Assembly: GCA_943788055.1 (NCBI GenBank)
Contig: CALSOU010000004.1
Span: forward strand, 248,001 to 312,000
Direction: 5' to 3'
DNA from: an uncultured Saprospiraceae bacterium
Lineage (GTDB): Bacteria; Bacteroidota; Bacteroidia; Chitinophagales; Saprospiraceae
Length of the DNA: 64,000 nt
Below are positions 1 to 64,000 of the stretch, piece by piece (position 1 is the stretch's first letter; every line of letters starts with the position of its first letter). A model generated the notes under the pieces. That model ran no database searches. It was not told the DNA's origin and worked only from the letters and a program-made list of their open reading frames with translations. A program made the translations under genes and the position numbers.

Positions 1-14
1 AAGTCAAAGCAAGT

Positions 15-992
15 TTGAGCAGAGTCCCCAAAAAGAAAAGTAGAAGAGGTAGAATCATTCAAGCATTTGCTTGGCTTATTCTAGCTATTATTCTGTACCG
101 GTTTGTTTATCGGGATATTAAACTTAGTTCGTTTATTAATGAGTTGAGTTCGATTAGCGAGATGCGATCTATATTACTTTTTAGTATTTCTGTTTTGTTG
201 ATGCCTTTGAATTGGTTACTTGAAAGCAAAAAATGGCAATCAAGTTTGAGAGGCATTGTTAGGCTAACTACCGCTAAGGCCTTTCTTTATGTCTTTCAAG
301 GAATTAGTTTGGGCATCGTCAGTCCAGGTCGCATTGGAGAGTATGGAGGTCGCGTCATTTATCTACCCAAAGAGTCTCAAGTATCTGGAGCTTTAGGCGT
401 TTTTCGATGCAGTCTTGCACAAAATCTAATGAATATCGGAATCGGAATTTGGGGGTTTTTGATATTATCGCCAACTCTAAATGGTTTTGCAGATATCAAT
501 GATGTACTCATTTACGCATTCGGTTCTGCCGTTCTCATTGCAATATTTGTGGCTTATATTCAATTACCTTGGCTTGTAGGAAAACTAGTTAGGATCTCTC
601 TTGTGAAAAAATGGATTCCTTCTCAATTAGAAAGTCAAACGAATCGCTTAACTTTTGAAGCTAATATTAGGATCGTTATTTTTTCATTGCTAAGATATGC
701 TGTATATGCCGCTCAGTACATTATAATTCTTTTGGCTTTTGGTATCGAGATACAGCCGATTCAGTATTTAGCAGGAGTTGCGTTGATATTTGCAATTCAG
801 TCTCTTTTGCCGTTAACGCCTCTGTTGCAATTTACAATACGAGGTTCAATTGCTGTTTTTGTATTTGCTTCGATAACACAACAAGAGGCCTCACTTGTAT
901 TAAGTAGTTATGCTATGTGGCTGCTCAATTTATTAGTTCCCGCTATTTTTGGCGTAGGCTCATTGCTCTTGATGAAAGTAAGCAATCAGTAG
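15..992 (+). CDS. Flippase-like integral membrane protein (LPG synthase TM / AglD family)
   Basis: The protein has about 325 residues with a short basic N-terminus and roughly eight hydrophobic segments, consistent with an inner-membrane protein. The motif SPGRIGEYGGR near residues 103-113 is typical of the lysylphosphatidylglycerol synthase transmembrane region / UPF0104 family, whose members are thought to move lipids or lipid-linked sugars across the membrane. There is no soluble aminoacyl-transferase domain, so it is not a full MprF enzyme and the substrate cannot be read from the sequence. The first usable start here is TTG at 15. The frame is open to the window edge, so the true start may lie upstream. 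A hairpin with a T-run follows at 1070-1097. Confidence 0.75.
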   Translation: MSRVPKKKSRRGRIIQAFAWLILAIILYRFVYRDIKLSSFINELSSISEMRSILLFSISVLLMPLNWLLESKKWQSSLRGIVRLTTAKAFLYVFQGISLGIVSPGRIGEYGGRVIYLPKESQVSGALGVFRCSLAQNLMNIGIGIWGFLILSPTLNGFADINDVLIYAFGSAVLIAIFVAYIQLPWLVGKLVRISLVKKWIPSQLESQTNRLTFEANIRIVIFSLLRYAVYAAQYIIILLAFGIEIQPIQYLAGVALIFAIQSLLPLTPLLQFTIRGSIAVFVFASITQQEASLVLSSYAMWLLNLLVPAIFGVGSLLLMKVSNQ

Positions 993-1069
993 ACTATTCT
1001 CATTGATTTGTCAAGGAAATAGAAATCGAACTGTAGACGTATGGTGTAGCCGAAACAAGTTAGCTGAGC

Positions 1070-1097
1070 GGATCCGAAGCTAGCCTCGGATCCTTTT
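1070..1097 (+). terminator. Rho-independent terminator after the flippase-like gene
   Basis: An 8 bp perfect stem, GGATCCGA (1070-1077) with TCGGATCC (1086-1093), has an 8-nt loop and is followed on the + strand by TTTT. It lies 78 bp after the stop of the upstream gene and overlaps the 3' end of the convergent lipoprotein gene. The T-tract is only on the + side. Confidence 0.6.
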
Positions 1098-1664
1098 GAG
1101 AACTGCCCTTTGGTATGTTTTTGTTTGATAGGAATTAACAGGAGGAATGACATTTTCGTTTACTTTCATGTCACCTGTAGTATTAATGATTTCAATAGGA
1201 CCTGCGATTACTTCAAAAACCATGTCATCTTCAAGGAATGTATTCATAGTCGTAAGAAGCGTACCTCCTACATCAAAAGTAGAAATCAGCTTATTTTCAA
1301 AAAGAAAACAGTCTAAGATAATTCCGTTGTCTTCATCGATTTTGTAATGATTACGTTCCTTATTATGCATGAGTAGAAGGTATGGACGTCTGTCTTCTTG
1401 GTCCCCAGGATTGTATATTAATTCCCATTGAAATACAACAGGGTCTAGCGTTTCATCGATTAAAACAGCCATGGGGACCGTTTGAAGAAGGCTATCTACT
1501 CCATAAATTTCCAATTGTCCTTCCCAATATCCCAGCACATCATACGGGAAATCGAGCGAGATATTCTGAGATTGTTGCGCTTCGTCTAGTTTTAAGGTCT
1601 TTTGTCGAGCTTTGCAGGAAATTAGCCCGATAAGAATTATTATTGTAGCTAGATACCTAAACAT
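1080..1664 (-). CDS. Hypothetical lipoprotein
   Basis: The 194-residue product starts with a hydrophobic stretch and a lipobox, LISC, with the acylated cysteine near residue 17. It should therefore be processed by signal peptidase II and anchored in a membrane. The rest is soluble and rich in beta-strand-like segments; I recognise no domain. It runs convergent with the gene before it and divergent from the M1 peptidase, whose start is only about 30 bp away, so the two share a very short regulatory region. Function unknown. Confidence 0.7.
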   Translation of the reverse strand: MFRYLATIIILIGLISCKARQKTLKLDEAQQSQNISLDFPYDVLGYWEGQLEIYGVDSLLQTVPMAVLIDETLDPVVFQWELIYNPGDQEDRRPYLLLMHNKERNHYKIDEDNGIILDCFLFENKLISTFDVGGTLLTTMNTFLEDDMVFEVIAGPIEIINTTGDMKVNENVIPPVNSYQTKTYQRAVLKRIRG

Positions 1665-1694
1665 AGAATTTTTCTTTGTAAAAATTTGAAACAG

Positions 1695-4600
1695 ATGATG
1701 ATCAGATTAGTAAAGCATTCAGAGACCTTTTTCTCCTTTCAATACACTAAAAGTAATAGAATCTCTACGATTGGACATTCTATTTGCTTGATTATTGTGT
1801 GCTTTTTGATTACTTCAAATGCGATTAATGCACAAATGGTGAATCGAGCCTCTTCTGAGAAGTCTTTCGAACCATATTTCCAACAGACGGTAAATACAAC
1901 CATCGATGTAAGCTTGGACGATGTGAAGCATCGATTGGATGGTAGCATCTCAATGGATTATATAAATAATTCTCCAGATGTGTTGGACACTATCTTCATA
2001 CATCTATGGGCAAATGCCTACAAGGATCGAACGACTGCTTTCGCCAAACAACAATTGAGAAACAAAAACACGAAGTTTCACTATGCACAAGATTCTAGCA
2101 GAGGGAACTTTGAAGCACTTGATTTTAAAGTGGATGGACAATCGGTTCAACATCAGTACTACGAAAACAATCCAGATATCGTATTCATTATCTTGCCAGA
2201 AAGTTTAAAGCCTGAAGGCCAAGTAATAATTTCGACTCCATTGAAGTTGAAAATTCCAGCGTCATTTAGTCGTTTGGGTCATGTAGGAAGTTCATACCAG
2301 ATGACTCAATGGTTTCCTAAGCCTGCTGTATATGATCGCGATGGTTGGCACCCAATGCCTTACTTGAATCAAGGAGAGTTTTATTCAGAGTTTGGGTCGT
2401 ATGATGTTACGATTACACTGCCGGAGAATTATGTTGTTGCTTCAACTGGTGTTTTACAGAATGAATCAGAAATTCTGTTCCTAGAAGCGAAAATGAAGGA
2501 AACCAAAGCTAGGGACCAGGATTCAATTCGTGATAATTCTTTTCCGGAGTCAAGCTCCAAAATGAAAACCATACGTTATTTGGCAGAAAACGTCCATGAC
2601 TTCGGTTGGTTTGCAGATAAGAGATTTTATGTTGAGAAAGGTCAAGTAACATTAAGCAACGGTAAGTATGCAGATACATATGTCTTTTACACCGATACAG
2701 AAAAAAGTATGTGGCAAGATGCTTTAGGCTACGTGGATCGTTCCGTTAAGTTTTACTCTGAAAAAGTTGGGAATTATCCATATCCACATGCGACTGCTGT
2801 ACAGAGTGCACTTAGTGCCGGAGGAGGAATGGAATATCCTATGATTACGGTTATTGGCGCTATGGGTCAACCACAGGCATTGGATGGTGTAATTACCCAT
2901 GAGGTAGGACACAATTGGTTTTACGGGATACTTGGATTCAACGAGCGTGACCATCCATGGTTGGACGAAGGTTTGAATTCATACTATGATCATCGCTATG
3001 ATCAGATGTACTACGATGCACCCATGACTATGGGACTACCTAAGCGAATAGTAGGAAACCTTCCGACAAGTGCTATGCAATTTATTCTTCGTGCACAGAT
3101 GAAGAGAGGGCACGCTCAAGATCCATCATTGCACTCTGCTGAGTTTAGTAATTTCAATTATTTTCTAGGTTGTTACGAAAAGCCGGCCCTTGCGTTCGAA
3201 TTTTTAGAGCAGTATTTGGGCGTTGAACGATTTGATAAGATCATGCATAGCTTGTACGATAAGTGGGAATTCAAACATCCTGGTCCAGACGATGTAATTG
3301 CACATTTCAATAAAGAATCAGGAGAGGATTTGAGTTGGTTTTTCGATGGCTTTATCTATAGTTCGGATGAAGTAAATTACAAGATATCCAATATTAAGCA
3401 AGAAGGGGAGAATTACAAGATTAAAATAAAGAATACGGGAGATGTGAATGCACCGTTTCCTATCACCGCATACAAGAAAGGAACGGCAGTCGAAACAAAG
3501 TGGTACGATTCAGTAGAATCCTCCGATGTAGTAGATTTTCCAAATGGTGATTACGATTATTTTGTAGTTGATTCGTCTTACACGATGCTTGACTGGAATA
3601 TGGATAATAACTATAAGAAATCCACAGGCATTAATATGCTAAAAATTGGTTATGCTACGGGATTTGATCGGATGGATAAAAAGCAGTTATATCTTCTACC
3701 AGCTCTTGGCTACAATGTAAATGATGGTTTTATGGCAGGACTGCACTTGAACAACCTGTCTTTACCTTATCCAAGATTGAAGTTTGTGGCTAATACAATG
3801 TACGGATTCAATAGTCAAAAGATTGTTGGTACTGCACTATTGCGATATGACCAAGTAGTACATAAAGGCGCCCTGCAACGAGTAAGCTATAAGCTTGGTT
3901 CAAAGCAATTTAGTTTGGGACAAGATCTCGGACTTGAAAATCGAGCAGATTATGGAACGATCACACCATCTGTTACTTTTCATCTTATGCATGGTGAAGG
4001 TTCTTTATGGACCTCAAAAGTGGAGCTTAAGAATACATTTGTACGATTTAGTAATGTCGATAAATTTGGTGATACTGGTGAAACAACAGCAGATAATATT
4101 TATACGAAAGCAAGTTATGATATTCAGTACGCTTCTGTACTTGCTCCTTTTGAGGCCTCATTTTCTGCTGAATATGCAAATTATGAAAATGTTTTTCCAG
4201 AAGAACGACTTCAAAGTGTTCGACTAGATCTAGAAGCAAAGCAGACTTACGCATTCATGAAGAGTAAAAATCTATCGGTGCGATTTTATGGAGCAATTTT
4301 CCCATACACAGAATTCAATAGTACAACGGGAAATAATGCATCTTACGGAGGAGTAAATAACAATATAAATTTGATACACACTGCCGATGCGGATCATGCT
4401 TTTGAAGACTATTTCTTTGGACGAGATATGCAGGGTGGTATAAATGCAAATCAAGTAGGTCAGAGATTCGGAGCTTTTAAGGTTGGGGGTCAAGATGTAA
4501 GTGCTAATCATTTGGGACAATCTGACCAAGCTGCTTTTGCAGTGAATTTGGTAACCGATATTCCAATTAAAAAAATACCATCACTATTCAAACTTTACTT

Positions 4601-4835
4601 TGATTTTGGAGGCTACATGTCAAACAGACAAACTAGCATTGGACATGAATTTGAGACGATTTACAGTGGAGGAATTATGTTTAATGGACTCGACTTTGTG
4701 AATGTTTATTTCCCGATTTTAATGTCGGAAAATATTCGTGTTTCACAGCCTGTTAATTATTTTAGTAGAGTAAGTTTTACGTTTGATTTGAACAAATTGA
4801 ACCTAATTGATCTTTACAATAATTATAAAATCTAA
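1695..4835 (+). CDS. Secreted M1-family zinc metallopeptidase with long C-terminal region
   Basis: The gluzincin zinc site is clear: HEVGHNW near residue 400 supplies two histidines and the catalytic glutamate, and WLDEGLNSY about 20 residues later supplies the third ligand. GGGMEYPM upstream matches the GxMEN exopeptidase region of M1 enzymes. A hydrophobic signal segment ending in NAINAQ lies near residues 27-47, so the enzyme is exported. Residues beyond about 600 are rich in aromatic beta strands and could form a barrel or repeat domain, making the protein longer than the usual 600-900 residues. ATG at 1695 is preferred; a TTG at 1686 would add three residues. Probably a general peptidase for peptide uptake (inference). 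Confidence 0.88.
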   Translation: MMIRLVKHSETFFSFQYTKSNRISTIGHSICLIIVCFLITSNAINAQMVNRASSEKSFEPYFQQTVNTTIDVSLDDVKHRLDGSISMDYINNSPDVLDTIFIHLWANAYKDRTTAFAKQQLRNKNTKFHYAQDSSRGNFEALDFKVDGQSVQHQYYENNPDIVFIILPESLKPEGQVIISTPLKLKIPASFSRLGHVGSSYQMTQWFPKPAVYDRDGWHPMPYLNQGEFYSEFGSYDVTITLPENYVVASTGVLQNESEILFLEAKMKETKARDQDSIRDNSFPESSSKMKTIRYLAENVHDFGWFADKRFYVEKGQVTLSNGKYADTYVFYTDTEKSMWQDALGYVDRSVKFYSEKVGNYPYPHATAVQSALSAGGGMEYPMITVIGAMGQPQALDGVITHEVGHNWFYGILGFNERDHPWLDEGLNSYYDHRYDQMYYDAPMTMGLPKRIVGNLPTSAMQFILRAQMKRGHAQDPSLHSAEFSNFNYFLGCYEKPALAFEFLEQYLGVERFDKIMHSLYDKWEFKHPGPDDVIAHFNKESGEDLSWFFDGFIYSSDEVNYKISNIKQEGENYKIKIKNTGDVNAPFPITAYKKGTAVETKWYDSVESSDVVDFPNGDYDYFVVDSSYTMLDWNMDNNYKKSTGINMLKIGYATGFDRMDKKQLYLLPALGYNVNDGFMAGLHLNNLSLPYPRLKFVANTMYGFNSQKIVGTALLRYDQVVHKGALQRVSYKLGSKQFSLGQDLGLENRADYGTITPSVTFHLMHGEGSLWTSKVELKNTFVRFSNVDKFGDTGETTADNIYTKASYDIQYASVLAPFEASFSAEYANYENVFPEERLQSVRLDLEAKQTYAFMKSKNLSVRFYGAIFPYTEFNSTTGNNASYGGVNNNINLIHTADADHAFEDYFFGRDMQGGINANQVGQRFGAFKVGGQDVSANHLGQSDQAAFAVNLVTDIPIKKIPSLFKLYFDFGGYMSNRQTSIGHEFETIYSGGIMFNGLDFVNVYFPILMSENIRVSQPVNYFSRVSFTFDLNKLNLIDLYNNYKI

Positions 4836-4903
4836 TCGAATACAATAATTTTGAGTTTTATTAGGTTTGTTCAATCAAAAATTGAAAAGCTAATATTTAA
4901 GGT

Positions 4904-5374
4904 ATGAAATTAACAGAAGCAGATAAAGCGCCAGATTTTGCATTGTATTCAAGTGAAAAGCAAGAAGTGAGTTTGAAAGACTACACTGATAAAAATCTTG
5001 TTATACTTTTTTTCCCACTTGCTTTTACTGGAGTATGCACAACTGAGCTTTGCACGATTAGAGATAACTACAATAAGTATTTAGAATTAAATACAGAAGT
5101 TGTTGCCATAAGTGTTGATTCACCATTCGTTCTTGAAAAATTCAAAGAACAAGAATCGTATAACTTTCCTTTGCTTTCCGACTTCAATAAAGATGTTTCA
5201 AGGTCCTATGGAGCTTTGTACAATGAGTTTGTTCTTGGAATGAAAGAAGTTAGCAAGCGATCTGCTTTCGTTGTGGATAAATCAGGAACTATTAGATATG
5301 CTGAGGTGTTAGAAAATGCGGGTGAATTGCCTAACTTTGCAGCAATTGAGGAAGTACTTTCCACACTAAAATAA
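4904..5374 (+). CDS. Peroxiredoxin (AhpC/TSA, BCP-like)
   Basis: The 156-residue thioredoxin-fold protein carries the peroxidatic motif PLAFTGVC with Cys45 and a second cysteine at 50. The C-x4-C spacing is seen in BCP/PrxQ-type atypical two-cysteine peroxiredoxins. No signal peptide is present, so it should act in the cytoplasm, reducing hydrogen peroxide and organic hydroperoxides with electrons from thioredoxin. It lies 9 bp before clpS on the same strand and may be co-transcribed with the N-degron genes. The family call is firm; the exact subfamily (BCP or AhpE) is less so. Confidence 0.88.
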   Translation: MKLTEADKAPDFALYSSEKQEVSLKDYTDKNLVILFFPLAFTGVCTTELCTIRDNYNKYLELNTEVVAISVDSPFVLEKFKEQESYNFPLLSDFNKDVSRSYGALYNEFVLGMKEVSKRSAFVVDKSGTIRYAEVLENAGELPNFAAIEEVLSTLK

Positions 5375-5383
5375 ACTTTTTTT

Positions 5384-5698
5384 ATGAATTTGAATATACT
5401 AGATTCAATGTCTGATACTGAAGAACTAATTGATTTGGATGAGTTGCAGGATGTTGGTCAAGGGTCGCAATTAATTGTTTACAACGATGATGTAAATACA
5501 TTTAATTGGGTAATTCAGTGTTTTATAGAAGTTTGTAAGCATAGCTTTGAGCAAGCTGAGCAGTTATCTTTGATGATTCATTACACTGGAAAAGCTTGTG
5601 CAAAAACAGATAAATTTGAGGTTCTAAAACCGATGAAAGATGCATTGGTGGAACGAGGGTTGTCAGCTGTTATCGAGTCGACGAAAAATCATAAATGA
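5384..5698 (+). CDS. clpS: ATP-dependent Clp protease adaptor ClpS
   Basis: At 104 residues this is the normal size for ClpS. The core motif VYNDDVNTFNWVI near residues 30-42 and the later histidine/glycine segment MIHYTGKA match the N-degron binding pocket and the ClpA/ClpC docking face. ClpS delivers proteins with bulky hydrophobic N-terminal residues to the ClpAP-type protease. Its stop overlaps the aat start by 4 bp (ATGA), implying translational coupling to the enzyme that attaches Leu or Phe to N-termini. Both steps of the N-degron pathway are therefore encoded together. Confidence 0.93.
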   Translation: MNLNILDSMSDTEELIDLDELQDVGQGSQLIVYNDDVNTFNWVIQCFIEVCKHSFEQAEQLSLMIHYTGKACAKTDKFEVLKPMKDALVERGLSAVIESTKNHK

Positions 5699-6342
5699 TT
5701 CATATTCTCAGCGGAAAACTAGAATTTCCTTCTGCTGAAGATGCTAGCTCACAAGGAATTGTTGCAGTAGGCGGAGACTTGTCGTCAGACAGGTTATTAC
5801 TAGCTTATAAGAGCGGAATCTTTCCATGGTACAATGAACACGATCCTATAATTTGGTGGTCTTTAGATCCACGGATGGTACTCTATCCCAGAGATCTGAA
5901 GGTTTCTAAAAGTATGCGTCCCTACTTTAATCAACAAAAATATAGAGTAACATTCAATCAAGCATTCGGTATAGTAATTCGAAATTGTAAAGCTAGCCAA
6001 CGGGGTGGTCAAGAGGGCACTTGGATTACTGGAGATATTGTAGAGGCCTACGAAAAGCTTCATGAACTAGGATATGCAAAATCCGTTGAAGTTTGGGAAG
6101 GACATGATTTGGTCGGCGGATTGTATGGAGTTGATTTGGGCAGAGTATTTTGCGGCGAATCGATGTTTAGCTACAAAAGCAATGCTAGCAAGTTCGGATT
6201 TATTTCTTTGGTTAAGAAACTTGAAGAGCTTGATTACCGATTTATCGATTGCCAGCAAGATACGCAACATCTTCGATCTTTGGGAGCATGCCCGATTCCC
6301 AGAAAAAGATTTCTGAAAGAACTGCACGAAGCCATCGATTAA
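5695..6342 (+). CDS. aat: Leucyl/phenylalanyl-tRNA--protein transferase
   Basis: Family signatures are GIFPWYNEHDPIIWWSLDPR near residues 41-60 and GGLYGVDLGRVFCGESMFS in the middle, followed by SNASKFG. Aat transfers Leu or Phe from tRNA to proteins with N-terminal Arg or Lys, creating the degron read by ClpS. The length of 215 residues is normal. The 4 bp overlap with clpS supports one operon. A 750 bp region with few coding signals follows. Confidence 0.93.
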   Translation: MIHILSGKLEFPSAEDASSQGIVAVGGDLSSDRLLLAYKSGIFPWYNEHDPIIWWSLDPRMVLYPRDLKVSKSMRPYFNQQKYRVTFNQAFGIVIRNCKASQRGGQEGTWITGDIVEAYEKLHELGYAKSVEVWEGHDLVGGLYGVDLGRVFCGESMFSYKSNASKFGFISLVKKLEELDYRFIDCQQDTQHLRSLGACPIPRKRFLKELHEAID

Positions 6343-6361
6343 TGTGTTTTAGCCTTCCATT

Positions 6362-6577
6362 TCAAAGGCATCGATAGTATTGAATTTCTGCTAAAGTTTC
6401 ATCAGCTTGATTTTGATTAGTCTGAGTACCTTTATTTCCGGAACTTACTGAGAAGGCAGGAGCGGCAAATCCTAGTTTTTGAGATTCTGAGCATTCTGAT
6501 TCAGCTGCAGGACCTTGATAGCTTGATTGATGTTGTGTTTCGTTGGTTGGAGTTGCCACAAGAGGTGATTTGATCAT
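6362..6577 (-). CDS. Small hypothetical ORF, Ser/Gln/Asn-rich
   Basis: A 71-codon frame with ATG start opposes aat, 19 bp past its stop. The product is rich in Ser, Gln, Ala and Asn, has two cysteines and no signal or membrane segment, and I recognise no family. The composition is not obviously that of a shadow frame, since nothing is coded opposite it, but no ribosome-binding site or conserved motif proves it. A chance ORF in a long spacer remains possible. Confidence 0.35.
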   Translation of the reverse strand: MIKSPLVATPTNETQHQSSYQGPAAESECSESQKLGFAAPAFSVSSGNKGTQTNQNQADETLAEIQYYRCL

Positions 6578-6643
6578 AATTAGAGAAATGTAAGGCTCAC
6601 CGCCCTAGAGTAGTTTGAAGGAGTCACGCAAAATAAGACAAGG

Positions 6644-6683
6644 TAAATAATTGATAATGAGGTAGTAACGAAGAGTGTACCAC
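6644..6683. repeat. Recurring intergenic motif, copy 1
   Basis: TAAATAATTGATAAT (reverse complement ATTATCAATTATTTA) is followed after about 16 nt by GTGTACCAC. Similar pairs occur at 6810, 47992 and 56855, always between genes. Confidence 0.35.
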
Positions 6684-6809
6684 GAGGTTGTCGATAGTTA
6701 TAGGATCGCTAAATTTAAGTTTTTGGTAGAATACAAATTAGGTCTCAGGTGCGTACTTTTCATTTACACCTTGGTGAGATTTATTATATTTTTTTTCATA
6801 CAAACGTAT

Positions 6810-6847
6810 GGTTATCGATTGTCTATGAAGAGTGTAGTACACTGAGA
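6810..6847. repeat. Recurring intergenic motif, copy 2
   Basis: GGTTATCGATTGTCTATGAA is followed directly by GAGTGTAGTACACTGAG, in which AGTGTAGTACACT is close to palindromic. Same architecture as the copies at 47992 and 56855. Confidence 0.35.
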
Positions 6848-7061
6848 TGGTTAATGAGTCAACTTAGAATCTCACTTTTGACAAAGTCTTTTTTCATCTT
6901 GTATTGGTGAATATTATGAAAGAACAATGACTTGTTTTCTGTAACTGAACGATACAACTGAAAAGCCTCTTACCAAGCAGTATTTTTCTAAAGTTTACCA
7001 AAACAATTTTCGTTATTTAGATGTTTTCTAAGGAGTACACCGTAAAAGAAAAGCTAAGTGC

Positions 7062-7069
7062 TATATTTG
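7062..7069 (+). promoter_or_regulatory. Putative -7 box of the isc promoter
   Basis: TATATTTG matches the Bacteroidota housekeeping -7 consensus TAnnTTTG and lies 25 bp before the iscS start. No clear TTG -33 element is seen at the expected spacing. Confidence 0.45.
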
Positions 7070-7094
7070 CATTGATTTTCAAAAAAAATACTCG

Positions 7095-8315
7095 ATGAGC
7101 AAGAAGTTAATCTATTTAGACAATAATGCCACAACACCCTGTGATCCGCGTGTAGTTGAAGAGATGGTTCCTTACTTTTATGATTTGCATGGAAATGCAG
7201 CATCGAGAAATCATCCATTTGGATGGAGATCCGAAGAAGCGGTTGATTATGCGAGAGAGCAAATAGCTAATTTACTAAATGTCGACGCGAAGGAAATAAT
7301 TTTTACTTCTGGAGCAACTGAGGCTGATAATCTTGCTATCAAAGGAGTGTATGAAATGTACGCTCGTAAAGGTAACCATATCATTACCCTTGAAACAGAG
7401 CACAAAGCAGTTTTGGATACGTGCAAGAAATTGGAGAAGATGGGTGCAGAAGTGACTTATCTTAGGGTTGACAGATTAGGTCGAGTTGATTTAAAGGAAC
7501 TTGAGGCTGCAATTAAAGATAATACAATTCTTGTGTCAATCATGTGGGCTAATAACGAGACTGGAGTTATTCAAGACATGAAAGCGATAGGTGAAATTTG
7601 TAATCGTAAGGGCGTATTGCTGATGAGCGATGCAACTCAAGCAGTTGGAAAAATTCCAACGTTTCCAAAAGAAGTTGGTATACACTTGATGGCTTTTACT
7701 TCACATAAAATGTATGGACCAAAAGGTGTAGGCGCATTATTTGTTAATCGTAAAAACCCGAGGGTTAAAGTAACTGCTCAAATGGATGGCGGTGGTCATG
7801 AACGAGGTATGCGTTCAGGCACTTTGAATGTGCCAGGTATTGTAGGTTTTGGAAAAGCAGCAGAGTTGGCTCAAAAAGAAATGGCTGAAGAAGCTCAAAG
7901 ATTATCTGTTTTACGTGATAAGTTGGAGAAAACTTTGTGCGAAAGCTTAGAGGAAACATACATCAACGGTGATGTTGAAAATAGAATGCCGCACGTTACA
8001 AATATTTCATTTAAGCATGTTGAAGGAGAAGGCTTGATGATGACATTCAATCAAGAAATTGGTGTTTCCTCAGGGTCTGCTTGTACTTCTGCAAGTTTGG
8101 AACCTTCGTACGTATTGATTGCCCTAGGACTTGGAGACGATCTTGCGCACTCTTCTATAAGATTTAGCTTGGGCCGATTCACGACGGAAGAGGAAATCGA
8201 CTATACAATCGAAGAGATTTCCAATGGAGTAAATCATATGAGAAATCTTAGTCCAATTTGGGAAATGTACAAAGAAGGAGTTGATCTCGATGCGATCGAA
8301 TGGACTGCACACTAA
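7095..8315 (+). CDS. iscS: Cysteine desulfurase IscS
   Basis: This PLP enzyme of 406 residues removes sulfur from cysteine for iron-sulfur cluster assembly. The PLP lysine is Lys205 in [10 protein letters not shown], the substrate-binding histidine region is [11 protein letters not shown], and the mobile loop carries the persulfide cysteine Cys330 in [10 protein letters not shown]. That loop sequence is the group I IscS/NifS type rather than SufS. It is followed by iscU and iscA on the same strand, forming a compact isc cluster; no hscA, hscB or fdx follows in this window. Confidence 0.93.
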
Positions 8316-8399
8316 AGAAAGGAAACTTTAAATGTCGTGAGGGCGTTGGAATAAGCAATAGGAAACAATTCTACAAATCGAATAAATAAATAAATAAAA

Positions 8400-8783
8400 A
8401 TGGCTTACTCAGAAAAAGTATTGGATCATTTTAAGAATCCAAAAAATGTTGGTACACTTGATAAAAGTTCTAAGAATGTTGGAACAGGTCTTGTAGGAGC
8501 GCCTGAGTGTGGAGACGTAATGCGTTTGCAAATTCAAGTTGACGATAACACAGGAGTTATTGAAGATGCTAAATTTAAAACATTTGGCTGCGGTTCTGCA
8601 ATTGCTTCTTCTTCATTAGCAACTGAATGGTTGAAGGGTAAATCAATTGATGAAGCTTTGAGTATCGATAATATGACTATTGTCGAGGAATTAGCTTTAC
8701 CTCCAGTAAAGATTCACTGTTCAGTACTGGCAGAAGATGCGATCAAAGACGCCATTAAGGATTACCAAGAGAAAAACAAGTAG
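8400..8783 (+). CDS. iscU: Iron-sulfur cluster scaffold IscU
   Basis: The 127-residue scaffold has the three ligand cysteines at 37 (GAPECGD), 64 (GCGSA) and 107 (HCSV), with Asp39 in the regulatory position. The LPPVK motif near residues 100-104 is the binding site for the HscA chaperone, although hscA is not nearby. IscU receives sulfur from IscS and builds the cluster before transfer. It lies 84 bp after iscS. Confidence 0.93.
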   Translation: MAYSEKVLDHFKNPKNVGTLDKSSKNVGTGLVGAPECGDVMRLQIQVDDNTGVIEDAKFKTFGCGSAIASSSLATEWLKGKSIDEALSIDNMTIVEELALPPVKIHCSVLAEDAIKDAIKDYQEKNK

Positions 8784-8823
8784 TGATAGACCTGCCTTAT
8801 GTGGTAGGAGTAAATAAAATAAT

Positions 8824-9150
8824 ATGCTTTTTGTAGCAGATAGTGCAAAAGAGAAGATAAGTGAGTTAATGAACGGTGAATCACTAGATGATTCCTATTT
8901 CGTGCGAGTTTCTGTGACAAGCGGAGGCTGTTCTGGTCTTTCTTATGAGATGGATTTTGATAATGAATCAAGACCCGACGATCAGATTTTTGACGACAAT
9001 GATGTACGTGTTGTGACTGACCTCAAATCATTTCTTTACTTATGTAATACGACACTTGAGTTTTCAGGTGGTCTAGAAGGAAAAGGCTTTGTCTTCAATA
9101 ATCCAAACGCTAGTCGTACTTGTGGTTGTGGAGAATCTTTTGCAGTCTAA
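8824..9150 (+). CDS. iscA: A-type iron-sulfur carrier IscA
   Basis: The protein has 108 residues. The conserved cysteines are Cys36 in TSGGCSGLSYEM and Cys100 and Cys102 in SRTCGCGESF, the A-type carrier signature (HesB/IscA/SufA family). It carries iron or 2Fe-2S/4Fe-4S clusters from the scaffold to target enzymes. It is the third gene of the isc cluster, 40 bp after iscU. Assignment to IscA rather than ErpA or SufA rests on gene context. Confidence 0.9.
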   Translation: MLFVADSAKEKISELMNGESLDDSYFVRVSVTSGGCSGLSYEMDFDNESRPDDQIFDDNDVRVVTDLKSFLYLCNTTLEFSGGLEGKGFVFNNPNASRTCGCGESFAV

Positions 9151-9221
9151 GTAATATTTACGCATTTTTTTTTGCATCTCTCAGATGCGAGCTAATCTTC
9201 AAGAATTACCTTGAAATGATA

Positions 9222-9911
9222 CTAATTGGATTTGTTGACGCCTTTTAAGAAAGGAACGAAACTGAACATTCCAAAATTAGAGGTAGAGAATTCTGATTGC
9301 GACATCCTTGTGTAGACGATCATCTCTTGTTCTTCATTACATCCCATTGGAATAACCATTTTACCGCCGATTGCTAGCTGACGAAGCAGCTTTTTGGGCA
9401 CTTCAGTCGCTCCCGCAGTAACGATGATCTTGTCAAAAGGTGCAAACCTAGGAGCACCTTCATAGCCATCACCAAAAAGTGTGCGTATTTGGCGAAAGCC
9501 AATTTTTGGAAGAAGCTTAGATGTTTTATCGAAAAGAACTTGTTGCCTTTCAATAGAGTAAACTTTTGCACCCATATATGAAAGGACGCACGCTTGATAA
9601 CCTGAACCAGTTCCAATTTCTAGTATTTTATCTCCCGGAAGAATTTCTAACAGTTGAGTTTGAAAAGCTACGGTGTAAGGATGAGAGATAGTTTGAGCAG
9701 CTTCGATAGGAAAAGCACGATTGTCATAAGCGAGCTCCATAAATGCAGAGTCAAGGAAATAGTGTCGCGGAATCATCTTGATCGCTTCAAGAACCTTCTG
9801 ACTGTGAATTCCTTTTTGTTCCAATTGCTTAGCTAGTAATTGTCTCTTACCCTTGTGATAGTATGAATCTTGGTATTGTCTTTCCCCCGTATTTTTTCTA
9901 AATCCGATCAC
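9222..9911 (-). CDS. pcm: Protein-L-isoaspartate O-methyltransferase
   Basis: The SAM-binding motif ILEIGTGSGYQACVLSYMG near residues 94-112 and the substrate segment FPIEAAQTISHPYTVA identify PCMT. The enzyme methylates abnormal L-isoaspartyl residues to start repair of aged proteins in the cytoplasm. The length of 229 residues is usual. It is convergent with the isc cluster and divergent from the phosphohexomutase gene, with about 145 bp between starts. Confidence 0.92.
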   Translation of the reverse strand: MIGFRKNTGERQYQDSYYHKGKRQLLAKQLEQKGIHSQKVLEAIKMIPRHYFLDSAFMELAYDNRAFPIEAAQTISHPYTVAFQTQLLEILPGDKILEIGTGSGYQACVLSYMGAKVYSIERQQVLFDKTSKLLPKIGFRQIRTLFGDGYEGAPRFAPFDKIIVTAGATEVPKKLLRQLAIGGKMVIPMGCNEEQEMIVYTRMSQSEFSTSNFGMFSFVPFLKGVNKSN

Positions 9912-10055
9912 TTAATTCAATTTGAAGTGGAAATATATTAAGATTTTTCATAATATGTATCTTCTTTGATTGATTTATTTATTCACAAGATCGAAGGGGG
10001 CAATTTTTATTATCTTCACGTCTGAGATAACAAGAGAATTTCTAAAATTATATAT

Positions 10056-11459
10056 ATGAATAAGCCAGCAGAAATAAAATTCGGTACAGACGGATGGCGA
10101 GCCATAATTGCAGATACCTACACATTGACCAATGTTATGAGAGTGGCTGAGGGTACGGCCCAGTGGATGAAAGATAACAGTATGAATAAGGTTGTAGTGG
10201 GACACGATTGTCGTTTTGGTGGTCCTATGTTTTCTAAGGCAACTGCAGAAGTTTTTTCAGCTTACGGGATTGAGGTATATAGAGCGAGTGACTATGTCTC
10301 AACTCCTATGGTTTCATATGGTGTGGTTAATGCAAAAGCTGACCTTGGTGTTGTAATAACAGCTAGTCACAATCCCCCTTCTTACAATGGGTTTAAACTT
10401 AAGTCTAAGTTTGGGGGACCAAGTGTACCGGCAGATATTGCAGCTGTAGAAGCTTCGATTCCTGAGTATTCTAGATTTGCAGCTGGAGAAATTACTGTAA
10501 ATACTTCGTTGATACATGAAATAGATTTAGAAGAGATCTATTATCAAAAAGTCATGGACTCATTTGATATAAAAGGCATTGCGACTTCTGGTATTAACCT
10601 GGCTTATGACGCTATGTATGGCGCAGGGCAGCGTGTACTACATAGAATTTTGCCGAAAGCAAAGTTATTGCATTGCGATGAAAATCCAGGTTTTCATGGT
10701 CAAGCTCCGGAGCCGATTGGGAGAAATCTGAATGAATTATCTAGATTTATTCAAGATTCAGATGTCTCTTATGTTGGTTTAGCTACTGATGGTGATGCAG
10801 ATCGAATTGGATTGTTTGACGAGCATGGAAAATTTGTAGATTCACATCATATATTACTTTTATTACTTTACTATCTAGCAGTTGAAAAGAACATGACAGG
10901 TGATGTCATTGTAACTTTCTCTGTGACTGAGAAGATGAAGAAATTAGCTGATCAATTGGGATTGAAAACGACCGTCACAAAGATTGGATTTAAATATATT
11001 GCTGAACTTATGCTTGAACAGGATGTTCTTGTTGGAGGAGAAGAATCAGGTGGACTTGCCGTTAAGGGTTTTATTCCAGAACGGGATGGAATTTGGATAG
11101 GTCTTACAATCATGGAGTTTATGGCCAAATCAGGTAAAAGATTACATGAATTGGTTAGTATGATCCATGAAAGGGTAGGATCTTTTGACTTTGATAGAGA
11201 TGATTTACATTTAGACGAAGAGAAGAAACAGGCTGTTATCGCTAGATGTCAGACAGGTGGTATTGACAACATCGGCGATCTCGTAGTCAAGGACACAGAT
11301 GATATCGATGGATATAAGTTTTTCTTCGAAACTGAAGGAGAATGGGTTATGATAAGACCTTCGGGAACAGAACCGGTACTGCGTGTTTATGCTCAGGCGG
11401 CAAATTCAACTAGGGTTCGAGAGATTTTAGATACAACACACGCGTTCTTCCAACAATAA
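10056..11459 (+). CDS. Phosphoglucomutase/phosphomannomutase family protein
   Basis: This alpha-D-phosphohexomutase of 467 residues has all four active-site elements: the phosphoserine loop TASHNPPSYNG with Ser104, the metal loop DGDADRIGLFD, the sugar loop GGEESGG and the phosphate loop RPSGTEPVLRVY. It interconverts hexose 1- and 6-phosphates in the cytoplasm. Whether glucose, mannose or glucosamine phosphate is preferred cannot be decided from the motifs. It is followed 22 bp later by an unknown gene, likely co-transcribed. Confidence 0.9.
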   Translation: MNKPAEIKFGTDGWRAIIADTYTLTNVMRVAEGTAQWMKDNSMNKVVVGHDCRFGGPMFSKATAEVFSAYGIEVYRASDYVSTPMVSYGVVNAKADLGVVITASHNPPSYNGFKLKSKFGGPSVPADIAAVEASIPEYSRFAAGEITVNTSLIHEIDLEEIYYQKVMDSFDIKGIATSGINLAYDAMYGAGQRVLHRILPKAKLLHCDENPGFHGQAPEPIGRNLNELSRFIQDSDVSYVGLATDGDADRIGLFDEHGKFVDSHHILLLLLYYLAVEKNMTGDVIVTFSVTEKMKKLADQLGLKTTVTKIGFKYIAELMLEQDVLVGGEESGGLAVKGFIPERDGIWIGLTIMEFMAKSGKRLHELVSMIHERVGSFDFDRDDLHLDEEKKQAVIARCQTGGIDNIGDLVVKDTDDIDGYKFFFETEGEWVMIRPSGTEPVLRVYAQAANSTRVREILDTTHAFFQQ

Positions 11460-11481
11460 GAATAGATAAAAGAGCTATTAC

Positions 11482-12018
11482 ATGAATTATACAGCACTGA
11501 AATCAAAAGTTGCTAAGTATTTGAAAATTAAGCAAAATACGCATGATTATAGAGATCAATGGAAAGCTGGCAAGAAGAAGTTAGTAATAGATACTTTGCA
11601 AGGTATCATTAACAATACTAACCTCGAGGCTGAGATAGATATTAAGGATGATGTTGATAACCTTGAAGTTATCATGTTTAATCTTGGTCGCACAAAAAGT
11701 GGGATTCGTGAGAAGCTTCAAGGGGAAGAGTATCGTACAGTAGTTCGTAATAATGGGTTGTTAGTTTATCAGCAATTATTTAACGGTAAATTGGTTGTGT
11801 TGATCGTCCAGCCTTTTCTAGAAGGTTATGGAGAGCCGCAACAACCTAAGACTTTAGAGATTCTGCGACCTGATGAAATCAATGAGGGCTACATTGTGCG
11901 ACATGTTGAAGAATTACTAAATGAGTTGACTAATTGGGAAGACTATGATGATGATCAGCCTGCTCCACCTCCAATTGGGTTTAACACGCAATTTCAAATG
12001 ACAGAAGACGAGGTATAG
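11482..12018 (+). CDS. Hypothetical protein, acidic C-terminus
   Basis: The product has 178 residues, no signal peptide and no membrane segment. The N-terminal half is basic (Lys-rich); the C-terminal 40 residues are acidic and proline-rich (EDYDDDQPAPPP). I do not recognise a domain. The 22 bp spacing from the phosphohexomutase suggests an operon. Coding character is good and the reading frame is uninterrupted; the function is unknown. Confidence 0.72.
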   Translation: MNYTALKSKVAKYLKIKQNTHDYRDQWKAGKKKLVIDTLQGIINNTNLEAEIDIKDDVDNLEVIMFNLGRTKSGIREKLQGEEYRTVVRNNGLLVYQQLFNGKLVVLIVQPFLEGYGEPQQPKTLEILRPDEINEGYIVRHVEELLNELTNWEDYDDDQPAPPPIGFNTQFQMTEDEV

Positions 12019-12112
12019 ATCAGGAATTGTATCTAGCTAGATTTTCTTCTATCTTTTTGTTATTGGATAGTTTAGAGCTTTTCTAATTGATAGATTCCTA
12101 AAATGATCATTG

Positions 12113-13105
12113 TTATGAAAAATATCCATCATCCTGCAGAAAACGGAAGTTCTTTTCGCTTCTCTCGATGATTTCTCTGTCATTGGAAATAAGATATGCT
12201 CCGTCTAAGTCTGCGAACTCGAAGTAGGATATTAATTGTAACATGTGATTTATTCCGATACTAGATTCGGTCATGCAACCAGCAAGAAGCTTTTTGCCAT
12301 GTTCTCGAGCATAGTTTATAATTTCCAAAGTAGGTGTAATACCGCCGCACTTTGTCAGTTTTAGAACATAGCCATCATAAGATTGGACATACTTTTTTGC
12401 ATCACTAAGTGACGTTATGGATTCATCTAAAAGAAACAGGCTATCTTGAGGTCGATCTAACCGATCAATTTCATTTACCATCGTTTTGCGAAGTAATTGT
12501 TCGATGTATAAACAACCTTGGTTTTGTAGGTGATTTATTGCTTTTTGGGCTTGACCCATATCATCAAACGCACCATTGGCATCTATACCAAAAGACCTTC
12601 CAGCATCTACTATTCTGGTAATAATATCCTCTCTGAAATCTTGTTGATTGATTTTGATTTTGAAAACTGGCCATCTCTGGTCTAGTTTCTCTTCGACGCT
12701 TTCCACGGAATCACTCATTCCGATTGTAATCGATGACGGTACTTCAGGATTCTCAGCTACTTCTAAGTCAGGACCATATTTGTGATCATGAAGGTCATGA
12801 TATGCAGTTTCGAAAGCGCTTCGTAGAAAAGAATTGGAAGGAAATAAATCAAGAAGCTTTGTGTAAAATGCCTTTGGAGAGATGTCAGAAGCTATTCTTG
12901 TGATCTGTGGAGCAGCCTTGTGAGCAAGTGCAAGCATATCATCAATATTCTGTCCGTAGTAATCAATGGCGACTGTTTCACCGAAACCGGTGTTGTTTTT
13001 ATCAGCGAGTTCAATAAGTAGTTGATCTCTATGGTTGTATGCACCGTGAGAAATTGTAAATTTGGTTTTAAGGATTAATCTATTTTGATGACAGTGTATC
13101 TGCAA
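12113..13105 (-). CDS. Enolase-superfamily dipeptide epimerase (L-Ala-D/L-Glu epimerase type)
   Basis: The muconate-lactonizing subgroup signature is complete: KIK with Lys149 and Lys151, metal ligands Asp175 (DANG), Glu202 (YIEQ) and Asp227 (LDES), and the second catalytic lysine Lys249 in VLKLTKCGG. Such enzymes epimerise dipeptides, often L-Ala-D-Glu released from cell-wall peptides. The start is TTG at 13105: an in-frame stop lies only six codons upstream and the usual N-terminal strand (ILKTKFTISHG) begins at once. The exact dipeptide substrate is inferred. Confidence 0.85.
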   Translation of the reverse strand: MQIHCHQNRLILKTKFTISHGAYNHRDQLLIELADKNNTGFGETVAIDYYGQNIDDMLALAHKAAPQITRIASDISPKAFYTKLLDLFPSNSFLRSAFETAYHDLHDHKYGPDLEVAENPEVPSSITIGMSDSVESVEEKLDQRWPVFKIKINQQDFREDIITRIVDAGRSFGIDANGAFDDMGQAQKAINHLQNQGCLYIEQLLRKTMVNEIDRLDRPQDSLFLLDESITSLSDAKKYVQSYDGYVLKLTKCGGITPTLEIINYAREHGKKLLAGCMTESSIGINHMLQLISYFEFADLDGAYLISNDREIIERSEKNFRFLQDDGYFS

Positions 13106-13128
13106 ACCTTTCTGATATATTTAGTAAA

Positions 13129-14661
13129 ATGATAAAAATACATTTTTTAGCTCTTGTTGTATGTCTGTTTTTAGCTCTTGCTTGCAACCTACCAACTCAG
13201 GAAGAATTTTTGGACGGAACAAAAGATGCTTTATGGGCGATACCATTGATCAATGATGAAATCACTATGGAAGATATTTTCACTTCTTCAGATCCAACTA
13301 GTAATTCTCAAGTTCGATTCGACGATGACGGAAGAGTGATTGTGAATTATTCTGGTGAGGTACTCCGCGATCCAGCGTCAGTAGTCTTTCCTCCGATTTT
13401 TGGAATCGGTTATATACCTATGAGTGATACTTTTTTTCAGTTAGATCTCTCACAAGGTGCAACTTTAAATGCAATTGATTCTGCTGTGTTTCTTCAAGAT
13501 CAGTTGAATTTTCGTTTTATTTCATCATCCACGGAGCCGATAGAAGTAGAAGTTTGGATAGAGGAAATACAACTAGATGGGGTGCGACTAAGACAATTCG
13601 CTTCCTTTCCTGGTTCCCCAACAGGTGCTGAAGTTGAAATAGTAAGTCCACCTATAGATCTTGAGGGATGGTCTTTGATAGGGAATGATAATCTGATAAC
13701 CTTTCACTATGATGCGCGCACAGCGGATGGGAATCGTGTAGAGATTGATGAAGTTGCTGTGAATTTTAATTTGCTCCAATTTAGTTATCTGCAAGGATAT
13801 TTTCCTAGGACTTTTCGTCCAGTGAGTGGGAGTTTTATTCCTATCAATTTATATAAGAGATGGTTATCTGGAAGAATGGATTTCGTTGATCCAAAAGTCT
13901 CACTTTCTGTTGAAAACTCTTTTGGGTTTGCTGTAGGCACTGAATTTAAGGAAATGACTCTGGAAACGACAGGAGGAGAAAAGTTTGATATTGAAGCCGA
14001 AGTAATTGAAACGGGTATTATTTTCAATTATCCAACTTTCGAAGAGATGGGAGAAGTGAAGCTTACGTACTTTGAGTTTACTAAGGATAATAGCAACGTT
14101 CGGGAAATATTTGAAGATAGAATCGCTAAGTTTAATTACAATATTGATGCTATTGCAAATCCTAGTGATGACCCAGACTTTTTGGGGTATATGACTAGTG
14201 ATTCGTACTATGCTGTACAATTAAATGTTGAAGTGCCACTTAATTTATCAGTGAATCAATTAAAGGTTACTGATACATTGGACATTAATTTACCCGATAA
14301 TGAAGTTAGTTATATTGACACTGCTGAGTTGAAGCTTATTGTAGAAAATAACTTTCCAATTGATGTCACAACTCAACTATATCTGATGAATGATCAGGAT
14401 GAAGTGATTGATAGTATTTTTGATAAAGGTCCTATCTTTTTGGCAGGTGGAACTTATGACGGTACAGAGACGTTGAGCGACGTGGACAAGCAGACGTATT
14501 TTATAGACTTTTCAGCAAATAAGTTAGCTAATCTGAAAGAGACAAAGAGGCTGTTGGTTCAACCCACTTTTCAGTCAACACAGGGTGATGGAGAGTATGT
14601 GTGGATATATAAGGATTTTGGTATTCGTATAAAAATGGGAGCTAAGTTTAGTTTAGAGTAA
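13129..14661 (+). CDS. Large hypothetical lipoprotein, partner of the following barrel gene
   Basis: The 510-residue product has a signal peptide and lipobox LALAC, with the acylated cysteine near residue 19. The remainder is a long beta-rich region with repeated short strands and no recognised domain. The gene is divergent from the epimerase (23 bp between starts) and is followed 90 bp later by a DUF5723-like outer-membrane protein. A lipoprotein beside an outer-membrane barrel suggests they work together at the outer membrane (inference). Confidence 0.7.
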   Translation: MIKIHFLALVVCLFLALACNLPTQEEFLDGTKDALWAIPLINDEITMEDIFTSSDPTSNSQVRFDDDGRVIVNYSGEVLRDPASVVFPPIFGIGYIPMSDTFFQLDLSQGATLNAIDSAVFLQDQLNFRFISSSTEPIEVEVWIEEIQLDGVRLRQFASFPGSPTGAEVEIVSPPIDLEGWSLIGNDNLITFHYDARTADGNRVEIDEVAVNFNLLQFSYLQGYFPRTFRPVSGSFIPINLYKRWLSGRMDFVDPKVSLSVENSFGFAVGTEFKEMTLETTGGEKFDIEAEVIETGIIFNYPTFEEMGEVKLTYFEFTKDNSNVREIFEDRIAKFNYNIDAIANPSDDPDFLGYMTSDSYYAVQLNVEVPLNLSVNQLKVTDTLDINLPDNEVSYIDTAELKLIVENNFPIDVTTQLYLMNDQDEVIDSIFDKGPIFLAGGTYDGTETLSDVDKQTYFIDFSANKLANLKETKRLLVQPTFQSTQGDGEYVWIYKDFGIRIKMGAKFSLE

Positions 14662-14751
14662 TCCGCACGAGTAAACAAATAGGACATTTAATAAAATATA
14701 CTTCATAAGATTGGTGGCATTAATAAAACTACCCAATTAATAGAGTTTTGC

Positions 14752-16053
14752 ATGAGATACATATGGTTAATTTGCCTTTTTTTCGTCGCTCATTTTCTTA
14801 AAGCACAAGAAGAACTTAGTTTGTTTTTTCACCCTGATGTAATTCAGTCTGGCCAGTTGCAGCCAGCTTATGCTCCCCAAGGAACTTTTAATATTGGTTT
14901 TGGAAGTACTTACTTTCACTTAGATGCTAGAGGTCCAAGGATTCTTAGCTCAAGTGGGACAATTAACTACTTAAGGGACCTGGCGGGTGGAATAACTCAG
15001 AATTACTTGAGTTCAGACGCTTCTTTTAATGCAATTGACTTGGGTTTCGTTAAAGATGGCTGGTATATAAGAGCTGGATATCAGATGCATTCAAATGGAT
15101 ATTTTAATTTTAGACCAGACCTGGCAAAACTTTTTGTTGCTGGCAATGCAAACGAAATTGGCAAAACAATTGAGTTTGGTCCGTCGCTTTATTTTAGACA
15201 GACAAGTGAAGCTTTTATAGGAGCTTCATACTTGATCGATGATTATTATCGATTTGGGGCTAATTTGAAATTTATTTCGGGAGCGCTTGACATAAGTACA
15301 CCAGAGACTGAATTTAATCTGACAACAGGAGATGAGTTTTACGAGATTATGGTTGAAAATGATTATCTAATCAATACTTCATATAACAGTTTGGAGTTTT
15401 CGCTTAGAGAAGCGTTGCCTTTTTCGAACCCATTTCAAGATAACATCGGAGTCTCTGCAGATTTTGGGTTTCAATATATTGCAGATCGATTTGATATTTC
15501 TGCAAGTCTACTTGATGTAGGTCTGATAAGATGGAGATCAAACCCTACCAATTATAGAAGTGAGGGTAAATACACATTTGAAGGATTCACTTTTGATGAT
15601 GCTACAGTTGATACACTAGAAGTTTTACTTGACACGCTCCAACAGGTTTTCGATGTAGGTATTAGTTTTGAAAATTATACTACGTTTACACCGATTAAGA
15701 TTGTCTTTGGGGGTGAGTATCATCTCAATACTGTTCATCTCGGTGCTGTTTTATATGGAGAGTGGAAACAGAATAGATTTCTACCGGCTATAGGCCTAAA
15801 CGTGCGGAAAAGAGTATGGAATTTCTGGGATGTTGGCGTTTCTTACGCTTACAAGAATAATACATACTCAAATTTAGGATTGAGTTCAGTTATGAATTTA
15901 GGCCCCGTTCAATTATATGCATTGAGCGATAATGTGGTTGGGATTTTCCTACCTTGGAATAGGATCAAAATGAATTTTAGAGTCGGGGCCAATATCAATG
16001 TCGGAAGAGCAAAGAAACCAAAAACAATTAGTGATACTGCTGCATTATATTAA
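14752..16053 (+). CDS. DUF5723-like outer-membrane beta-barrel protein
   Basis: After a signal peptide ending in FLKAQ the 433-residue protein shows the opening of this Bacteroidota family (LSLFFHPDVIQSGQLQPAYA) and then alternating hydrophobic/polar strands rich in Phe, Tyr and Gly, as in an outer-membrane barrel. The family has no assigned biochemical role that I know of. It sits between a lipoprotein and a T9SS-exported esterase on the same strand, so it belongs to a group of envelope genes. Confidence 0.72.
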   Translation: MRYIWLICLFFVAHFLKAQEELSLFFHPDVIQSGQLQPAYAPQGTFNIGFGSTYFHLDARGPRILSSSGTINYLRDLAGGITQNYLSSDASFNAIDLGFVKDGWYIRAGYQMHSNGYFNFRPDLAKLFVAGNANEIGKTIEFGPSLYFRQTSEAFIGASYLIDDYYRFGANLKFISGALDISTPETEFNLTTGDEFYEIMVENDYLINTSYNSLEFSLREALPFSNPFQDNIGVSADFGFQYIADRFDISASLLDVGLIRWRSNPTNYRSEGKYTFEGFTFDDATVDTLEVLLDTLQQVFDVGISFENYTTFTPIKIVFGGEYHLNTVHLGAVLYGEWKQNRFLPAIGLNVRKRVWNFWDVGVSYAYKNNTYSNLGLSSVMNLGPVQLYALSDNVVGIFLPWNRIKMNFRVGANINVGRAKKPKTISDTAALY

Positions 16054-16094
16054 CTGATTACCTTAAATCCTTTGAAAGATTAAATCGAGAAACA

Positions 16095-17330
16095 ATGAAA
16101 ATAAGAATCCATTTTATTTTGTCTATAGCGATGATGCTAGCTGCTTTAAATCTGCAGGCACAATTTGACTATGGTTGCGACGGAGATAGATATATTGATC
16201 CAGTGATTACTAATTATGGTCAGGATGAGATAAAGTACGGAAGGAATATCAATCCAGCTGGGGATAGTGTAGACCTATTTATGGACGTTTATTATCCAGA
16301 ATCTGATCCTGTAGATGCTAGGCCATTAGTTGTACTTGCACATGGAGGTTCGTTTATAGGAGGTAATCGCCAGGATATGGAAGACTATTGTATACGATTG
16401 GCTGAACGCGGTTATGTCGCAGCTACTGTTGATTATAGACTGCTTAGTATATTAAACGGAATTCCCGATTCCATCAAGGCAATGGATATCGCTATTAAAG
16501 CATCTCATGACATGAAAGGAGCTATTCGTTGGTTTAAGCACAATGCTATCGAAGATGGGAATACATACAATGTTGATCCTGAGATGATATTTATTGGAGG
16601 TTATTCAGCTGGTGCTATAACAGCTTGTGTAGCTGGCTTAGTGGACCCCGAAGATGTTGATTTACCTTTTTTGACTGAAATAATTGAAAATAATGGTGGG
16701 TACGAAGGAAATACTGGGGATCCAGCTCATTTCATTTATGACACAGAAGTTCGTGGAATACTAAGTCTATCCGGAGCAGTTTATGACACAAGTTGGATTA
16801 CTGCTTCTGACCCATTGATTTATAGTTTGCATGGAACTGCTGATAATATAGTGCCTTACAACAAAGGTTTTGCGGTGGTATTTGGATTTGAAATAGTGCC
16901 TCTATATGGTAGTGGAAGTATTGGACTGCGCCAGCAAAGTCTCAACCTTGGTGGGTCGTTATTTACTGTCGAAGGAGGAGGACATACCGATATTTATTTT
17001 GAACCTTCATATGAGAATACTCGAAATCAATTTCTAGCTGAGACGGATGCAGCATTTGCTGACATAATCTGTGGAGTTATCAGTGAAACCAAAGTCGAAT
17101 CAGAATCTGTGGCACGTGTATTTCCATCACCTGCAAATAGCTTTATAAATATTGACGGGATACCTGCAAGTTCGGAAGTTCACATTTATAATTCACAAGG
17201 AATGCTAGTGAAAAAAGTGCGCAAATCAGCAAATCAGCAAATAGACATTTCTACTTTGAACGCCGGAGTTTATCACTATGCAATTAGCTCTGGAGATACT
17301 TTACAGACCGGAAAGTTTGTCAAAATGTAG
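16095..17330 (+). CDS. Secreted alpha/beta-hydrolase (esterase) with T9SS type A sorting domain
   Basis: A signal peptide ends in LNLQAQ. The hydrolase domain (about residues 45-330) has the oxyanion HGGSFIGG and the nucleophile elbow GGYSAGA, as in BD-FAE/carboxylesterase-type enzymes; the likely catalytic histidine is in GGGHTD. The last 75 residues (VFPSPANSFINI, IYNSQGMLVKKV, LNAGVYHYAI) form a T9SS type A C-terminal domain, so the enzyme should cross the outer membrane by type IX secretion and be attached or released. The natural ester substrate is unknown. Confidence 0.87.
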   Translation: MKIRIHFILSIAMMLAALNLQAQFDYGCDGDRYIDPVITNYGQDEIKYGRNINPAGDSVDLFMDVYYPESDPVDARPLVVLAHGGSFIGGNRQDMEDYCIRLAERGYVAATVDYRLLSILNGIPDSIKAMDIAIKASHDMKGAIRWFKHNAIEDGNTYNVDPEMIFIGGYSAGAITACVAGLVDPEDVDLPFLTEIIENNGGYEGNTGDPAHFIYDTEVRGILSLSGAVYDTSWITASDPLIYSLHGTADNIVPYNKGFAVVFGFEIVPLYGSGSIGLRQQSLNLGGSLFTVEGGGHTDIYFEPSYENTRNQFLAETDAAFADIICGVISETKVESESVARVFPSPANSFINIDGIPASSEVHIYNSQGMLVKKVRKSANQQIDISTLNAGVYHYAISSGDTLQTGKFVKM

Positions 17331-17571
17331 ATTGCTAGAAGTCACAAGATTAAACCTCTTGAAATTTTTGATTTTTGTTGAGTTACTCATAGCTAAGCAA
17401 AGATTTTTACAAAATATCTGGGAAGACTTTTATGTGTAGTTTTTTTTCAGCTTGTTAGAAGTTGTATTTATCTGCGTATATCTCATAAACGTGTGGCGCA
17501 CTAGTCGCAATAAATGGATTATCAATTTGTTGTGATTAATTTTTTTTTGAAATTCGATGAGGCCCAGATAA

Positions 17572-17599
17572 AAGGAGCAACACGATCGTGTCACTCCTT
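17572..17599 (-). terminator. Terminator of the coiled-coil lipoprotein gene
   Basis: On the minus strand AAGGAG...CTCCTT forms a stem that continues through two G-T wobbles into the palindrome ACACGATCGTGT and is followed by TTTT. It lies 27 bp past the stop at 17626. Confidence 0.65.
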
Positions 17600-17625
17600 C
17601 ATACGTTATGGGGATTACTCTTTAT

Positions 17626-18126
17626 TTAAGATTTTAATTTTTTATTCAGATCATACATAAACTTTTGTACATCGTTCTTGAAATCTGGCCATCCAGCTTT
17701 TAGAGCCTTTGCATCATCGCTCAATTCTGTCCGAGCTTCACGTACATCTTCACTTATCTCCTTAATACCGTGCTTTGCTGTAGTTTTGGCTTCGTCAAAG
17801 TCATCGCTGATTTTTGTTTCAATATCTTCGATATTAGAAATAATTTTGTTTTTCCAATTCACTAATTGAGCTCTGTCTTTTTTTAACTCTTCTTGCAGTT
17901 CATCAGACGATTCTTGAATTTTCGCGTCAATTGTAACCAGTTGTTCATCGATCTCGTTTCTAAGTTCTAGCATTTCGTTTTTTATTGAATTGCTTGAGTC
18001 TTCTATTTCCTTGTTAATTTCATTTAACTCGGTTTGTATTTTAGTTTCTTCTGTTGTTGTTTCGGAACCACTCGTGCAAGCAAAGACTGAAATGAATAAT
18101 CCGAAAGCTAAGCTTTTGTAAAACAT
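17626..18126 (-). CDS. Coiled-coil lipoprotein
   Basis: A short signal sequence ends in the lipobox VFAC (Cys17), followed by a Ser/Thr/Glu linker. Nearly all of residues 30-160 are Glu, Lys, Asp, Ile and Leu in heptad-like spacing, predicting a long coiled coil of the kind that spans or braces the periplasm. The length is 166 residues. No enzymatic motif is present. A strong terminator follows, so it is probably a single-gene transcript. Function unknown. Confidence 0.7.
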   Translation of the reverse strand: MFYKSLAFGLFISVFACTSGSETTTEETKIQTELNEINKEIEDSSNSIKNEMLELRNEIDEQLVTIDAKIQESSDELQEELKKDRAQLVNWKNKIISNIEDIETKISDDFDEAKTTAKHGIKEISEDVREARTELSDDAKALKAGWPDFKNDVQKFMYDLNKKLKS

Positions 18127-18244
18127 ATAATTTTTTTTGAGTTATTCTAAAATTCATTGAACAGATGATATTTTAGTTAATAGTTTAATGTTTGATGACA
18201 TAGACTCTATAATCTGTGCCTATATCTTGTTTCGGTCAAAACTA

Positions 18245-18478
18245 TTACTCATGAATCAAGGTTTTGTTCGCTTTATGTCTGTCTAGTCTGTATTTAGAAG
18301 TTGTTTTATTGTCAATAACAACTTGGTAAATTGATAAGGGAAAAAGTGATTTGCAGACTTGAGCTTTTATATAAGCTAGACATGTTTTTTTGGCGGAAGC
18401 CCTATCTACCAAAAGCTTTCCCCTTCTAAACTTCCCATTATCAAAGAGAATTATCTTCATATATTGATTATGTTTCAT
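18245..18478 (-). CDS. Small basic hypothetical protein
   Basis: A 77-codon ATG frame is divergent from parC, with 23 bp between starts. The product is rich in Lys, Arg and Ile/Val, has two cysteines and no signal peptide. It reads like a small folded protein rather than low-complexity noise, but I cannot name a family, and the frame may be a chance ORF in the parC leader. Confidence 0.4.
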   Translation of the reverse strand: MKHNQYMKIILFDNGKFRRGKLLVDRASAKKTCLAYIKAQVCKSLFPLSIYQVVIDNKTTSKYRLDRHKANKTLIHE

Positions 18479-18501
18479 ATTTTAGCGGTTCATTTACAAG
18501 T

Positions 18502-21150
18502 ATGGAAAGAGAAGAGAAAGGTGAGGTAATCACGTTGAATGGTTTGTACCAAGAGTATTTCTTGGATTATGCATCATATGTTATTCTGGAACGTGCCGTT
18601 CCTACTATCGAAGATGGAATGAAGCCGGTGCATCGTCGTATTCTACATGCTATGAAGGTGATGGATGATGGGCGTTATCATAAGGTCGCTAATATCATTG
18701 GTCAGACTATGCAATTTCACCCACATGGTGATGCTGCAATTGGTGATGCACTAGTGCAACTAGGTCAAAAGAACTTGCTAATTGACCCACAAGGTAATTG
18801 GGGTGACACTAGGACTGGTGATTCAGCGGCGGCTCCTCGTTACATCGAGGCACGTTTGACAAAGTTTGCTTTGGAAGTCGTATTTAATGGGCAGACGACA
18901 GACTGGCAAAACAGTTATGACGGTAGGAATAAAGAGCCTATCACATTGCCAGTCAAATTTCCATTGTTGCTTGCACAAGGAGTTGAAGGAATTGCAGTTG
19001 GGCTTTCTACAAAGATACTACCTCACAATTTTATAGAATTAATTGACGCATCAATTAAGATATTAAAAGGTAAGAGTTTCCAAATCTTTCCAGATTTTGA
19101 GAATGGTGGAATGATCGATGTGCGCGAGTATAATGATGGTAAGCGCGGTGGTAAAGTCAGATCACGTTCCAAAATTGAAATAGTTGATAAAAATACTTTG
19201 TCAGTGCGTGAGCTGCCATATGGAGTGACCACAAACAACTTGATTGATAGTATTATCAAGGCGAATGATAAAGGTAAGATCAAGATAAAAAAGGTCGTTG
19301 ATAATACGGCTAGAGATGTAGATATTCATATTGATCTTCAGTCTGGGATTTCACCAGAGGTTACGATTGATGCGTTGTACGCTTTTACGAATTGTGAAAT
19401 TAGTATCTCTCCCAATGCCTGTGTTATAATTGATAATAAACCTCATTTTTTAACTGTTTCGGAAATACTCAGAACATGTACTGAGAACACTAAAGAGCTC
19501 CTTCGTAGCGAGTTAGGGATCAAGAAGGGGGAACTAGAAGAGAAGTGGCATTTTGCAAGTCTTGAAAAAATATTTATTGAAAATCGTATTTATCGGGATA
19601 TAGAGGAATGCGAAAGTTGGGAAGAGGTGCTTGTCGCTATCCACAAAGGATTGGCTAAATATGTTGCAACACCCAAGACTTACCAAGGAAGTTCAGATCG
19701 CCGACTTAAGCTGAATCGCGAGATTACTGACGATGATGTGGTAAGGTTGACTGAGATTAAAATCAAGAGAATATCCAAGTACAATAGTTTCAAGGCTGAC
19801 GAACTTATAGCCAATATAGAGAGTGAATTGGAAAAAGTAAATCATCACTTGGCTAATTTGGTAGAGTTTACGATTGACTATTACCTTGAATTAAAGAGAA
19901 AGTACGGCGAAGGAAGAGAAAGGAAAACAGAGATAACCGAATTTGATAGTATCAGTGCAAGACGTGTCGTTGCTAGAAATGCGAAGTTGTATGTGAATCG
20001 TAAAGAGGGATTCATGGGAACAGGCATGAAAAAAGATGAATTTATTCAAGACTGTTCAGATATTGATGATGTAATTGTGTTTCGAAAAAATGGAACATTC
20101 GGTGTCTATCGTATAGCTGATAAAGTTTTTGTAGGTAAGGATGTGATTCATATAGCCATTTGGAAGAAGGGAGATGATCGTACAACTTATAATATGCTTT
20201 ATGTTGACGGTGCCAGCGGTAAAACATTGGCAAAACGATTTAATGTAAAAGCGATTACCAGAGATAGAGAGTATGATTTGACGAAAGGGACTCGGGGGTC
20301 CAAAGTACTTTATTTCACAGTTAATCCTAACGGAGAAACAGAATTGGTCAATATTCAATTGACGCCTGGAAGCAGTGCCAAAAAGAAAGTATTTGACTAC
20401 GACTTTGCTGAAATTGCTATAAAGGGTAGAGGTGCTCAAGGAAATACGGTAACTAAATATCCTGTGAAGAAGGTTACTCAGCTTGAAATGGGCACATCAT
20501 CGCTAGGTGCGCAGAAAATATACATGGATACAGTTAGTGGTCGTCTTAATAAAGCGGAAAGAGGTGATTTCTTGGGAGAGTTTGACTCGGGCGATAAGTT
20601 ATTTATAGCGTATGGCAATGGCGAATATATTCTCAGGGATATCAATCTAGACATCAAGGTCATCGTTGATAATATGGTCTTTATTTCAAAGTTCGATGCT
20701 GATAGGCCATTGAACGTTCTTTATTATGATGGAGAAAAGAAGAGAACGATGGTCAAACGATTTGTTGTAGAGACGAGCAAAGAAGGAACACTTTACAGTT
20801 TTATTACTGATCATCGAGGATCTACTCTATACTATATTTCGGATCGGACTATTGATCCTGTAGAGATTTCATATCGCAAAGGTCGATCAACGGAGAAAGA
20901 GACTTTGGAACTAGCTGGTTTGATTGATGTCAAAGGATGGAAAGCGATTGGAAATAAAGTATTGGAAGGTACCTTGAGGAAAGCAGTCCCTCTAGATCCG
21001 CCAAAAAGTGAAAAAACTGAAGAAAAGAAGAAACCAAAGTCACCTCCACCGACTTCGGAGAAACCAACAGATCTTTTTGGAGAACCGATTGACAAGAAAT
21101 CGGAGAGTTCAACTAAAAAGCATAAACCTGGAGACATAATAGAATTTTAG
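18502..21150 (+). CDS. parC: DNA topoisomerase IV subunit A (ParC/GyrA family)
   Basis: The breakage-reunion domain is intact: DGMKPVHRRILHAM, QFHPHGDAAIGDAL (residues 71-84) and the catalytic tyrosine Tyr114 in AAAPRYIEARLT. The protein cuts and religates double-stranded DNA together with ParE to unlink chromosomes. I favour ParC over GyrA because the C-terminal part lacks an evident GyrA box and ends in a Lys/Pro/Ser-rich tail, and the length (882) suits Bacteroidota ParC. parE is not in the window. The next gene starts 6 bp after the stop. Confidence 0.87.
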   Translation: MEREEKGEVITLNGLYQEYFLDYASYVILERAVPTIEDGMKPVHRRILHAMKVMDDGRYHKVANIIGQTMQFHPHGDAAIGDALVQLGQKNLLIDPQGNWGDTRTGDSAAAPRYIEARLTKFALEVVFNGQTTDWQNSYDGRNKEPITLPVKFPLLLAQGVEGIAVGLSTKILPHNFIELIDASIKILKGKSFQIFPDFENGGMIDVREYNDGKRGGKVRSRSKIEIVDKNTLSVRELPYGVTTNNLIDSIIKANDKGKIKIKKVVDNTARDVDIHIDLQSGISPEVTIDALYAFTNCEISISPNACVIIDNKPHFLTVSEILRTCTENTKELLRSELGIKKGELEEKWHFASLEKIFIENRIYRDIEECESWEEVLVAIHKGLAKYVATPKTYQGSSDRRLKLNREITDDDVVRLTEIKIKRISKYNSFKADELIANIESELEKVNHHLANLVEFTIDYYLELKRKYGEGRERKTEITEFDSISARRVVARNAKLYVNRKEGFMGTGMKKDEFIQDCSDIDDVIVFRKNGTFGVYRIADKVFVGKDVIHIAIWKKGDDRTTYNMLYVDGASGKTLAKRFNVKAITRDREYDLTKGTRGSKVLYFTVNPNGETELVNIQLTPGSSAKKKVFDYDFAEIAIKGRGAQGNTVTKYPVKKVTQLEMGTSSLGAQKIYMDTVSGRLNKAERGDFLGEFDSGDKLFIAYGNGEYILRDINLDIKVIVDNMVFISKFDADRPLNVLYYDGEKKRTMVKRFVVETSKEGTLYSFITDHRGSTLYYISDRTIDPVEISYRKGRSTEKETLELAGLIDVKGWKAIGNKVLEGTLRKAVPLDPPKSEKTEEKKKPKSPPPTSEKPTDLFGEPIDKKSESSTKKHKPGDIIEF

Positions 21151-21155
21151 AATTT

Positions 21156-21614
21156 ATGAGATACCTGGCTGTTATCGCGCTTTCAAGTTTATTCTTGTTA
21201 AGTTCTTGTCGATCGGCGAGAATGCAAAAAATGTTAATCTACCATAGTTCTCAACTCGAGCAACTAGTGAATCGCGATATGGCTGCTCCAGATAAAATGG
21301 ATGTCCTTGCAGCACTCATGGTTGAAGCACTTGAAGAATCGCTAGAGTTTAAGAAAACGAAGGATTCAGTAAAATTTCTAAAGGCGTATACGAAAGATAA
21401 CAAACCTGCTCTTGACGCCCTCTACCGAGAGTTTTCAAATTGGTACTTAATTCTAAGTCCCACTCAAAAATTAATTGAAACAACACGCATAGCTACCAAG
21501 CCCTATGTTCGGCAGGTTCTAAACGTTGTTCCTAAAGTTGAAACCAAGATCAAGCGCAAGTTGAATACGGTCTTTGCATTAGGTAGATTTGTGAAACTGT
21601 TTCAGCTAATATAA
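21156..21614 (+). CDS. Hypothetical lipoprotein downstream of parC
   Basis: The product has 152 residues with a signal sequence and lipobox LLSSC (Cys18), followed by an alpha-helical, charged body and a basic, hydrophobic C-terminal end. The start lies 6 bp after the parC stop, so it is very likely translated from the same message, an unexpected partner for a topoisomerase. No domain is recognised. Confidence 0.68.
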   Translation: MRYLAVIALSSLFLLSSCRSARMQKMLIYHSSQLEQLVNRDMAAPDKMDVLAALMVEALEESLEFKKTKDSVKFLKAYTKDNKPALDALYREFSNWYLILSPTQKLIETTRIATKPYVRQVLNVVPKVETKIKRKLNTVFALGRFVKLFQLI

Positions 21615-21663
21615 TTTGATTTGTGTTCGATCATCAATTACCTTTTAAATCTTAGAATAACTA

Positions 21664-21694
21664 TTGACTATATCTAAAGATGTGATTATCTTTG
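21664..21694 (+). promoter_or_regulatory. rpsU promoter (Bacteroidota type)
   Basis: TTG at 21664-21666 and TATCTTTG at 21687-21694 are separated by 20 bp, matching the Bacteroidota consensus TTG-N19-21-TAnnTTTG. The start of rpsU is 32 bp downstream. This is the clearest complete promoter in the window. Confidence 0.7.
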
Positions 21695-21725
21695 CGGCGC
21701 TTTATCACAAAAAGAATAAAATTTT

Positions 21726-21914
21726 ATGTTAGTCATTGATGTCAAAGAAGAGGAATCTATCGACAGAGCGTTGAAAAGATACAAAAGAAAGTTCCAAAGT
21801 ACTGGAACGCTAAAGGAATTACGAAATAGAAAGTATTTTACGAAGCCATCCGTTGTCAAAAGAAATCAAATTCTTGGCGCGGAGTATCGACAAGAGAAAT
21901 TCGGTAGCTTGTAG
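21726..21914 (+). CDS. rpsU: 30S ribosomal protein S21
   Basis: The 62-residue basic protein has the S21 pattern: an N-terminal strand (LVIDVKEEESIDRALKRYK) followed by a basic helix and TLKELRNRKYFTKPSVVK. bS21 binds the 30S subunit near the anti-Shine-Dalgarno end of 16S rRNA and helps initiation. It has its own promoter upstream and a hairpin terminator downstream, so it forms a single-gene unit. Confidence 0.93.
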   Translation: MLVIDVKEEESIDRALKRYKRKFQSTGTLKELRNRKYFTKPSVVKRNQILGAEYRQEKFGSL

Positions 21915-21940
21915 AAACACTGTTTCAAAGAATTAAGAGA

Positions 21941-21975
21941 GGCTGTTTTCTGTAGAGAAAACAGCCTTTGTTCGT
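21941..21975 (+). terminator. rpsU terminator
   Basis: A perfect 11 bp stem, GGCTGTTTTCT (21941-21951) with AGAAAACAGCC (21956-21966), has loop GTAG and is followed by TTTGTTCGTT. It lies 27 bp after the rpsU stop. The T-tract is short. Confidence 0.75.
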
Positions 21976-22242
21976 TGTGCCATATTGATAGGAGCAGAGG
22001 TAGTACAGTCAGCAATATTTAATATAGGTAAAGAAGGAATGCTTTTTTTATATTTTAAAAATTCATATATAGAAAAATCTATTATTGGAATAAATAATGA
22101 TATTTTTGTTACTTGTATGGGAGTCCGTTTGAATGTCGGATTTTCAGACTTTGCAGAACCAACCGTATAGAATTCCAACAACCGACAAAACGAAAAGCGA
22201 TATCACTGGTATCAGCATTGCTAACTTATAATACTGAATATT
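21976..22242. other. AT-rich spacer between rpsU and the GHMP kinase
   Basis: Short overlapping frames exist on both strands (about 60 codons on the + strand from 21985, 82 on the minus strand), but neither has a recognisable motif or ribosome-binding site, and the minus-strand frame runs into the rpsU terminator. I regard the stretch as non-coding or degraded. Confidence 0.4.
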
Positions 22243-22275
22243 ATCAAACAGGAATTCTACGCAAGGGGAAAACTC

Positions 22276-23163
22276 ATGCTCACATCTGAGTATTACGTCC
22301 TAGACGGTGCAAAAACTTTAGCATTCCCAACAAAGCAAGGTCAAAAAATGATGGTTAAGGCTACTCGCGGTAGTGATCTTAATTGGAAAAGCTATGATGT
22401 ACATGGTGAGATTTGGTTTGAGTCGCAAATATCACTTTATGACTTTTCTGCGGTAAAGACTACTGACGAAGCAGTATCAGAGAAAATTCAAAGTATACTC
22501 AAGAATGCCGTTCGTCTCAATTCAGAATTTTTAAGCAATTGGAAAGCTTTCAAGATAGAAACACATCTTGAATTCTGTAGAAATTGGGGATTGGGTTCGA
22601 GCAGTAGTTTGATACATTTAGTTGCAGATTGGGCTGATGTGAATCCATTTTTACTTCATTTTAAGGTTTCTCAAGGTTCTGGCTATGATATAGCTTGTGC
22701 AGGTGCAGATGGTCCTTTAGTTTTTGCATTAGCAGACGATTCTTTACATTATGAAGAAGTTGACTTTAATCCATCTTTTACTAAAAATCTGTACTTCGTT
22801 CACTTGAATGAAAAGCAGTCTAGCGATGATGCTGTGAAATACTATTTCAAGCATGCTAAGAATAAGAAAGCAACTGTCAAAGCTTTAACTGAGATCACTG
22901 ATAAGATTATTAGCGCCAAGGATTTCAATGAATTTTGTGGGTTGCTCCGTCGACACGAAGAGATTGTCGCAAGAGAGATGAAGTTAAAGACAGTACAATC
23001 TGAACGTTTTTCTGATTTCCAAGGTCTTACTAAATCTTTAGGAGCTTGGGGAGGAGATTTTGTACTTGCGGCTTCAGACAAAGGTCAAGAAAAAGTACAC
23101 TCGTATTTTAATGAGAAGGGTTTTGATACGGTTGTAGCATTTGATGATATGATTTGTCAGTAA
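22276..23163 (+). CDS. GYDIA-type GHMP kinase (mevalonate-kinase-like)
   Basis: The family name motif GYDIA is present in SQGSGYDIACAGADGPLVF, and the phosphate-binding GHMP loop reads WGLGSSSSLIHL. Members are GHMP-fold small-molecule kinases of Bacteroidota, often linked to the mevalonate pathway; the substrate is not proven. The first ATG (22276) falls inside the usual N-terminal strand: the in-frame codons before it read EFYARGKL, which completes the expected pattern FYxxGKLxLTxEYxVLDGA. The true start is probably non-ATG, e.g. CTG at 22234, ATT at 22240 or ATC at 22243, since a stop lies at 22222. The rest of the protein is intact. Confidence 0.82.
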   Translation: MLTSEYYVLDGAKTLAFPTKQGQKMMVKATRGSDLNWKSYDVHGEIWFESQISLYDFSAVKTTDEAVSEKIQSILKNAVRLNSEFLSNWKAFKIETHLEFCRNWGLGSSSSLIHLVADWADVNPFLLHFKVSQGSGYDIACAGADGPLVFALADDSLHYEEVDFNPSFTKNLYFVHLNEKQSSDDAVKYYFKHAKNKKATVKALTEITDKIISAKDFNEFCGLLRRHEEIVAREMKLKTVQSERFSDFQGLTKSLGAWGGDFVLAASDKGQEKVHSYFNEKGFDTVVAFDDMICQ

Positions 23164-23215
23164 ATTATTTAATGATTGTGACTGTACTTATATAGTGTGC
23201 CATACTGTCCAGAAA

Positions 23216-23232
23216 TTGCTGTTAATCAGCAA
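23216..23232. terminator. Weak hairpin between convergent genes
   Basis: TTGCTG and CAGCAA form a 6 bp stem with loop TTAAT between the GHMP kinase and the convergent acetyltransferase gene. On the minus strand it is followed by TTTC. It is a plausible but weak terminator. Confidence 0.3.
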
Positions 23233-23242
23233 ATAAGGCCCT

Positions 23243-23692
23243 TTATTTTTTTCTTAATATCATACCCATGTGGGGAATATTGTCTTCAAGATATCTTTCC
23301 ATTGTATCTTCAAATCCCAAGTCAGCATAAAAGGTTTTAAGGTATACCTGAGCTGAGATTTTGATAGAAATTTCTGGGTATTTCTTCAAGCAAGTTTCAA
23401 TTGAATATTCCATAAGTTTTCTCCCAATTCCTCGACCTCGTACTGTGGAAGAATTTACCACTCTTCCTATTGAAGTGTATTCGGGATAAGATACTCCCGC
23501 TGCTAATATTCGCGTGTATGCTATCAACTTAGCGTTTTCGTAGATCATAACATGATCTGCATCAAGATCTTTTCCATCTGCGTCTAGGTAAGGGCAATCT
23601 TGTTCAACTACAAAGACTTCTTGGCGTAAAACCATGATGTCATAAAGTTCCTTATTATTTAATTCGGAAAAAGACTTGCATACGAATCGCAT
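23243..23692 (-). CDS. ElaA-family GNAT N-acetyltransferase
   Basis: The 149-residue single GNAT domain begins with LRQEVFVVEQDCPYLDADGKD, the ElaA signature, and has the acetyl-CoA loop VRGRGIGRKLM near residues 100-110. It transfers an acetyl group from acetyl-CoA to an unidentified amine; the physiological substrate of ElaA is not established. No signal peptide is present. It is convergent with the GHMP kinase gene. Confidence 0.85.
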   Translation of the reverse strand: MRFVCKSFSELNNKELYDIMVLRQEVFVVEQDCPYLDADGKDLDADHVMIYENAKLIAYTRILAAGVSYPEYTSIGRVVNSSTVRGRGIGRKLMEYSIETCLKKYPEISIKISAQVYLKTFYADLGFEDTMERYLEDNIPHMGMILRKK

Positions 23693-23907
23693 CTACTTTA
23701 GCTTTAAGATAACAATGAGGCCTTCAGTGTAGCTAATTGACCGTCAGTAGACATGATTGATTGCGTGCTATGCAATTCATATCCTTCTGACTCAATTTAA
23801 AGAGTAAAGATTGTAGTTCGGTTTTCGTCGCTAACCCGTCTACTTTAAAACTGGTCATTTTGTCAAATTTCTTTTCTAATAGCTGCTGTGAACTGAAGAA
23901 GAAGGTT

Positions 23908-24876
23908 TTATAGCTTATAGTTAGCGGTATAAGATTCAATAAATTGTAAGTTGGCAGAAATCCCCAATCTATATCCTAAACTATCAACTAGGTCGCGAAA
24001 CATAGTACATTCAAGATTTGGAGAATGAAAAATATGATCATAAGGAATGGACAGTACACTACTAGAGACATCTCGTCTACTATTCTTCAAACCTGTTTTG
24101 ATTCGGAAGTCTCGTATTCTACTGGACCAATACACCATATTGAAGTCACCCATAATTAGAGAGGTACTTTGATTTTGGTTAAGGTAACTGCCAAGGTATT
24201 TAAGTTGGTGATCTTGGAGCTCATCTAATTGCTTGTCTATTGAAGGCGTCAACATTGTGTTAAAGACTCTGATTTTATTTTCATCTGGAAGAAGAATCAT
24301 TGCTTCCAAACCTGGAACCTGCTCATAAAAGATTGTATCTACAGTTACTATTGGATATTTTGAGTATATAGCCATTCCAAAAGGATCAATTCTGACATTT
24401 TCGGCTTTATAAGGATAGATTGTAGATAATTCTTCGCGGAGGAAAACTGACCAGTCAGGCTTAATCTCTTGAAAAGAAATTATGTCTAGATTTTCGCCTT
24501 TTAGTTGGGAGAAAAATGTTTGGTAAGACTCTTCTACTGAGGATACATTAACATGGGCTACTGCAAGTTTCATTTGGTTATTCTCCTGTGGAGTCTGGAG
24601 ATTGTTACTACTAGCATCTTTTAAGAAATAACAAAGGATTGCAATAAAAAAAAGACTTCCAAGTAAAATCTGTTTGTGATTAACAAGGTAACCAATGAGT
24701 GCCGTGCAAAGGAATCCAATCTGAATATACACTGCTGATTCCTGCAATTGCTTTACATATGGCCAATCTGTGTAGAATACGATTAAAATAACCAAAACAG
24801 ATCCAGCCACTAGAAATAGAGGTGATAAAGTTTTTAGTATGCTTTTTGGCTGTGCGACAGTAATTCTTTTATACAA
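23908..24876 (-). CDS. Membrane-anchored endonuclease/exonuclease/phosphatase-family protein, probably altered active site
   Basis: Three hydrophobic segments occupy roughly residues 15-95, followed by an EEP (DNase I-like) domain from about 103 to the end. Metal and catalytic residues are visible in ISFQEIKPDW (Glu), MGDFNMVYW (Asp, Asn) and IPYDHIFHS (Asp, His). The family normally ends with a Ser-Asp-His triplet, but here the matching stretch reads GYRLGISANLQF, with no histidine. Activity may be lost or changed. The topology places the domain in the periplasm (inference). The substrate is unknown. Confidence 0.75.
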   Translation of the reverse strand: MYKRITVAQPKSILKTLSPLFLVAGSVLVILIVFYTDWPYVKQLQESAVYIQIGFLCTALIGYLVNHKQILLGSLFFIAILCYFLKDASSNNLQTPQENNQMKLAVAHVNVSSVEESYQTFFSQLKGENLDIISFQEIKPDWSVFLREELSTIYPYKAENVRIDPFGMAIYSKYPIVTVDTIFYEQVPGLEAMILLPDENKIRVFNTMLTPSIDKQLDELQDHQLKYLGSYLNQNQSTSLIMGDFNMVYWSSRIRDFRIKTGLKNSRRDVSSSVLSIPYDHIFHSPNLECTMFRDLVDSLGYRLGISANLQFIESYTANYKL

Positions 24877-24922
24877 AAATAATAAAAAATAGTAGAATCC
24901 CTGCTTCTAAGATGCCTTCAGA

Positions 24923-26707
24923 TCAGAAGATGTCCAAAAGCTTGACATGCTTTTTATCTTGAAGTGTTTCTCCCGACTCCGTAAAAGATTCTATGTAGAC
25001 TAGATAATGCCCAACAGTTGCTTTGGTGCCATCATCCATACTACCATCCCAAGTAATAATGTCCTGACTTGCAGTAAGCTGATTAGTTACTAGATTTCTA
25101 ATCTTTTGACCATTAATATTGAAAATCGTTACTGTTGTAAAGAATCCAGTTGAAGGCATGTTTAATAACAAGATCATTTGATCTGATTCACCGTCATTGT
25201 TTGGTGAAAAGAAACTTTGCTCCAATTGAAATATTTCGCCATTGTATGCATTGCTATTTCGTGCATTTGCATTTTGGTAACCTGGTGTAGCAAATAAGGT
25301 TGAAGAAGTACCCGAAGTGAAGTTACTTGCAATTGTTGGTGAAGTATCAAAAATTCGCTCAAGAGAAACTCCTTTTGTATCATCGATTAGCGATAGATGC
25401 ATATCTTCATCATAGTCCAAGTCATCGAGGATCTCCCCATCTACTTTTACAATCGTAACATTGCCGTCACTCTGATTGAAACTTGGGATCGACATTTCAT
25501 GTAATCTCGCGGAAGGAGGAGGTTTGTATGTCTGCCTTAAGATTGAGGTATCTGAGCAAAACGCAATAATGTCGCTTGGTTCAAGAATAATTGCCTCTGA
25601 AACTAACTCTTCGCTGTTTTCCTTAGTATTGTTCAGAAGTGTCAATCCTTCGATCGAGATCAGCTTGTCAGATATATTTTGTATTTCAACAAAGTCGTCC
25701 CCGCCGACGAGCGGATCAAATAGAATTTCATTGATAATAATGTCTCCAATTGCTGGAGAAACTGCTTGTCTAAATTCTATAGTTTGTTCTGACATACTAT
25801 TGTTTGACTCATCTCTTAATCCGGAAATTATCAATTCATAGGTTGGTCCAGAAGGAAAAGACATTTCAAAATCGATTGCAAGAATTTGATTTTGCATACC
25901 TGCTAGTTCCGTGTCAATAACGACGTTTTCTGGAGGGCTTACGCCCAAAAGCAAATTGTCTAAACTTACCGCTGATATTGCTTCATTGAATACGATATTG
26001 AGTCTAGTGTCACTCGTGAATTCATAGGAAGTAATAATAGGACCTTCTGTATCTGGTGTAAAAACTTCTCCATTGAGATTGTCAAGAAAAAAAGCTTTTG
26101 AGTTGCTTGAAGTATAGATTGCCTCAAAAGCAAAATATCCACTTGAAAGAAAGTCATACGTATCATCAAAGAACTGGATTTCCTCAATTGGAAAGCCTCC
26201 TTTTGTGTAGTCGGTATAAATAGTCCAAAGACCTTCAACGCGATCTATCTTGATGCTTACCTGTGCGGGCTTTTGGGCGACAGCCCCCATTTCACATTCT
26301 GCAATAAGGCTTGGAGAACCCTGATCTAGTCTAAAGATTTTAATTGCATCATTTGCGAGGTTTTCTCCGATTTCGAGATAGAAGCCATTTGCTGTTGATG
26401 GATCGATATCTGACAAGAATATGTACACCCTTCCCTTGTTGTTGTCGGAAGGTGCAAAGTTTAGTTCCCAATCCCATTCCCATGTAAAATCTGCAAGGAC
26501 TTCTATCGGTAAATAGATAAATTTTGACCCGGCTTCCTCTGTATCTAATTGCAGCTCGCCGTCAGAATTTACTACGTAGGAGTCTACGTCACCAAGCCAT
26601 GTAGGGTTGTTGGAAATGTCTCCATCGTCAAAATTATCAGAAAATTGTCCTATCAATAATGAGGTTGAAACCAAAGAAAGGACTAATATTTGTACTAGTG
26701 ATTTCAT
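24923..26707 (-). CDS. Secreted lamin-tail-domain protein with FlgD-like/T9SS C-terminus
   Basis: After a signal peptide (ending LLIGQ) the 594-residue protein shows a LamG/concanavalin-like region (about 20-210), an Ig-like strand-rich domain starting TPDTEGPIITSYEF, a lamin-tail domain around IGDIIINEILFDPLVGGDDF (about 320-450), and a C-terminal FlgD-like Ig module containing FFSPNNDGESD and HYLVYIES. The SPNNDG segment is common in T9SS-exported Bacteroidota surface proteins. It probably acts on or outside the cell surface. No enzyme motif is present. Confidence 0.8.
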   Translation of the reverse strand: MKSLVQILVLSLVSTSLLIGQFSDNFDDGDISNNPTWLGDVDSYVVNSDGELQLDTEEAGSKFIYLPIEVLADFTWEWDWELNFAPSDNNKGRVYIFLSDIDPSTANGFYLEIGENLANDAIKIFRLDQGSPSLIAECEMGAVAQKPAQVSIKIDRVEGLWTIYTDYTKGGFPIEEIQFFDDTYDFLSSGYFAFEAIYTSSNSKAFFLDNLNGEVFTPDTEGPIITSYEFTSDTRLNIVFNEAISAVSLDNLLLGVSPPENVVIDTELAGMQNQILAIDFEMSFPSGPTYELIISGLRDESNNSMSEQTIEFRQAVSPAIGDIIINEILFDPLVGGDDFVEIQNISDKLISIEGLTLLNNTKENSEELVSEAIILEPSDIIAFCSDTSILRQTYKPPPSARLHEMSIPSFNQSDGNVTIVKVDGEILDDLDYDEDMHLSLIDDTKGVSLERIFDTSPTIASNFTSGTSSTLFATPGYQNANARNSNAYNGEIFQLEQSFFSPNNDGESDQMILLLNMPSTGFFTTVTIFNINGQKIRNLVTNQLTASQDIITWDGSMDDGTKATVGHYLVYIESFTESGETLQDKKHVKLLDIF

Positions 26708-26847
26708 GAGGCTGCGAAGCTACGAAATATTCGCCATTGATTCATTATCTGTGTGGAGTTCGTACACAAGCATAATGTTAAATTCACATCGTTTGGATCT
26801 GTAGTTCTAGAACTCAGATTATTTATTTTTTGCCAATAAGATTGAAA

Positions 26848-27840
26848 ATGAAAATAGCTATAGTTGGAGCAACTGGTTTAGTAGGGACTGTGATGCAGCA
26901 GGTTCTGAGTGAGTCTAGTCTAAAGATTGAGTCTATTATTCCCGTTGCGTCACCAAAGTCTTACGGAAAAAAGATTAGTTTCAATGGTGTGCAATATTCA
27001 GTTGTTTCTCATGAAGAAGCTATTGCATTGAAGCCAGAGATCGCACTATTTTCCGCTGGTGGAGCAATGTCAAAAGAATGGGCGCCAAGATACGCAGCAG
27101 CAGGAATTATTGTTATTGATAATTCTTCAGCATGGCGTCTGGATCCTTCTAAGAAGTTGATTGTACCAGAAGTTAATGCAAGTCAACTGACCTCATTAGA
27201 TAAGATTATTGCGAATCCAAATTGCTCTACTATCCAGATGGTGGTAGCTCTTGCACCACTTCACCGCAAGTTTAAGATCAAGAGATTAGTTATTAGTACT
27301 TATCAATCCTTTACTGGGACTGGCAATAAAGCTGTAAATCAGTATGAGACAGAAAGAGATGGGAATGTCGCAGATGAGCCTGCGTATCAACACCCTATTT
27401 TCGAAAATTGTATTCCTCACTGCGATGATTTTCTTGAAAATCGTTACACAAAAGAGGAAATGAAACTAATGCACGAAACTCGTAAAATATTAAACGATTC
27501 TTCAATTGCAGTGACAGCAACTGCAGTACGAGTTCCTGTATATGGAGGACATAGTGAATCAGTGAATGTTGAATTTATAAACAATTATGATATAGATTCA
27601 GTTTACAGAATATTCAACGAAACCGAAGGTTTAGTTATCGAAGATGATCTAGCTAATTTTAGTTATCCAATGCCATTAATGGCAAAGGATAGAAACGAAG
27701 TTTTCGTGGGAAGAATACGCAGGGATGAAAGCATCGAAAATGGCTTGAATCTGTGGGTTGTCTCTGATAATTTACGAAAAGGGGCAGCAACTAATGCTGT
27801 TCAGATAGCAGAGTATTTAGTAGAAAAAGGCCTAGTTTAG
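26848..27840 (+). CDS. asd: Aspartate-semialdehyde dehydrogenase
   Basis: The NADP-binding motif AIVGATGLVG opens the protein, and the catalytic cysteine sits in ANPNCSTIQM near residue 130; VPVYGGHSES carries the catalytic histidine region. The enzyme reduces aspartyl-4-phosphate to aspartate semialdehyde, the branch point to lysine, diaminopimelate, threonine and methionine. ATG at 26848 fits the family start MKIAIVGATG; an upstream TTG at 26830 would add an unsupported leader. It is followed 26 bp later by a coiled-coil gene. Confidence 0.93.
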   Translation: MKIAIVGATGLVGTVMQQVLSESSLKIESIIPVASPKSYGKKISFNGVQYSVVSHEEAIALKPEIALFSAGGAMSKEWAPRYAAAGIIVIDNSSAWRLDPSKKLIVPEVNASQLTSLDKIIANPNCSTIQMVVALAPLHRKFKIKRLVISTYQSFTGTGNKAVNQYETERDGNVADEPAYQHPIFENCIPHCDDFLENRYTKEEMKLMHETRKILNDSSIAVTATAVRVPVYGGHSESVNVEFINNYDIDSVYRIFNETEGLVIEDDLANFSYPMPLMAKDRNEVFVGRIRRDESIENGLNLWVVSDNLRKGAATNAVQIAEYLVEKGLV

Positions 27841-27866
27841 GTCTGAAAACGAGTGAAAAAAATAGA

Positions 27867-29336
27867 ATGAAGAACAAGATTGTAATTTGGGCAACCGATG
27901 AGAACGAAAAAAAGCAATTATTAGCCATCGAGTTGATCGAGGCTGAGAACATGGTAAATATCTATCAGTTTCCTGAAGAAACAGTGACAGAGGCTTTCCA
28001 AAATAGTCTAATGAACGACTGGAAGAATGGGCAAGAAGTAGAGTTTGTAGAAGGATACTCAACGCTGACAAGACCTCTATCAGTAACAGACGATTTATTA
28101 CCTGAAACATTGCGAGTAGATAGAGCAGATGTCATTACAAGGGCCAAAGCCGAATGGCATTTTGTTGTTTTGTCCAATAAGCTCTATGAGTTGTACCATT
28201 CCGAATTGGCAGATATTAAGGAAAAGGTTGACAGGATGGAATCTTATTCATCTGCTGTCTGGGAGGAAATGAAAGGTTTTTGGAATAAAGTTCAGACGCA
28301 AGTTCAGCAAAAAAATCTTTTCCGTGAACAAGCAAATAATTTAAGAAAAGATACAAATGAAATCTTCGATCGCTTGAAATCTATGCGAAAGGTAATGGAT
28401 AATAAGTTCAAGGAAGAATCGAAAGAGCAGCTTCATAATTTTCAGACTAAGGTTAGCGAGCTAAGGGAAAAAATAGAGGGGGGGAAGAGTCTTCAACCAA
28501 TATTTGAAGAACTAAAGAGATTGCAGAGTAAATTCTCGAAAACGAAGTTCACCCGAGATGATAGAAACAAAGTTTGGTCCAAAATAGACGAAGCTTTTAA
28601 GTTCTTGAAAGAAAAGAAGTACGGAAAAGCAGGCGGCGGATCTGGGAATAGTCAGAAAGCAAGATTAGAAAACAGATTAAAAGGTTTACTAGGTGCAATC
28701 GATAGAATGAAAAAATCAATCGAAAAAGACTTGAGAGACAAACGTAACCAATCAAATCAAGCAGAAGGAGCTTTTGGTCAATTGGAAGCTCAATTAAGAG
28801 AGGCTAGGATAGGTATGATTGAAGAGCGTATCTCTTCCAAACAAGAGAAGTTAAAAGACATGCTCAAAACAAAAGGTGAACTAGAACAACGAATTGAGAA
28901 AGAAATTAAAAGGGAAGAGAAGGCAAAACTACAAGTTGAAATTAAGGCTAAGGCTGAAGAAAAGAGGCAAGAGATAAAGAAACAAATTGCCGAGACAGAG
29001 ATTAGTGACGAAGAGAAAGCTAAATTGGAAGCTGCTGCTTTGGCGATAAAAGAGGCCAAAGGAAAAAAGAATAAAGCTGTAGAAGAAGTTAAAACGTTAA
29101 ATGAGACTGCGGAGGCTGAGTCGACGAAGGAGGAGACAACAGAAGGATCAACTGGCGAGCCAGATGAGCCGAATAAAGAAGAAACAATTGGTGAGAAGGT
29201 TGAAGACTTGATCGATCAAGCTGAAGATATTGTTGAAGACGTTGTAGAGAAGGTGAAGAGTGCAGCGGGAAATGCTAGGGATAAGATCGAAGATTTTGTG
29301 GAAGATATGACCACAAAGAATAAAGAGGAAGAATAA
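27867..29336 (+). CDS. Long charged coiled-coil protein
   Basis: The 489-residue product lacks a signal peptide. Residues 1-110 look globular; from about 110 to 400 the sequence is Lys/Glu/Gln/Arg-rich with heptad periodicity, and the last 90 residues are acidic with a late amphipathic stretch resembling LEA-like repeats (DLIDQAEDIVEDVVEKVK). No catalytic motif is seen. It lies 26 bp after asd and may share its message. I know no assigned function. Confidence 0.75.
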   Translation: MKNKIVIWATDENEKKQLLAIELIEAENMVNIYQFPEETVTEAFQNSLMNDWKNGQEVEFVEGYSTLTRPLSVTDDLLPETLRVDRADVITRAKAEWHFVVLSNKLYELYHSELADIKEKVDRMESYSSAVWEEMKGFWNKVQTQVQQKNLFREQANNLRKDTNEIFDRLKSMRKVMDNKFKEESKEQLHNFQTKVSELREKIEGGKSLQPIFEELKRLQSKFSKTKFTRDDRNKVWSKIDEAFKFLKEKKYGKAGGGSGNSQKARLENRLKGLLGAIDRMKKSIEKDLRDKRNQSNQAEGAFGQLEAQLREARIGMIEERISSKQEKLKDMLKTKGELEQRIEKEIKREEKAKLQVEIKAKAEEKRQEIKKQIAETEISDEEKAKLEAAALAIKEAKGKKNKAVEEVKTLNETAEAESTKEETTEGSTGEPDEPNKEETIGEKVEDLIDQAEDIVEDVVEKVKSAAGNARDKIEDFVEDMTTKNKEEE

Positions 29337-29390
29337 AATCAATTATCTCCTAAGAAAAGTCACCAACTTTTTAAGATGGTGCCCTTTCTA

Positions 29391-29753
29391 TTATCTTGAT
29401 AAAAATATGAATTGAGCTCCTAACTCTGAGAGTACAAAAACACAGAAGTGGTATTTAGGATCTTTGAATACCTTTTTAAATTCTTCAATATTTTCTTCTT
29501 TGATGATCTGTTTATAAACCATCTCTTCCATCGAAGTCGCATGTATTGTCCAATTACCTTTTACTTTTCCTCTTTCTGCTAAGACTAGTCCTATCTCCAT
29601 CGTCTGTTGATGAGCTACAAAAATAGGGTACTCCGTTACGTCTTGGTCTAGTATAATGTCACTAGCATCACCCATCATTTTATTGTAGATGCTTAACTCT
29701 TTTTCCAATTGAATGAATTTCTCAGAGGAGACTTTGTCAGCTTCTTTCTTCAT
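29391..29753 (-). CDS. Hypothetical protein downstream of rlmD
   Basis: The 120-residue protein has a helical N-terminal half and a beta-rich C-terminal end (HFCVFVLSELGAQFIFLSR). No signal peptide is obvious. Its ATG is separated by one base from the rlmD stop, so the two genes are almost certainly co-translated. I recognise no domain; function unknown. Confidence 0.7.
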   Translation of the reverse strand: MKKEADKVSSEKFIQLEKELSIYNKMMGDASDIILDQDVTEYPIFVAHQQTMEIGLVLAERGKVKGNWTIHATSMEEMVYKQIIKEENIEEFKKVFKDPKYHFCVFVLSELGAQFIFLSR

Positions 29754-29754
29754 T

Positions 29755-31161
29755 TTATTTTAATTCTAGTAGTGCTACCGATTCCACATGGTGTGTATGA
29801 GGAAACATATCGACCGGTCGTAATCTTTTCACTTCGTATTTCTCAGAAAGTAACCGAATGTCACGTGCTTGTGTTGCGGGATTACATGAAACATACACGA
29901 TTTTTTTAGCTCCAGATTCCAACAATGTGTTTACCACTTCTGGATGCATTCCTATTCTCGGTGGATCAGTTATGATCGTATCAGCTTTGCCGTGTTTTTG
30001 TACAAAACCATCTGTCAAGATATCCTTGACATCTCCAGTGTAGAAAACTGTATTTTCTATGTTATTTAGATCTTTATTAATATTTGCATAATGAATCGCT
30101 TCCGGTATTTCTTCAATTCCAGTTACGGTTGCAACTTCGTTTGCAATATATAGAGCAATACTTCCCAATCCAGTGTAGAGGTCGTAAACAATTTCATTTC
30201 CCTTGAAGTCAGCATATTCTTTAACTACATCATACAATCTTACTGCTTGTGTAGTATTAGTTTGAAAAAATGATTTAGGACCAATCTGAAACGCAACGTC
30301 GCCTAAATATTCGATAAGAACTTTTTCACCATAGTAATGATGATAATCCAAATCAATGGTCACTGAATTAACCTTGTCGCTTAAGACATAGAAGACACTC
30401 TTTATAGCAGGGAAAGCCACTATTAAATCATCTAAAAGTTGTTTTCGTAGTTTTTCGTCATCGTAAGCAAAAGAGATTAACACAAGGAATTCACCTTTTT
30501 CAGTAGAGCGCAGCATAATATTTCTAAGCCATCCTTTTTTTGAACGAGAAGAATAGTATGGAAAATCTTCACCAGAGGTATAAGTCCGAAGCCAATTTCT
30601 AATTTCACTTGAAGGCGCTTCTTGTAGATAACAAGTCTCGAGATTTATCACTTTATCAAAAGTTCCTGCTTTATTGAAACCCAAGCCTTTTTTATCAGTA
30701 ATAACTTCATTGCTACTAATTTCTTCCTCAGTCATCCATCTTGCACTTGAGAAGCTATATTCTAATTTATTTCTGTAGAATTTGGTCTTTCCACCTTCAA
30801 GAATAGGTTCCCATGAACCAACTTCAACCTTACCAATGCGTTGAATGGCATTTCGAACATACGTGTCTTTTTCTCGGAGTTGAGCTTCATATGACAGGTT
30901 TTGCCATTTACATCCCCCACAAAGGTCGAAGTGTTGGCAAAAGGGTTCGACTCTGTCAATTGATTCTTTTGTAATGTGATGTACCTTTCCAAATGGAACT
31001 CCTTTTTTCTTCCGAGTAATCTCCACAGTTGCTTCGTCACCAGGAACGGCTCCATCTATGAAGTATACTTGCCCGTCTGGATCTCTACCGACTGCTAAAC
31101 CTTTGTCTGCAATGCCTGAAAATTGCACTTGCTCTACTATTTTTCTTTTCTTTCTTGCCAT
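29755..31161 (-). CDS. rlmD: 23S rRNA (uracil-C5)-methyltransferase, RlmD/TrmA family
   Basis: An N-terminal TRAM domain (about 1-60) is followed by a 4Fe-4S cluster site with Cys75, Cys81 and Cys84 (CGGCKWQ) and a fourth cysteine further on. The SAM motif YDLYTGLGSIALYIA, the catalytic segment DPPRIGMHPEVV and the nucleophile in YVSCNPATQARD complete the family pattern. The enzyme methylates a uridine of 23S rRNA; RlmD (U1939) is the likely assignment, but RlmCD-type specificity cannot be excluded. The length of 468 residues is usual. Confidence 0.88.
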   Translation of the reverse strand: MARKKRKIVEQVQFSGIADKGLAVGRDPDGQVYFIDGAVPGDEATVEITRKKKGVPFGKVHHITKESIDRVEPFCQHFDLCGGCKWQNLSYEAQLREKDTYVRNAIQRIGKVEVGSWEPILEGGKTKFYRNKLEYSFSSARWMTEEEISSNEVITDKKGLGFNKAGTFDKVINLETCYLQEAPSSEIRNWLRTYTSGEDFPYYSSRSKKGWLRNIMLRSTEKGEFLVLISFAYDDEKLRKQLLDDLIVAFPAIKSVFYVLSDKVNSVTIDLDYHHYYGEKVLIEYLGDVAFQIGPKSFFQTNTTQAVRLYDVVKEYADFKGNEIVYDLYTGLGSIALYIANEVATVTGIEEIPEAIHYANINKDLNNIENTVFYTGDVKDILTDGFVQKHGKADTIITDPPRIGMHPEVVNTLLESGAKKIVYVSCNPATQARDIRLLSEKYEVKRLRPVDMFPHTHHVESVALLELK

Positions 31162-31169
31162 GGATACCT

Positions 31170-33101
31170 CTAAGAGGGATTGATTAACTGAAATTCAATT
31201 CTCCGGTTCATTGCTCTACCTTCTATTGTACTATTAGTCGCAATAGGGGCACGTTCGCCGAAAGCTTTACTTGAGATGCGATCTCCAGAAATACCCGAGT
31301 CTATCAAATAAGCCTTGACCGCATTTGCTCTTTGCCGGGACAAAATTACGTTATCTTCTGGATTACCTATATTATCTGTGTGGCCGTTTATGATAATCTT
31401 TTTTGTTGGGTTTGCACCCAAAAGTGAAACAAGTTTATTAAGCTCTTCATTTGAACTTTCCGCCAATTCCGCTTTTCCAGACTCAAAGAAGATATTTCGA
31501 AGGCTCACAGGTGGCAGTGTGTCTTGAGTGATTGTTTTTTTCAAAGGAAAAAGTTCTATTGTGTATTCAACAGGTTTGCTGATATCAGATCTTAGTTCTT
31601 TAGCAATTCTCTCAGAATGAAAGGTATAGCCTGTTTTTTCGACATAAATGCTGTAATCAGAAAATTGTTCTATCACTAGCAATTTACCTTCAGCCTCGAT
31701 TTTGTGCGTTTTCTCAAAACCTTTGGAAATTTGTCTAAGCAATAGTTTGGCTGAAATCTCCTTCTTTGTTAAGCCGTCCTTGACTACCAATTTTAGGTAG
31801 GTAACAGGCTCAGGTTTGAAGTCTTTAGGTAATCTAAATCGGTATATATCAGAGTCTAGTCCGGTGGCACTTTTGATAGTCTTGGAATAATAAGCATATT
31901 CTCCCTTGATATCTACGTAAAGACCTCCTTCATCCGCACTGCTATTTATAGCTCCTCCCATATTAATTGGGGCACTCCATGAATCATCTAATTGTCTTTT
32001 AGAAAAGAGAAGATCCATCCCTCCTAAACCTGGATGACCGTTACTCATAAAATAGAGTGTTCTGCCGTCAGGATGTATAAAGGGCGATTCCTCGTTACCA
32101 GTGGTATTTATCGTGTTTCCTAATGAAACTGCAGTTTGCCAAACTCCATCAACTCTAGAAATCGAATATAGATCTTTATTGCCATTCCTAGCGCTGCTAA
32201 AATAGATTGTATTCCCATCTGGACTGAATGAAGCTTGCGATTCCCAAGCTTCAGTGTTAATGTTGGACATGTACTGGCCTTCAGACCATTTGTTATTTCT
32301 ACGTATTGAAATATACAAGTCACAACTTCTGTATCTTTTTGGGACATCGCAGCGAGTATAAATGAGATATCTTCCATCAGGTGAAATTGCATGTGCTCCC
32401 TCATTGCCAGGAGTGTTTAACTCTTCAAGCGATTCTGCTTCAAGCCAGTCGCCTAATGAGTCTTTTGTTGAATGATAGAAATCTTCTTGTCCGTTAATTC
32501 TTCTTGTAAACGTGATTTCGGATTCATCCAAAGATAGAACTGGCTTGTACTCCGCGAATTGATTGGAGTTGATTTTTTCGCTTAACAACTCAATTTCCAA
32601 GTCATTATAGGAACTAGCAAGGATCTTGCGGGTTTCATATTGTTGAATTCTTATTTGAATCTTGTCTGCGAGTTTACTATTGGGTTTTAGTTCTAGGAAT
32701 TTGTTGAGGCTTTGTTGTTCGCAATCAAAGTCTTCAAGTTCCCTACAATAATTGGCTAGGATTAAATGTCGTTTGACTTGATATTCGGGCTTGAGAGCAA
32801 TGCCGTCTTCAAGTGTAGATCGTGCTTGATTGAGTTCCCCAAAATTGTAAAGAACGAAGGCTTTTTCTGTGTATGCATCCACAAACTTTGGAAATTCAGT
32901 AACTATTCTACTTAAAAGTTTGAGTCGCTTTTCTTGGTCGATTTTGTACTTTTTTTTATCGAGTTTCGAATAGAGCTTTTGTGCTTTTTTTGGTGCGTCA
33001 TCTAAAGTGTAGCCCAGATTTTCAATCGTTTGAGCGAAAGGAACATTGGCACTAGTTCCAAGTAATAAGAGGATGCCGAAAAGTAGACGAGAGATATTCA
33101 T
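31170..33101 (-). CDS. PorE-like TPR/PD40/OmpA-family outer-membrane protein
   Basis: Domain order is: signal peptide ending VPFAQ, TPR-like helices (about 40-160), WD40-like PD40 beta-propeller repeats (SPDGRYLIYTR, SPDGNTIYFSSARNG, HPDGRTLYFMSNGHPG), a carboxypeptidase-regulatory-like region, and a C-terminal OmpA domain with NGHTDNIGNPEDN and LSRQRANAVKAYL that should bind peptidoglycan. This arrangement matches PorE, which links the T9SS machine to the cell wall, but several paralogues with this layout exist per genome. The stop is followed within 8 bp by rlmD. Confidence 0.82.
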   Translation of the reverse strand: MNISRLLFGILLLLGTSANVPFAQTIENLGYTLDDAPKKAQKLYSKLDKKKYKIDQEKRLKLLSRIVTEFPKFVDAYTEKAFVLYNFGELNQARSTLEDGIALKPEYQVKRHLILANYCRELEDFDCEQQSLNKFLELKPNSKLADKIQIRIQQYETRKILASSYNDLEIELLSEKINSNQFAEYKPVLSLDESEITFTRRINGQEDFYHSTKDSLGDWLEAESLEELNTPGNEGAHAISPDGRYLIYTRCDVPKRYRSCDLYISIRRNNKWSEGQYMSNINTEAWESQASFSPDGNTIYFSSARNGNKDLYSISRVDGVWQTAVSLGNTINTTGNEESPFIHPDGRTLYFMSNGHPGLGGMDLLFSKRQLDDSWSAPINMGGAINSSADEGGLYVDIKGEYAYYSKTIKSATGLDSDIYRFRLPKDFKPEPVTYLKLVVKDGLTKKEISAKLLLRQISKGFEKTHKIEAEGKLLVIEQFSDYSIYVEKTGYTFHSERIAKELRSDISKPVEYTIELFPLKKTITQDTLPPVSLRNIFFESGKAELAESSNEELNKLVSLLGANPTKKIIINGHTDNIGNPEDNVILSRQRANAVKAYLIDSGISGDRISSKAFGERAPIATNSTIEGRAMNRRIEFQLINPS

Positions 33102-33106
33102 TGATT

Positions 33107-33592
33107 TTATTTGTCAATGTTACCTGATATCGTGATGAAGCTTGGGAAACTAGCGCTTCCGTAATGACAGAAAAGCTTTTCGAATTCAAGTTTACTCTCA
33201 TATTGTAAAATAAACTGTGAAAAAAGAACTCTAAGATATTCGTAGTCCATATTCTTGGAGTTCGGTTTTGGGAAAAATGCTATATGTTTGATTTTGCCAT
33301 TTGGATTCCAAAAGACATTAATCCAAATCTTAACACCATTGATATCCACCTCATTCTCTGTAGCAAACTGTTCCACTGCTCTCAGGAAATTTAACCAGTT
33401 TTCGTAAGCTAGATCCATGTCGCCGTTGCAAACAGTCATCAATAACTCTGGTCGTAAGGTAAGCATTTGAGAATAAGACTTTTCATGTTCTCCTATCATA
33501 AAAACACTGGGAAGCGCATCTATGTCTGATTGCGCCGTAAGCGACACCTGACAGCAAGTCAATAAAAGAAAGGTACTTAAGAAATATCTCAA
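33107..33592 (-). CDS. Hypothetical secreted protein before the PorE-like gene
   Basis: A signal peptide ending SLTAQ precedes about 140 residues with no recognised family. The segment VKIWINVFWNPNGKIKHIAF resembles the paired strands of TonB-like C-terminal domains, but the match is weak. It lies 5 bp before the PorE-like gene and so is probably in the same operon, which points to an envelope role (inference). Confidence 0.65.
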   Translation of the reverse strand: MRYFLSTFLLLTCCQVSLTAQSDIDALPSVFMIGEHEKSYSQMLTLRPELLMTVCNGDMDLAYENWLNFLRAVEQFATENEVDINGVKIWINVFWNPNGKIKHIAFFPKPNSKNMDYEYLRVLFSQFILQYESKLEFEKLFCHYGSASFPSFITISGNIDK

Positions 33593-34012
33593 AATATCAA
33601 TTGTATGATCAAATATCGTTATTTATTACTAACTGAAAAAAGGCGGACAATTATTATAAAAATTAGGCCTTCGAGCATTCCTTTGTTCAACATACACATT
33701 CGTGTTTAGTATTATAACTAATTTGAATCATGCAAATGCACGGTAGGTAAAAAGTTTTAAGTGTTTATTAACACCAATTGTTACTTTAACGCAAATGCCA
33801 AAACGAGCGATAGGCATTGTTTTTGTTAGAAGTTCCAGTAGACCTTCTTTCTTCTTGAATGCAACAACGTTTTGTCAACTTTCATCTATATAAAGATGAA
33901 GTTGGTACAATTGAATACATTTTAGAAGAAGATTTATTGATATTTGTAATTACATTATGCTATACCAATAGGGATTTATTAAGCATATCTTTCTCAATTC
34001 GAATTAACTAGT
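33593..34012. other. 420 bp divergent spacer with three hairpins
   Basis: No gene is seen between two divergent transcripts. Three structures stand out: GTGTT-TATT-AACAC at 33761-33774; AATGCC...GGCATT at 33794-33818 followed by GTTTTTGTT, a terminator-like arrangement on the + strand with no gene before it; and an imperfect hairpin at 33873-33910 built on CAACTTTCATCT and AGATGAAGTTG. These could belong to a leader or small RNA. Confidence 0.4.
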
Positions 34013-34585
34013 ATGTACATTGATGTAATATTTGGCGTAGTACTCATAATTGGCTTCTTTTACGGCTATTCCAAAGGGTTGATCAAGACGGCTTTTTCGA
34101 TTCTGTCAATTCTTCTAGGAATTATTGCAGCGATGAAGCTATCTCCGTTGACGATCAATGTAATGGAGAAGATTGTTCCGAATTCGCCAAGATTGAGTTA
34201 TATTTTAGGTTTTCTATTAACGTTTATTTTAGTAATTGTAATAATCCGGTTTCTTGGAAATAAGCTGGAGAGCTTACTAAAATTAGCCAAAATAAACTTC
34301 TTCAATAAATTCTTAGGTGGGGGAATTACTGCGATCTTTTTTGGGCTTCTTTTCAGTACTGTTTTGTGGTTTATGAATGAAGCTAGATTAATTTCAGAGC
34401 AACAGAAAGATACTTCCTTTACATATTATCATTTGGAACCCATTCCAGGGTATGCTCGTGAACAATTTGAAATCATCAAGCCAGTATTCAAAGAATTTTG
34501 GGATAAGACGGTTGATACGTTTGATAAGGTGAAGGATAAGGGAATCGAGATTCAGTCAGAAAACGAACAAGAATCTGAGGGTTAA
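34013..34585 (+). CDS. cvpA: CvpA family membrane protein
   Basis: Four transmembrane helices fill residues 1-125, beginning with the CvpA-type IDVIFGVVLIIGFFYGYSKG, where the FxGYxKG turn is typical. The C-terminal 65 residues are charged and probably cytoplasmic or periplasmic. CvpA proteins are linked to colicin V production, envelope stress resistance and purine-operon neighbourhoods in other bacteria; the mechanism is unclear. The length of 190 residues is normal. Confidence 0.85.
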   Translation: MYIDVIFGVVLIIGFFYGYSKGLIKTAFSILSILLGIIAAMKLSPLTINVMEKIVPNSPRLSYILGFLLTFILVIVIIRFLGNKLESLLKLAKINFFNKFLGGGITAIFFGLLFSTVLWFMNEARLISEQQKDTSFTYYHLEPIPGYAREQFEIIKPVFKEFWDKTVDTFDKVKDKGIEIQSENEQESEG

Positions 34586-34829
34586 TTATTTGCCCAAATT
34601 AAATTCCATTATTTGTTTAGTGTTGTGGTAGATAAAATCTTTTGAAGTCTGCAACACAACACTTTTGTATCCCTTTGGTCCTTTTTTCAGCATTCTCCTA
34701 TTCACTAAAGCGAAAAAAGTATTACTTTCACGTAAATACTTGAACGTAATTTGGTGCTGATTAATCAATTACTCAGGTAAATATTAACTGATGTATCATA
34801 TTGATTAAGGTGCATACAAACTTTTCCGC

Positions 34830-37783
34830 ATGTCTTTCCTTCAAAAGCATATTCAATTCCTTTTATTAATATTCCTTTCATTTGTTCCCTTCAAGTACAA
34901 GCGCAACAACTTAATCATGTTCAAGGGCAGCTAATGATTCAGCTTGATCGATCGATTGAGATTGATTCATGGGTCAATCAATTTAATAAAACACATTCTT
35001 ACCAAATTGTACTGGAGGACCGAATAAGTCCCGTCTTGGATGTTTACAAAATAAATTTTGACTTTACAGCTTTTAATGAGCAAGAAGTTCTACTTGCGGC
35101 TACACTTGATCGATATGTAGACGCTGCTCAATACAACCATTTTGTTAATCTTAGATCTACTGTGCCCAACGATCCAGAGTTCAGTAATCAATGGCAATAT
35201 ATTAATACTGGACAGGGTGGAGGCTTGGAAGGAGCTGACATCGATATGGACTTAGCATGGGACTATACAACAGGAGGAGTAACAGTCGAAGGGGATACGA
35301 TCGTGGTTTGTATTATCGACGACGGAATAGATAGTGATCACCCTGATATTCTTCCCAATCTTTTTGTAAATCATGCAGAGATACCCGACAATGGTATAGA
35401 TGACGATGAGAATGGTTTTATCGATGACTATCGGGGCTGGAGAACAAGTCAGGATAATGACAATGTATATACAGGTGGAGGTCATGGTACACCCGTAACG
35501 GGGATTATTGGTGCGAAAGGAAACGATGGATTTGGAGTTGCAGGTGTCAGCTGGAATGTGAAATTGATGATCGTACGTGGAGGTTCAGGCTTAGAAAGCG
35601 AAGTTTTAGAAGCTTATTCCTACCCATACACTTTTAGGAAAAGATACAATGAAACAAACGGTGAAGAAGGTGCATTTGTAGTTTCAACCAATGCCTCATG
35701 GGGTACAGATTTTGGACAACCGGATGATGCACCTTTGTGGTGTGCATTTTATGATACTTTAGGAGCTCAAGGAGTTTTAAGTTGCGGAGCAACGATCAAT
35801 GGAAATCAGAATGTCGATGAAGTTGGAGATCTACCAACAGCATGTTCAAGTAATCATCTTATAGCAGTTACAAATATGAATCGTGATGACGTGAAAGTTA
35901 CTGGTGCTGGTTATGGTCAAGTGACGATAGATCTTGGGGCGTTTGGTCAAGGTACATGGACGAATACTTTTGGAGGAGGATTTGGTGGATTTGGTGGAAC
36001 ATCTGGCGCTACACCTCATGTCACAGGCACGATCGGATTGATATATTCAATGGGCTGTCCAAACTTGATTGCACTATCTAAAAGTGATCCTGCTGCAGCA
36101 AATTTACTGATCAAAAGTTCTATTTTAAGTGGTACCGATCCTAATACTTCACTAGAAGGCATTACAGTTTCTGGAGGAAGATTAAATGTCAAAAGTACGA
36201 TGGATATTCTCTTGACTACAGTCTGTGGAGATTGCCTTTCTCCTCTTGTGCAGGAAGTCGAGCTCGTTGACGATATGACTGCAGTAGCTACATGGACAAC
36301 TAATGATACTACTGAGTTTGTTAATTTGAGATGGAGACAGATAGGGGCAATGTCTTGGGATACAATCGCGATGGCAGAAAGTCCTTATACTTTTGGTGAT
36401 CTCGAAATGTGTGAATCTTATGAGTTTCAATTACAATCTACTTGTACAAATTCTGTAGGTGAATATTTGTTGAGTAATACTTTCAGTACAGGAGGGTGTT
36501 GCGACAACCCGATTGAAATTGCAGTCTCAAATGTTAATGAAACAGCAGCTGAGGCTAGTTGGGATACAGTTCCAGCAGCAACTGCATACAATCTCCGCTA
36601 TCGTGCTGTAGGTGCGACGGAATGGATTGAAACGGTTGTTGATGAGACAAATTATAGTTTTGAAGATCTTGATCCTTGTACATTTTATGAATTTCAGTTG
36701 CAAAGTATTTGTCTTCTTACGTCACCTGATTACACTGAGTCGACTGAATTTTTCACGTTAGGTTGTACAGAAGGTTGTACACAATTACCTTATTGCGAAG
36801 TCGTTGGATACAATGGCTCCGAGGAATGGATTAGTTTGGTTTCATTGGCAGGAAAAGAAAATATTTCCCTGTCTGACAATGGATACGGAGAATTTCTAGG
36901 TGAAGACCTTAGTTTTGAATTAGCTCAATCAGGTAAATACCTTATTTCAATTTCACCTGACTTTGAAGGAAATACATATTCAGAGTATTTCAGAGTGTGG
37001 CTTGACTCTAATCAAGATGGTGTTTTTGACGAAAACACTGAATTGATTTTCTTGGAAGATGACGTAAGCGAAACTGTTGGTGGAATAGTGGCAATCCCTG
37101 AAGATGCAGTGCTTGGGAATACTAGAATGCGAGTTGCTATGAGATACAACCAAGCCCCGACCGTATGTACTGGTGAAGGGTTTGATGATTTTGGCGAGGT
37201 AGAAGATTACTGTATTAATATTGTAGAATTTACATGTCCTACATTAGGTAGTATTGATACCACTGATATCACAGAGAATACTGCAACAATTACATGGGCT
37301 CCAGATCTCAATTTTGAGGCTTTAGTTCTTGAATATCGAAATACGGTGAATACTACATGGGAAGCTATCTCACTAATGCTGGATGATGAATCTGTTTTTC
37401 TTGATGATCTTGATGCTTGTTCTGATTACGAATATCGATTTAGATCGTTTTGTCCTAACAATGATGAAGACCTTAGTGAAGTTATGACGTTTTCAACCTT
37501 ATGTACATCTCAAACTATCCCTGGACAATCTGCTGAAATTGATGTATATCCCAATCCATTCAGAGATCACTTTGTAGTAGAAAGTTCACATTCATTGAAA
37601 AAAGAATCTTACAGATGGACGGTTGTGAATCAGTTGGGTCAAGCCCAAAATTCAATTCAAATAAGCGCTCAATCAGAGAAAGTTTTTACAGTAGTAATGG
37701 AAGATGTTCCTACTGGAGTTTACTACTTACAGATTCATGATGGGGTAGAAGTGGTGTTGCAGCAAAAGGTGGTAAAGCTATAA
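34830..37783 (+). CDS. Secreted S8 subtilisin-like protease with Fn3, GEVED and T9SS domains; signal peptide frameshifted
   Basis: The catalytic triad is intact: Asp in VCIIDDGIDSDHPD, His in GGGHGTPVTGIIG and Ser in GGTSGATPHVTG. Three fibronectin-III-like repeats (about residues 420-610 and 765-850 from the ATG at 34934), a GEVED domain (EYFRVWLDSNQDGVFDEN to DDFGEVEDYC) and a T9SS type A tail (IDVYPNPFRDHFVV) follow. The frame containing the enzyme has no start before 34934. A signal peptide, MSFLQKHIQFLLLIFLSFV, begins at ATG 34830 in another frame; adding one C to the CCC at 34887-34889 joins it in frame to LQVQAQQLNHVQG and the enzyme. As sequenced, the leader ORF ends in TAATG overlapping the ATG at 34934. 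Confidence 0.85.
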
Positions 37784-38131
37784 ATGTCCAAAGCGTCTAA
37801 TTTGCTGTTTACTAGAATTAGTCTGCAGTCCATTTTTTTCTACAAAATGAGCCTGTTTGAGCAAAGGCTAATTTAAATTTTTAGTTGTAATAGCATGGTT
37901 TTCAAGAGATTGAGATGACTGTGCCATACGCATACATCTAGATTTCTCATGATTCTGTCTTTTTCCGGTCTAGTGTTCCAATAAATAAATTTACGTTCTT
38001 AACTCCAAGAAATATCGATTAGTATTGCTTATGCTTTTAGTCAAAGTTATAGCGAGTGATAGAAGTAAGACCTATGGATCAATTAATCAGCCAGGCGATC
38101 AAAAAGTCGCGTATCCAAAGACTTGATTTTC
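37784..38131. other. Spacer between convergent genes
   Basis: CTAATT...AATTAG forms a loose hairpin shortly after the protease stop, with a T7 run about 12 nt later. A + strand frame from 38056 runs into the antisense of the reductase gene and looks like a shadow. No other feature is seen. Confidence 0.4.
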
Positions 38132-39235
38132 CTATTCGTAAACAATATGAATTTCAGCAGCATCAGCGTGCGCTTGGCAAGTTAGAATATATCCGTCGGC
38201 AATATCATCATCATCTAGTGCATGCGCAACTTCCATATGTACTTTACCTGTTTTCATTTTAGCCATACAACTACTGCAAGCTCCTGAACAGCAAGAGTGC
38301 GGGGGGTCATACCCTTCGTCAATCAAACAGTCTAAAATTGATTGTTGAGCATCAATTTTTAACTTGATTGTCTCACCATCGAGTTCAACAGTCAAGTCAC
38401 TAGTGCCTTTGAAATCTCCTACATCGGTCGTTTCTGTCCCATCATCGGTAGTTCCAAAAGATTCGAAATGAATGTTGCTTTTTACAAAAGCGTGTTTGAT
38501 TAGGCGTTCTTGAACGTCAGAATTCATACTTCCAGGACCGCAAATATATGCTTCAGCTAATTGATGATTAGTCACTGGAAACTGTCCTAAAAGCTTCTTG
38601 ATTGTATCTTGTGCAATTCTTCCTGGAAAATAAGGTAGTTGTACGCTAGATTTCTTGAATAAAGAGCCGATTAAACCTCTCTTTTCCTCTTTTGAACTAT
38701 AAGCATGTCGAATATGAAACTGATCTCCATAAGTCGTTACCATTTGCTCGAGTTCAGATTGATAGATTACTTGGGCTTCATCGATATTTCCATAAAGTAG
38801 GTACACTGTACTTAGTGGTTCTTGCTCTAGAATCTCACGAGCAATTGACATCACAGGAGTTATTCCACTTCCCGCAGCAAACAGGTAATATTGCCCTTGT
38901 TTTTCTGGATCTGCTACATAAGTGAATCTTCCATCAGGTGGCATCACATCAATTTTGTCACCAACATTCAAATTGTCGCACATGTAGTTAGAGATTTTTC
39001 CTCCATCAACTCTTTTTACGCAAATTCTCCATTTATTATCTGTCGGCGAACTACTCAGTGAATAAGACCTTCTTTCCTCTTCTCCTTCAATCTCAAATCT
39101 AAGGGTAAGATATTGGCCAGCCTTAAAACGGTAGTCTTCTCTTAGATTCTCGGGAATTTCTAGTACAAAGGATTTTGCTTTCTGAGTTTCTTCTACTATT
39201 TCTGAAATTACGATCTTATTGAATGAATTGCTCAT
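38132..39235 (-). CDS. PaaE-type ferredoxin--NAD(P)H reductase (FAD, NAD and 2Fe-2S domains)
   Basis: Three modules are seen: an FAD-binding barrel with RRSYSLSSSP, an NAD(P) domain with FAAGSGITPVMSIAR and YICGPGSMN, and a C-terminal plant-type 2Fe-2S domain with ligands in HSCCSGACSSCMAK and the last cysteine in YILTCQ. This layout matches PaaE, the electron donor to phenylacetyl-CoA epoxidase, and related oxygenase reductases. ATG at 39235 (MSNSFNKIV) is preferred; a 31-codon upstream extension does not fit the family. No oxygenase subunits adjoin it. A paralogue lies at 43253-44317. Confidence 0.85.
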   Translation of the reverse strand: MSNSFNKIVISEIVEETQKAKSFVLEIPENLREDYRFKAGQYLTLRFEIEGEEERRSYSLSSSPTDNKWRICVKRVDGGKISNYMCDNLNVGDKIDVMPPDGRFTYVADPEKQGQYYLFAAGSGITPVMSIAREILEQEPLSTVYLLYGNIDEAQVIYQSELEQMVTTYGDQFHIRHAYSSKEEKRGLIGSLFKKSSVQLPYFPGRIAQDTIKKLLGQFPVTNHQLAEAYICGPGSMNSDVQERLIKHAFVKSNIHFESFGTTDDGTETTDVGDFKGTSDLTVELDGETIKLKIDAQQSILDCLIDEGYDPPHSCCSGACSSCMAKMKTGKVHMEVAHALDDDDIADGYILTCQAHADAAEIHIVYE

Positions 39236-39456
39236 ATGATTATTCGATATTAAAGTATTAGGCCATTGTATCACTCGTTTGCATTTAGCTTGCCTTCTAG
39301 TGATATTGACGATTATTTGGGTACACAAAGATGAAAAAAATACTCGAGTTGCATTTTGGAGTAAATCAGTGACTTCAGTAAAAATGCAATACCCAACATC
39401 AAAAACGTCAAAGTCATCTTTTGGGTTTATATTTATCCTTTCAATATGAAAATATT

Positions 39457-40170
39457 ATGCTTTTATCGATAATTATTCCCACTTATAACGAAGCTAGAAC
39501 AATCCACTTAATTTTGGATAAGGTTCAAGCTGTCGATTTGATAGGAGGATTTGAAAAGGAGATTATTATTGTCAATGATTGTTCTACAGACGAGACAGAA
39601 TCCGCAATTAAGTCATATATCAGTAAGAACCCTGAATTTAATATTCAATATCGAAAGCACAAAGTTAATCAAGGTAAGGGAGCTGCTTTACATACAGGAA
39701 TTGTTGAGGCTACAGGTGATATTGTTGTTATTCAAGATGCTGATTTGGAATACGACCCAGAAGAGTATAATATTCTACTTGGTCCCATTTTGAGCGGTCA
39801 AGCTGACGTTGTGTATGGTTCTAGATTCATGGGTGGAAAACCACACCGGATTTTGTTTTATTGGCACTCTATCGGGAATAAGTTCCTTACCGCATTGAGT
39901 AATATGATGACAAATCTGAATCTAACCGATATGGAAACCTGCTATAAGATGTGGAAGAGTGATATCATAAAGTCACTTAGTCTCGAAGAAAAACGTTTCG
40001 GTTTTGAACCAGAAGTTACTGCCAAAGTATCGAGAATAAAAGGTGCGAGAATTTATGAGGTGGGAATCAGCTACTATGGTCGATCGTTTGAAGACGGTAA
40101 AAAAATCGGTTGGCAAGATGGATTCAGAGCCATTTATTGCATTTTGAAGTATAATATTTGGAGTAGGTAA
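39457..40170 (+). CDS. Family 2 glycosyltransferase (DPM1/GtrB-like)
   Basis: The GT-A fold motifs are [11 protein letters not shown] at the N-terminus, [13 protein letters not shown] for nucleotide-sugar binding, [11 protein letters not shown] for the DxD metal site, and [12 protein letters not shown] with the acceptor-site glutamate. Similar enzymes move a sugar from a nucleotide donor to polyprenyl phosphate at the membrane. There is no C-terminal transmembrane segment here. ATG at 39457 fits the family start; a TTG at 39421 is less likely. Donor and acceptor are not known. Confidence 0.83.
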
Positions 40171-40198
40171 AAGCAGGACTTTCGTCCAAAAGAGGTAC

Positions 40199-40951
40199 AT
40201 GGATAATAATCGCACACATATTCTATTTGCATCAGATTTTCACCTGGGTATAGATACTACTCATACTAGTAAAGAACGTGAACTTCGAATCGTCAGGTGG
40301 TTGGCGTCGTATGAGCATGTACTTGCTGAACTTTATCTCGTTGGTGATATTTTTGATTATTGGTACGAGTATAAAACATCTATTCCCAAAGGATTTTCGG
40401 ATCTGCTTGCAATGTTGAAGAGGTTGAGGAACAAGGGAGTGAAAATCTTTTTTTTTACAGGTAATCACGATATGTGGATGTTTAATTACCTAACTCAAGA
40501 ATATGGAATTAAGGTCTACAGAGAGCCTCAGATCGTTTATATTGGTAGGCATACGATGTATATTGGACATGGTGACGGCCTCGGCCCAGGTGATTATAGT
40601 TACAAGATTATTAAGAAGGTATTCACTTCTAAGATTGCACAATGGTTTTTTTCCATTATTCACCCAACCCTTGCACTTGGCCTGATGAAGCGAATTTCAC
40701 AGCGAGATGCTCAGAAATATAGTCGTCTGGATGAATTCAAGGCGGAAGAAGAATGGTTGATAAAATACGCTCAAGATTTTCTTAAAACAGATCAGTCAAT
40801 TGATTATTTTATCTTTGGACACCGACATTTAATGTATGAATATTCGCTTTCTGAAACTTCAAAGATCATTAATCTAGGCGACTGGATTACTCAGGACTCT
40901 TACGCTGTATGGGACGGAAATCAATTACAATTAAGGCAATATGAAGATTAG
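40199..40951 (+). CDS. lpxH: UDP-2,3-diacylglucosamine diphosphatase (LpxH-like)
   Basis: The calcineurin-like metal site is complete: SDFHLG, GDIFDYW, GNHDMW, GHGDG and FGHRH. LpxH removes UMP from UDP-2,3-diacylglucosamine in lipid A synthesis at the inner membrane face; in Bacteroidota this family also has paralogues of unknown substrate. The length of 250 residues is usual. The lipoprotein gene that follows overlaps its 3' end by 11 bp, so they are co-translated. Confidence 0.83.
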   Translation: MDNNRTHILFASDFHLGIDTTHTSKERELRIVRWLASYEHVLAELYLVGDIFDYWYEYKTSIPKGFSDLLAMLKRLRNKGVKIFFFTGNHDMWMFNYLTQEYGIKVYREPQIVYIGRHTMYIGHGDGLGPGDYSYKIIKKVFTSKIAQWFFSIIHPTLALGLMKRISQRDAQKYSRLDEFKAEEEWLIKYAQDFLKTDQSIDYFIFGHRHLMYEYSLSETSKIINLGDWITQDSYAVWDGNQLQLRQYED

Positions 40952-41780
40952 ATTACTCAAGTGTTTTCTAGCAGTAGTTTTTGTCCAACTCAGTTGTAGT
41001 TCATTACGTGAAATTCCAAAGGATTTCGTTGTACCACAATCGTATTCCTATCATATTCAAGGTAGTAAGTTTTCACTTATGAATGTAGATCAGGTTGGAA
41101 ACATGTACTTGGTGAAGAATCAACGTACCTTGCTAAAGTATAATATTGATGGAAACTTAGACAAAACTTTTGATAGCCAACTTGCAGGTTTTATTTATTC
41201 AATTGATGTAGCAAATCCACTTTATTTGCTGGTCTTTTATCGAGATGCAGGGAAAATTATGTTATTTGATCGTAATCTTGCTCCGCTAAAAGAGATTTCG
41301 CTAGCAACATGGACCAAAAACGACATAACTGCTGTGTCATTGTCTAATAATAATCAACTGTGGATGTACGATACAGTTGAAAGAAAACTTCTACGTTACA
41401 GTATTGAAGGTGATAGAGTTTTAGAAAGCGCAGATCTATATGGAGTAACAAACCTCGAATTGTCCATCGAGACGATTCGTGAATACAATAATCAAGTGTA
41501 TCTGCGAAATAGGGAGGGCAAACTATTAGTGTTGGATAATCTAGGACGGTTTATCGATGATGTTGATATTTCGACGGGTTTGCCCTTGAGAGGAGTAGAT
41601 GAGGTGATTTGCTTTCCTAAAGGTGACGAATACGGGTGTTTAAATAAAAGTGCGTTTGAATATACTTACGAACAAGAGTTGGAAGACATTGGAATCGAGG
41701 AGTGTAGAGTTTTGACTTTCGGAGGAATGCTATTTGTGCAGACTGAAGGAGGAGTATTGAATAAGAATTTTAACAAGTAG
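40941..41780 (+). CDS. Hypothetical lipoprotein, beta-propeller-like
   Basis: The lipobox LSC (about Cys19) follows a signal sequence. The 279 residues contain repeated short strands with patterns such as YNIDGNLDKTF, LFDRNLAPLKEI and LVLDNLGRFI, typical of six- to seven-bladed propellers. The start overlaps lpxH by 11 bp. A role in envelope biogenesis is suggested by the linkage only. No enzymatic residues are visible. Confidence 0.68.
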   Translation: MKIRLLKCFLAVVFVQLSCSSLREIPKDFVVPQSYSYHIQGSKFSLMNVDQVGNMYLVKNQRTLLKYNIDGNLDKTFDSQLAGFIYSIDVANPLYLLVFYRDAGKIMLFDRNLAPLKEISLATWTKNDITAVSLSNNNQLWMYDTVERKLLRYSIEGDRVLESADLYGVTNLELSIETIREYNNQVYLRNREGKLLVLDNLGRFIDDVDISTGLPLRGVDEVICFPKGDEYGCLNKSAFEYTYEQELEDIGIEECRVLTFGGMLFVQTEGGVLNKNFNK

Positions 41781-42193
41781 TAAACCTATGTCATGGTATC
41801 TTTATTTCTTTGATTTATAGATATTTATCTCTATAGTTTTTACGACTAGCAAGGTAAAATTAAGTGTAGCAAGTTCATTGTTACATATTTAGACAGTACA
41901 GCAGGTACAATTTGATATTATGTAGATTTATCAAAGTAATATGTTGTTCTTTTTGTAGAATGAATAGATTTTTAAGAAAAAATTGTAGGCAATAGGGCAC
42001 ATACGTACCTATCTCTGCTAGAAATATGTCAATGAGAGTTTCTTGTCAGTTCATGGACCCCTTCGAAGGAGCATTTGAAAACTGCTCGCTGTGCTATGTC
42101 TAAGTTTAAGAGTTGCATGGTATAGGTGTATTAATTAATTGGTTATCAATGTTTTATATGATTTTTTATGTCTTTATTAGTGTCCTTGCCAAC
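41781..42193. other. 413 bp spacer without a visible gene
   Basis: AT-rich. It holds the palindrome CCTTCGAAGG at 42060-42069 followed by the stem GAGCA...TGCTC (42069-42087), and a TTGGTTATCAAT segment at 42139-42160 related to the recurring motif seen elsewhere. No open frame of note. Confidence 0.4.
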
Positions 42194-42930
42194 TCAATCA
42201 AAATTCCGTCGAATTGTCTTGAGTATCCATTTTTCGAATGCCAATCCTAGGAAGTCGTATTGTTCGATATACTTAGTTGCTTTGCTAGAGTACTGGTTTT
42301 TCTCTTCATGAAATGACTTACTACTCAAAAGCTCAGGATTTCTTAGTAGTTTTCCTTTTTGATCATGAAATTTGGGATTAGCTTGGTATTTCTTATTGGG
42401 TTGATCAAGGCGAACTTCCCGATTTCTAATTTTTCTAATGTATTTTCTAGCTTCTTCAATTAAGCTAAATTGATATTTTTGAAATACTTTTTTGAAGCAT
42501 TTCCCTCTCGTCCTCTCATAGGGTTTGTGATATTTGTGAAACGAGATATCAGTATCTTGATTGCTTCGCTAATAATCAGATTCACAGAGTTGAGTACTCG
42601 TTTTGGCCTTTTGATCTTCCGTTTCAATTGATTGAAATATGAAGTTTTGATTTTGTATTCAGATTTAGTTTTGACAATTAGTTGCGAGCCAGTAGGTTTT
42701 ATTACATACTCTAGAATTGACATGTACTCTCCTAATCGTCTATTGATGAGGTTTAAGAATATTCTAACTTCTTTAGGATGTTCGATGAAATGCCTGTTTG
42801 CTGTGCAAAGGCCTTGTAATAGATATATACTATTGTCTTCCATTTGTTTAATCTTAATCATAATAGTCTCTTTAACTTTTAGTGAATTAGCTTTTACTAT
42901 TAGTGTATTGAGTTGGAGTTTTATTCCCAC
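42194..42930 (-). pseudogene. RAYT-like (Y1/HUH transposase-related) gene with frameshift
   Basis: The minus strand has a 156-codon frame (42930 to 42460) that stops shortly after GNASKKYF. Adding one A to the AAAAA run just past that point opens a second frame for about 95 more codons to a TGA at 42194, giving a continuous basic protein of about 250 residues ending in IEQYDFLGLAFEKWILKTI. The segment EYVIKPTGSQLIVKTKS resembles the region where REP-associated tyrosine transposases carry the HUH motif (VIMPNHVHLIV), but the histidines are absent. Family assignment is an inference from this pattern and from the REP-like repeat next to it. It is probably inactive as sequenced. Confidence 0.5.
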
Positions 42931-43057
42931 TTATTGAGTAGGAATTTGAAAATAATTTGTTCCTGACCTATGCTTGATTACTTCAAGAAGACTAGAAATT
43001 GTGTATTCAGAGGAACTGACTGAATATGCTAGAATGGAATCTTGTATTGACGATGCC

Positions 43058-43133
43058 TCGCGTCAGCGATAGAAGCGGGTTCCAACGAACGTCAGTGAGG
43101 AAGGATATGAGCGGATAGCGCGCTGGGACGCCC
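43058..43133 (-). repeat. GC-rich REP-like element, copy 1
   Basis: A stretch far richer in GC than its surroundings starts with CTCGCGTCAGC and ends with GGGACGCCC. Read on the minus strand it shares the opening GGGCrTCC, the inner GCGCT/CCG block, a GTTGGA segment and the closing GCTGACGCrAG, in the same order, with the element at 47862-47953. It lies about 130 bp upstream of the RAYT-like gene. Confidence 0.5.
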
Positions 43134-43214
43134 AACTTTTTGTAAATACTAGAGGATTTTTTAATTTCAAGTTGATTTTTGGAATGAATACAGAAGCTTT
43201 AGTAGAGATATATT

Positions 43215-43247
43215 AAATTTGAATTTTACTAACGAACGTTCATTCGG
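43215..43247 (+). promoter_or_regulatory. Promoter -7 box and TetR-type operator of the PaaE-like gene
   Basis: TAAATTTG at 43215-43222 is a perfect TAnnTTTG box. Directly after it the 18-mer CTAACGAACGTTCATTCG (43230-43247) is an inverted repeat with 7 of 9 pairs matching around the core GAACGTTC, ending 5 bp before the ATG. It resembles TetR-family operators of the TGAATGAnCGnTCATTCA kind, and a tetR gene lies just downstream of the target gene. Confidence 0.55.
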
Positions 43248-43252
43248 TTATT

Positions 43253-44317
43253 ATGGAATTTTACCCACTCAAAGTATCGCATATCGAGCATTTGACTGCT
43301 GACAGTGTACGTGTTGATTTTCACTCTTCTCAACTTGTATCCGAGGATTACAATTATAAATCGGGGCAGTATTTAGTATTTGAGTATGAGATTTACGGAG
43401 AAACCGTGAGACGCTCTTATTCTTTATGCAGCAGCCCTGAAGAGAATACAATCTCGATAGGTATAAAAGTAGTTCCAGGTGGAGTCTTCAGCACCTATGC
43501 TAAAAATGAACTTCAAGTTAATGATGTTGTGATGGCGAGTCTACCTCAAGGTAATTTCGTAAATAAAATGGAGACCGAAGCAGATATGCACTTTGTGTTT
43601 TTCGCTGCTGGTAGTGGTATTACACCCATACTTTCCATGATTAAATCAACATTAAGTTTATCTCCAGATTCCCAAGTCACTTTATTTTATGGTAATAAGA
43701 ATGTTAGATCAATTATGTTTCTAGAGGAGCTTGAAGCTCTAAAGAACCTTTTTGTTGAGCGTCTGCAGGTTTTTCATTTATTGTCAAGGCAGCCTCAAGA
43801 AAGTGAAACGTTTAATGGTCGAATAGATAGAAAGAAGCTAGACCTTTGGATTCCAACTTGTTTTGATACTGGCAAAGTTGATCAGTATTTCTTGTGTGGT
43901 CCTGAAGAGATGATCATGGATGTCAGAGATGGACTTTTTGATCTTGGCATTAAGAGGGACCAGGTATATTTTGAATTGTTTACCACGAATGAGGGTAAGA
44001 AGGCAAGAAAGGAACGGCAAGAGGAAACGGTTTCTTCCAAAAGAATGGAAATTGTCTTGGATGGAAAAACTATGTTGATGGATTTTCGAAAAGATGATGA
44101 TAACATTCTCGACAAAGCACTTCTGCAAGGTGCGGACTTACCCTTTGCCTGTAAAGGTGGCGTTTGTTGTACCTGCAAAGCAAAGTTAGTATCTGGAGAA
44201 GCAAAAATGTACGTTAATTATGGACTCGAGCACGATGAAATCGAACGAGGATACATATTAACTTGTCAATCGTACCCTATTTCTGATCATGTTGTTGTGA
44301 GTTTCGATGCAATGTAA
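43253..44317 (+). CDS. PaaE-type ferredoxin--NAD(P)H reductase, second copy
   Basis: The 354-residue protein has the FAD motif RRSYSLCSSP, the NAD(P) motif FAAGSGITPILSMIKS with FLCGPEEM, and a C-terminal 2Fe-2S cluster site ACKGGVCCTCKAK with the last ligand in YILTCQS. It is a clear paralogue of the reductase at 38132-39235. In phenylacetate degraders such a gene precedes a TetR regulator and the paaABCD oxygenase genes; here only the reductase and the regulator are present. It could donate electrons to an oxygenase or desaturase encoded elsewhere (inference). Confidence 0.86.
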   Translation: MEFYPLKVSHIEHLTADSVRVDFHSSQLVSEDYNYKSGQYLVFEYEIYGETVRRSYSLCSSPEENTISIGIKVVPGGVFSTYAKNELQVNDVVMASLPQGNFVNKMETEADMHFVFFAAGSGITPILSMIKSTLSLSPDSQVTLFYGNKNVRSIMFLEELEALKNLFVERLQVFHLLSRQPQESETFNGRIDRKKLDLWIPTCFDTGKVDQYFLCGPEEMIMDVRDGLFDLGIKRDQVYFELFTTNEGKKARKERQEETVSSKRMEIVLDGKTMLMDFRKDDDNILDKALLQGADLPFACKGGVCCTCKAKLVSGEAKMYVNYGLEHDEIERGYILTCQSYPISDHVVVSFDAM

Positions 44318-44325
44318 CTGTGACT

Positions 44326-44901
44326 ATGGCCAAGAAAATTTCAAAGAAGGATGAGATATACATTGCGGCAGCTAAGCTGTTCAAGACGAATGGATATCAG
44401 GCGACTTCAATGCGTCAATTAGCAAAAGAAGTGGGCTTGGAAGCTTCTTCTTTATACAGTCATATTTCTAGCAAACAGGAGATTCTTTCACAGATTTGTT
44501 TGAACGAAGCTAACAAGTTTCAAGACAATTTGAATATTACTTTGAGAGAAGAGCAGGATGTTTTTGAACTACTTAGGAAGATTTCTTACTACCACATAGA
44601 GACGGCTTTGGAAGATCCTATGTCTGTGACGGTTTTTAATGATGAATGGAGACATCTAGAAGAACCTACAATATCCCAGTTTAGAAGTAAGCGAAAAGCT
44701 TATGAAAAGCAAATTCTAGATATAATTGAACGTGGAATTGATGAAGACTTGATTATTCAAGGAGATTCATTTGTTCTGTATCAAACGTTCTTGTCATCAT
44801 TCAAGTGGCTATATCTATGGTATCGTCCCGGTCGAGAAATTGATAAAGATAGTCTGAAAGCGGATATTTCAGGTGTCATTTTGAAAGGCCTACGAAAATA
44901 A
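44326..44901 (+). CDS. TetR-family transcriptional regulator
   Basis: The N-terminal helix-turn-helix reads AAKLFKTNGYQATSMRQLAKEVGLEASSLYSHISSK (given in parts: TSMRQLAKEVG, SSLYSHISSK), the standard TetR DNA-binding domain, followed by an all-helical ligand domain to residue 191. The type resembles PaaR/FadR-like regulators that sense acyl-CoA compounds. The start lies 8 bp after the reductase gene; a GTG at 44320 would add two residues. The palindrome at 43230-43247 is the likely operator, making a self-repressed two-gene unit. Confidence 0.85.
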   Translation: MAKKISKKDEIYIAAAKLFKTNGYQATSMRQLAKEVGLEASSLYSHISSKQEILSQICLNEANKFQDNLNITLREEQDVFELLRKISYYHIETALEDPMSVTVFNDEWRHLEEPTISQFRSKRKAYEKQILDIIERGIDEDLIIQGDSFVLYQTFLSSFKWLYLWYRPGREIDKDSLKADISGVILKGLRK

Positions 44902-44906
44902 AAAGA

Positions 44907-44930
44907 GCGCGATATTCATCACGCACTTTC
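44907..44930 (+). terminator. Terminator after the TetR gene
   Basis: GCGC-GAT-ATTC-ATC-ACGC forms an imperfect stem (one C-A mismatch) six bases past the stop, followed by ACTTTC. The T-tract is weak. Confidence 0.4.
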
Positions 44931-44985
44931 AAAATCGGTTTAAAAGTAAATTGTTTATGATCCCCCAATCATAAAGCTTTTTATA

Positions 44986-45225
44986 CTAGTCCTTCACTTC
45001 AAAAGTCAGTTTTAGATTAACTCTGTATTCTTTTACTTTGTCATTTTCGACAACAGCACTCTGGCTTTGAACGAAGATGGACTTTATTCCTTTGACCGTT
45101 GATGATTTTCTAACTGCGGAATGTTTTGGTACTAGTTGTATGGAAATCACTGGTTCGCCAAGGACTAAAGGATTTAGCACAAGAGATGCAAGTAAGATTG
45201 ATTTTGTGGACCTAGATGATACCAA
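44986..45225 (-). pseudogene. Dodecin remnant
   Basis: The last 43 residues of this frame (AVRKSSTVKGIKSIFVQSQ and AVVENDKVKEYRVNLKLTF) match the C-terminal helix and two strands of dodecin, a small flavin-binding protein of about 68 residues. The N-terminal strand and the Ser-Trp-Glu motif that begin a normal dodecin are missing; the 35 residues before the match are unrelated, apart from VISIQLVPKHS, which may be a damaged version of the first strand. An internal deletion and loss of the start is the simplest reading. It faces the broken ppa gene. Confidence 0.6.
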
Positions 45226-45363
45226 CGAATAACTGGTATTTTGAGCAATAATTCTTACAGCTTGATAGAATAGATTAAATGTTATACCTTACATTAAGGT
45301 GAATCATTTTTATTGGACAAATTGGAAAAATATTCGCGCTTTTCTGCCTAAGGACACTGAACA

Positions 45364-45814
45364 TTGTTTGGTTTATTGAAACTGGATAGAGTTCTTTACG
45401 CATCAATGTATTACCCAGCAAATTATGGATTCATTCCTCAAACATATTGTGATGACTATGATCCATTGGATATTCTAGTCTTATCCCAAATCGCAATTCA
45501 ACCTTTGTGCATGGTCGAGGCAAAAGTTATTGGCGCTATGAGAATGCTGGATGGTGATGAAAAGGATGATAAGATTATTGCAGTTTCATTAAATGATATG
45601 AGTGTTAATCACGTAGAAGACGTTTCGGAAATACCTTAGCATTTTTTTGCTTGAATTAAGAAATTTCTTTGAAGATTATAAGAAATTGGAGCACAAAACA
45701 GTGATTGTAGAAGAATTTCAAAAGAAAGATACAGCGTTGGATATAATAAGACAGTCGATTGTAGACTTCGGAGAATATATGAAGAAGAAAAATTATTCTT
45801 TTGAGGCTCACTAA
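45364..45814 (+). pseudogene. ppa: Inorganic pyrophosphatase remnant (family I), stop and frameshift
   Basis: The first frame encodes [20 protein letters not shown], the metal site [12 protein letters not shown] and [10 protein letters not shown], all standard soluble pyrophosphatase residues. It then meets an in-frame TAG right after SEIP (45637-45639), and one extra T in the T7 run that follows shifts the frame. The rest, [20 protein letters not shown] to SFEAH, continues in another frame to TAA at 45814. About 30 residues expected at the N-terminus, including the first Glu/Lys metal-site residues, are not recognisable. Two or three separate lesions make this a genuine pseudogene rather than a single read error. 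Confidence 0.85.
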
Positions 45815-45864
45815 TGATCATAAATAACAGTTATGATGCGATTAGGTACTTGTATTAAATAATA

Positions 45865-45872
45865 TATATTTG
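45865..45872 (+). promoter_or_regulatory. Putative -7 box of the tRNA-Leu promoter
   Basis: TATATTTG matches TAnnTTTG and ends 17 bp before the mature tRNA 5' end. No good TTG is found at the normal spacing. Confidence 0.45.
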
Positions 45873-45889
45873 CAATCGCTATAGCGCCC

Positions 45890-45973
45890 GCCCGGGTGCT
45901 GAAATTGGTAGACAGGCATGCTTGAGGGGCATGTGTCCTTATGGGCGTGCGGGTTCGACTCCCGCTCCGGGCA
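45890..45973 (+). tRNA. tRNA-Leu (anticodon GAG)
   Basis: A complete type II cloverleaf of 84 nt is seen. The acceptor stem GCCCGGG pairs with TCCGGGC with one G-T wobble, and the discriminator is A. The anticodon stem CATGC/GCATG encloses TTGAGGG, giving anticodon GAG, which reads CUU and CUC leucine codons. The long variable arm TGTCC-TTAT-GGGCG and the T arm GCGGG-TTCGACT-CCCGC fit leucine. CCA is not encoded. Confidence 0.95.
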
Positions 45974-46381
45974 CAAAGAAAGAGATTCATCGGTAGGTGG
46001 GTCTTATTGTCTTTTAAAGCAATCACTACTTGATACTCAATATTAGATAGGCTTAAAGATCAAAAAAGTAGGCTACACTTGCCATAAAATATTGATTTAC
46101 AATATTGTGAGACTTTTTTTAAGAGTAAAGTCGTCCCACTAAAGTACAAGTAAATTGAACCTCTTGTCATATCTCTGCGCTATGAGTCAGTAGATATATC
46201 TTACAGTCTAGATGATTGACGAAAGACCTATGCTACAGCTGATTGTTATTTATTGATTATCAATTGTTTATGGTTCTTTTTTTATAGTTTAATAGTTTTC
46301 ATACTAATCAAACTGACCGACATTTACAATTGATCCTAACTTCCATTACCTTTGATAGTCTACAGTAAATCGTAATGATAT
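45974..46381. other. Spacer between tRNA-Leu and the symporter gene
   Basis: AATATTG-ATTTA-CAATATT (46088-46106), followed eight bases later by T7, may terminate the tRNA transcript. TTGATTATCAATTGTTTATG at 46252-46271 is the left half of the recurring intergenic motif. No gene is seen. Confidence 0.4.
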
Positions 46382-47821
46382 ATGCAATCAATAGACCAAC
46401 GGATTAATAATTTTATCGGGCCACTTGCAGATTGGTTAAATTCAATTGTACTATATGAAGTTCAAATTGCGGATGTTCGCTTTCCTTGGATTGTCGCATG
46501 GTTACTATTAGCAGCACTATTCTTCACAGTTTATTTCGGGTTCATAAATGTAACGGGATTAAAGCATTCAATTCAGATTCTGCGAGGAGACTCAAAGAAA
46601 TCAAAAGGGAAAGGAGAAATCACTCATTTTCAGGCCTTAGCGACAGCTTTGTCAGGCACAGTGGGAATTGGAAACATCGGAGGCGTTGCAATTGTAATTT
46701 CAATTGGTGGTCCTGGTGCGATGTTCTGGTTGGTTGTTGCGGGATTTTTGAGTATGAGTACAAAATTTATAGAGTGCATACTTGGAGTAAAGTATAGACG
46801 AAATAATCTGGATGGAAGTGTCTCAGGAGGTCCGATGTTTTATCTGGAAAACGGACTTCGTGAAAAGGGTTTGAATTGGTTAGCAAAGCCTTTAGGTGTG
46901 TTTTATGCGATAGCTATGGTCGTCGGATGTCTTGGTATAGGTAATATGTTTCAGTCTAATCAGGCTTTTGAACAATTCTCCTTTTTAGTCGGTGCTGAGT
47001 CTTTTTTAGGCTCTAATGGTTGGTTGTTTGGTTTGATTTTGGCATTTTTTGTCGGCCTCGTTGTGTTGGGTGGAATTAGGTCGATAGCAAAAGTGACAGG
47101 TAGGTTAGTTCCGTTTATGGCTGTTTCATATGTCGTCGTAGGTCTATTGATTATAGGGTTAAACTATCAAAAAGTACCTTGGGCAGTTGAAGCTGTATTT
47201 ACAAATGCTTTTTCTCCTGATGCCATGACCGGTGGAGTAGTTGCTGTGATTGTACTAGGATTTAAAAGAGCCTTGTTTTCCAATGAAGCCGGTATAGGAT
47301 CTGCTGCTATTGCACATAGTGCTGTTAAGACAGATGAACCTGTAACAGAAGGATACATGGGCTTGTTGGAACCCTTTATAGATACAATAGTTATTTGTAG
47401 CATTACTGCAATGGTAATTCTCACAACTGTCTATGATCCAGGTGTTGAGTATGTTGATATACAAGGTGTCCAGTTGACAGCACAAGCATTTGAAGGAACC
47501 ATCAGTGGATCTGTCGTCCCCCTCTCAATAATCGCTATTTTGTTTGCATTTTCAACTATTATATCTTGGTCATATTACGGTCTAAAAGGATGGACTTATT
47601 TATTTGGAGAGCATCTTCGCACTAAAAAATTGTTCCTACTGATCTTCTGTATTTTTGTCGCAATCGGTTGTTCAATCCAATTAGAAGCGGTTTTGGATTT
47701 TTCTGATGCCATGGTCTATCTCGTTGCGCTTCCTAACATTATCGGACTATACATTTTAGCTCCGATTGTTAAAAAGGAATTGAAAGGATATCGTGAAAGA
47801 CTTAAAGCAACTAAAGATTAG
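46382..47821 (+). CDS. Alanine/glycine:sodium symporter family protein (AgcS)
   Basis: The 479-residue protein has about ten transmembrane helices and the family motif ATALSGTVGIGNIGGVA near residues 88-104, plus GGPGAMFWLVVAGFLSMSTK and FSNEAGIGSAAIAHS. Members import alanine or glycine with sodium or protons across the inner membrane. The first segment (residues 1-35) is a normal amphipathic lead-in. It stands alone, with non-coding DNA on both sides. Confidence 0.9.
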   Translation: MQSIDQRINNFIGPLADWLNSIVLYEVQIADVRFPWIVAWLLLAALFFTVYFGFINVTGLKHSIQILRGDSKKSKGKGEITHFQALATALSGTVGIGNIGGVAIVISIGGPGAMFWLVVAGFLSMSTKFIECILGVKYRRNNLDGSVSGGPMFYLENGLREKGLNWLAKPLGVFYAIAMVVGCLGIGNMFQSNQAFEQFSFLVGAESFLGSNGWLFGLILAFFVGLVVLGGIRSIAKVTGRLVPFMAVSYVVVGLLIIGLNYQKVPWAVEAVFTNAFSPDAMTGGVVAVIVLGFKRALFSNEAGIGSAAIAHSAVKTDEPVTEGYMGLLEPFIDTIVICSITAMVILTTVYDPGVEYVDIQGVQLTAQAFEGTISGSVVPLSIIAILFAFSTIISWSYYGLKGWTYLFGEHLRTKKLFLLIFCIFVAIGCSIQLEAVLDFSDAMVYLVALPNIIGLYILAPIVKKELKGYRERLKATKD

Positions 47822-47861
47822 GTCACAGTCTTATGTACTAAAATCGTTGATTAAAAGGGTA

Positions 47862-47953
47862 GGGCATCCGGGCGCTGTATTCCGTCTTCGTCCAGTTGGA
47901 CTCATCCACTCAGCTGCGCTTTCGGGACAAGGACTCCATGTAGCTGACGCAAG
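47862..47953 (+). repeat. GC-rich REP-like element, copy 2
   Basis: The element runs from GGGCATCCGGGCGCT to GCTGACGCAAG. It contains the stem GTCC-AGTT-GGAC (47890-47901) and the longer pair CAGCT (47911-47915) with AGCTG (47942-47946). Its ends and inner blocks match the reverse complement of 43058-43133. It lies just after the symporter stop. The copy at 43058 is in the opposite orientation. Confidence 0.5.
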
Positions 47954-47991
47954 ATTAAATGTATTTGTAAAAAAATACTACAAAGAACTGA

Positions 47992-48022
47992 CTATCAATT
48001 ATTGAAAGATAGTGTGCCACAG
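47992..48022. repeat. Recurring intergenic motif, copy 3
   Basis: CTATCAATTATTGAAAGATAGTGTGCCACAG has the ATCAATT half and the GTGTGCCAC half in the same order as the copies at 6810 and 56855. It lies between the REP-like element and the convergent methyltransferase gene. Confidence 0.35.
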
Positions 48023-48118
48023 GGTGGTTGAAATCGTGATAATTAAATACACTCACTCAAGTTGCCGAAACAACCACAAAAAGACCTTAGTGTTAAATTC
48101 TAAAACGCACGAACAAAA

Positions 48119-48805
48119 TCAGCTATTCGTAAGAAATCTCTTATCTGAAACGAAAATAAAATTTCCATCTACGTCTAGGAGCTCAGCATTTGGAAATACA
48201 ATGCGAAACGCATTATTAAAGAAAGCTTGGCCAGTTTTTCGCTCTGCTTCTCGATTAGCCAAATGATTAAAAAGTACAAGACCATCCTCGTTCAGACATG
48301 ACTTCACTTGCTCAATAAAAACATGGGTTCTAATAGGTGTAGGGATCTCATCATTTATGAAAATATCTACACAGATGAAATCAAATTTTTCCTCTGTAAT
48401 TTCTACGAAGATTTCAGCAGAGCCTTGAATTAATTGTAGGGGTGATTCCAATTGATGACAAATGTATTTATATGCCAGAAAAATAACTTGATCGTCAATT
48501 TCAACTCCAGTGTAATACAAAGATTGATTGAAGTTTTTTTCGAGCATCTGCGGAATACTCCCCAAACCAAATCCAAGAACTAAACTCTCTTTTCCAGGAA
48601 GTTTACTGAGGTCCAATTGTAAAAAGGCTTTATAGAAATTGTCGTATTTATCTTCCCAACTGTAAATTGCATTTTCTGCATTTAACTGAAAACGGCCATC
48701 TGAAACACAAAGTGAAAGTGTATGTCCATACCCCGTTTCAATTTTCTCTAATTCAAGCTCTATAATATGAGAAAGCCATTTTTTCCAACGGGGAATTGTT
48801 GTCAT
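48119..48805 (-). CDS. Spermidine-synthase-like SAM-dependent methyltransferase
   Basis: The Rossmann fold carries VLGFGLGSIPQML as the nucleotide-binding loop, YTGVEIDDQVI as the acidic strand, and FDFICVDIFINDEIPTP where spermidine synthases place their catalytic Asp. The protein has 228 residues and no membrane segments. Whether it makes polyamines or methylates something else is open. Its ATG directly follows the Fur-family stop with no spacing, so both are translated from one message and it may be metal-regulated. Confidence 0.72.
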   Translation of the reverse strand: MTTIPRWKKWLSHIIELELEKIETGYGHTLSLCVSDGRFQLNAENAIYSWEDKYDNFYKAFLQLDLSKLPGKESLVLGFGLGSIPQMLEKNFNQSLYYTGVEIDDQVIFLAYKYICHQLESPLQLIQGSAEIFVEITEEKFDFICVDIFINDEIPTPIRTHVFIEQVKSCLNEDGLVLFNHLANREAERKTGQAFFNNAFRIVFPNAELLDVDGNFIFVSDKRFLTNS

Positions 48806-49237
48806 CTATGAGCTACATTGATTGCATTGTCCTTGAATAACCATATAGCTAGTCTGGACCGTATATCCAGATGGAACCTCTACTTGTGGAACATCTATTT
48901 GCTCTAGGCAAAGTGTTTTTTCGCACTGAGTACAATGAAAATGTGCATGATTATCAACATGCTCGTGCTCTGAACAATCAGCATGACACATAGCATACTT
49001 GTTAGTTCCTGAGCCATCGATTGCTTGATGTATAATGCCTTTTTTCTCAAAAGTCTTTAGAGTTCTATATAATGTTACTCGGTCCGAATCTTCGAGTTCA
49101 GCTTCAAGTTCTTGATTGGAAAGAGCAATTTCTTCTTTATCCAAAAAGACTTGCAGAACATCCATACGCATAGCAGTCTTGCGTAATGCGTGATTATACA
49201 GTACTTGAGTTGCTCGAGTTTCCAATTCCTTATTCAT
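48806..49237 (-). CDS. Fur-family metal-responsive regulator (Fur/Zur/PerR type)
   Basis: The 143-residue protein has the winged helix DRVTLYRTLKTFEKKGII (52-69), the metal-sensing histidine-rich stretch HEHVDNHAHFHC, and two structural zinc pairs, Cys102/Cys105 and Cys138/Cys141. Which metal or signal is sensed cannot be decided; the histidine-rich region is compatible with Fur or Zur. The palindrome at 49263-49284 overlaps its own promoter. It is co-translated with the methyltransferase gene. Confidence 0.87.
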   Translation of the reverse strand: MNKELETRATQVLYNHALRKTAMRMDVLQVFLDKEEIALSNQELEAELEDSDRVTLYRTLKTFEKKGIIHQAIDGSGTNKYAMCHADCSEHEHVDNHAHFHCTQCEKTLCLEQIDVPQVEVPSGYTVQTSYMVIQGQCNQCSS

Positions 49238-49262
49238 ATTGTAAAGATATAGTGTCTATTTG

Positions 49263-49284
49263 ATATAACAATGCAAAGTTATAT
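49263..49284 (-). promoter_or_regulatory. Putative autoregulatory operator and -7 box of the Fur-family gene
   Basis: ATATAAC and GTTATAT form a perfect 7+7 inverted repeat with an 8-nt spacer. On the minus strand it contains TAACTTTG (positions 49281-49274), a perfect TAnnTTTG box about 37 bp before the ATG. A repressor bound here would block the promoter. Confidence 0.55.
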
Positions 49285-49421
49285 TCAGTTTCGTAAGCTC
49301 TTATCATAAAGTAGATGCATTAACTCTAATTGAATTAATAACCTGGAAAAACTGGCATGCTTTATGCCAAGAAATAGGTATATCCATGAAATAAGATAAA
49401 TGTCTTGTATAGTTTTAGCGT

Positions 49422-49459
49422 GAAACTCTTGAAAAGGTTCGAGAGTTTCTTTTTTTTTT
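49422..49459 (+). terminator. Strong terminator on the + strand with no gene in front
   Basis: GAAACTCT-T-GAA, loop AAGG, TTC-G-AGAGTTTC make a stem of 12 pairs (one T-G wobble), followed by T10. On the minus strand there is no T-tract, so it does not serve the Uup gene. No coding frame precedes it on the + strand. A second perfect hairpin, TGGCAT-GCTTT-ATGCCA, lies at 49353-49369. A small RNA of up to about 170 nt is possible. Confidence 0.6.
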
Positions 49460-49471
49460 GCGCTACACTGA

Positions 49472-51334
49472 TTAATCCTCTAGCTTTTCAACCCAACTTT
49501 CCCATTCAACTTCAAGGCGTTCGATTTCCTGGACAATCACACCGATTTCAGCCGAAAGTTTTGTTAGCTTGTCTAAATCTTCCAAATTGGAATTTAATTC
49601 TTCGGTCAGTTCTTTCTTTTTGTCTTCCTTCTTTGCCAATTTCTTTTCGATCGTCTTAATTTCATTTTTGACCAATTGAGCTGGATGTTTTTTACTTGTT
49701 TGAACCTTAGATGAGTCACTTGAAACAGAAGACTCTCTGCTCTCTTCTATAGAAAGTTCTTTTCTTGCTTTCCACTCAGAATATGAACCATTAAAATCCT
49801 GAACCTTTCCCTGCCCTTCCAAAATGAATATATGATCAGTCAGCTTGTCCATGAAGTACCGATCATGAGAAATAATCACAAGACAACCAGGAAACTCTTG
49901 CAAATAGTCTTCTAGAATATTCAGAGTTACAATATCGAGATCATTTGTCGGCTCATCAAGAATCAGAAAATTTGGATTAGACATCAAAATTGACAAAAGA
50001 TACAACCTCCTTCTCTCTCCTCCAGACAATTGCGAGAAGAATACTTGTTGCTGAGGTCTCGGGAAAAGGAATCGTTCAAGCAATTGCTCGGCACTCAACT
50101 TTAAGCCTTTTTCCAAAGGGATATATTCAGCAATATCCCGAACAATATCAATTACACGTTTATCAATGTCGAGTTTTAGCCCTTCTTGATTGTAATAACC
50201 AAACTTGACAGTTTCTCCAATAACTATTTTTCCCTCGTCAGGTGCAAGACTACCTGTCATAAGATTTATAAATGTCGATTTACCACTTCCATTAATTCCA
50301 GAGATTCCAACTCGTTCATTCTTTTTGAACTTATATGAGAAGTTTCGCATAATCTGCTTCTCATCGAACGCTTTACTGACATTGTGAAATTCAACAATTT
50401 TACTGCCAAGCCGCTCGGGAACTATATGAAATTTCATCACAGCTTCTCGAGTTATACTGTTCTTTTCTGCCTTGATCTTTTCAAACTGTTCAATACGAGA
50501 TTTCGCTTTCGTTCCCCTTGCTTTAGGCTGTCTTCGTACCCAATCAAGTTCTTTCTTGAAGAGCTTCTTGACCTTTTCGCCTCTTATAGAGTCATTCTCT
50601 TTTCGTTCTGCTCTTTTTTCTAAGAAATTGGAATAATTACCTCGATAGTGAAAGAAGTTTCCTTCATCTAGTTCAATGATTACATTGCACACCCGCTCTA
50701 GAAAATAGCGATCGTGTGTCACCATGAAAATTGTGAGATTAGGCGATGCAAGGTATTGTTCCAACCATTCGATCATTTCAACATCAAGGTGATTTGTAGG
50801 CTCATCTAGAATCAGAACATCTGGCTCTTTTATCAAAATCTGCGCAAGAGCAATTCTTCTTCGTTGCCCGCCAGACAAAAATTTGATCTGCTTGTCGAGC
50901 ATATCAATATTTAAGCGAAAAAGAATCTCCTTTACTCGTGCTTCAATATCCCAAGCTTTAAGATCTTCTATACGAGTTACACAAGCATTTATCTTATCTG
51001 GATTACCATCCGAAAGTGCAATTTCATAGTCACGTATAGCACGAATTTCTGGAACATCACTGTCCATCAATGTATCAATAACTGTCATATCTGGATGAAA
51101 GTTGGGTTCTTGTTTAAGGTATGCAATATTCAAATTCTTTCGAACGAGAATATTTGCTTTCTCTCCTTCGGCTGAGATTTCTCCTGCCATTAGCTTCAGA
51201 AAAGTAGTTTTACCACTTCCATTTTTAGCGATAAGCGCAATACGATCACCTTTGTTTATCAAAAGATTTACATCGGTAAAAAGTACTTTCTCACCAAAAG
51301 ATAAACTAGCATGCTCAACATTGATATAATTCAT
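49472..51334 (-). CDS. uup: ABC-F family ATPase (Uup-like)
   Basis: Two ABC domains without membrane segments are seen: Walker A KNGSGKTTFLK and INGSGKSTF, signatures FLSGGQRRRIALAQ and QLSGGERRRLYLLS, and Walker B VLILDEPTNHLDVE and FLILDEPTNDLDIV. The linker and the C-terminal Lys/Glu-rich coiled coil (about 530-620) are typical of Uup. ABC-F proteins act on the ribosome to relieve stalling or help assembly; Uup binds DNA or ribosomes. The length of 620 residues is normal. Confidence 0.88.
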   Translation of the reverse strand: MNYINVEHASLSFGEKVLFTDVNLLINKGDRIALIAKNGSGKTTFLKLMAGEISAEGEKANILVRKNLNIAYLKQEPNFHPDMTVIDTLMDSDVPEIRAIRDYEIALSDGNPDKINACVTRIEDLKAWDIEARVKEILFRLNIDMLDKQIKFLSGGQRRRIALAQILIKEPDVLILDEPTNHLDVEMIEWLEQYLASPNLTIFMVTHDRYFLERVCNVIIELDEGNFFHYRGNYSNFLEKRAERKENDSIRGEKVKKLFKKELDWVRRQPKARGTKAKSRIEQFEKIKAEKNSITREAVMKFHIVPERLGSKIVEFHNVSKAFDEKQIMRNFSYKFKKNERVGISGINGSGKSTFINLMTGSLAPDEGKIVIGETVKFGYYNQEGLKLDIDKRVIDIVRDIAEYIPLEKGLKLSAEQLLERFLFPRPQQQVFFSQLSGGERRRLYLLSILMSNPNFLILDEPTNDLDIVTLNILEDYLQEFPGCLVIISHDRYFMDKLTDHIFILEGQGKVQDFNGSYSEWKARKELSIEESRESSVSSDSSKVQTSKKHPAQLVKNEIKTIEKKLAKKEDKKKELTEELNSNLEDLDKLTKLSAEIGVIVQEIERLEVEWESWVEKLED

Positions 51335-51412
51335 GGTACAGGTTGTTCCACAAACCTAATGAAATGCATTGGTATGTGAATGCGTTGAAGATTGAAAGCT
51401 TTGAAAACTTTA

Positions 51413-51430
51413 TTTGGATTCGAATCCAAA
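51413..51430. promoter_or_regulatory. 18 bp perfect palindrome between uup and asnS
   Basis: TTTGGATTCGAATCCAAA is identical to its reverse complement. It lies in the region shared by two divergent genes, 83 bp from the uup start and about 130 bp from the asnS start. It could be an operator; its centre also resembles a tRNA T-arm. Confidence 0.45.
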
Positions 51431-51471
51431 GGCTCATTCTTATTTCCTTTCATTCATTTATTATAAAGTGC

Positions 51472-51479
51472 TAAATTTG
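51472..51479 (+). promoter_or_regulatory. Putative -7 box of the asnS promoter
   Basis: TAAATTTG matches TAnnTTTG, about 80 bp before the asnS ATG. Confidence 0.4.
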
Positions 51480-51560
51480 CACCCGAATTCGCTTTGGTAA
51501 GACTAGCGATGTGGTAATATATTATCATAAACTTCTTTGTTATATAATACACTTGTCAAA

Positions 51561-52997
51561 ATGGCTAAATTAAGTTCAATAAAAGATATCTATCAATCAC
51601 CGGAGATTGGTGCTTCATATAAGGTTCAAGGATGGGTTCGTACTTTTCGCGGAAATCAATTTTGCGCGTTATCTGATGGTTCCACCGTCAAAACTCTTCA
51701 AATTGTCGTTGATCGCGATACAACAGATCCGGAGTTGATTAATAAAATCAAAACTGGTGCAGCTATTGTAGTTACAGGAACTTTGGTAGAATCGCAGGGA
51801 GCGGGACAGTCTGTTGAAATACAAGCTCAGGAGCTTAAGATAGTTGGAGAATCGGATCCATCGGTTTATCCTCTACAACCCAAAAAGCACAGCCTTGAAT
51901 TTCTTAGAGAGATTGCTCACCTTAGATTCCGAACTAACACTTTTTCAGCAATATTCAGGGTCAGACATGCAATTGCCTTCTCAATTCATAAGTTTTTTAA
52001 TGATCGAGGGTTCTTTTATATTCATAGTCCAATTGTTACAGGTAGTGATGCAGAGGGTGCTGGTGAAATGTTCCAAGTGACAACTCTAGATCTGAATAAT
52101 CCTCCAAAAAATGAAGATGGTTCGATTAATTTCAAGGAAGACTTTTTTGGGAAAGCTACCAATCTCACTGTATCTGGCCAATTAGAAGCTGAGCTTGCTG
52201 CTTTGGCGCTGAGTAAAGTTTATACATTTGGCCCAACCTTCCGTGCTGAAAATTCAAACACAACAAGGCATCTTGCTGAATTCTGGATGATTGAGCCAGA
52301 AGTTGCTTTTGCCAACTTGGTAGATAATATGGACTTAGCAGAGGATATGCTAAAATATGTATTAAACTACTGTATGGAAAACTGTGCAGATGATCTTCAA
52401 TTCTTGCAGAATCGTTTGGAAAATGAAGAAAAGTCTAAACCTATGGCTGAGCGTTCGCCAATGCCTTTAATAGAGAAGTTGAAGTTCTGTGCTGACAATG
52501 AATTTGTTAGATTAACCTATACAGAAGCAATTAATATCCTTAAGAACTCAAAACCAAATAAAAAGAAAAAGTTTCAGTTTGTCATTGAAGAGTGGGGAGC
52601 TGATCTTCAGAGCGAGCACGAAAGATATTTAGTCGAAAAGCATTTCAAGAAGCCAGTAATACTAACGGATTATCCGAAGAATATCAAGGCATTCTACATG
52701 AGATTGAATGAAGACGACAATACCGTGGCAGCTATGGATATTCTATTTCCTGGTATAGGTGAAATTGTCGGAGGCTCTCAGCGAGAAGAACGTCTTGATA
52801 AACTAGAGAAGAGAATGACTGAAATGGATATTCCTCACGAAGAAATGGACTGGTTCCTTGATACAAGGAGGTTTGGAACGTGTGAGCATGCAGGTTTTGG
52901 TCTTGGATTCGAGCGATTGGTTCTGTTTATTACAGGTATGAGTAATATCAGGGATGTAATTCCTTTCCCTAGGACTCCAGGAAATGCACAATTCTAG
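51561..52997 (+). CDS. asnS: Asparaginyl-tRNA synthetase
   Basis: This class IIb synthetase has an N-terminal OB-fold anticodon domain ([20 protein letters not shown]) and a catalytic domain with motif 2, [20 protein letters not shown], and motif 3, [15 protein letters not shown]. It charges tRNA-Asn with asparagine. The Asn-type FWMIEPEVA segment separates it from AspS. ATG at 51561 (MAKLSS) is preferred over a TTG eight codons upstream. The length of 478 residues is usual. Confidence 0.94.
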
Positions 52998-53312
52998 ATA
53001 TTTGGACGAGATGGTTGTCAAAGTTTTCTAACCTTGTTTTCCAAGTATTTTGGGCGAAAGCCCGGATTCTAGTGGACTAGTAGAATATTGTAGTTATCAT
53101 GTAAATAGTGACGATTTAATCTAGAAACTTTTTGAAAAAGGAAAAAATAAGTAGATAGTCATGGGTTAAAATCCCCTTAAAACTGAATTTAGTGTAAATC
53201 CCTAGAACCAAACTTCGTCTGCTTAGCGTTATAAAGAAGTACTAAAAGCCTAATTTTGAACAACTTTTTATCAAGTCGAAAGCTCATGTTAAAAGAGCAA
53301 AAAAATAATACG
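52998..53312. other. Spacer with stable hairpins after asnS
   Basis: GGGC-GAAA-GCCC (53052-53063), a GNRA tetraloop hairpin, is followed at once by ATTCTA...TAGAAT (53066-53086). There is no T-tract, so this is not a classic terminator; it may be a processed 3' end or part of an RNA element. No gene is seen. Confidence 0.4.
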
Positions 53313-54557
53313 ATGATTAATTGGTTTCAAGTAGTCGTACTTTTTATTATTTCTTTGCCCTTGATGGGCCAAACTTCAAGTGATACAATTAAGTTAAATA
53401 ACCCCTCTTTTGAAGATGTTCCGCATGCCGGGACAGAAACTTCTTATATCAGGGGATGGCAAGATTGTGGTGCTACATTTTTTAGAGGGGAAACACCCCC
53501 AGATATACATAATGGACTTGATCCAGCTTCTAAGAACGTACTAAACCTGTATTTTGGTGTCAATAAGAAAAGCTCGGATGGAAATACATTTTTAGGTTTT
53601 GTGGTGCGAGAGAATGACACTTATGAATCAGTTTCACAAAGACTTTCGCGTCCGCTTGAGGCAGGTTCATGTTATACTTTTTCAATCGATCTATCTAAAT
53701 CCTCGACATACATAAGTCCTTATCCAGAGACAGCTTCTTCGCAGTATTACATAAAGCCGGTAGTTCTGCGTATATATGGTGGCGTAAGTTCGTGCAGCAA
53801 GCGCGAACTCTTGGCCGAGTCAACTGAGATAGATCACGATGATTGGAAGACATACACATTTGAATTCAAACCCACTCAAGAGCACCGTTATATTGTAGTT
53901 TCAGCATTTTATAAAGTTCCAAATTTATTCCCATACAACGGGAATCTACTTCTTGACAATGCTAGCGTAATAGTAAAAACTCAATGTCCAGGTGAAGAGC
54001 CTCTTGTGGCAGAAGAACCTGAAGTAGAAGTAGAACCAGAAATTGTAGAAACTCCTGCAGTGCCAGCAGTCACTGAGTTTACTAAGCCTGCTGTTGCAGA
54101 AAAGCCTGTTGAGGCGCAGCCAGATGTTAAGGAAAAAGAGGTCGTTTTGAAGCCAACAGAAGCCACTATCAATCGGGAATTGAATCGAAAAACCCTAAAG
54201 AAAGGTCAGACAATCAATCTTAAGAATCTTTACTTTGATGCAAATGCCATTGAAATAAATTCCAAGTCCTATCCTGCTTTGCAGGAATTGGCAGTTTTCT
54301 TGAAAGAAAATAATGATGTGCGTATCGAGATAGGTGGGCATACAAATGGTAGACCTTCGCAGGCTTTTTGCGATTCACTTTCTACTGCTCGTGCAAAATC
54401 TGTTGCTACTTATCTTTTTAATGATGGTATTCCTGAAGCTCAAGTGGAATATAAAGGTTATGGGAAAAGAAATCCTATTGCAAGCGATAAATATGCTGAG
54501 GGTAGGGCACGAAATCAACGCGTTGAAATCAAAGTTCTTACGATTGGAGAAGAGTAA
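53313..54557 (+). CDS. OmpA-family outer-membrane protein with carbohydrate-binding-like N-terminal domain
   Basis: A signal peptide (VVVLFIISLPLMGQ) is followed by a beta-rich jelly-roll-like domain (about 25-220; NPSFEDVP, GWQDCGATF), a Glu/Pro/Val-rich linker (about 230-290) and a C-terminal OmpA domain with IGGHTNGRPSQAF and LSTARAKSVATYL, which should bind peptidoglycan. Three ATGs are possible; 53313 leaves a normal signal peptide. The first domain resembles those in Bacteroidota gliding or adhesion proteins. Function unknown. Confidence 0.78.
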   Translation: MINWFQVVVLFIISLPLMGQTSSDTIKLNNPSFEDVPHAGTETSYIRGWQDCGATFFRGETPPDIHNGLDPASKNVLNLYFGVNKKSSDGNTFLGFVVRENDTYESVSQRLSRPLEAGSCYTFSIDLSKSSTYISPYPETASSQYYIKPVVLRIYGGVSSCSKRELLAESTEIDHDDWKTYTFEFKPTQEHRYIVVSAFYKVPNLFPYNGNLLLDNASVIVKTQCPGEEPLVAEEPEVEVEPEIVETPAVPAVTEFTKPAVAEKPVEAQPDVKEKEVVLKPTEATINRELNRKTLKKGQTINLKNLYFDANAIEINSKSYPALQELAVFLKENNDVRIEIGGHTNGRPSQAFCDSLSTARAKSVATYLFNDGIPEAQVEYKGYGKRNPIASDKYAEGRARNQRVEIKVLTIGEE

Positions 54558-54672
54558 GTTAGAGCAGAACACTGAACTGCTTCCTTTGCTGATTTATTGA
54601 TCGATTTTGGAAGTTCACTATTAATAAGTCCATAGCTGTGTTTAATACCTTCGCTTACTTGCCTTATTCAGC

Positions 54673-54680
54673 TAGTTTTG
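54673..54680 (+). promoter_or_regulatory. Putative -7 box of the thrS promoter
   Basis: TAGTTTTG matches TAnnTTTG, 30 bp before the thrS ATG. Confidence 0.4.
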
Positions 54681-54710
54681 TGACTTTTGTGTTTCGAAAA
54701 TTATAAGCAC

Positions 54711-56636
54711 ATGATCAATATCACTTTCCCTGATGGAAATGTACGAAGCTATGAAGAGGGCGTAACTTCATTGGAAATTGCATCTTCAATATCTGAGGGT
54801 TTGGCTAGAAATGTACTTTCTGCTACAGTCAACGGAGAAGTTTGGGATGCAACACGTCCAATTTCTGAAGACTCGAAGATTGTTTTCCATACTTGGAGAG
54901 ATGAAGACGGTAAGTCTGCATTTTGGCACTCATCAGCGCATCTTTTGGCGGAAGCCTTAGAGGCTTTGCATCCACAGACTAAGTTTGGAATAGGACCTCC
55001 GATAGAAAGAGGGTTTTATTATGATGTCGATACTGGTGATTACACGCTTACACCAGAGGATTTGGTCAAGCTTGAAAAGAAAATCATCGAGCTAGCTCGC
55101 CAAAAAAATCCATATATCCGCCGTGAGGTTTCCAAGGATGAAGCAGTTGCTTATTACCAAGAGAAGAATGACGAATATAAACTGGAGCTTCTCGAAGGTC
55201 TTGAAGATGGGTCAATAACATTCTACACGCAAGGTAATTTTACTGATTTATGTAGAGGACCACACATCCCTACTACCGCTCCCATAAAGGCAGTTAAATT
55301 AACTTCTCTTGCCGGAGCATATTGGCGAGGAGATGAAAATAGAAAACAACTAACAAGAATATACGGCATTACTTTCCCCAAGGCCAAGGAACTGACACAG
55401 TATCTTGAGATGATCGAGGAAGCTAAACGCCGTGATCATAGAAAGCTTGGTCAAGAACTTGAACTTTTTATGTTTTCAGAGAAAGTAGGGGCGGGTCTAC
55501 CGATTTGGTTACCCAAAGGCACGCAGATCAGAGAACGCTTGCAGGATTTCCTGAAAAAAGAGCAAGAAAAAAGAGGTTACCAAGGAGTGGTCACACCGCA
55601 CATAGGACACAAAGATTTGTACCTTACATCTGGTCACTATGAAAAGTACGGTGAAGATAGTTTTCAACCAATCAAGACTCCTCGAGAAGGAGAAGAGTTT
55701 CTTCTAAAACCGATGAACTGTCCGCATCACTGTGAAATATTTGGTCATAGGCCAAGATCTTACAGAGAACTTCCTCTAAGAATTGCGGAATTTGGAACTG
55801 TATATCGCTATGAGCAATCTGGTGAGTTGCACGGTTTGTCTCGTGTGCGAGGATTTACTCAGGATGATGCACATATATTTTGTACTCCTGATCAGCTTAA
55901 AGATGAATTCTTGGATGTTCTTGACTTAACTACCCATGTTCTTAAGAAGATGGGCTTTGAAGACTTCACTGCGCAGATTTCTTTGAGAGATCCCGATAAT
56001 CCTGAAAAGTACATCGGATCAGTAGAGAACTGGGACAAGGCAGAGCAAGCGATTATTGACGCAACTGCAGAAGTTGAAATGAAAACAGTGACGGAATATG
56101 GAGAGGCAGCTTTTTATGGGCCAAAGCTTGATTTCATGGTGCGTGATGCGCTCGGAAGAAAATGGCAACTCGGTACAATTCAAGTAGATTACAACCTGCC
56201 GGAACGCTTCGAACTTGAATATATTGGTTCAGACAATGCATCCCATCGACCCATCATGATTCACCGTGCGCCTTTTGGAAGTATGGAACGTTTTATGAGT
56301 ATCTTGATCGAACATACTGGTGGTAAATTTCCACTTTGGTTGACGCCTGAGCAATACGTTCTTTTGCCTGTTTCTGATAAGTATTTGGATCTTTGTAATA
56401 GCATTCAATCGGAACTTTCCAAGTATGATATTAGAGGATTCATTGACGATCGTACGGAGTCGATTGGGCGAAAAATTAGAGATAACGAATTGAATAAAAT
56501 TCCATTTTTGTTAATTATTGGAGAGAAAGAACAAGAAAGTGGAGGAGTGGCAGTAAGAAAACAAGGAGAAGGTGATTTAGGTGTTATGTTCATTGATGAA
56601 TTTGCTGATTATTTCAATACAGCTCTTGAGGGATAG
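54711..56636 (+). CDS. thrS: Threonyl-tRNA synthetase
   Basis: An N-terminal TGS domain ([16 protein letters not shown]), an editing domain with [11 protein letters not shown], a class II catalytic core ([44 protein letters not shown]) and an anticodon-binding end ([17 protein letters not shown]) are all present. The zinc-binding cysteine is in MNCPHH. It charges tRNA-Thr and edits Ser-tRNA. ATG at 54711 fits the family start; the upstream TTG at 54687 adds an unlikely leader. The length of 641 residues is normal. Confidence 0.95.
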
Positions 56637-57042
56637 TGCAACTTAGCAGTTCAAAGATCAGAATTCGAAGTTTTTCTTTCAAGAAGTCATGGCTATATTA
56701 CTAACTAGGCGATTATTAGATTTTTGTCGATAATGTGGCATAGTGTCTAGTAGTTTGTTGCGCTATTGACAACGAAGGCTGATCATTTAAGTTTTGTCTC
56801 TTCGACATGCAATTCTTCAGAATACTTATAGATCAGGTTTTGTCTGATTAAATTATTGATTGTCAATTATTTATAAGTAGTGTACTACATACTTTTTGTA
56901 CAGTCGAAACGCTTTGAAAATAGCCACAGCTCAATCTCAAAACCAAATGAACTATTCACGCATGGATAAGTTTGAAAATCATTACATTACTTTTGTGGCT
57001 GCTAATTTATTTTCGCATCGTATGTAAGAGTTTTCACTCAAA
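56637..57042. other. 406 bp spacer between thrS and rlmN
   Basis: No coding frame is seen. It contains a copy of the recurring motif (56855-56890), a TGTGGCATAGTG fragment at 56733-56744, and a TACTTTTG -7-like box at 56988-56995 for rlmN. Confidence 0.4.
56855..56890. repeat. Recurring intergenic motif, copy 4
   Basis: ATTGATTGTCAATTATTTATAA is followed by GTAGTGTACTACAT. It has the same half-order as the copies at 6810 and 47992; AGTGTACTAC is partly palindromic, as at 6830-6842. Confidence 0.35.
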
Positions 57043-58101
57043 ATGAAAAGTATGACTTCAACCAAAGTACAGGTAGACATAAGAAATTTTGAACTCGAGG
57101 ATATCAAGGAGTGGATTCTTTCGGTTGGTGAACCCAAGTTTAGAGCCAAACAAATCTTCGAATGGTTGTGGAAAAAGCGTGCAGTAAGCTTTGATGAAAT
57201 GACCAACTTAAGTCATGCATTGAGAGAAAAATTAGCGGAGCATTTTATCATAAGACCTATTGTACTCGATATATACCAGAAAAGCTCTGACGGAACAATT
57301 AAATGCCGATTTGTATTGCATGACGGATTTAAAATTGAATCAGTATTAATTCCGGTAGAAAAAGATAATCGATATACGGTCTGCGTTTCATCCCAAGTAG
57401 GTTGTAGTTTGAGTTGTAAATTCTGCGCAACGGGCCAGATGAAACGAATGAGAAATCTTGATGCTGGAGAAATCTACGATCAATATGTACTAATCAATGA
57501 AATTTGTCAAGAAACATACGATCACCCACTGACCAATGTAGTTTACATGGGAATGGGAGAACCGCTTCTGAACTATAAAAATACAATGAGATCGATCGAG
57601 CTTTTGACGGCCCCATATGGTCTGAATATGGCTCCTCGAAGAATAACCATTTCAACTGTGGGAATAGCTAAAATGATCACAAAATTGGCGGATGCCAATA
57701 CGGGCATAAATCTAGCAATTTCACTTCACGCTGCAGATGATGTCAAACGAAACGATATTATGCCTATTAATGAGACCAATAACCTTCAAACAGTTATGGA
57801 CTCACTACGATATTTTTATAATACTACCAAAGGTCGAATATCATATGAATATATAGCCTTTAAGGATTTCAACGATACAATCGAAGACGCTAATAAGCTC
57901 GCAGCACTTTGTAAGTATTTTCCGGTGCGAATTAATGTGATAGAGTATAACTCCATTCCAGGTGTGATGTTCGTTAAATCAAATACTGATACGCTCGATA
58001 TTTTTGCGAGACATCTTAAGAAAAAAGGTATCATGATGACTGTTCGTCGTTCACGAGGAAAAGATATCGACGCAGCTTGCGGTCAATTGGCGAATCAGTA
58101 G
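57043..58101 (+). CDS. rlmN: Dual-specificity RNA methyltransferase RlmN
   Basis: This radical SAM enzyme of 352 residues has the cluster motif CSLSCKFC (Cys121, Cys125, Cys128), and the mono-methyl-carrying C-terminal cysteine Cys346 in DAACGQLA. It methylates C2 of A2503 in 23S rRNA and of A37 in some tRNAs. GMGEPLLNY and ISLHAADD are further family marks. A Met at residue 4 is an alternative start. Confidence 0.94.
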   Translation: MKSMTSTKVQVDIRNFELEDIKEWILSVGEPKFRAKQIFEWLWKKRAVSFDEMTNLSHALREKLAEHFIIRPIVLDIYQKSSDGTIKCRFVLHDGFKIESVLIPVEKDNRYTVCVSSQVGCSLSCKFCATGQMKRMRNLDAGEIYDQYVLINEICQETYDHPLTNVVYMGMGEPLLNYKNTMRSIELLTAPYGLNMAPRRITISTVGIAKMITKLADANTGINLAISLHAADDVKRNDIMPINETNNLQTVMDSLRYFYNTTKGRISYEYIAFKDFNDTIEDANKLAALCKYFPVRINVIEYNSIPGVMFVKSNTDTLDIFARHLKKKGIMMTVRRSRGKDIDAACGQLANQ

Positions 58102-58360
58102 TGATTTTGAAACTGATTCATTTAAGTTTAGATTAGGTAGATCTTAACGTTTATTAGCTTTGGTGTGATTAATCTTTAATAGGACTATCGCTTGGTCATG
58201 TATCTGTAATCTTAAAAGGTATCTGGAGTACTCGAAAATCATTCTTTTCCTCCAATTATCAAGCACTTTTGCTAATTTTCGGTTAAAAGTTGCGCACTTC
58301 GCAATCAAAATTTGCCTTTTACTGTTACTTTAGATATAATTACGGAAATTGAGTAAGAAA

Positions 58361-60523
58361 ATGAGAAACTATCTATTTGCTTTTTCTTCGATCGTCATGG
58401 TCGGACTACTATATGTTGTCTTAACGGGACAAAATCCTTTTGGGGACGACTCCAAAGCCAAAGAGGAAACAATTATCAAAGCTGTGAATAGTTATCTCTC
58501 TCAGGTACATTACCAACCACAGCAGATTGACGACAACTTATCAGAAAAGGCATTTGATCTTTATTTGAAATCACTTGATGGTAATAAGCGTTTCCTTACG
58601 CAGCTAGAAATTGATCAAATGAATGCATCTCGAACTTTGTTGGATGATGAATTCAAAGCAGGAACACTTCAGTTTTTTGATCAGTCAGACAGCCTTTTAG
58701 AAGTTTCTATTGATCGAGCTGAAGCAATTTTCAAGTATTTAGTAGATACTGACTACGATTTTACGCAGAGTGAAGAAATCCAAATGGATCCCGAAAAAAG
58801 GTCATTTGCCAAGGATGAAGTCGAACTTCGTGATCAGTGGAGAAAAATATTGAAGTATGATATTCTTCTAAAGTATAACCAGGCTCGAGAAGACCAGGAA
58901 AAATTAGAAAAGAGGATTGCCGAAGGTAAAGCTTCAGATGAAGATAAGGATGAGAAAATTAAGTCTGAAGACGAGTTGATTGAAGAAGCAAGAGAGGAAG
59001 TTCGTGAAAATTTTGAAGATTGGTTTAAGAGACTCGAACAAGTACGAAGATCTGATAGATTCGAAAGCTATGTGAATGCAATTATTCACTGTTACGATCC
59101 ACATTCAGACTATTATAATCCAAAAGAGAAGGCTGATTTTGATATAAGAATGGCAGGGAAGCTAGAGGGTATTGGAGCAAGATTGTCTAGTGATGCAGAC
59201 TATACAAAAGTAGTTTCAATTGTGCCCGGGGGGCCTGCATGGAAAGGCAAAGATCTTGAAGTTGACGATCTTATTTCTGCGGTAACCCAAGAGGGAGATG
59301 AACCCGTCAACATCGAAGGAATGCGACTTGATGATGTAGTCTCAAAGATCAGAGGAAAAAAGGGTACGGTGGTAATTCTGACCGTGAAGAAGCCGGATGG
59401 CACGATGGAAGATATACGTATCGTAAGAGATGTCGTTATTACGGAAGAGGGTAACGCGAAAAGTGTGATTATTGATATGGAAGGTGTTTCGGATAAAATT
59501 GGATATATATACCTTCCTAGTTTTTATGCCGATTTTAAAGCAAAGAATGGGCGTTCATGCGCCAAAGACATTGCAATTGAACTTGAAAAACTCAAAGATG
59601 AAAATGTTGACGGTGTAATTCTAGATATTAGAAATAATGGCGGTGGATCTTTAAGAGATGTGATAGATATGGGAGGCCTATTTATTGAAGAGGGACCTAT
59701 TGTTCAGGTCAAGCCTAAAAGGGGAAACCCATATGTATTGGAAGATGAAGATAGTTCCGTTCAGTACGAGGGTCCATTAATTATTATGGTTAATGAGTAT
59801 TCAGTTTCTGCAAGTGAAATTCTAGCAGCGGCAATGCAAGATTACAAAAGGGCTTTGATTGTTGGATCTCCAAGCACTTTTGGGAAAGGTACTGTCCAAC
59901 GATTTTACAGCCTAGATCAAGTACGAGGTGCTGACGAATTCAAACCATTAGGCGACGTCAAAATGACAATTCAGAAGTTCTTTAGGATTAATGGAACATC
60001 AACACAGTTGAAAGGTGTGGTGCCAGACATTATCCTACCTGACAACTATCAGTTTATCAAAAGAGGAGAAAAGGATTATGATTATCCACTAGAATGGAAT
60101 GAAATTGAGTCCGTTGATCACACGCAGAATGTTTATGTAATTTCCAATTATGACGAACTTAGAATAAAGTCAGAGAAACGGGTGCAGCAAGACTCAACTT
60201 TTCAGTTAATTCTTGAAAATGCGCATCGCTTGAAGGAAAGTCAGGAGCAGAGAACATATCCTCTTGATTTGGATGCATTTATAGCAAAGATGGATGAGCG
60301 ACAACAAATGGGTAATAGATATAAGGATATCGGAAAGGATGTTATTCCTGGACTAGTCGTCGAAAACCTCAATGTAGACATGGATTATATTCAGGCTGAT
60401 TCGTCTCGAATTGGAAGAAATGAAGATTTTATTAGTAAATTGACAAAAGACATTTACCTCAAAGAAACTATCCATATCTTGGATGATATGACACCTGATA
60501 CCGTAAATGCTGGAAACGAATAG
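58361..60523 (+). CDS. prc: Carboxy-terminal processing protease (Prc/Tsp family, S41)
   Basis: A hydrophobic N-terminal segment (LFAFSSIVMVGLLYVVL) exports or anchors the protein. The long N-terminal helical domain, a PDZ domain (VVSIVPGGPAWKGKDLEVDD) and the protease core follow: the nucleophile Ser in EYSVSASEILAAAMQDY and the Lys in TFGKGTVQ, the Ser/Lys dyad of S41. The C-terminal domain matches DUF3340 of Prc. Prc degrades damaged or tagged periplasmic proteins and trims cell-wall hydrolase regulators. ATG at 58361 is preferred to TTG at 58349. The length of 720 residues is normal. Confidence 0.92.
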   Translation: MRNYLFAFSSIVMVGLLYVVLTGQNPFGDDSKAKEETIIKAVNSYLSQVHYQPQQIDDNLSEKAFDLYLKSLDGNKRFLTQLEIDQMNASRTLLDDEFKAGTLQFFDQSDSLLEVSIDRAEAIFKYLVDTDYDFTQSEEIQMDPEKRSFAKDEVELRDQWRKILKYDILLKYNQAREDQEKLEKRIAEGKASDEDKDEKIKSEDELIEEAREEVRENFEDWFKRLEQVRRSDRFESYVNAIIHCYDPHSDYYNPKEKADFDIRMAGKLEGIGARLSSDADYTKVVSIVPGGPAWKGKDLEVDDLISAVTQEGDEPVNIEGMRLDDVVSKIRGKKGTVVILTVKKPDGTMEDIRIVRDVVITEEGNAKSVIIDMEGVSDKIGYIYLPSFYADFKAKNGRSCAKDIAIELEKLKDENVDGVILDIRNNGGGSLRDVIDMGGLFIEEGPIVQVKPKRGNPYVLEDEDSSVQYEGPLIIMVNEYSVSASEILAAAMQDYKRALIVGSPSTFGKGTVQRFYSLDQVRGADEFKPLGDVKMTIQKFFRINGTSTQLKGVVPDIILPDNYQFIKRGEKDYDYPLEWNEIESVDHTQNVYVISNYDELRIKSEKRVQQDSTFQLILENAHRLKESQEQRTYPLDLDAFIAKMDERQQMGNRYKDIGKDVIPGLVVENLNVDMDYIQADSSRIGRNEDFISKLTKDIYLKETIHILDDMTPDTVNAGNE

Positions 60524-61016
60524 ACTTCTTATTAAACCAACCAATCTTGATGATGCAGGGTTTGTCTTAGAGCTGATGAATACTGATGGGTGGATTAGGT
60601 TTATAGGTGATAGAAATGTGCATACGATTGAAGATGCTAAAAATTACATTTCTGAAAAAATGATACCTCAGTTAGAAGAGTTCGGTTTTGGAAACAATAC
60701 CTTGATTCGCAAGTCCGATCACCTCAAGATTGGATCTTGCGGGATGTACCTGAGGCCTGGTATGGAAGGGGCAGATATAGGTTTTGCACTCTTACCTGAA
60801 TTCTATGGTCAAGGATATGCTTATGAAGCTAGTAAGGCATTACTTGATTATTCCATAGAAACACTGAAACTACCACTTATACAAGCTATTACTACAAAAG
60901 GGAATGTTGATTCGCAAACCCTGATTACGAAATTAGGAATGAAGTTCATAGAAGTGCGGGATATCACTGGAATATCAGAACCGATGCTAGTTTATCGCTA
61001 CGGAGAATCCCAATAA
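60507..61016 (+). CDS. GNAT acetyltransferase (RimJ/RimL-like)
   Basis: The protein begins TNRLLIKPTNLDDAGFVLEL and has IGFALLPEFYGQGYAYEA, the acetyl-CoA binding loop of the RimJ-like subgroup; the length is 169 residues. These enzymes acetylate N-terminal or small-molecule amines. It overlaps the prc coding end by 17 bp, indicating co-translation. The target is unknown. Confidence 0.83.
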   Translation: MLETNRLLIKPTNLDDAGFVLELMNTDGWIRFIGDRNVHTIEDAKNYISEKMIPQLEEFGFGNNTLIRKSDHLKIGSCGMYLRPGMEGADIGFALLPEFYGQGYAYEASKALLDYSIETLKLPLIQAITTKGNVDSQTLITKLGMKFIEVRDITGISEPMLVYRYGESQ

Positions 61017-61027
61017 CATTGTCATCA

Positions 61028-61936
61028 TTACTGACTTCTAGGGTGAAATTGAAGTATAGTCTCGCGCAAAAAATGATTGTCCAAGTGCGTGTAAATCTCA
61101 GTCGTTGTTATTGATTCATGCCCGAGCATATCTTGCACAGCGCGCAGGTTTGCACCACCTTCAACTAAATGAGTTGCAAAAGAGTGTCTAAATGTATGTG
61201 GACTTACAGTTTTCTTAATGCCTGCAAGTTCTGTCAGCTTTTTAATAATTATGAAGATCATTACTCGAGTTAAAGGTCGCCCCAACCTATTTAGAAACAC
61301 AAAGTCTTCGTATCCTGACTTGATGGGTCCATGTTTCCTTATTTCATGAATATAGTAATTAAGTTGCTTGATAGCTTCTGGACCGATTGGAACGATTCGC
61401 TCCTTGTCATTTTTTCCGATTACTCGAATAAAACCATCATCCGGATAGTAGTGGCTAAGCTTTAAGTTTACGAGTTCAGTAACGCGAATACCACAAGCAT
61501 AGAGCGTCTCAATGATAGCTCGATTTCTATGTCCATGTTTGTCACTCATGTCTATGGCAGCAATGATCTGCTGAATCTCATCAAAGCTTAAAACACTGGG
61601 AATTTTTCTGGTAAGTTTTGGACCCTCGATAAGCTCCATTGGAGATTGTACTATAAGGTCTTCGAGCATTAGATATTTAAAGAAGGACTTCAGACCAGAA
61701 ATTATTCGTGCTTGCGTTTTTTCCCCTAATCCTAGTTCATATATTCGACCGATAAAGATCTCAATATGCTCTTGGCGAACTTGCTCCGGTGAAACCTTTT
61801 GCTCGATGATTTCTTCAAGACTTGCTAGTTTTTGAACATCTCTTATGTACGCATCAATCGAGTGCTCTGACATAGACCTCTCCAGCTTCAGATAATGTGT
61901 AAATGAGCGAATATGAATTTTCCAAGATTTTAGCAT
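61028..61936 (-). CDS. xerD: Tyrosine recombinase XerD
   Basis: The catalytic residues are all present: Arg in ACGIRVTELVNL, Lys in GKNDKERIVP, His-x-x-Arg in HTFRHSFATHLVEGGA, His in LGHESITTTE and the nucleophile Tyr in IYTHLD. An N-terminal SAM-like core-binding domain covers about residues 8-95. It resolves chromosome dimers at dif with XerC. The 302 residues and the absence of a mobile context favour XerD over an integrase. Confidence 0.88.
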   Translation of the reverse strand: MLKSWKIHIRSFTHYLKLERSMSEHSIDAYIRDVQKLASLEEIIEQKVSPEQVRQEHIEIFIGRIYELGLGEKTQARIISGLKSFFKYLMLEDLIVQSPMELIEGPKLTRKIPSVLSFDEIQQIIAAIDMSDKHGHRNRAIIETLYACGIRVTELVNLKLSHYYPDDGFIRVIGKNDKERIVPIGPEAIKQLNYYIHEIRKHGPIKSGYEDFVFLNRLGRPLTRVMIFIIIKKLTELAGIKKTVSPHTFRHSFATHLVEGGANLRAVQDMLGHESITTTEIYTHLDNHFLRETILQFHPRSQ

Positions 61937-62134
61937 CTAATAATCTGTATTTCAATTGTAAATATAGTATATAAGTTTACAATATGTGATGCGTCTATAA
62001 ACTAAGTTGTATTATTTGTAGTGTCTTAATCTATGAGAATCAAGAATTACTGATTCCAATATTTATTGAACAGAAGGTGTATTTTAATATCGAGATGTAG
62101 CAATTCACTATCTTCGCTTTCGAAATAGTTTTTC

Positions 62135-63469
62135 ATGTCAATTTTTGATTATTTTCGTTGGAATCAACAACACGAGTACAAAGGTCCAAATATAAAATTT
62201 GGTAGATACTCGGATGCATTTAAAGATGAAGTCAAACAGACTTTGTTTTACGAAGCAATTCAACGTTTTGATCAAGAACAGTTTTTGCCCTCGGTGATCA
62301 ATTTACTTGATTTTTTACGAGATGACCTTACTGACAATGTCCAATATGATATTGAAGGAGAAGAATTGTTTTTTCAAATCTTACAAGGTTCAAAAACCAT
62401 CTTGGGACGTTGTAATAACGAAAAATTTGTGGCCATTTCAGAAATAGCTGCAGTTAGTGCTCCTAATGTTGGTTTATATCGTCGATTACTAGATAAGAAC
62501 TATGTCTTAAAGCACAATCGATTTTGCTTGGACGCCGGCATGAATTTGATTCTTAAATTTGATAGTTTCGCTGTTGATGCTTCTCCAAAAAAGCTATACT
62601 TTGCCTTGAAGGAATTGGCGATTAACGCAGATAAGTACGATGACATTCTGATTGATGAATTTGAGGAATTGGATCAGTCCAATACGGGTAAGATTATACA
62701 ATTGACTGATGTTATAAAGTCAACAAAAGCTGAATTCCTTCGAAAAGAAATCAAAAATGCATTCGATCGTATTGATCAATACAAAGGATTTAATGATGAA
62801 GTGCACCATGCCATTTCATACATATTACTGTATTGCAACTATAAACTTGACTATCTCGTAAAACCTGAGGGTTTCACTATGGAACTCATTGAGCGAAATC
62901 ATCGCCTCTTTTTTACGAAAAATGAACAAGAAGCTTCGCATAAGAATAGGTTAGTGAGACGGAATCTTACTCTGCTATTGGAACGTACAGACGATCAATT
63001 GTTCGAAGAATTTTACGATACAGTACACACTTTTGGGTACACCCAAAATGCAAGTCATGAGCAGCTTAAAGCTCTTATCAACAACGAATTGCCAAAAGTA
63101 GAAACTTATATTTCAGCGGGAAAGATTGATCTTGCTTTGGACGTGATGGGCTATGTTGCTATGTACGGGCTGTTTCATAATGGGTTCCCTCAACCCGATG
63201 TAGATATGCTAAGTTTGTTTATGCATGTGATGGAATCTGAATACTACGATGATTTGGGATTTAAGACGACTTTTTACCGCAAGGAACAGCTGAAAGAGAA
63301 GAGAACCCTCAATCGAATTCGAGAAATAAGAGAAATGAACAAGGATTTATACCCTGAATTCAATCCTGAAGTTTCCATTTTAAGCTTTGAGGGCAAGTGG
63401 CAATTTGCACACTCATTTTTGAAAATGCTACAAGCGTATGATTTGCATTATGCAGGTACAATTTCTTAA
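62135..63469 (+). CDS. Conserved helical protein of unknown function
   Basis: The 444-residue protein has no signal peptide or membrane segment. It is almost wholly helical, with paired helices resembling TPR-type repeats, and shows DYFRWNQQHEYKGPNIKFGR at the N-terminus. No known catalytic motif is visible. It precedes a trypsin-like protease by 24 bp on the same strand, suggesting a shared message, and may act with it in protein quality control (inference). Confidence 0.7.
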   Translation: MSIFDYFRWNQQHEYKGPNIKFGRYSDAFKDEVKQTLFYEAIQRFDQEQFLPSVINLLDFLRDDLTDNVQYDIEGEELFFQILQGSKTILGRCNNEKFVAISEIAAVSAPNVGLYRRLLDKNYVLKHNRFCLDAGMNLILKFDSFAVDASPKKLYFALKELAINADKYDDILIDEFEELDQSNTGKIIQLTDVIKSTKAEFLRKEIKNAFDRIDQYKGFNDEVHHAISYILLYCNYKLDYLVKPEGFTMELIERNHRLFFTKNEQEASHKNRLVRRNLTLLLERTDDQLFEEFYDTVHTFGYTQNASHEQLKALINNELPKVETYISAGKIDLALDVMGYVAMYGLFHNGFPQPDVDMLSLFMHVMESEYYDDLGFKTTFYRKEQLKEKRTLNRIREIREMNKDLYPEFNPEVSILSFEGKWQFAHSFLKMLQAYDLHYAGTIS

Positions 63470-63493
63470 TAACCTGCAAAATATTGATTGACG

Positions 63494-64000
63494 ATGGAGA
63501 AGATTATCGAGTTACTAAAACATAATATTGTACAAATTGCTACGCCATATAGTACAGGGACGGGTTTCTATCTTTCTGATTTTGACTTAATAGTAACCAA
63601 TGAGCATGTTGTTAGGGATAATGCTTCAGTTGTGCTGAAGGGTGCGGGCTTTAAGAAACAGCTGGTAGATGTCTTGTTTCTAGATCCAAAACATGATCTT
63701 GCGTTTATTGCGCCTCCAGAAGACCACGATTTAACACATCTACAACTCAATAGCGAAGAAGAACTATCACAGGGTCAAGGAGCTATGGCAGTTGGACATC
63801 CTTTTGGTCTCAATTTTACAGCTACTCAAGGTATAATCTCTAATTTACTTCAAGAGAATAAAGGGGTACGCTATATTCAGCACGATGCAGCATTGAATCC
63901 AGGGAATAGTGGCGGACCATTGGTTAATCGCTCTGGCGAAGTAATAGGTGTAAATACTTTTGTTATGCAAAAAGGCCATAGTATTGGTTTTGCACTACCG
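63494..64000 (+). CDS. Trypsin-like serine protease (S1C/DegP-like), cut by the window end
   Basis: The reading frame starts at ATG 63494 and runs open through the end (169 codons). The triad is visible: His in VTNEHVVRDN, Asp in DPKHDLAFIA and Ser in LNPGNSGGPLV, the DegP/HtrA signature. No signal peptide precedes the domain, unlike DegP, so a cytoplasmic role or a different export route is possible. PDZ domains, if present, lie outside the window. Confidence 0.82.
   Translation, partial: MEKIIELLKHNIVQIATPYSTGTGFYLSDFDLIVTNEHVVRDNASVVLKGAGFKKQLVDVLFLDPKHDLAFIAPPEDHDLTHLQLNSEEELSQGQGAMAVGHPFGLNFTATQGIISNLLQENKGVRYIQHDAALNPGNSGGPLVNRSGEVIGVNTFVMQKGHSIGFALP

Follow-up and report, generated by a model that had tools for sequence, protein, structure and literature searches.

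The feature under study lies on the minus strand of the window, by which is meant the whole stretch of 64,000 nucleotides that was analysed (G000:C4:248001-312000, in a genome of 3.0 Mb and 13 contigs). It consists of an open reading frame of 156 codons (42930..42460), as reported in the preliminary description, followed by an overlapping open frame of 99 codons (42493..42194, stop codon at 42194-42196). The two halves align, one after the other, with a single intact protein of the same genome, a paralogue of 232 amino acids without frame break (L002, G000:C9:306380-307075), with E 2e-22 and 36% identity on 129 amino acids for the N-terminal half and E 5e-10 and 28% identity on 95 amino acids for the C-terminal half, so the continuation in the second frame is not due to chance. 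The start codon is probably the ATG at 42861 rather than the GTG at 42930, since resemblance to the paralogue sets in at this codon and the GTG falls inside a predicted promoter (42895-42932); the N-terminal frame would thus be reduced to 133 codons (42463..42861, stop codon at 42460..42462). Its product is an HUH-less, RAYT-derived protein with a Y1-transposase core (b-a-b-b-a-a-b), and the C-terminal part (42194..42493) is another frame of the same gene.

The break falls in an A-rich zone (42476..42493). It had been placed at a run of five A read as six, and the open second half and its match to the paralogue bear out the continuation, but the run concerned is uncertain: the frame overlap contains two A-runs (A6 at 42488-42493 and A5 at 42476-42480), and the paralogue alignment fits a change in either. 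The paralogue and the other relatives read through the break and none of them ends at the stop codon of the window gene, which agrees with the earlier view that the frame was recently intact. The window copy is a frameshifted member of its family, by mutation or by assembly error. Newly recognised here are its probable start at an ATG, its competence promoter, the unbroken paralogue and the existence of a many-copy family among congeners.

Assembly error, which would leave the gene intact in the living cell, is a serious possibility falling somewhat short of even odds, because the single PF00719 pyrophosphatase that was recovered from the genome (45370-45760, plus strand, 3 kb away) is split into two frames as well, one break lying at a T7 run, and is carried intact by two congeners. 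The position of the break within A-runs, the presence of a single lesion in about 225 codons and the good preservation of the promoter point the same way; against this, the pyrophosphatase also has no recognisable first 37 residues, which resembles real decay, and 44 ORFs of at least 150 amino acids in the window are unbroken. This explanation concerns the break only and is compatible with the reading of the family preferred below. Programmed or leaky -1 frameshifting, yielding a full-length product besides the short one, appears quite improbable. The sequence A AAA AAG (42487-42493), which we take to be a classic -1 slippery heptamer as in dnaX and IS3-type elements, sits in the N-terminal frame, and the frame reached by the shift aligns with the paralogue, but the predicted folding of the RNA downstream of the heptamer scarcely exceeded that of shuffled sequences (z -0.95, -1.63 and -1.06), no unusual stimulatory structure being found there, and the shift is not conserved, the paralogue and relatives being single-frame.

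Both histidines of the HUH motif are gone from the window protein (G-S-Q at this site), as had been noticed, and the suspected kinship with the HUH segment of REP-associated transposases was upheld by profile alignment and by structural matches. A search against Y1_Tnp/RAYT profiles had been proposed as a check; it succeeded for the family profile (hhalign) and not for single members, for which Pfam gave no Y1_Tnp match. Pfam and NCBIfam contain no model for the family, and the family profile found no match when searched against PDB sequences. The weak matches obtained in other genomes are RAYT-like proteins, 24 of the 25 loci fetched carrying HFH and one (L064) AFH. A comparison set (A4) was built from 21 of these 25 loci, L049, L056, L064 and L066 being excluded for odd length or truncation. 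Profile A1 matched HUH proteins among genomes of the taxonomic family with a best E of 9e-17, for a protein (L045) which itself matches Pfam Y1_Tnp above cut-off. The hhalign comparison of 29 HUH-less proteins with 21 HUH RAYT-like proteins gave a probability of 98.6 and E 1.3e-15, with no gap across the HUH segment, where N-H-F-H is aligned with x-G-[WYF]-x in the family.

The structural model of the window protein (133 amino acids, pLDDT 81) had Y1 transposases exclusively (IS200/IS605, RAYT) among its best 15 matches (Z 10.1-7.8). For the AlphaFold model of a family member (L178; pLDDT 78, pTM 0.79, with pLDDT below 50 for residues 162-189 and a poorly modelled C-terminal third), the best PDB match was 4ER8, a complex of the RAYT TnpAREP with a REP hairpin (Z 9.4, rmsd 3.9, 138 aligned residues; Foldseek E 4.6e-3). 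A likeness to Thg1 (Z about 6) was no better than general fold matches. Membership of an unrelated family was rejected: Pfam, NCBIfam and PADLOC gave nothing above chance, PHROGs gave weak matches of unknown function, and profile and fold both lead to Y1 transposases.

The motif [ND]HuH was present in 0 of 57 family ORFs and in 21 of 21 proteins of the comparison set, which supports the earlier suggestion of a non-catalytic relative and extends it to the whole family. The position of the first histidine is occupied by G in 56 of the 57 ORFs; the second is still H in 2 of 25 members and in the paralogue (GRH), so that its loss is not universal. Y...NP occurs in two of the 57 ORFs, both times inside the C-terminal tail. 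The family thus derives from RAYT / Y1 (HUH) transposases, of which it has kept the fold and lost the HUH and Y---NP motifs. With RAYT / TnpAREP proteins, which form class 2 of TnpAY1 with the Bacteroidetes in subclass 2.6 according to the accessible part of one survey (PMC6006769), it shares the Y1 fold and a homologous core that includes GRxG and the strand-helix pattern of the N-terminus; it differs from them by the absence of both motifs, few flanking REP-type palindromes, many copies and a competence promoter. The resemblance to the TnpA of IS200/IS605 elements (IS608, ISDra2) lies in the fold of the N-terminal core, whereas the family has no HUH and the palindrome count shows no terminal hairpins. 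Perfect stems of at least 11 within 250 nt were found at 2 of 30 HUH-less genes, compared with 13 of 21 HUH genes, and an association of the family with REPs was rejected on this count; at the window gene, the longest flanking stems are 7 upstream and 6 downstream.

Using the paralogue as query, 22 family matches were obtained in each of two congeners (G001 and G002) and one in a third (G003, a genome 51% complete); with the paralogue and the window gene in the own genome, all four genomes of the genus are positive. When 150 genomes belonging to the taxonomic family were searched, 35 yielded a match at E 1e-5 and five a strong match (E <1e-28), namely G000, G001, G002, G007 (nine copies, another genus) and G110 (one copy). 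At class level (395 genomes), a strong match was found in the own genome only, and a match in G246 (2e-14) corresponds to an HUH protein. The related loci recovered all come from Saprospiraceae MAGs (MAG-195, MAG-37, MAG-38 and IP30a_bin.4), and the family has so far been seen in Saprospiraceae genomes only. In a FastTree phylogeny, the HUH-less sequences (31 of 31, including the N-terminal half of the window gene and the paralogue) form a single clade with a support of 1.0 on a long branch, inside which genome-wise sub-clades are found; long-branch effects are possible in this tree.

The copies of the congeners and of G007 have intact reading frames, and strong purifying selection is apparent in the 36 pairs formed by the nine G007 copies (pN 0.12-0.28 against pS 0.66-0.98). 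An ordinary dead transposase pseudogene of no wider meaning, as the frameshift and missing histidines of the window gene might suggest, is therefore rejected as very improbable: a whole family without the histidines is intact and under selection, the intact paralogue and congeners largely contradict this reading, and the window gene retains a regulon promoter. The G001 contigs C8, C57, C58, C60, C127, C148, C149, C164, C185, C197, C227 and C263 terminate at or within near-identical family genes, so that the true copy number of G001 exceeds the assembled one. In G002, an intact copy is immediately preceded on its upstream side by a truncated duplicate that has a promoter to itself (L014 / L040, G002:C79:3712-4807).

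The regions upstream of the copies share an element GGAAC-N15-TTACACTAAT, the exact core of which precedes 43 of the 57 family ORFs, nearly always 22-72 nt ahead of the aligned domain start. A position weight matrix (PWM) was derived from these 43 sites (41 distinct), chosen for the exact core; the 14 ORFs outside it are the nine of G007, which have another promoter, two cut by contig ends, and L028, L039 and L042, where the core is inexact. Over the window, the best of 127,924 positions was 42895-42932 on the minus strand with 19.9 bits, the runner-up scoring -0.3. The predicted competence-regulon promoter (GGAAT ... TACACTAAT, 42898..42927, minus strand), about 35 bp ahead of the ATG at 42861, was also recovered as a pattern match with 3 mismatches (G000:C4:290898-290927). 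A promoter picked by eye further upstream of the gene proved wrong, the PWM locating it at 42895-42932.

In the own genome, 12 exact TTACACTAATM sites were found, seven of them with GG[AG]AC at -19/-20, and these seven precede the genes for ComM, ComEC, RadC, SSB, the paralogue, DUF2851 and a 3'-5' exonuclease. Both boxes are exact (GGGACA-N13-TTACACTAATA) at five sites, ahead of ComM, ComEC, RadC, the paralogue and the exonuclease, which is of DNA_pol_B_exo2 type; for SSB and DUF2851 the first box is 20 nt away instead of 19. PWM scores of the own com sites were 19.3 for ComEC, 4.4 for ComM and 4.5 for RadC. As the raw counts in this genome are not clearly above those of a reversed-pattern control (6 vs 7, 12 vs 7, and 11 vs 13, at looser settings), the case here rests on the second box and on the identity of the downstream genes. 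In the congeners the counts exceed the control (35 vs 11 in G001, 28 vs 9 in G002). Thirty of the 35 G001 sites stand before family genes or at contig ends, including those of C8, C57 and C185, where the contig is cut ahead of the start codon; three precede com genes and two (C246 and C250) are chance-like. The com genes under this promoter are DUF2851, ComM and RadC in G001, and SSB, ComEC, RadC and DUF2851 in G002, their identities being based on Pfam for L102, L107 and L121 and on the reading of translations for the rest. The promoter sequence is common to the family and to ComEC, ComM, SSB and RadC, and the set of genes that it precedes is predicted to be a natural-competence regulon.

In G007, a different promoter (about GGATATTTT-N4-GTTCRNGACACTTA) stands ahead of nine of the nine family copies. 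The 14 pattern matches in this genome (control 9) comprise seven family genes, one ComM, one DUF2851, four chance-like sites and L170 (G007:C58:41082), a full variant promoter with no ORF of at least 60 amino acids within 300 nt, perhaps belonging to an RNA or to a lost gene. In a third genus (G082), 11 exact TTACACTAATM sites were counted (control 12), five of which have GTAAC at exactly -19; they precede RadC, ComEC, ComM, a sigma-like gene and an HUH-bearing RAYT with a hairpin, and DUF2851 has the second box only.

This RAYT (L059 / L220, G082:C33:544800-545312) is the one with a competence promoter in front among the 21 HUH RAYTs examined. It resembles the family by its Y1 type and its competence promoter and has a RAYT-type hairpin, but has kept HFH and Y---N, and may picture a stage before the loss of the histidines. 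The sigma-like gene (L222, G082:C33:685324; Sigma70_r4_2 0.011, Sigma70_r2 0.031), situated directly under the promoter, is a candidate for a self-activating competence sigma factor, to be taken as a lead only; in the own genome, the search for the competence sigma factor did not single one out, the homologue there having no clear promoter.

Further upstream lies an inverted repeat that approximates CATATTAAA-N-TTTAATATG, with its centre 105-120 nt (in most cases 109-111) ahead of the TACACTAAT box. In G001 it was found at 25 of 30 promoters of family genes and at 3 of 3 of com genes; in G002 the corresponding figures are 8 of 22 and 2 of 4, and the single G110 copy has it too. Among shuffled controls of family promoters, 6 of 150 (G001) and 5 of 110 (G002) had it in the same range. 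In G002, the motif TGTCA occurs at 136-140 nt in 13 of 22 promoters of family genes and in 3 of 4 of com genes; in G001 it occurs in 0 of 30 family promoters. In the own genome, neither the inverted repeat nor TGTCA was found at the seven com sites or at the window gene, and the repeat was not found at the paralogue (0 of 1).

Competence proteins of Flavobacteriaceae include DprA, ComEC, RecA, Ssb, ComM and RadC (accessible part of PMC7965970). The four of these six that were examined (ComEC, ComM, SSB and RadC) are under the promoter here, and the regulon differs from such Bacteroidota sets by the addition of RAYT-derived genes and DUF2851. Within the open-access journal literature searched, no work was found that connects RAYTs to competence or reports a RAYT family devoid of HUH, nor a promoter or regulator for this Bacteroidota competence set; in the accessible text of PMC3686654, RAYTs and competence are mentioned separately only. 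The analysis supplies a promoter for the predicted Saprospiraceae competence regulon and puts DUF2851 in it. The DUF2851 genes (L127:3010-4335, L123, L100 and L175) have the competence promoter in G000, G001 and G002 and its variant in G007, which makes DUF2851 a candidate competence protein; the one paper retrieved on it deals, in its accessible part, with salt tolerance.

Taken together, we consider the family as RAYT-derived, non-cleaving proteins that probably bind nucleic acids and were recruited to the natural-competence regulon (probability of about 0.6). An alternative sigma factor, to be expected from the ECF-like, two-box promoter, would switch on the family with ComEC, ComM, RadC and SSB, joined in the congeners by an upstream activator. 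TnpAREP processes single-stranded REPs, according to the accessible part of PMC8266576. ComEC delivers single strands, and the family proteins would attach to this single-stranded or hairpin DNA in the way RAYTs bind single-stranded REP hairpins, yet without cutting it, and the incoming strands would thereby be protected, selected or handed over. Proteins made with ComEC and unable to cut would most simply be binders of imported single strands. For the window copy, this role would be off or reduced through the frameshift, with occasional slippage possible.

A simple housekeeping role does not account for the growth to 20-30 copies, which counts against this explanation; for the amplification two readings remain, sequence-specific diversification and selfish spread. 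According to the latter, the genes would be RAYT-type relics or spreading copies which captured a competence promoter and spread by DNA uptake and recombination, with no host use. The lineage-specific expansions in the tree, the near-identical subset at G001 contig ends, the partial tandem duplicate in G002:C79 and the scattering of copies across contigs all fit such passengers. We nevertheless judge them unlikely, given the missing HUH and Y---NP motifs, the rarity of REP-type palindromes, the strong purifying selection, the gradual divergence of the flanks of near-identical copies, in which no sharp element end was seen, and a promoter which tracks real com genes even where its sequence changes.

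The binding of imported strands by recruited proteins can tentatively be extended to a fuller, somewhat unlikely picture in which RAYT-derived proteins are a working part of Saprospiraceae transformation. Cleaving RAYTs would have joined the regulon (as in G082), lost HUH and diversified, so that each genome would carry about 10-30 non-cleaving paralogues with different single-stranded DNA signatures to read; together these would form a sequence-reading filter by which incoming strands are sorted, guided or shielded. As to the benefit of RAYTs to their hosts, this family offers a testable answer, namely that its proteins work on imported single-stranded DNA. In the accessible part of the TnpAY1 survey (PMC6006769), missing core motifs are taken to suggest non-functional proteins and only proteins with both motifs were kept; the present family suggests that sequences set aside in this way may form a living family.

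Two minor observations concern other loci. Outside the family, the RAYT-like protein L064 (G150:C120) has its first HUH histidine changed (NAFH), perhaps by an independent loss. Near the window gene, an element of roughly 75 bp (43057-43129, plus strand), unsupported as a cognate REP, has five more copies in the genome and weakly resembles the Flavo-1 RNA (17.3 bits, where the gathering score is 42).
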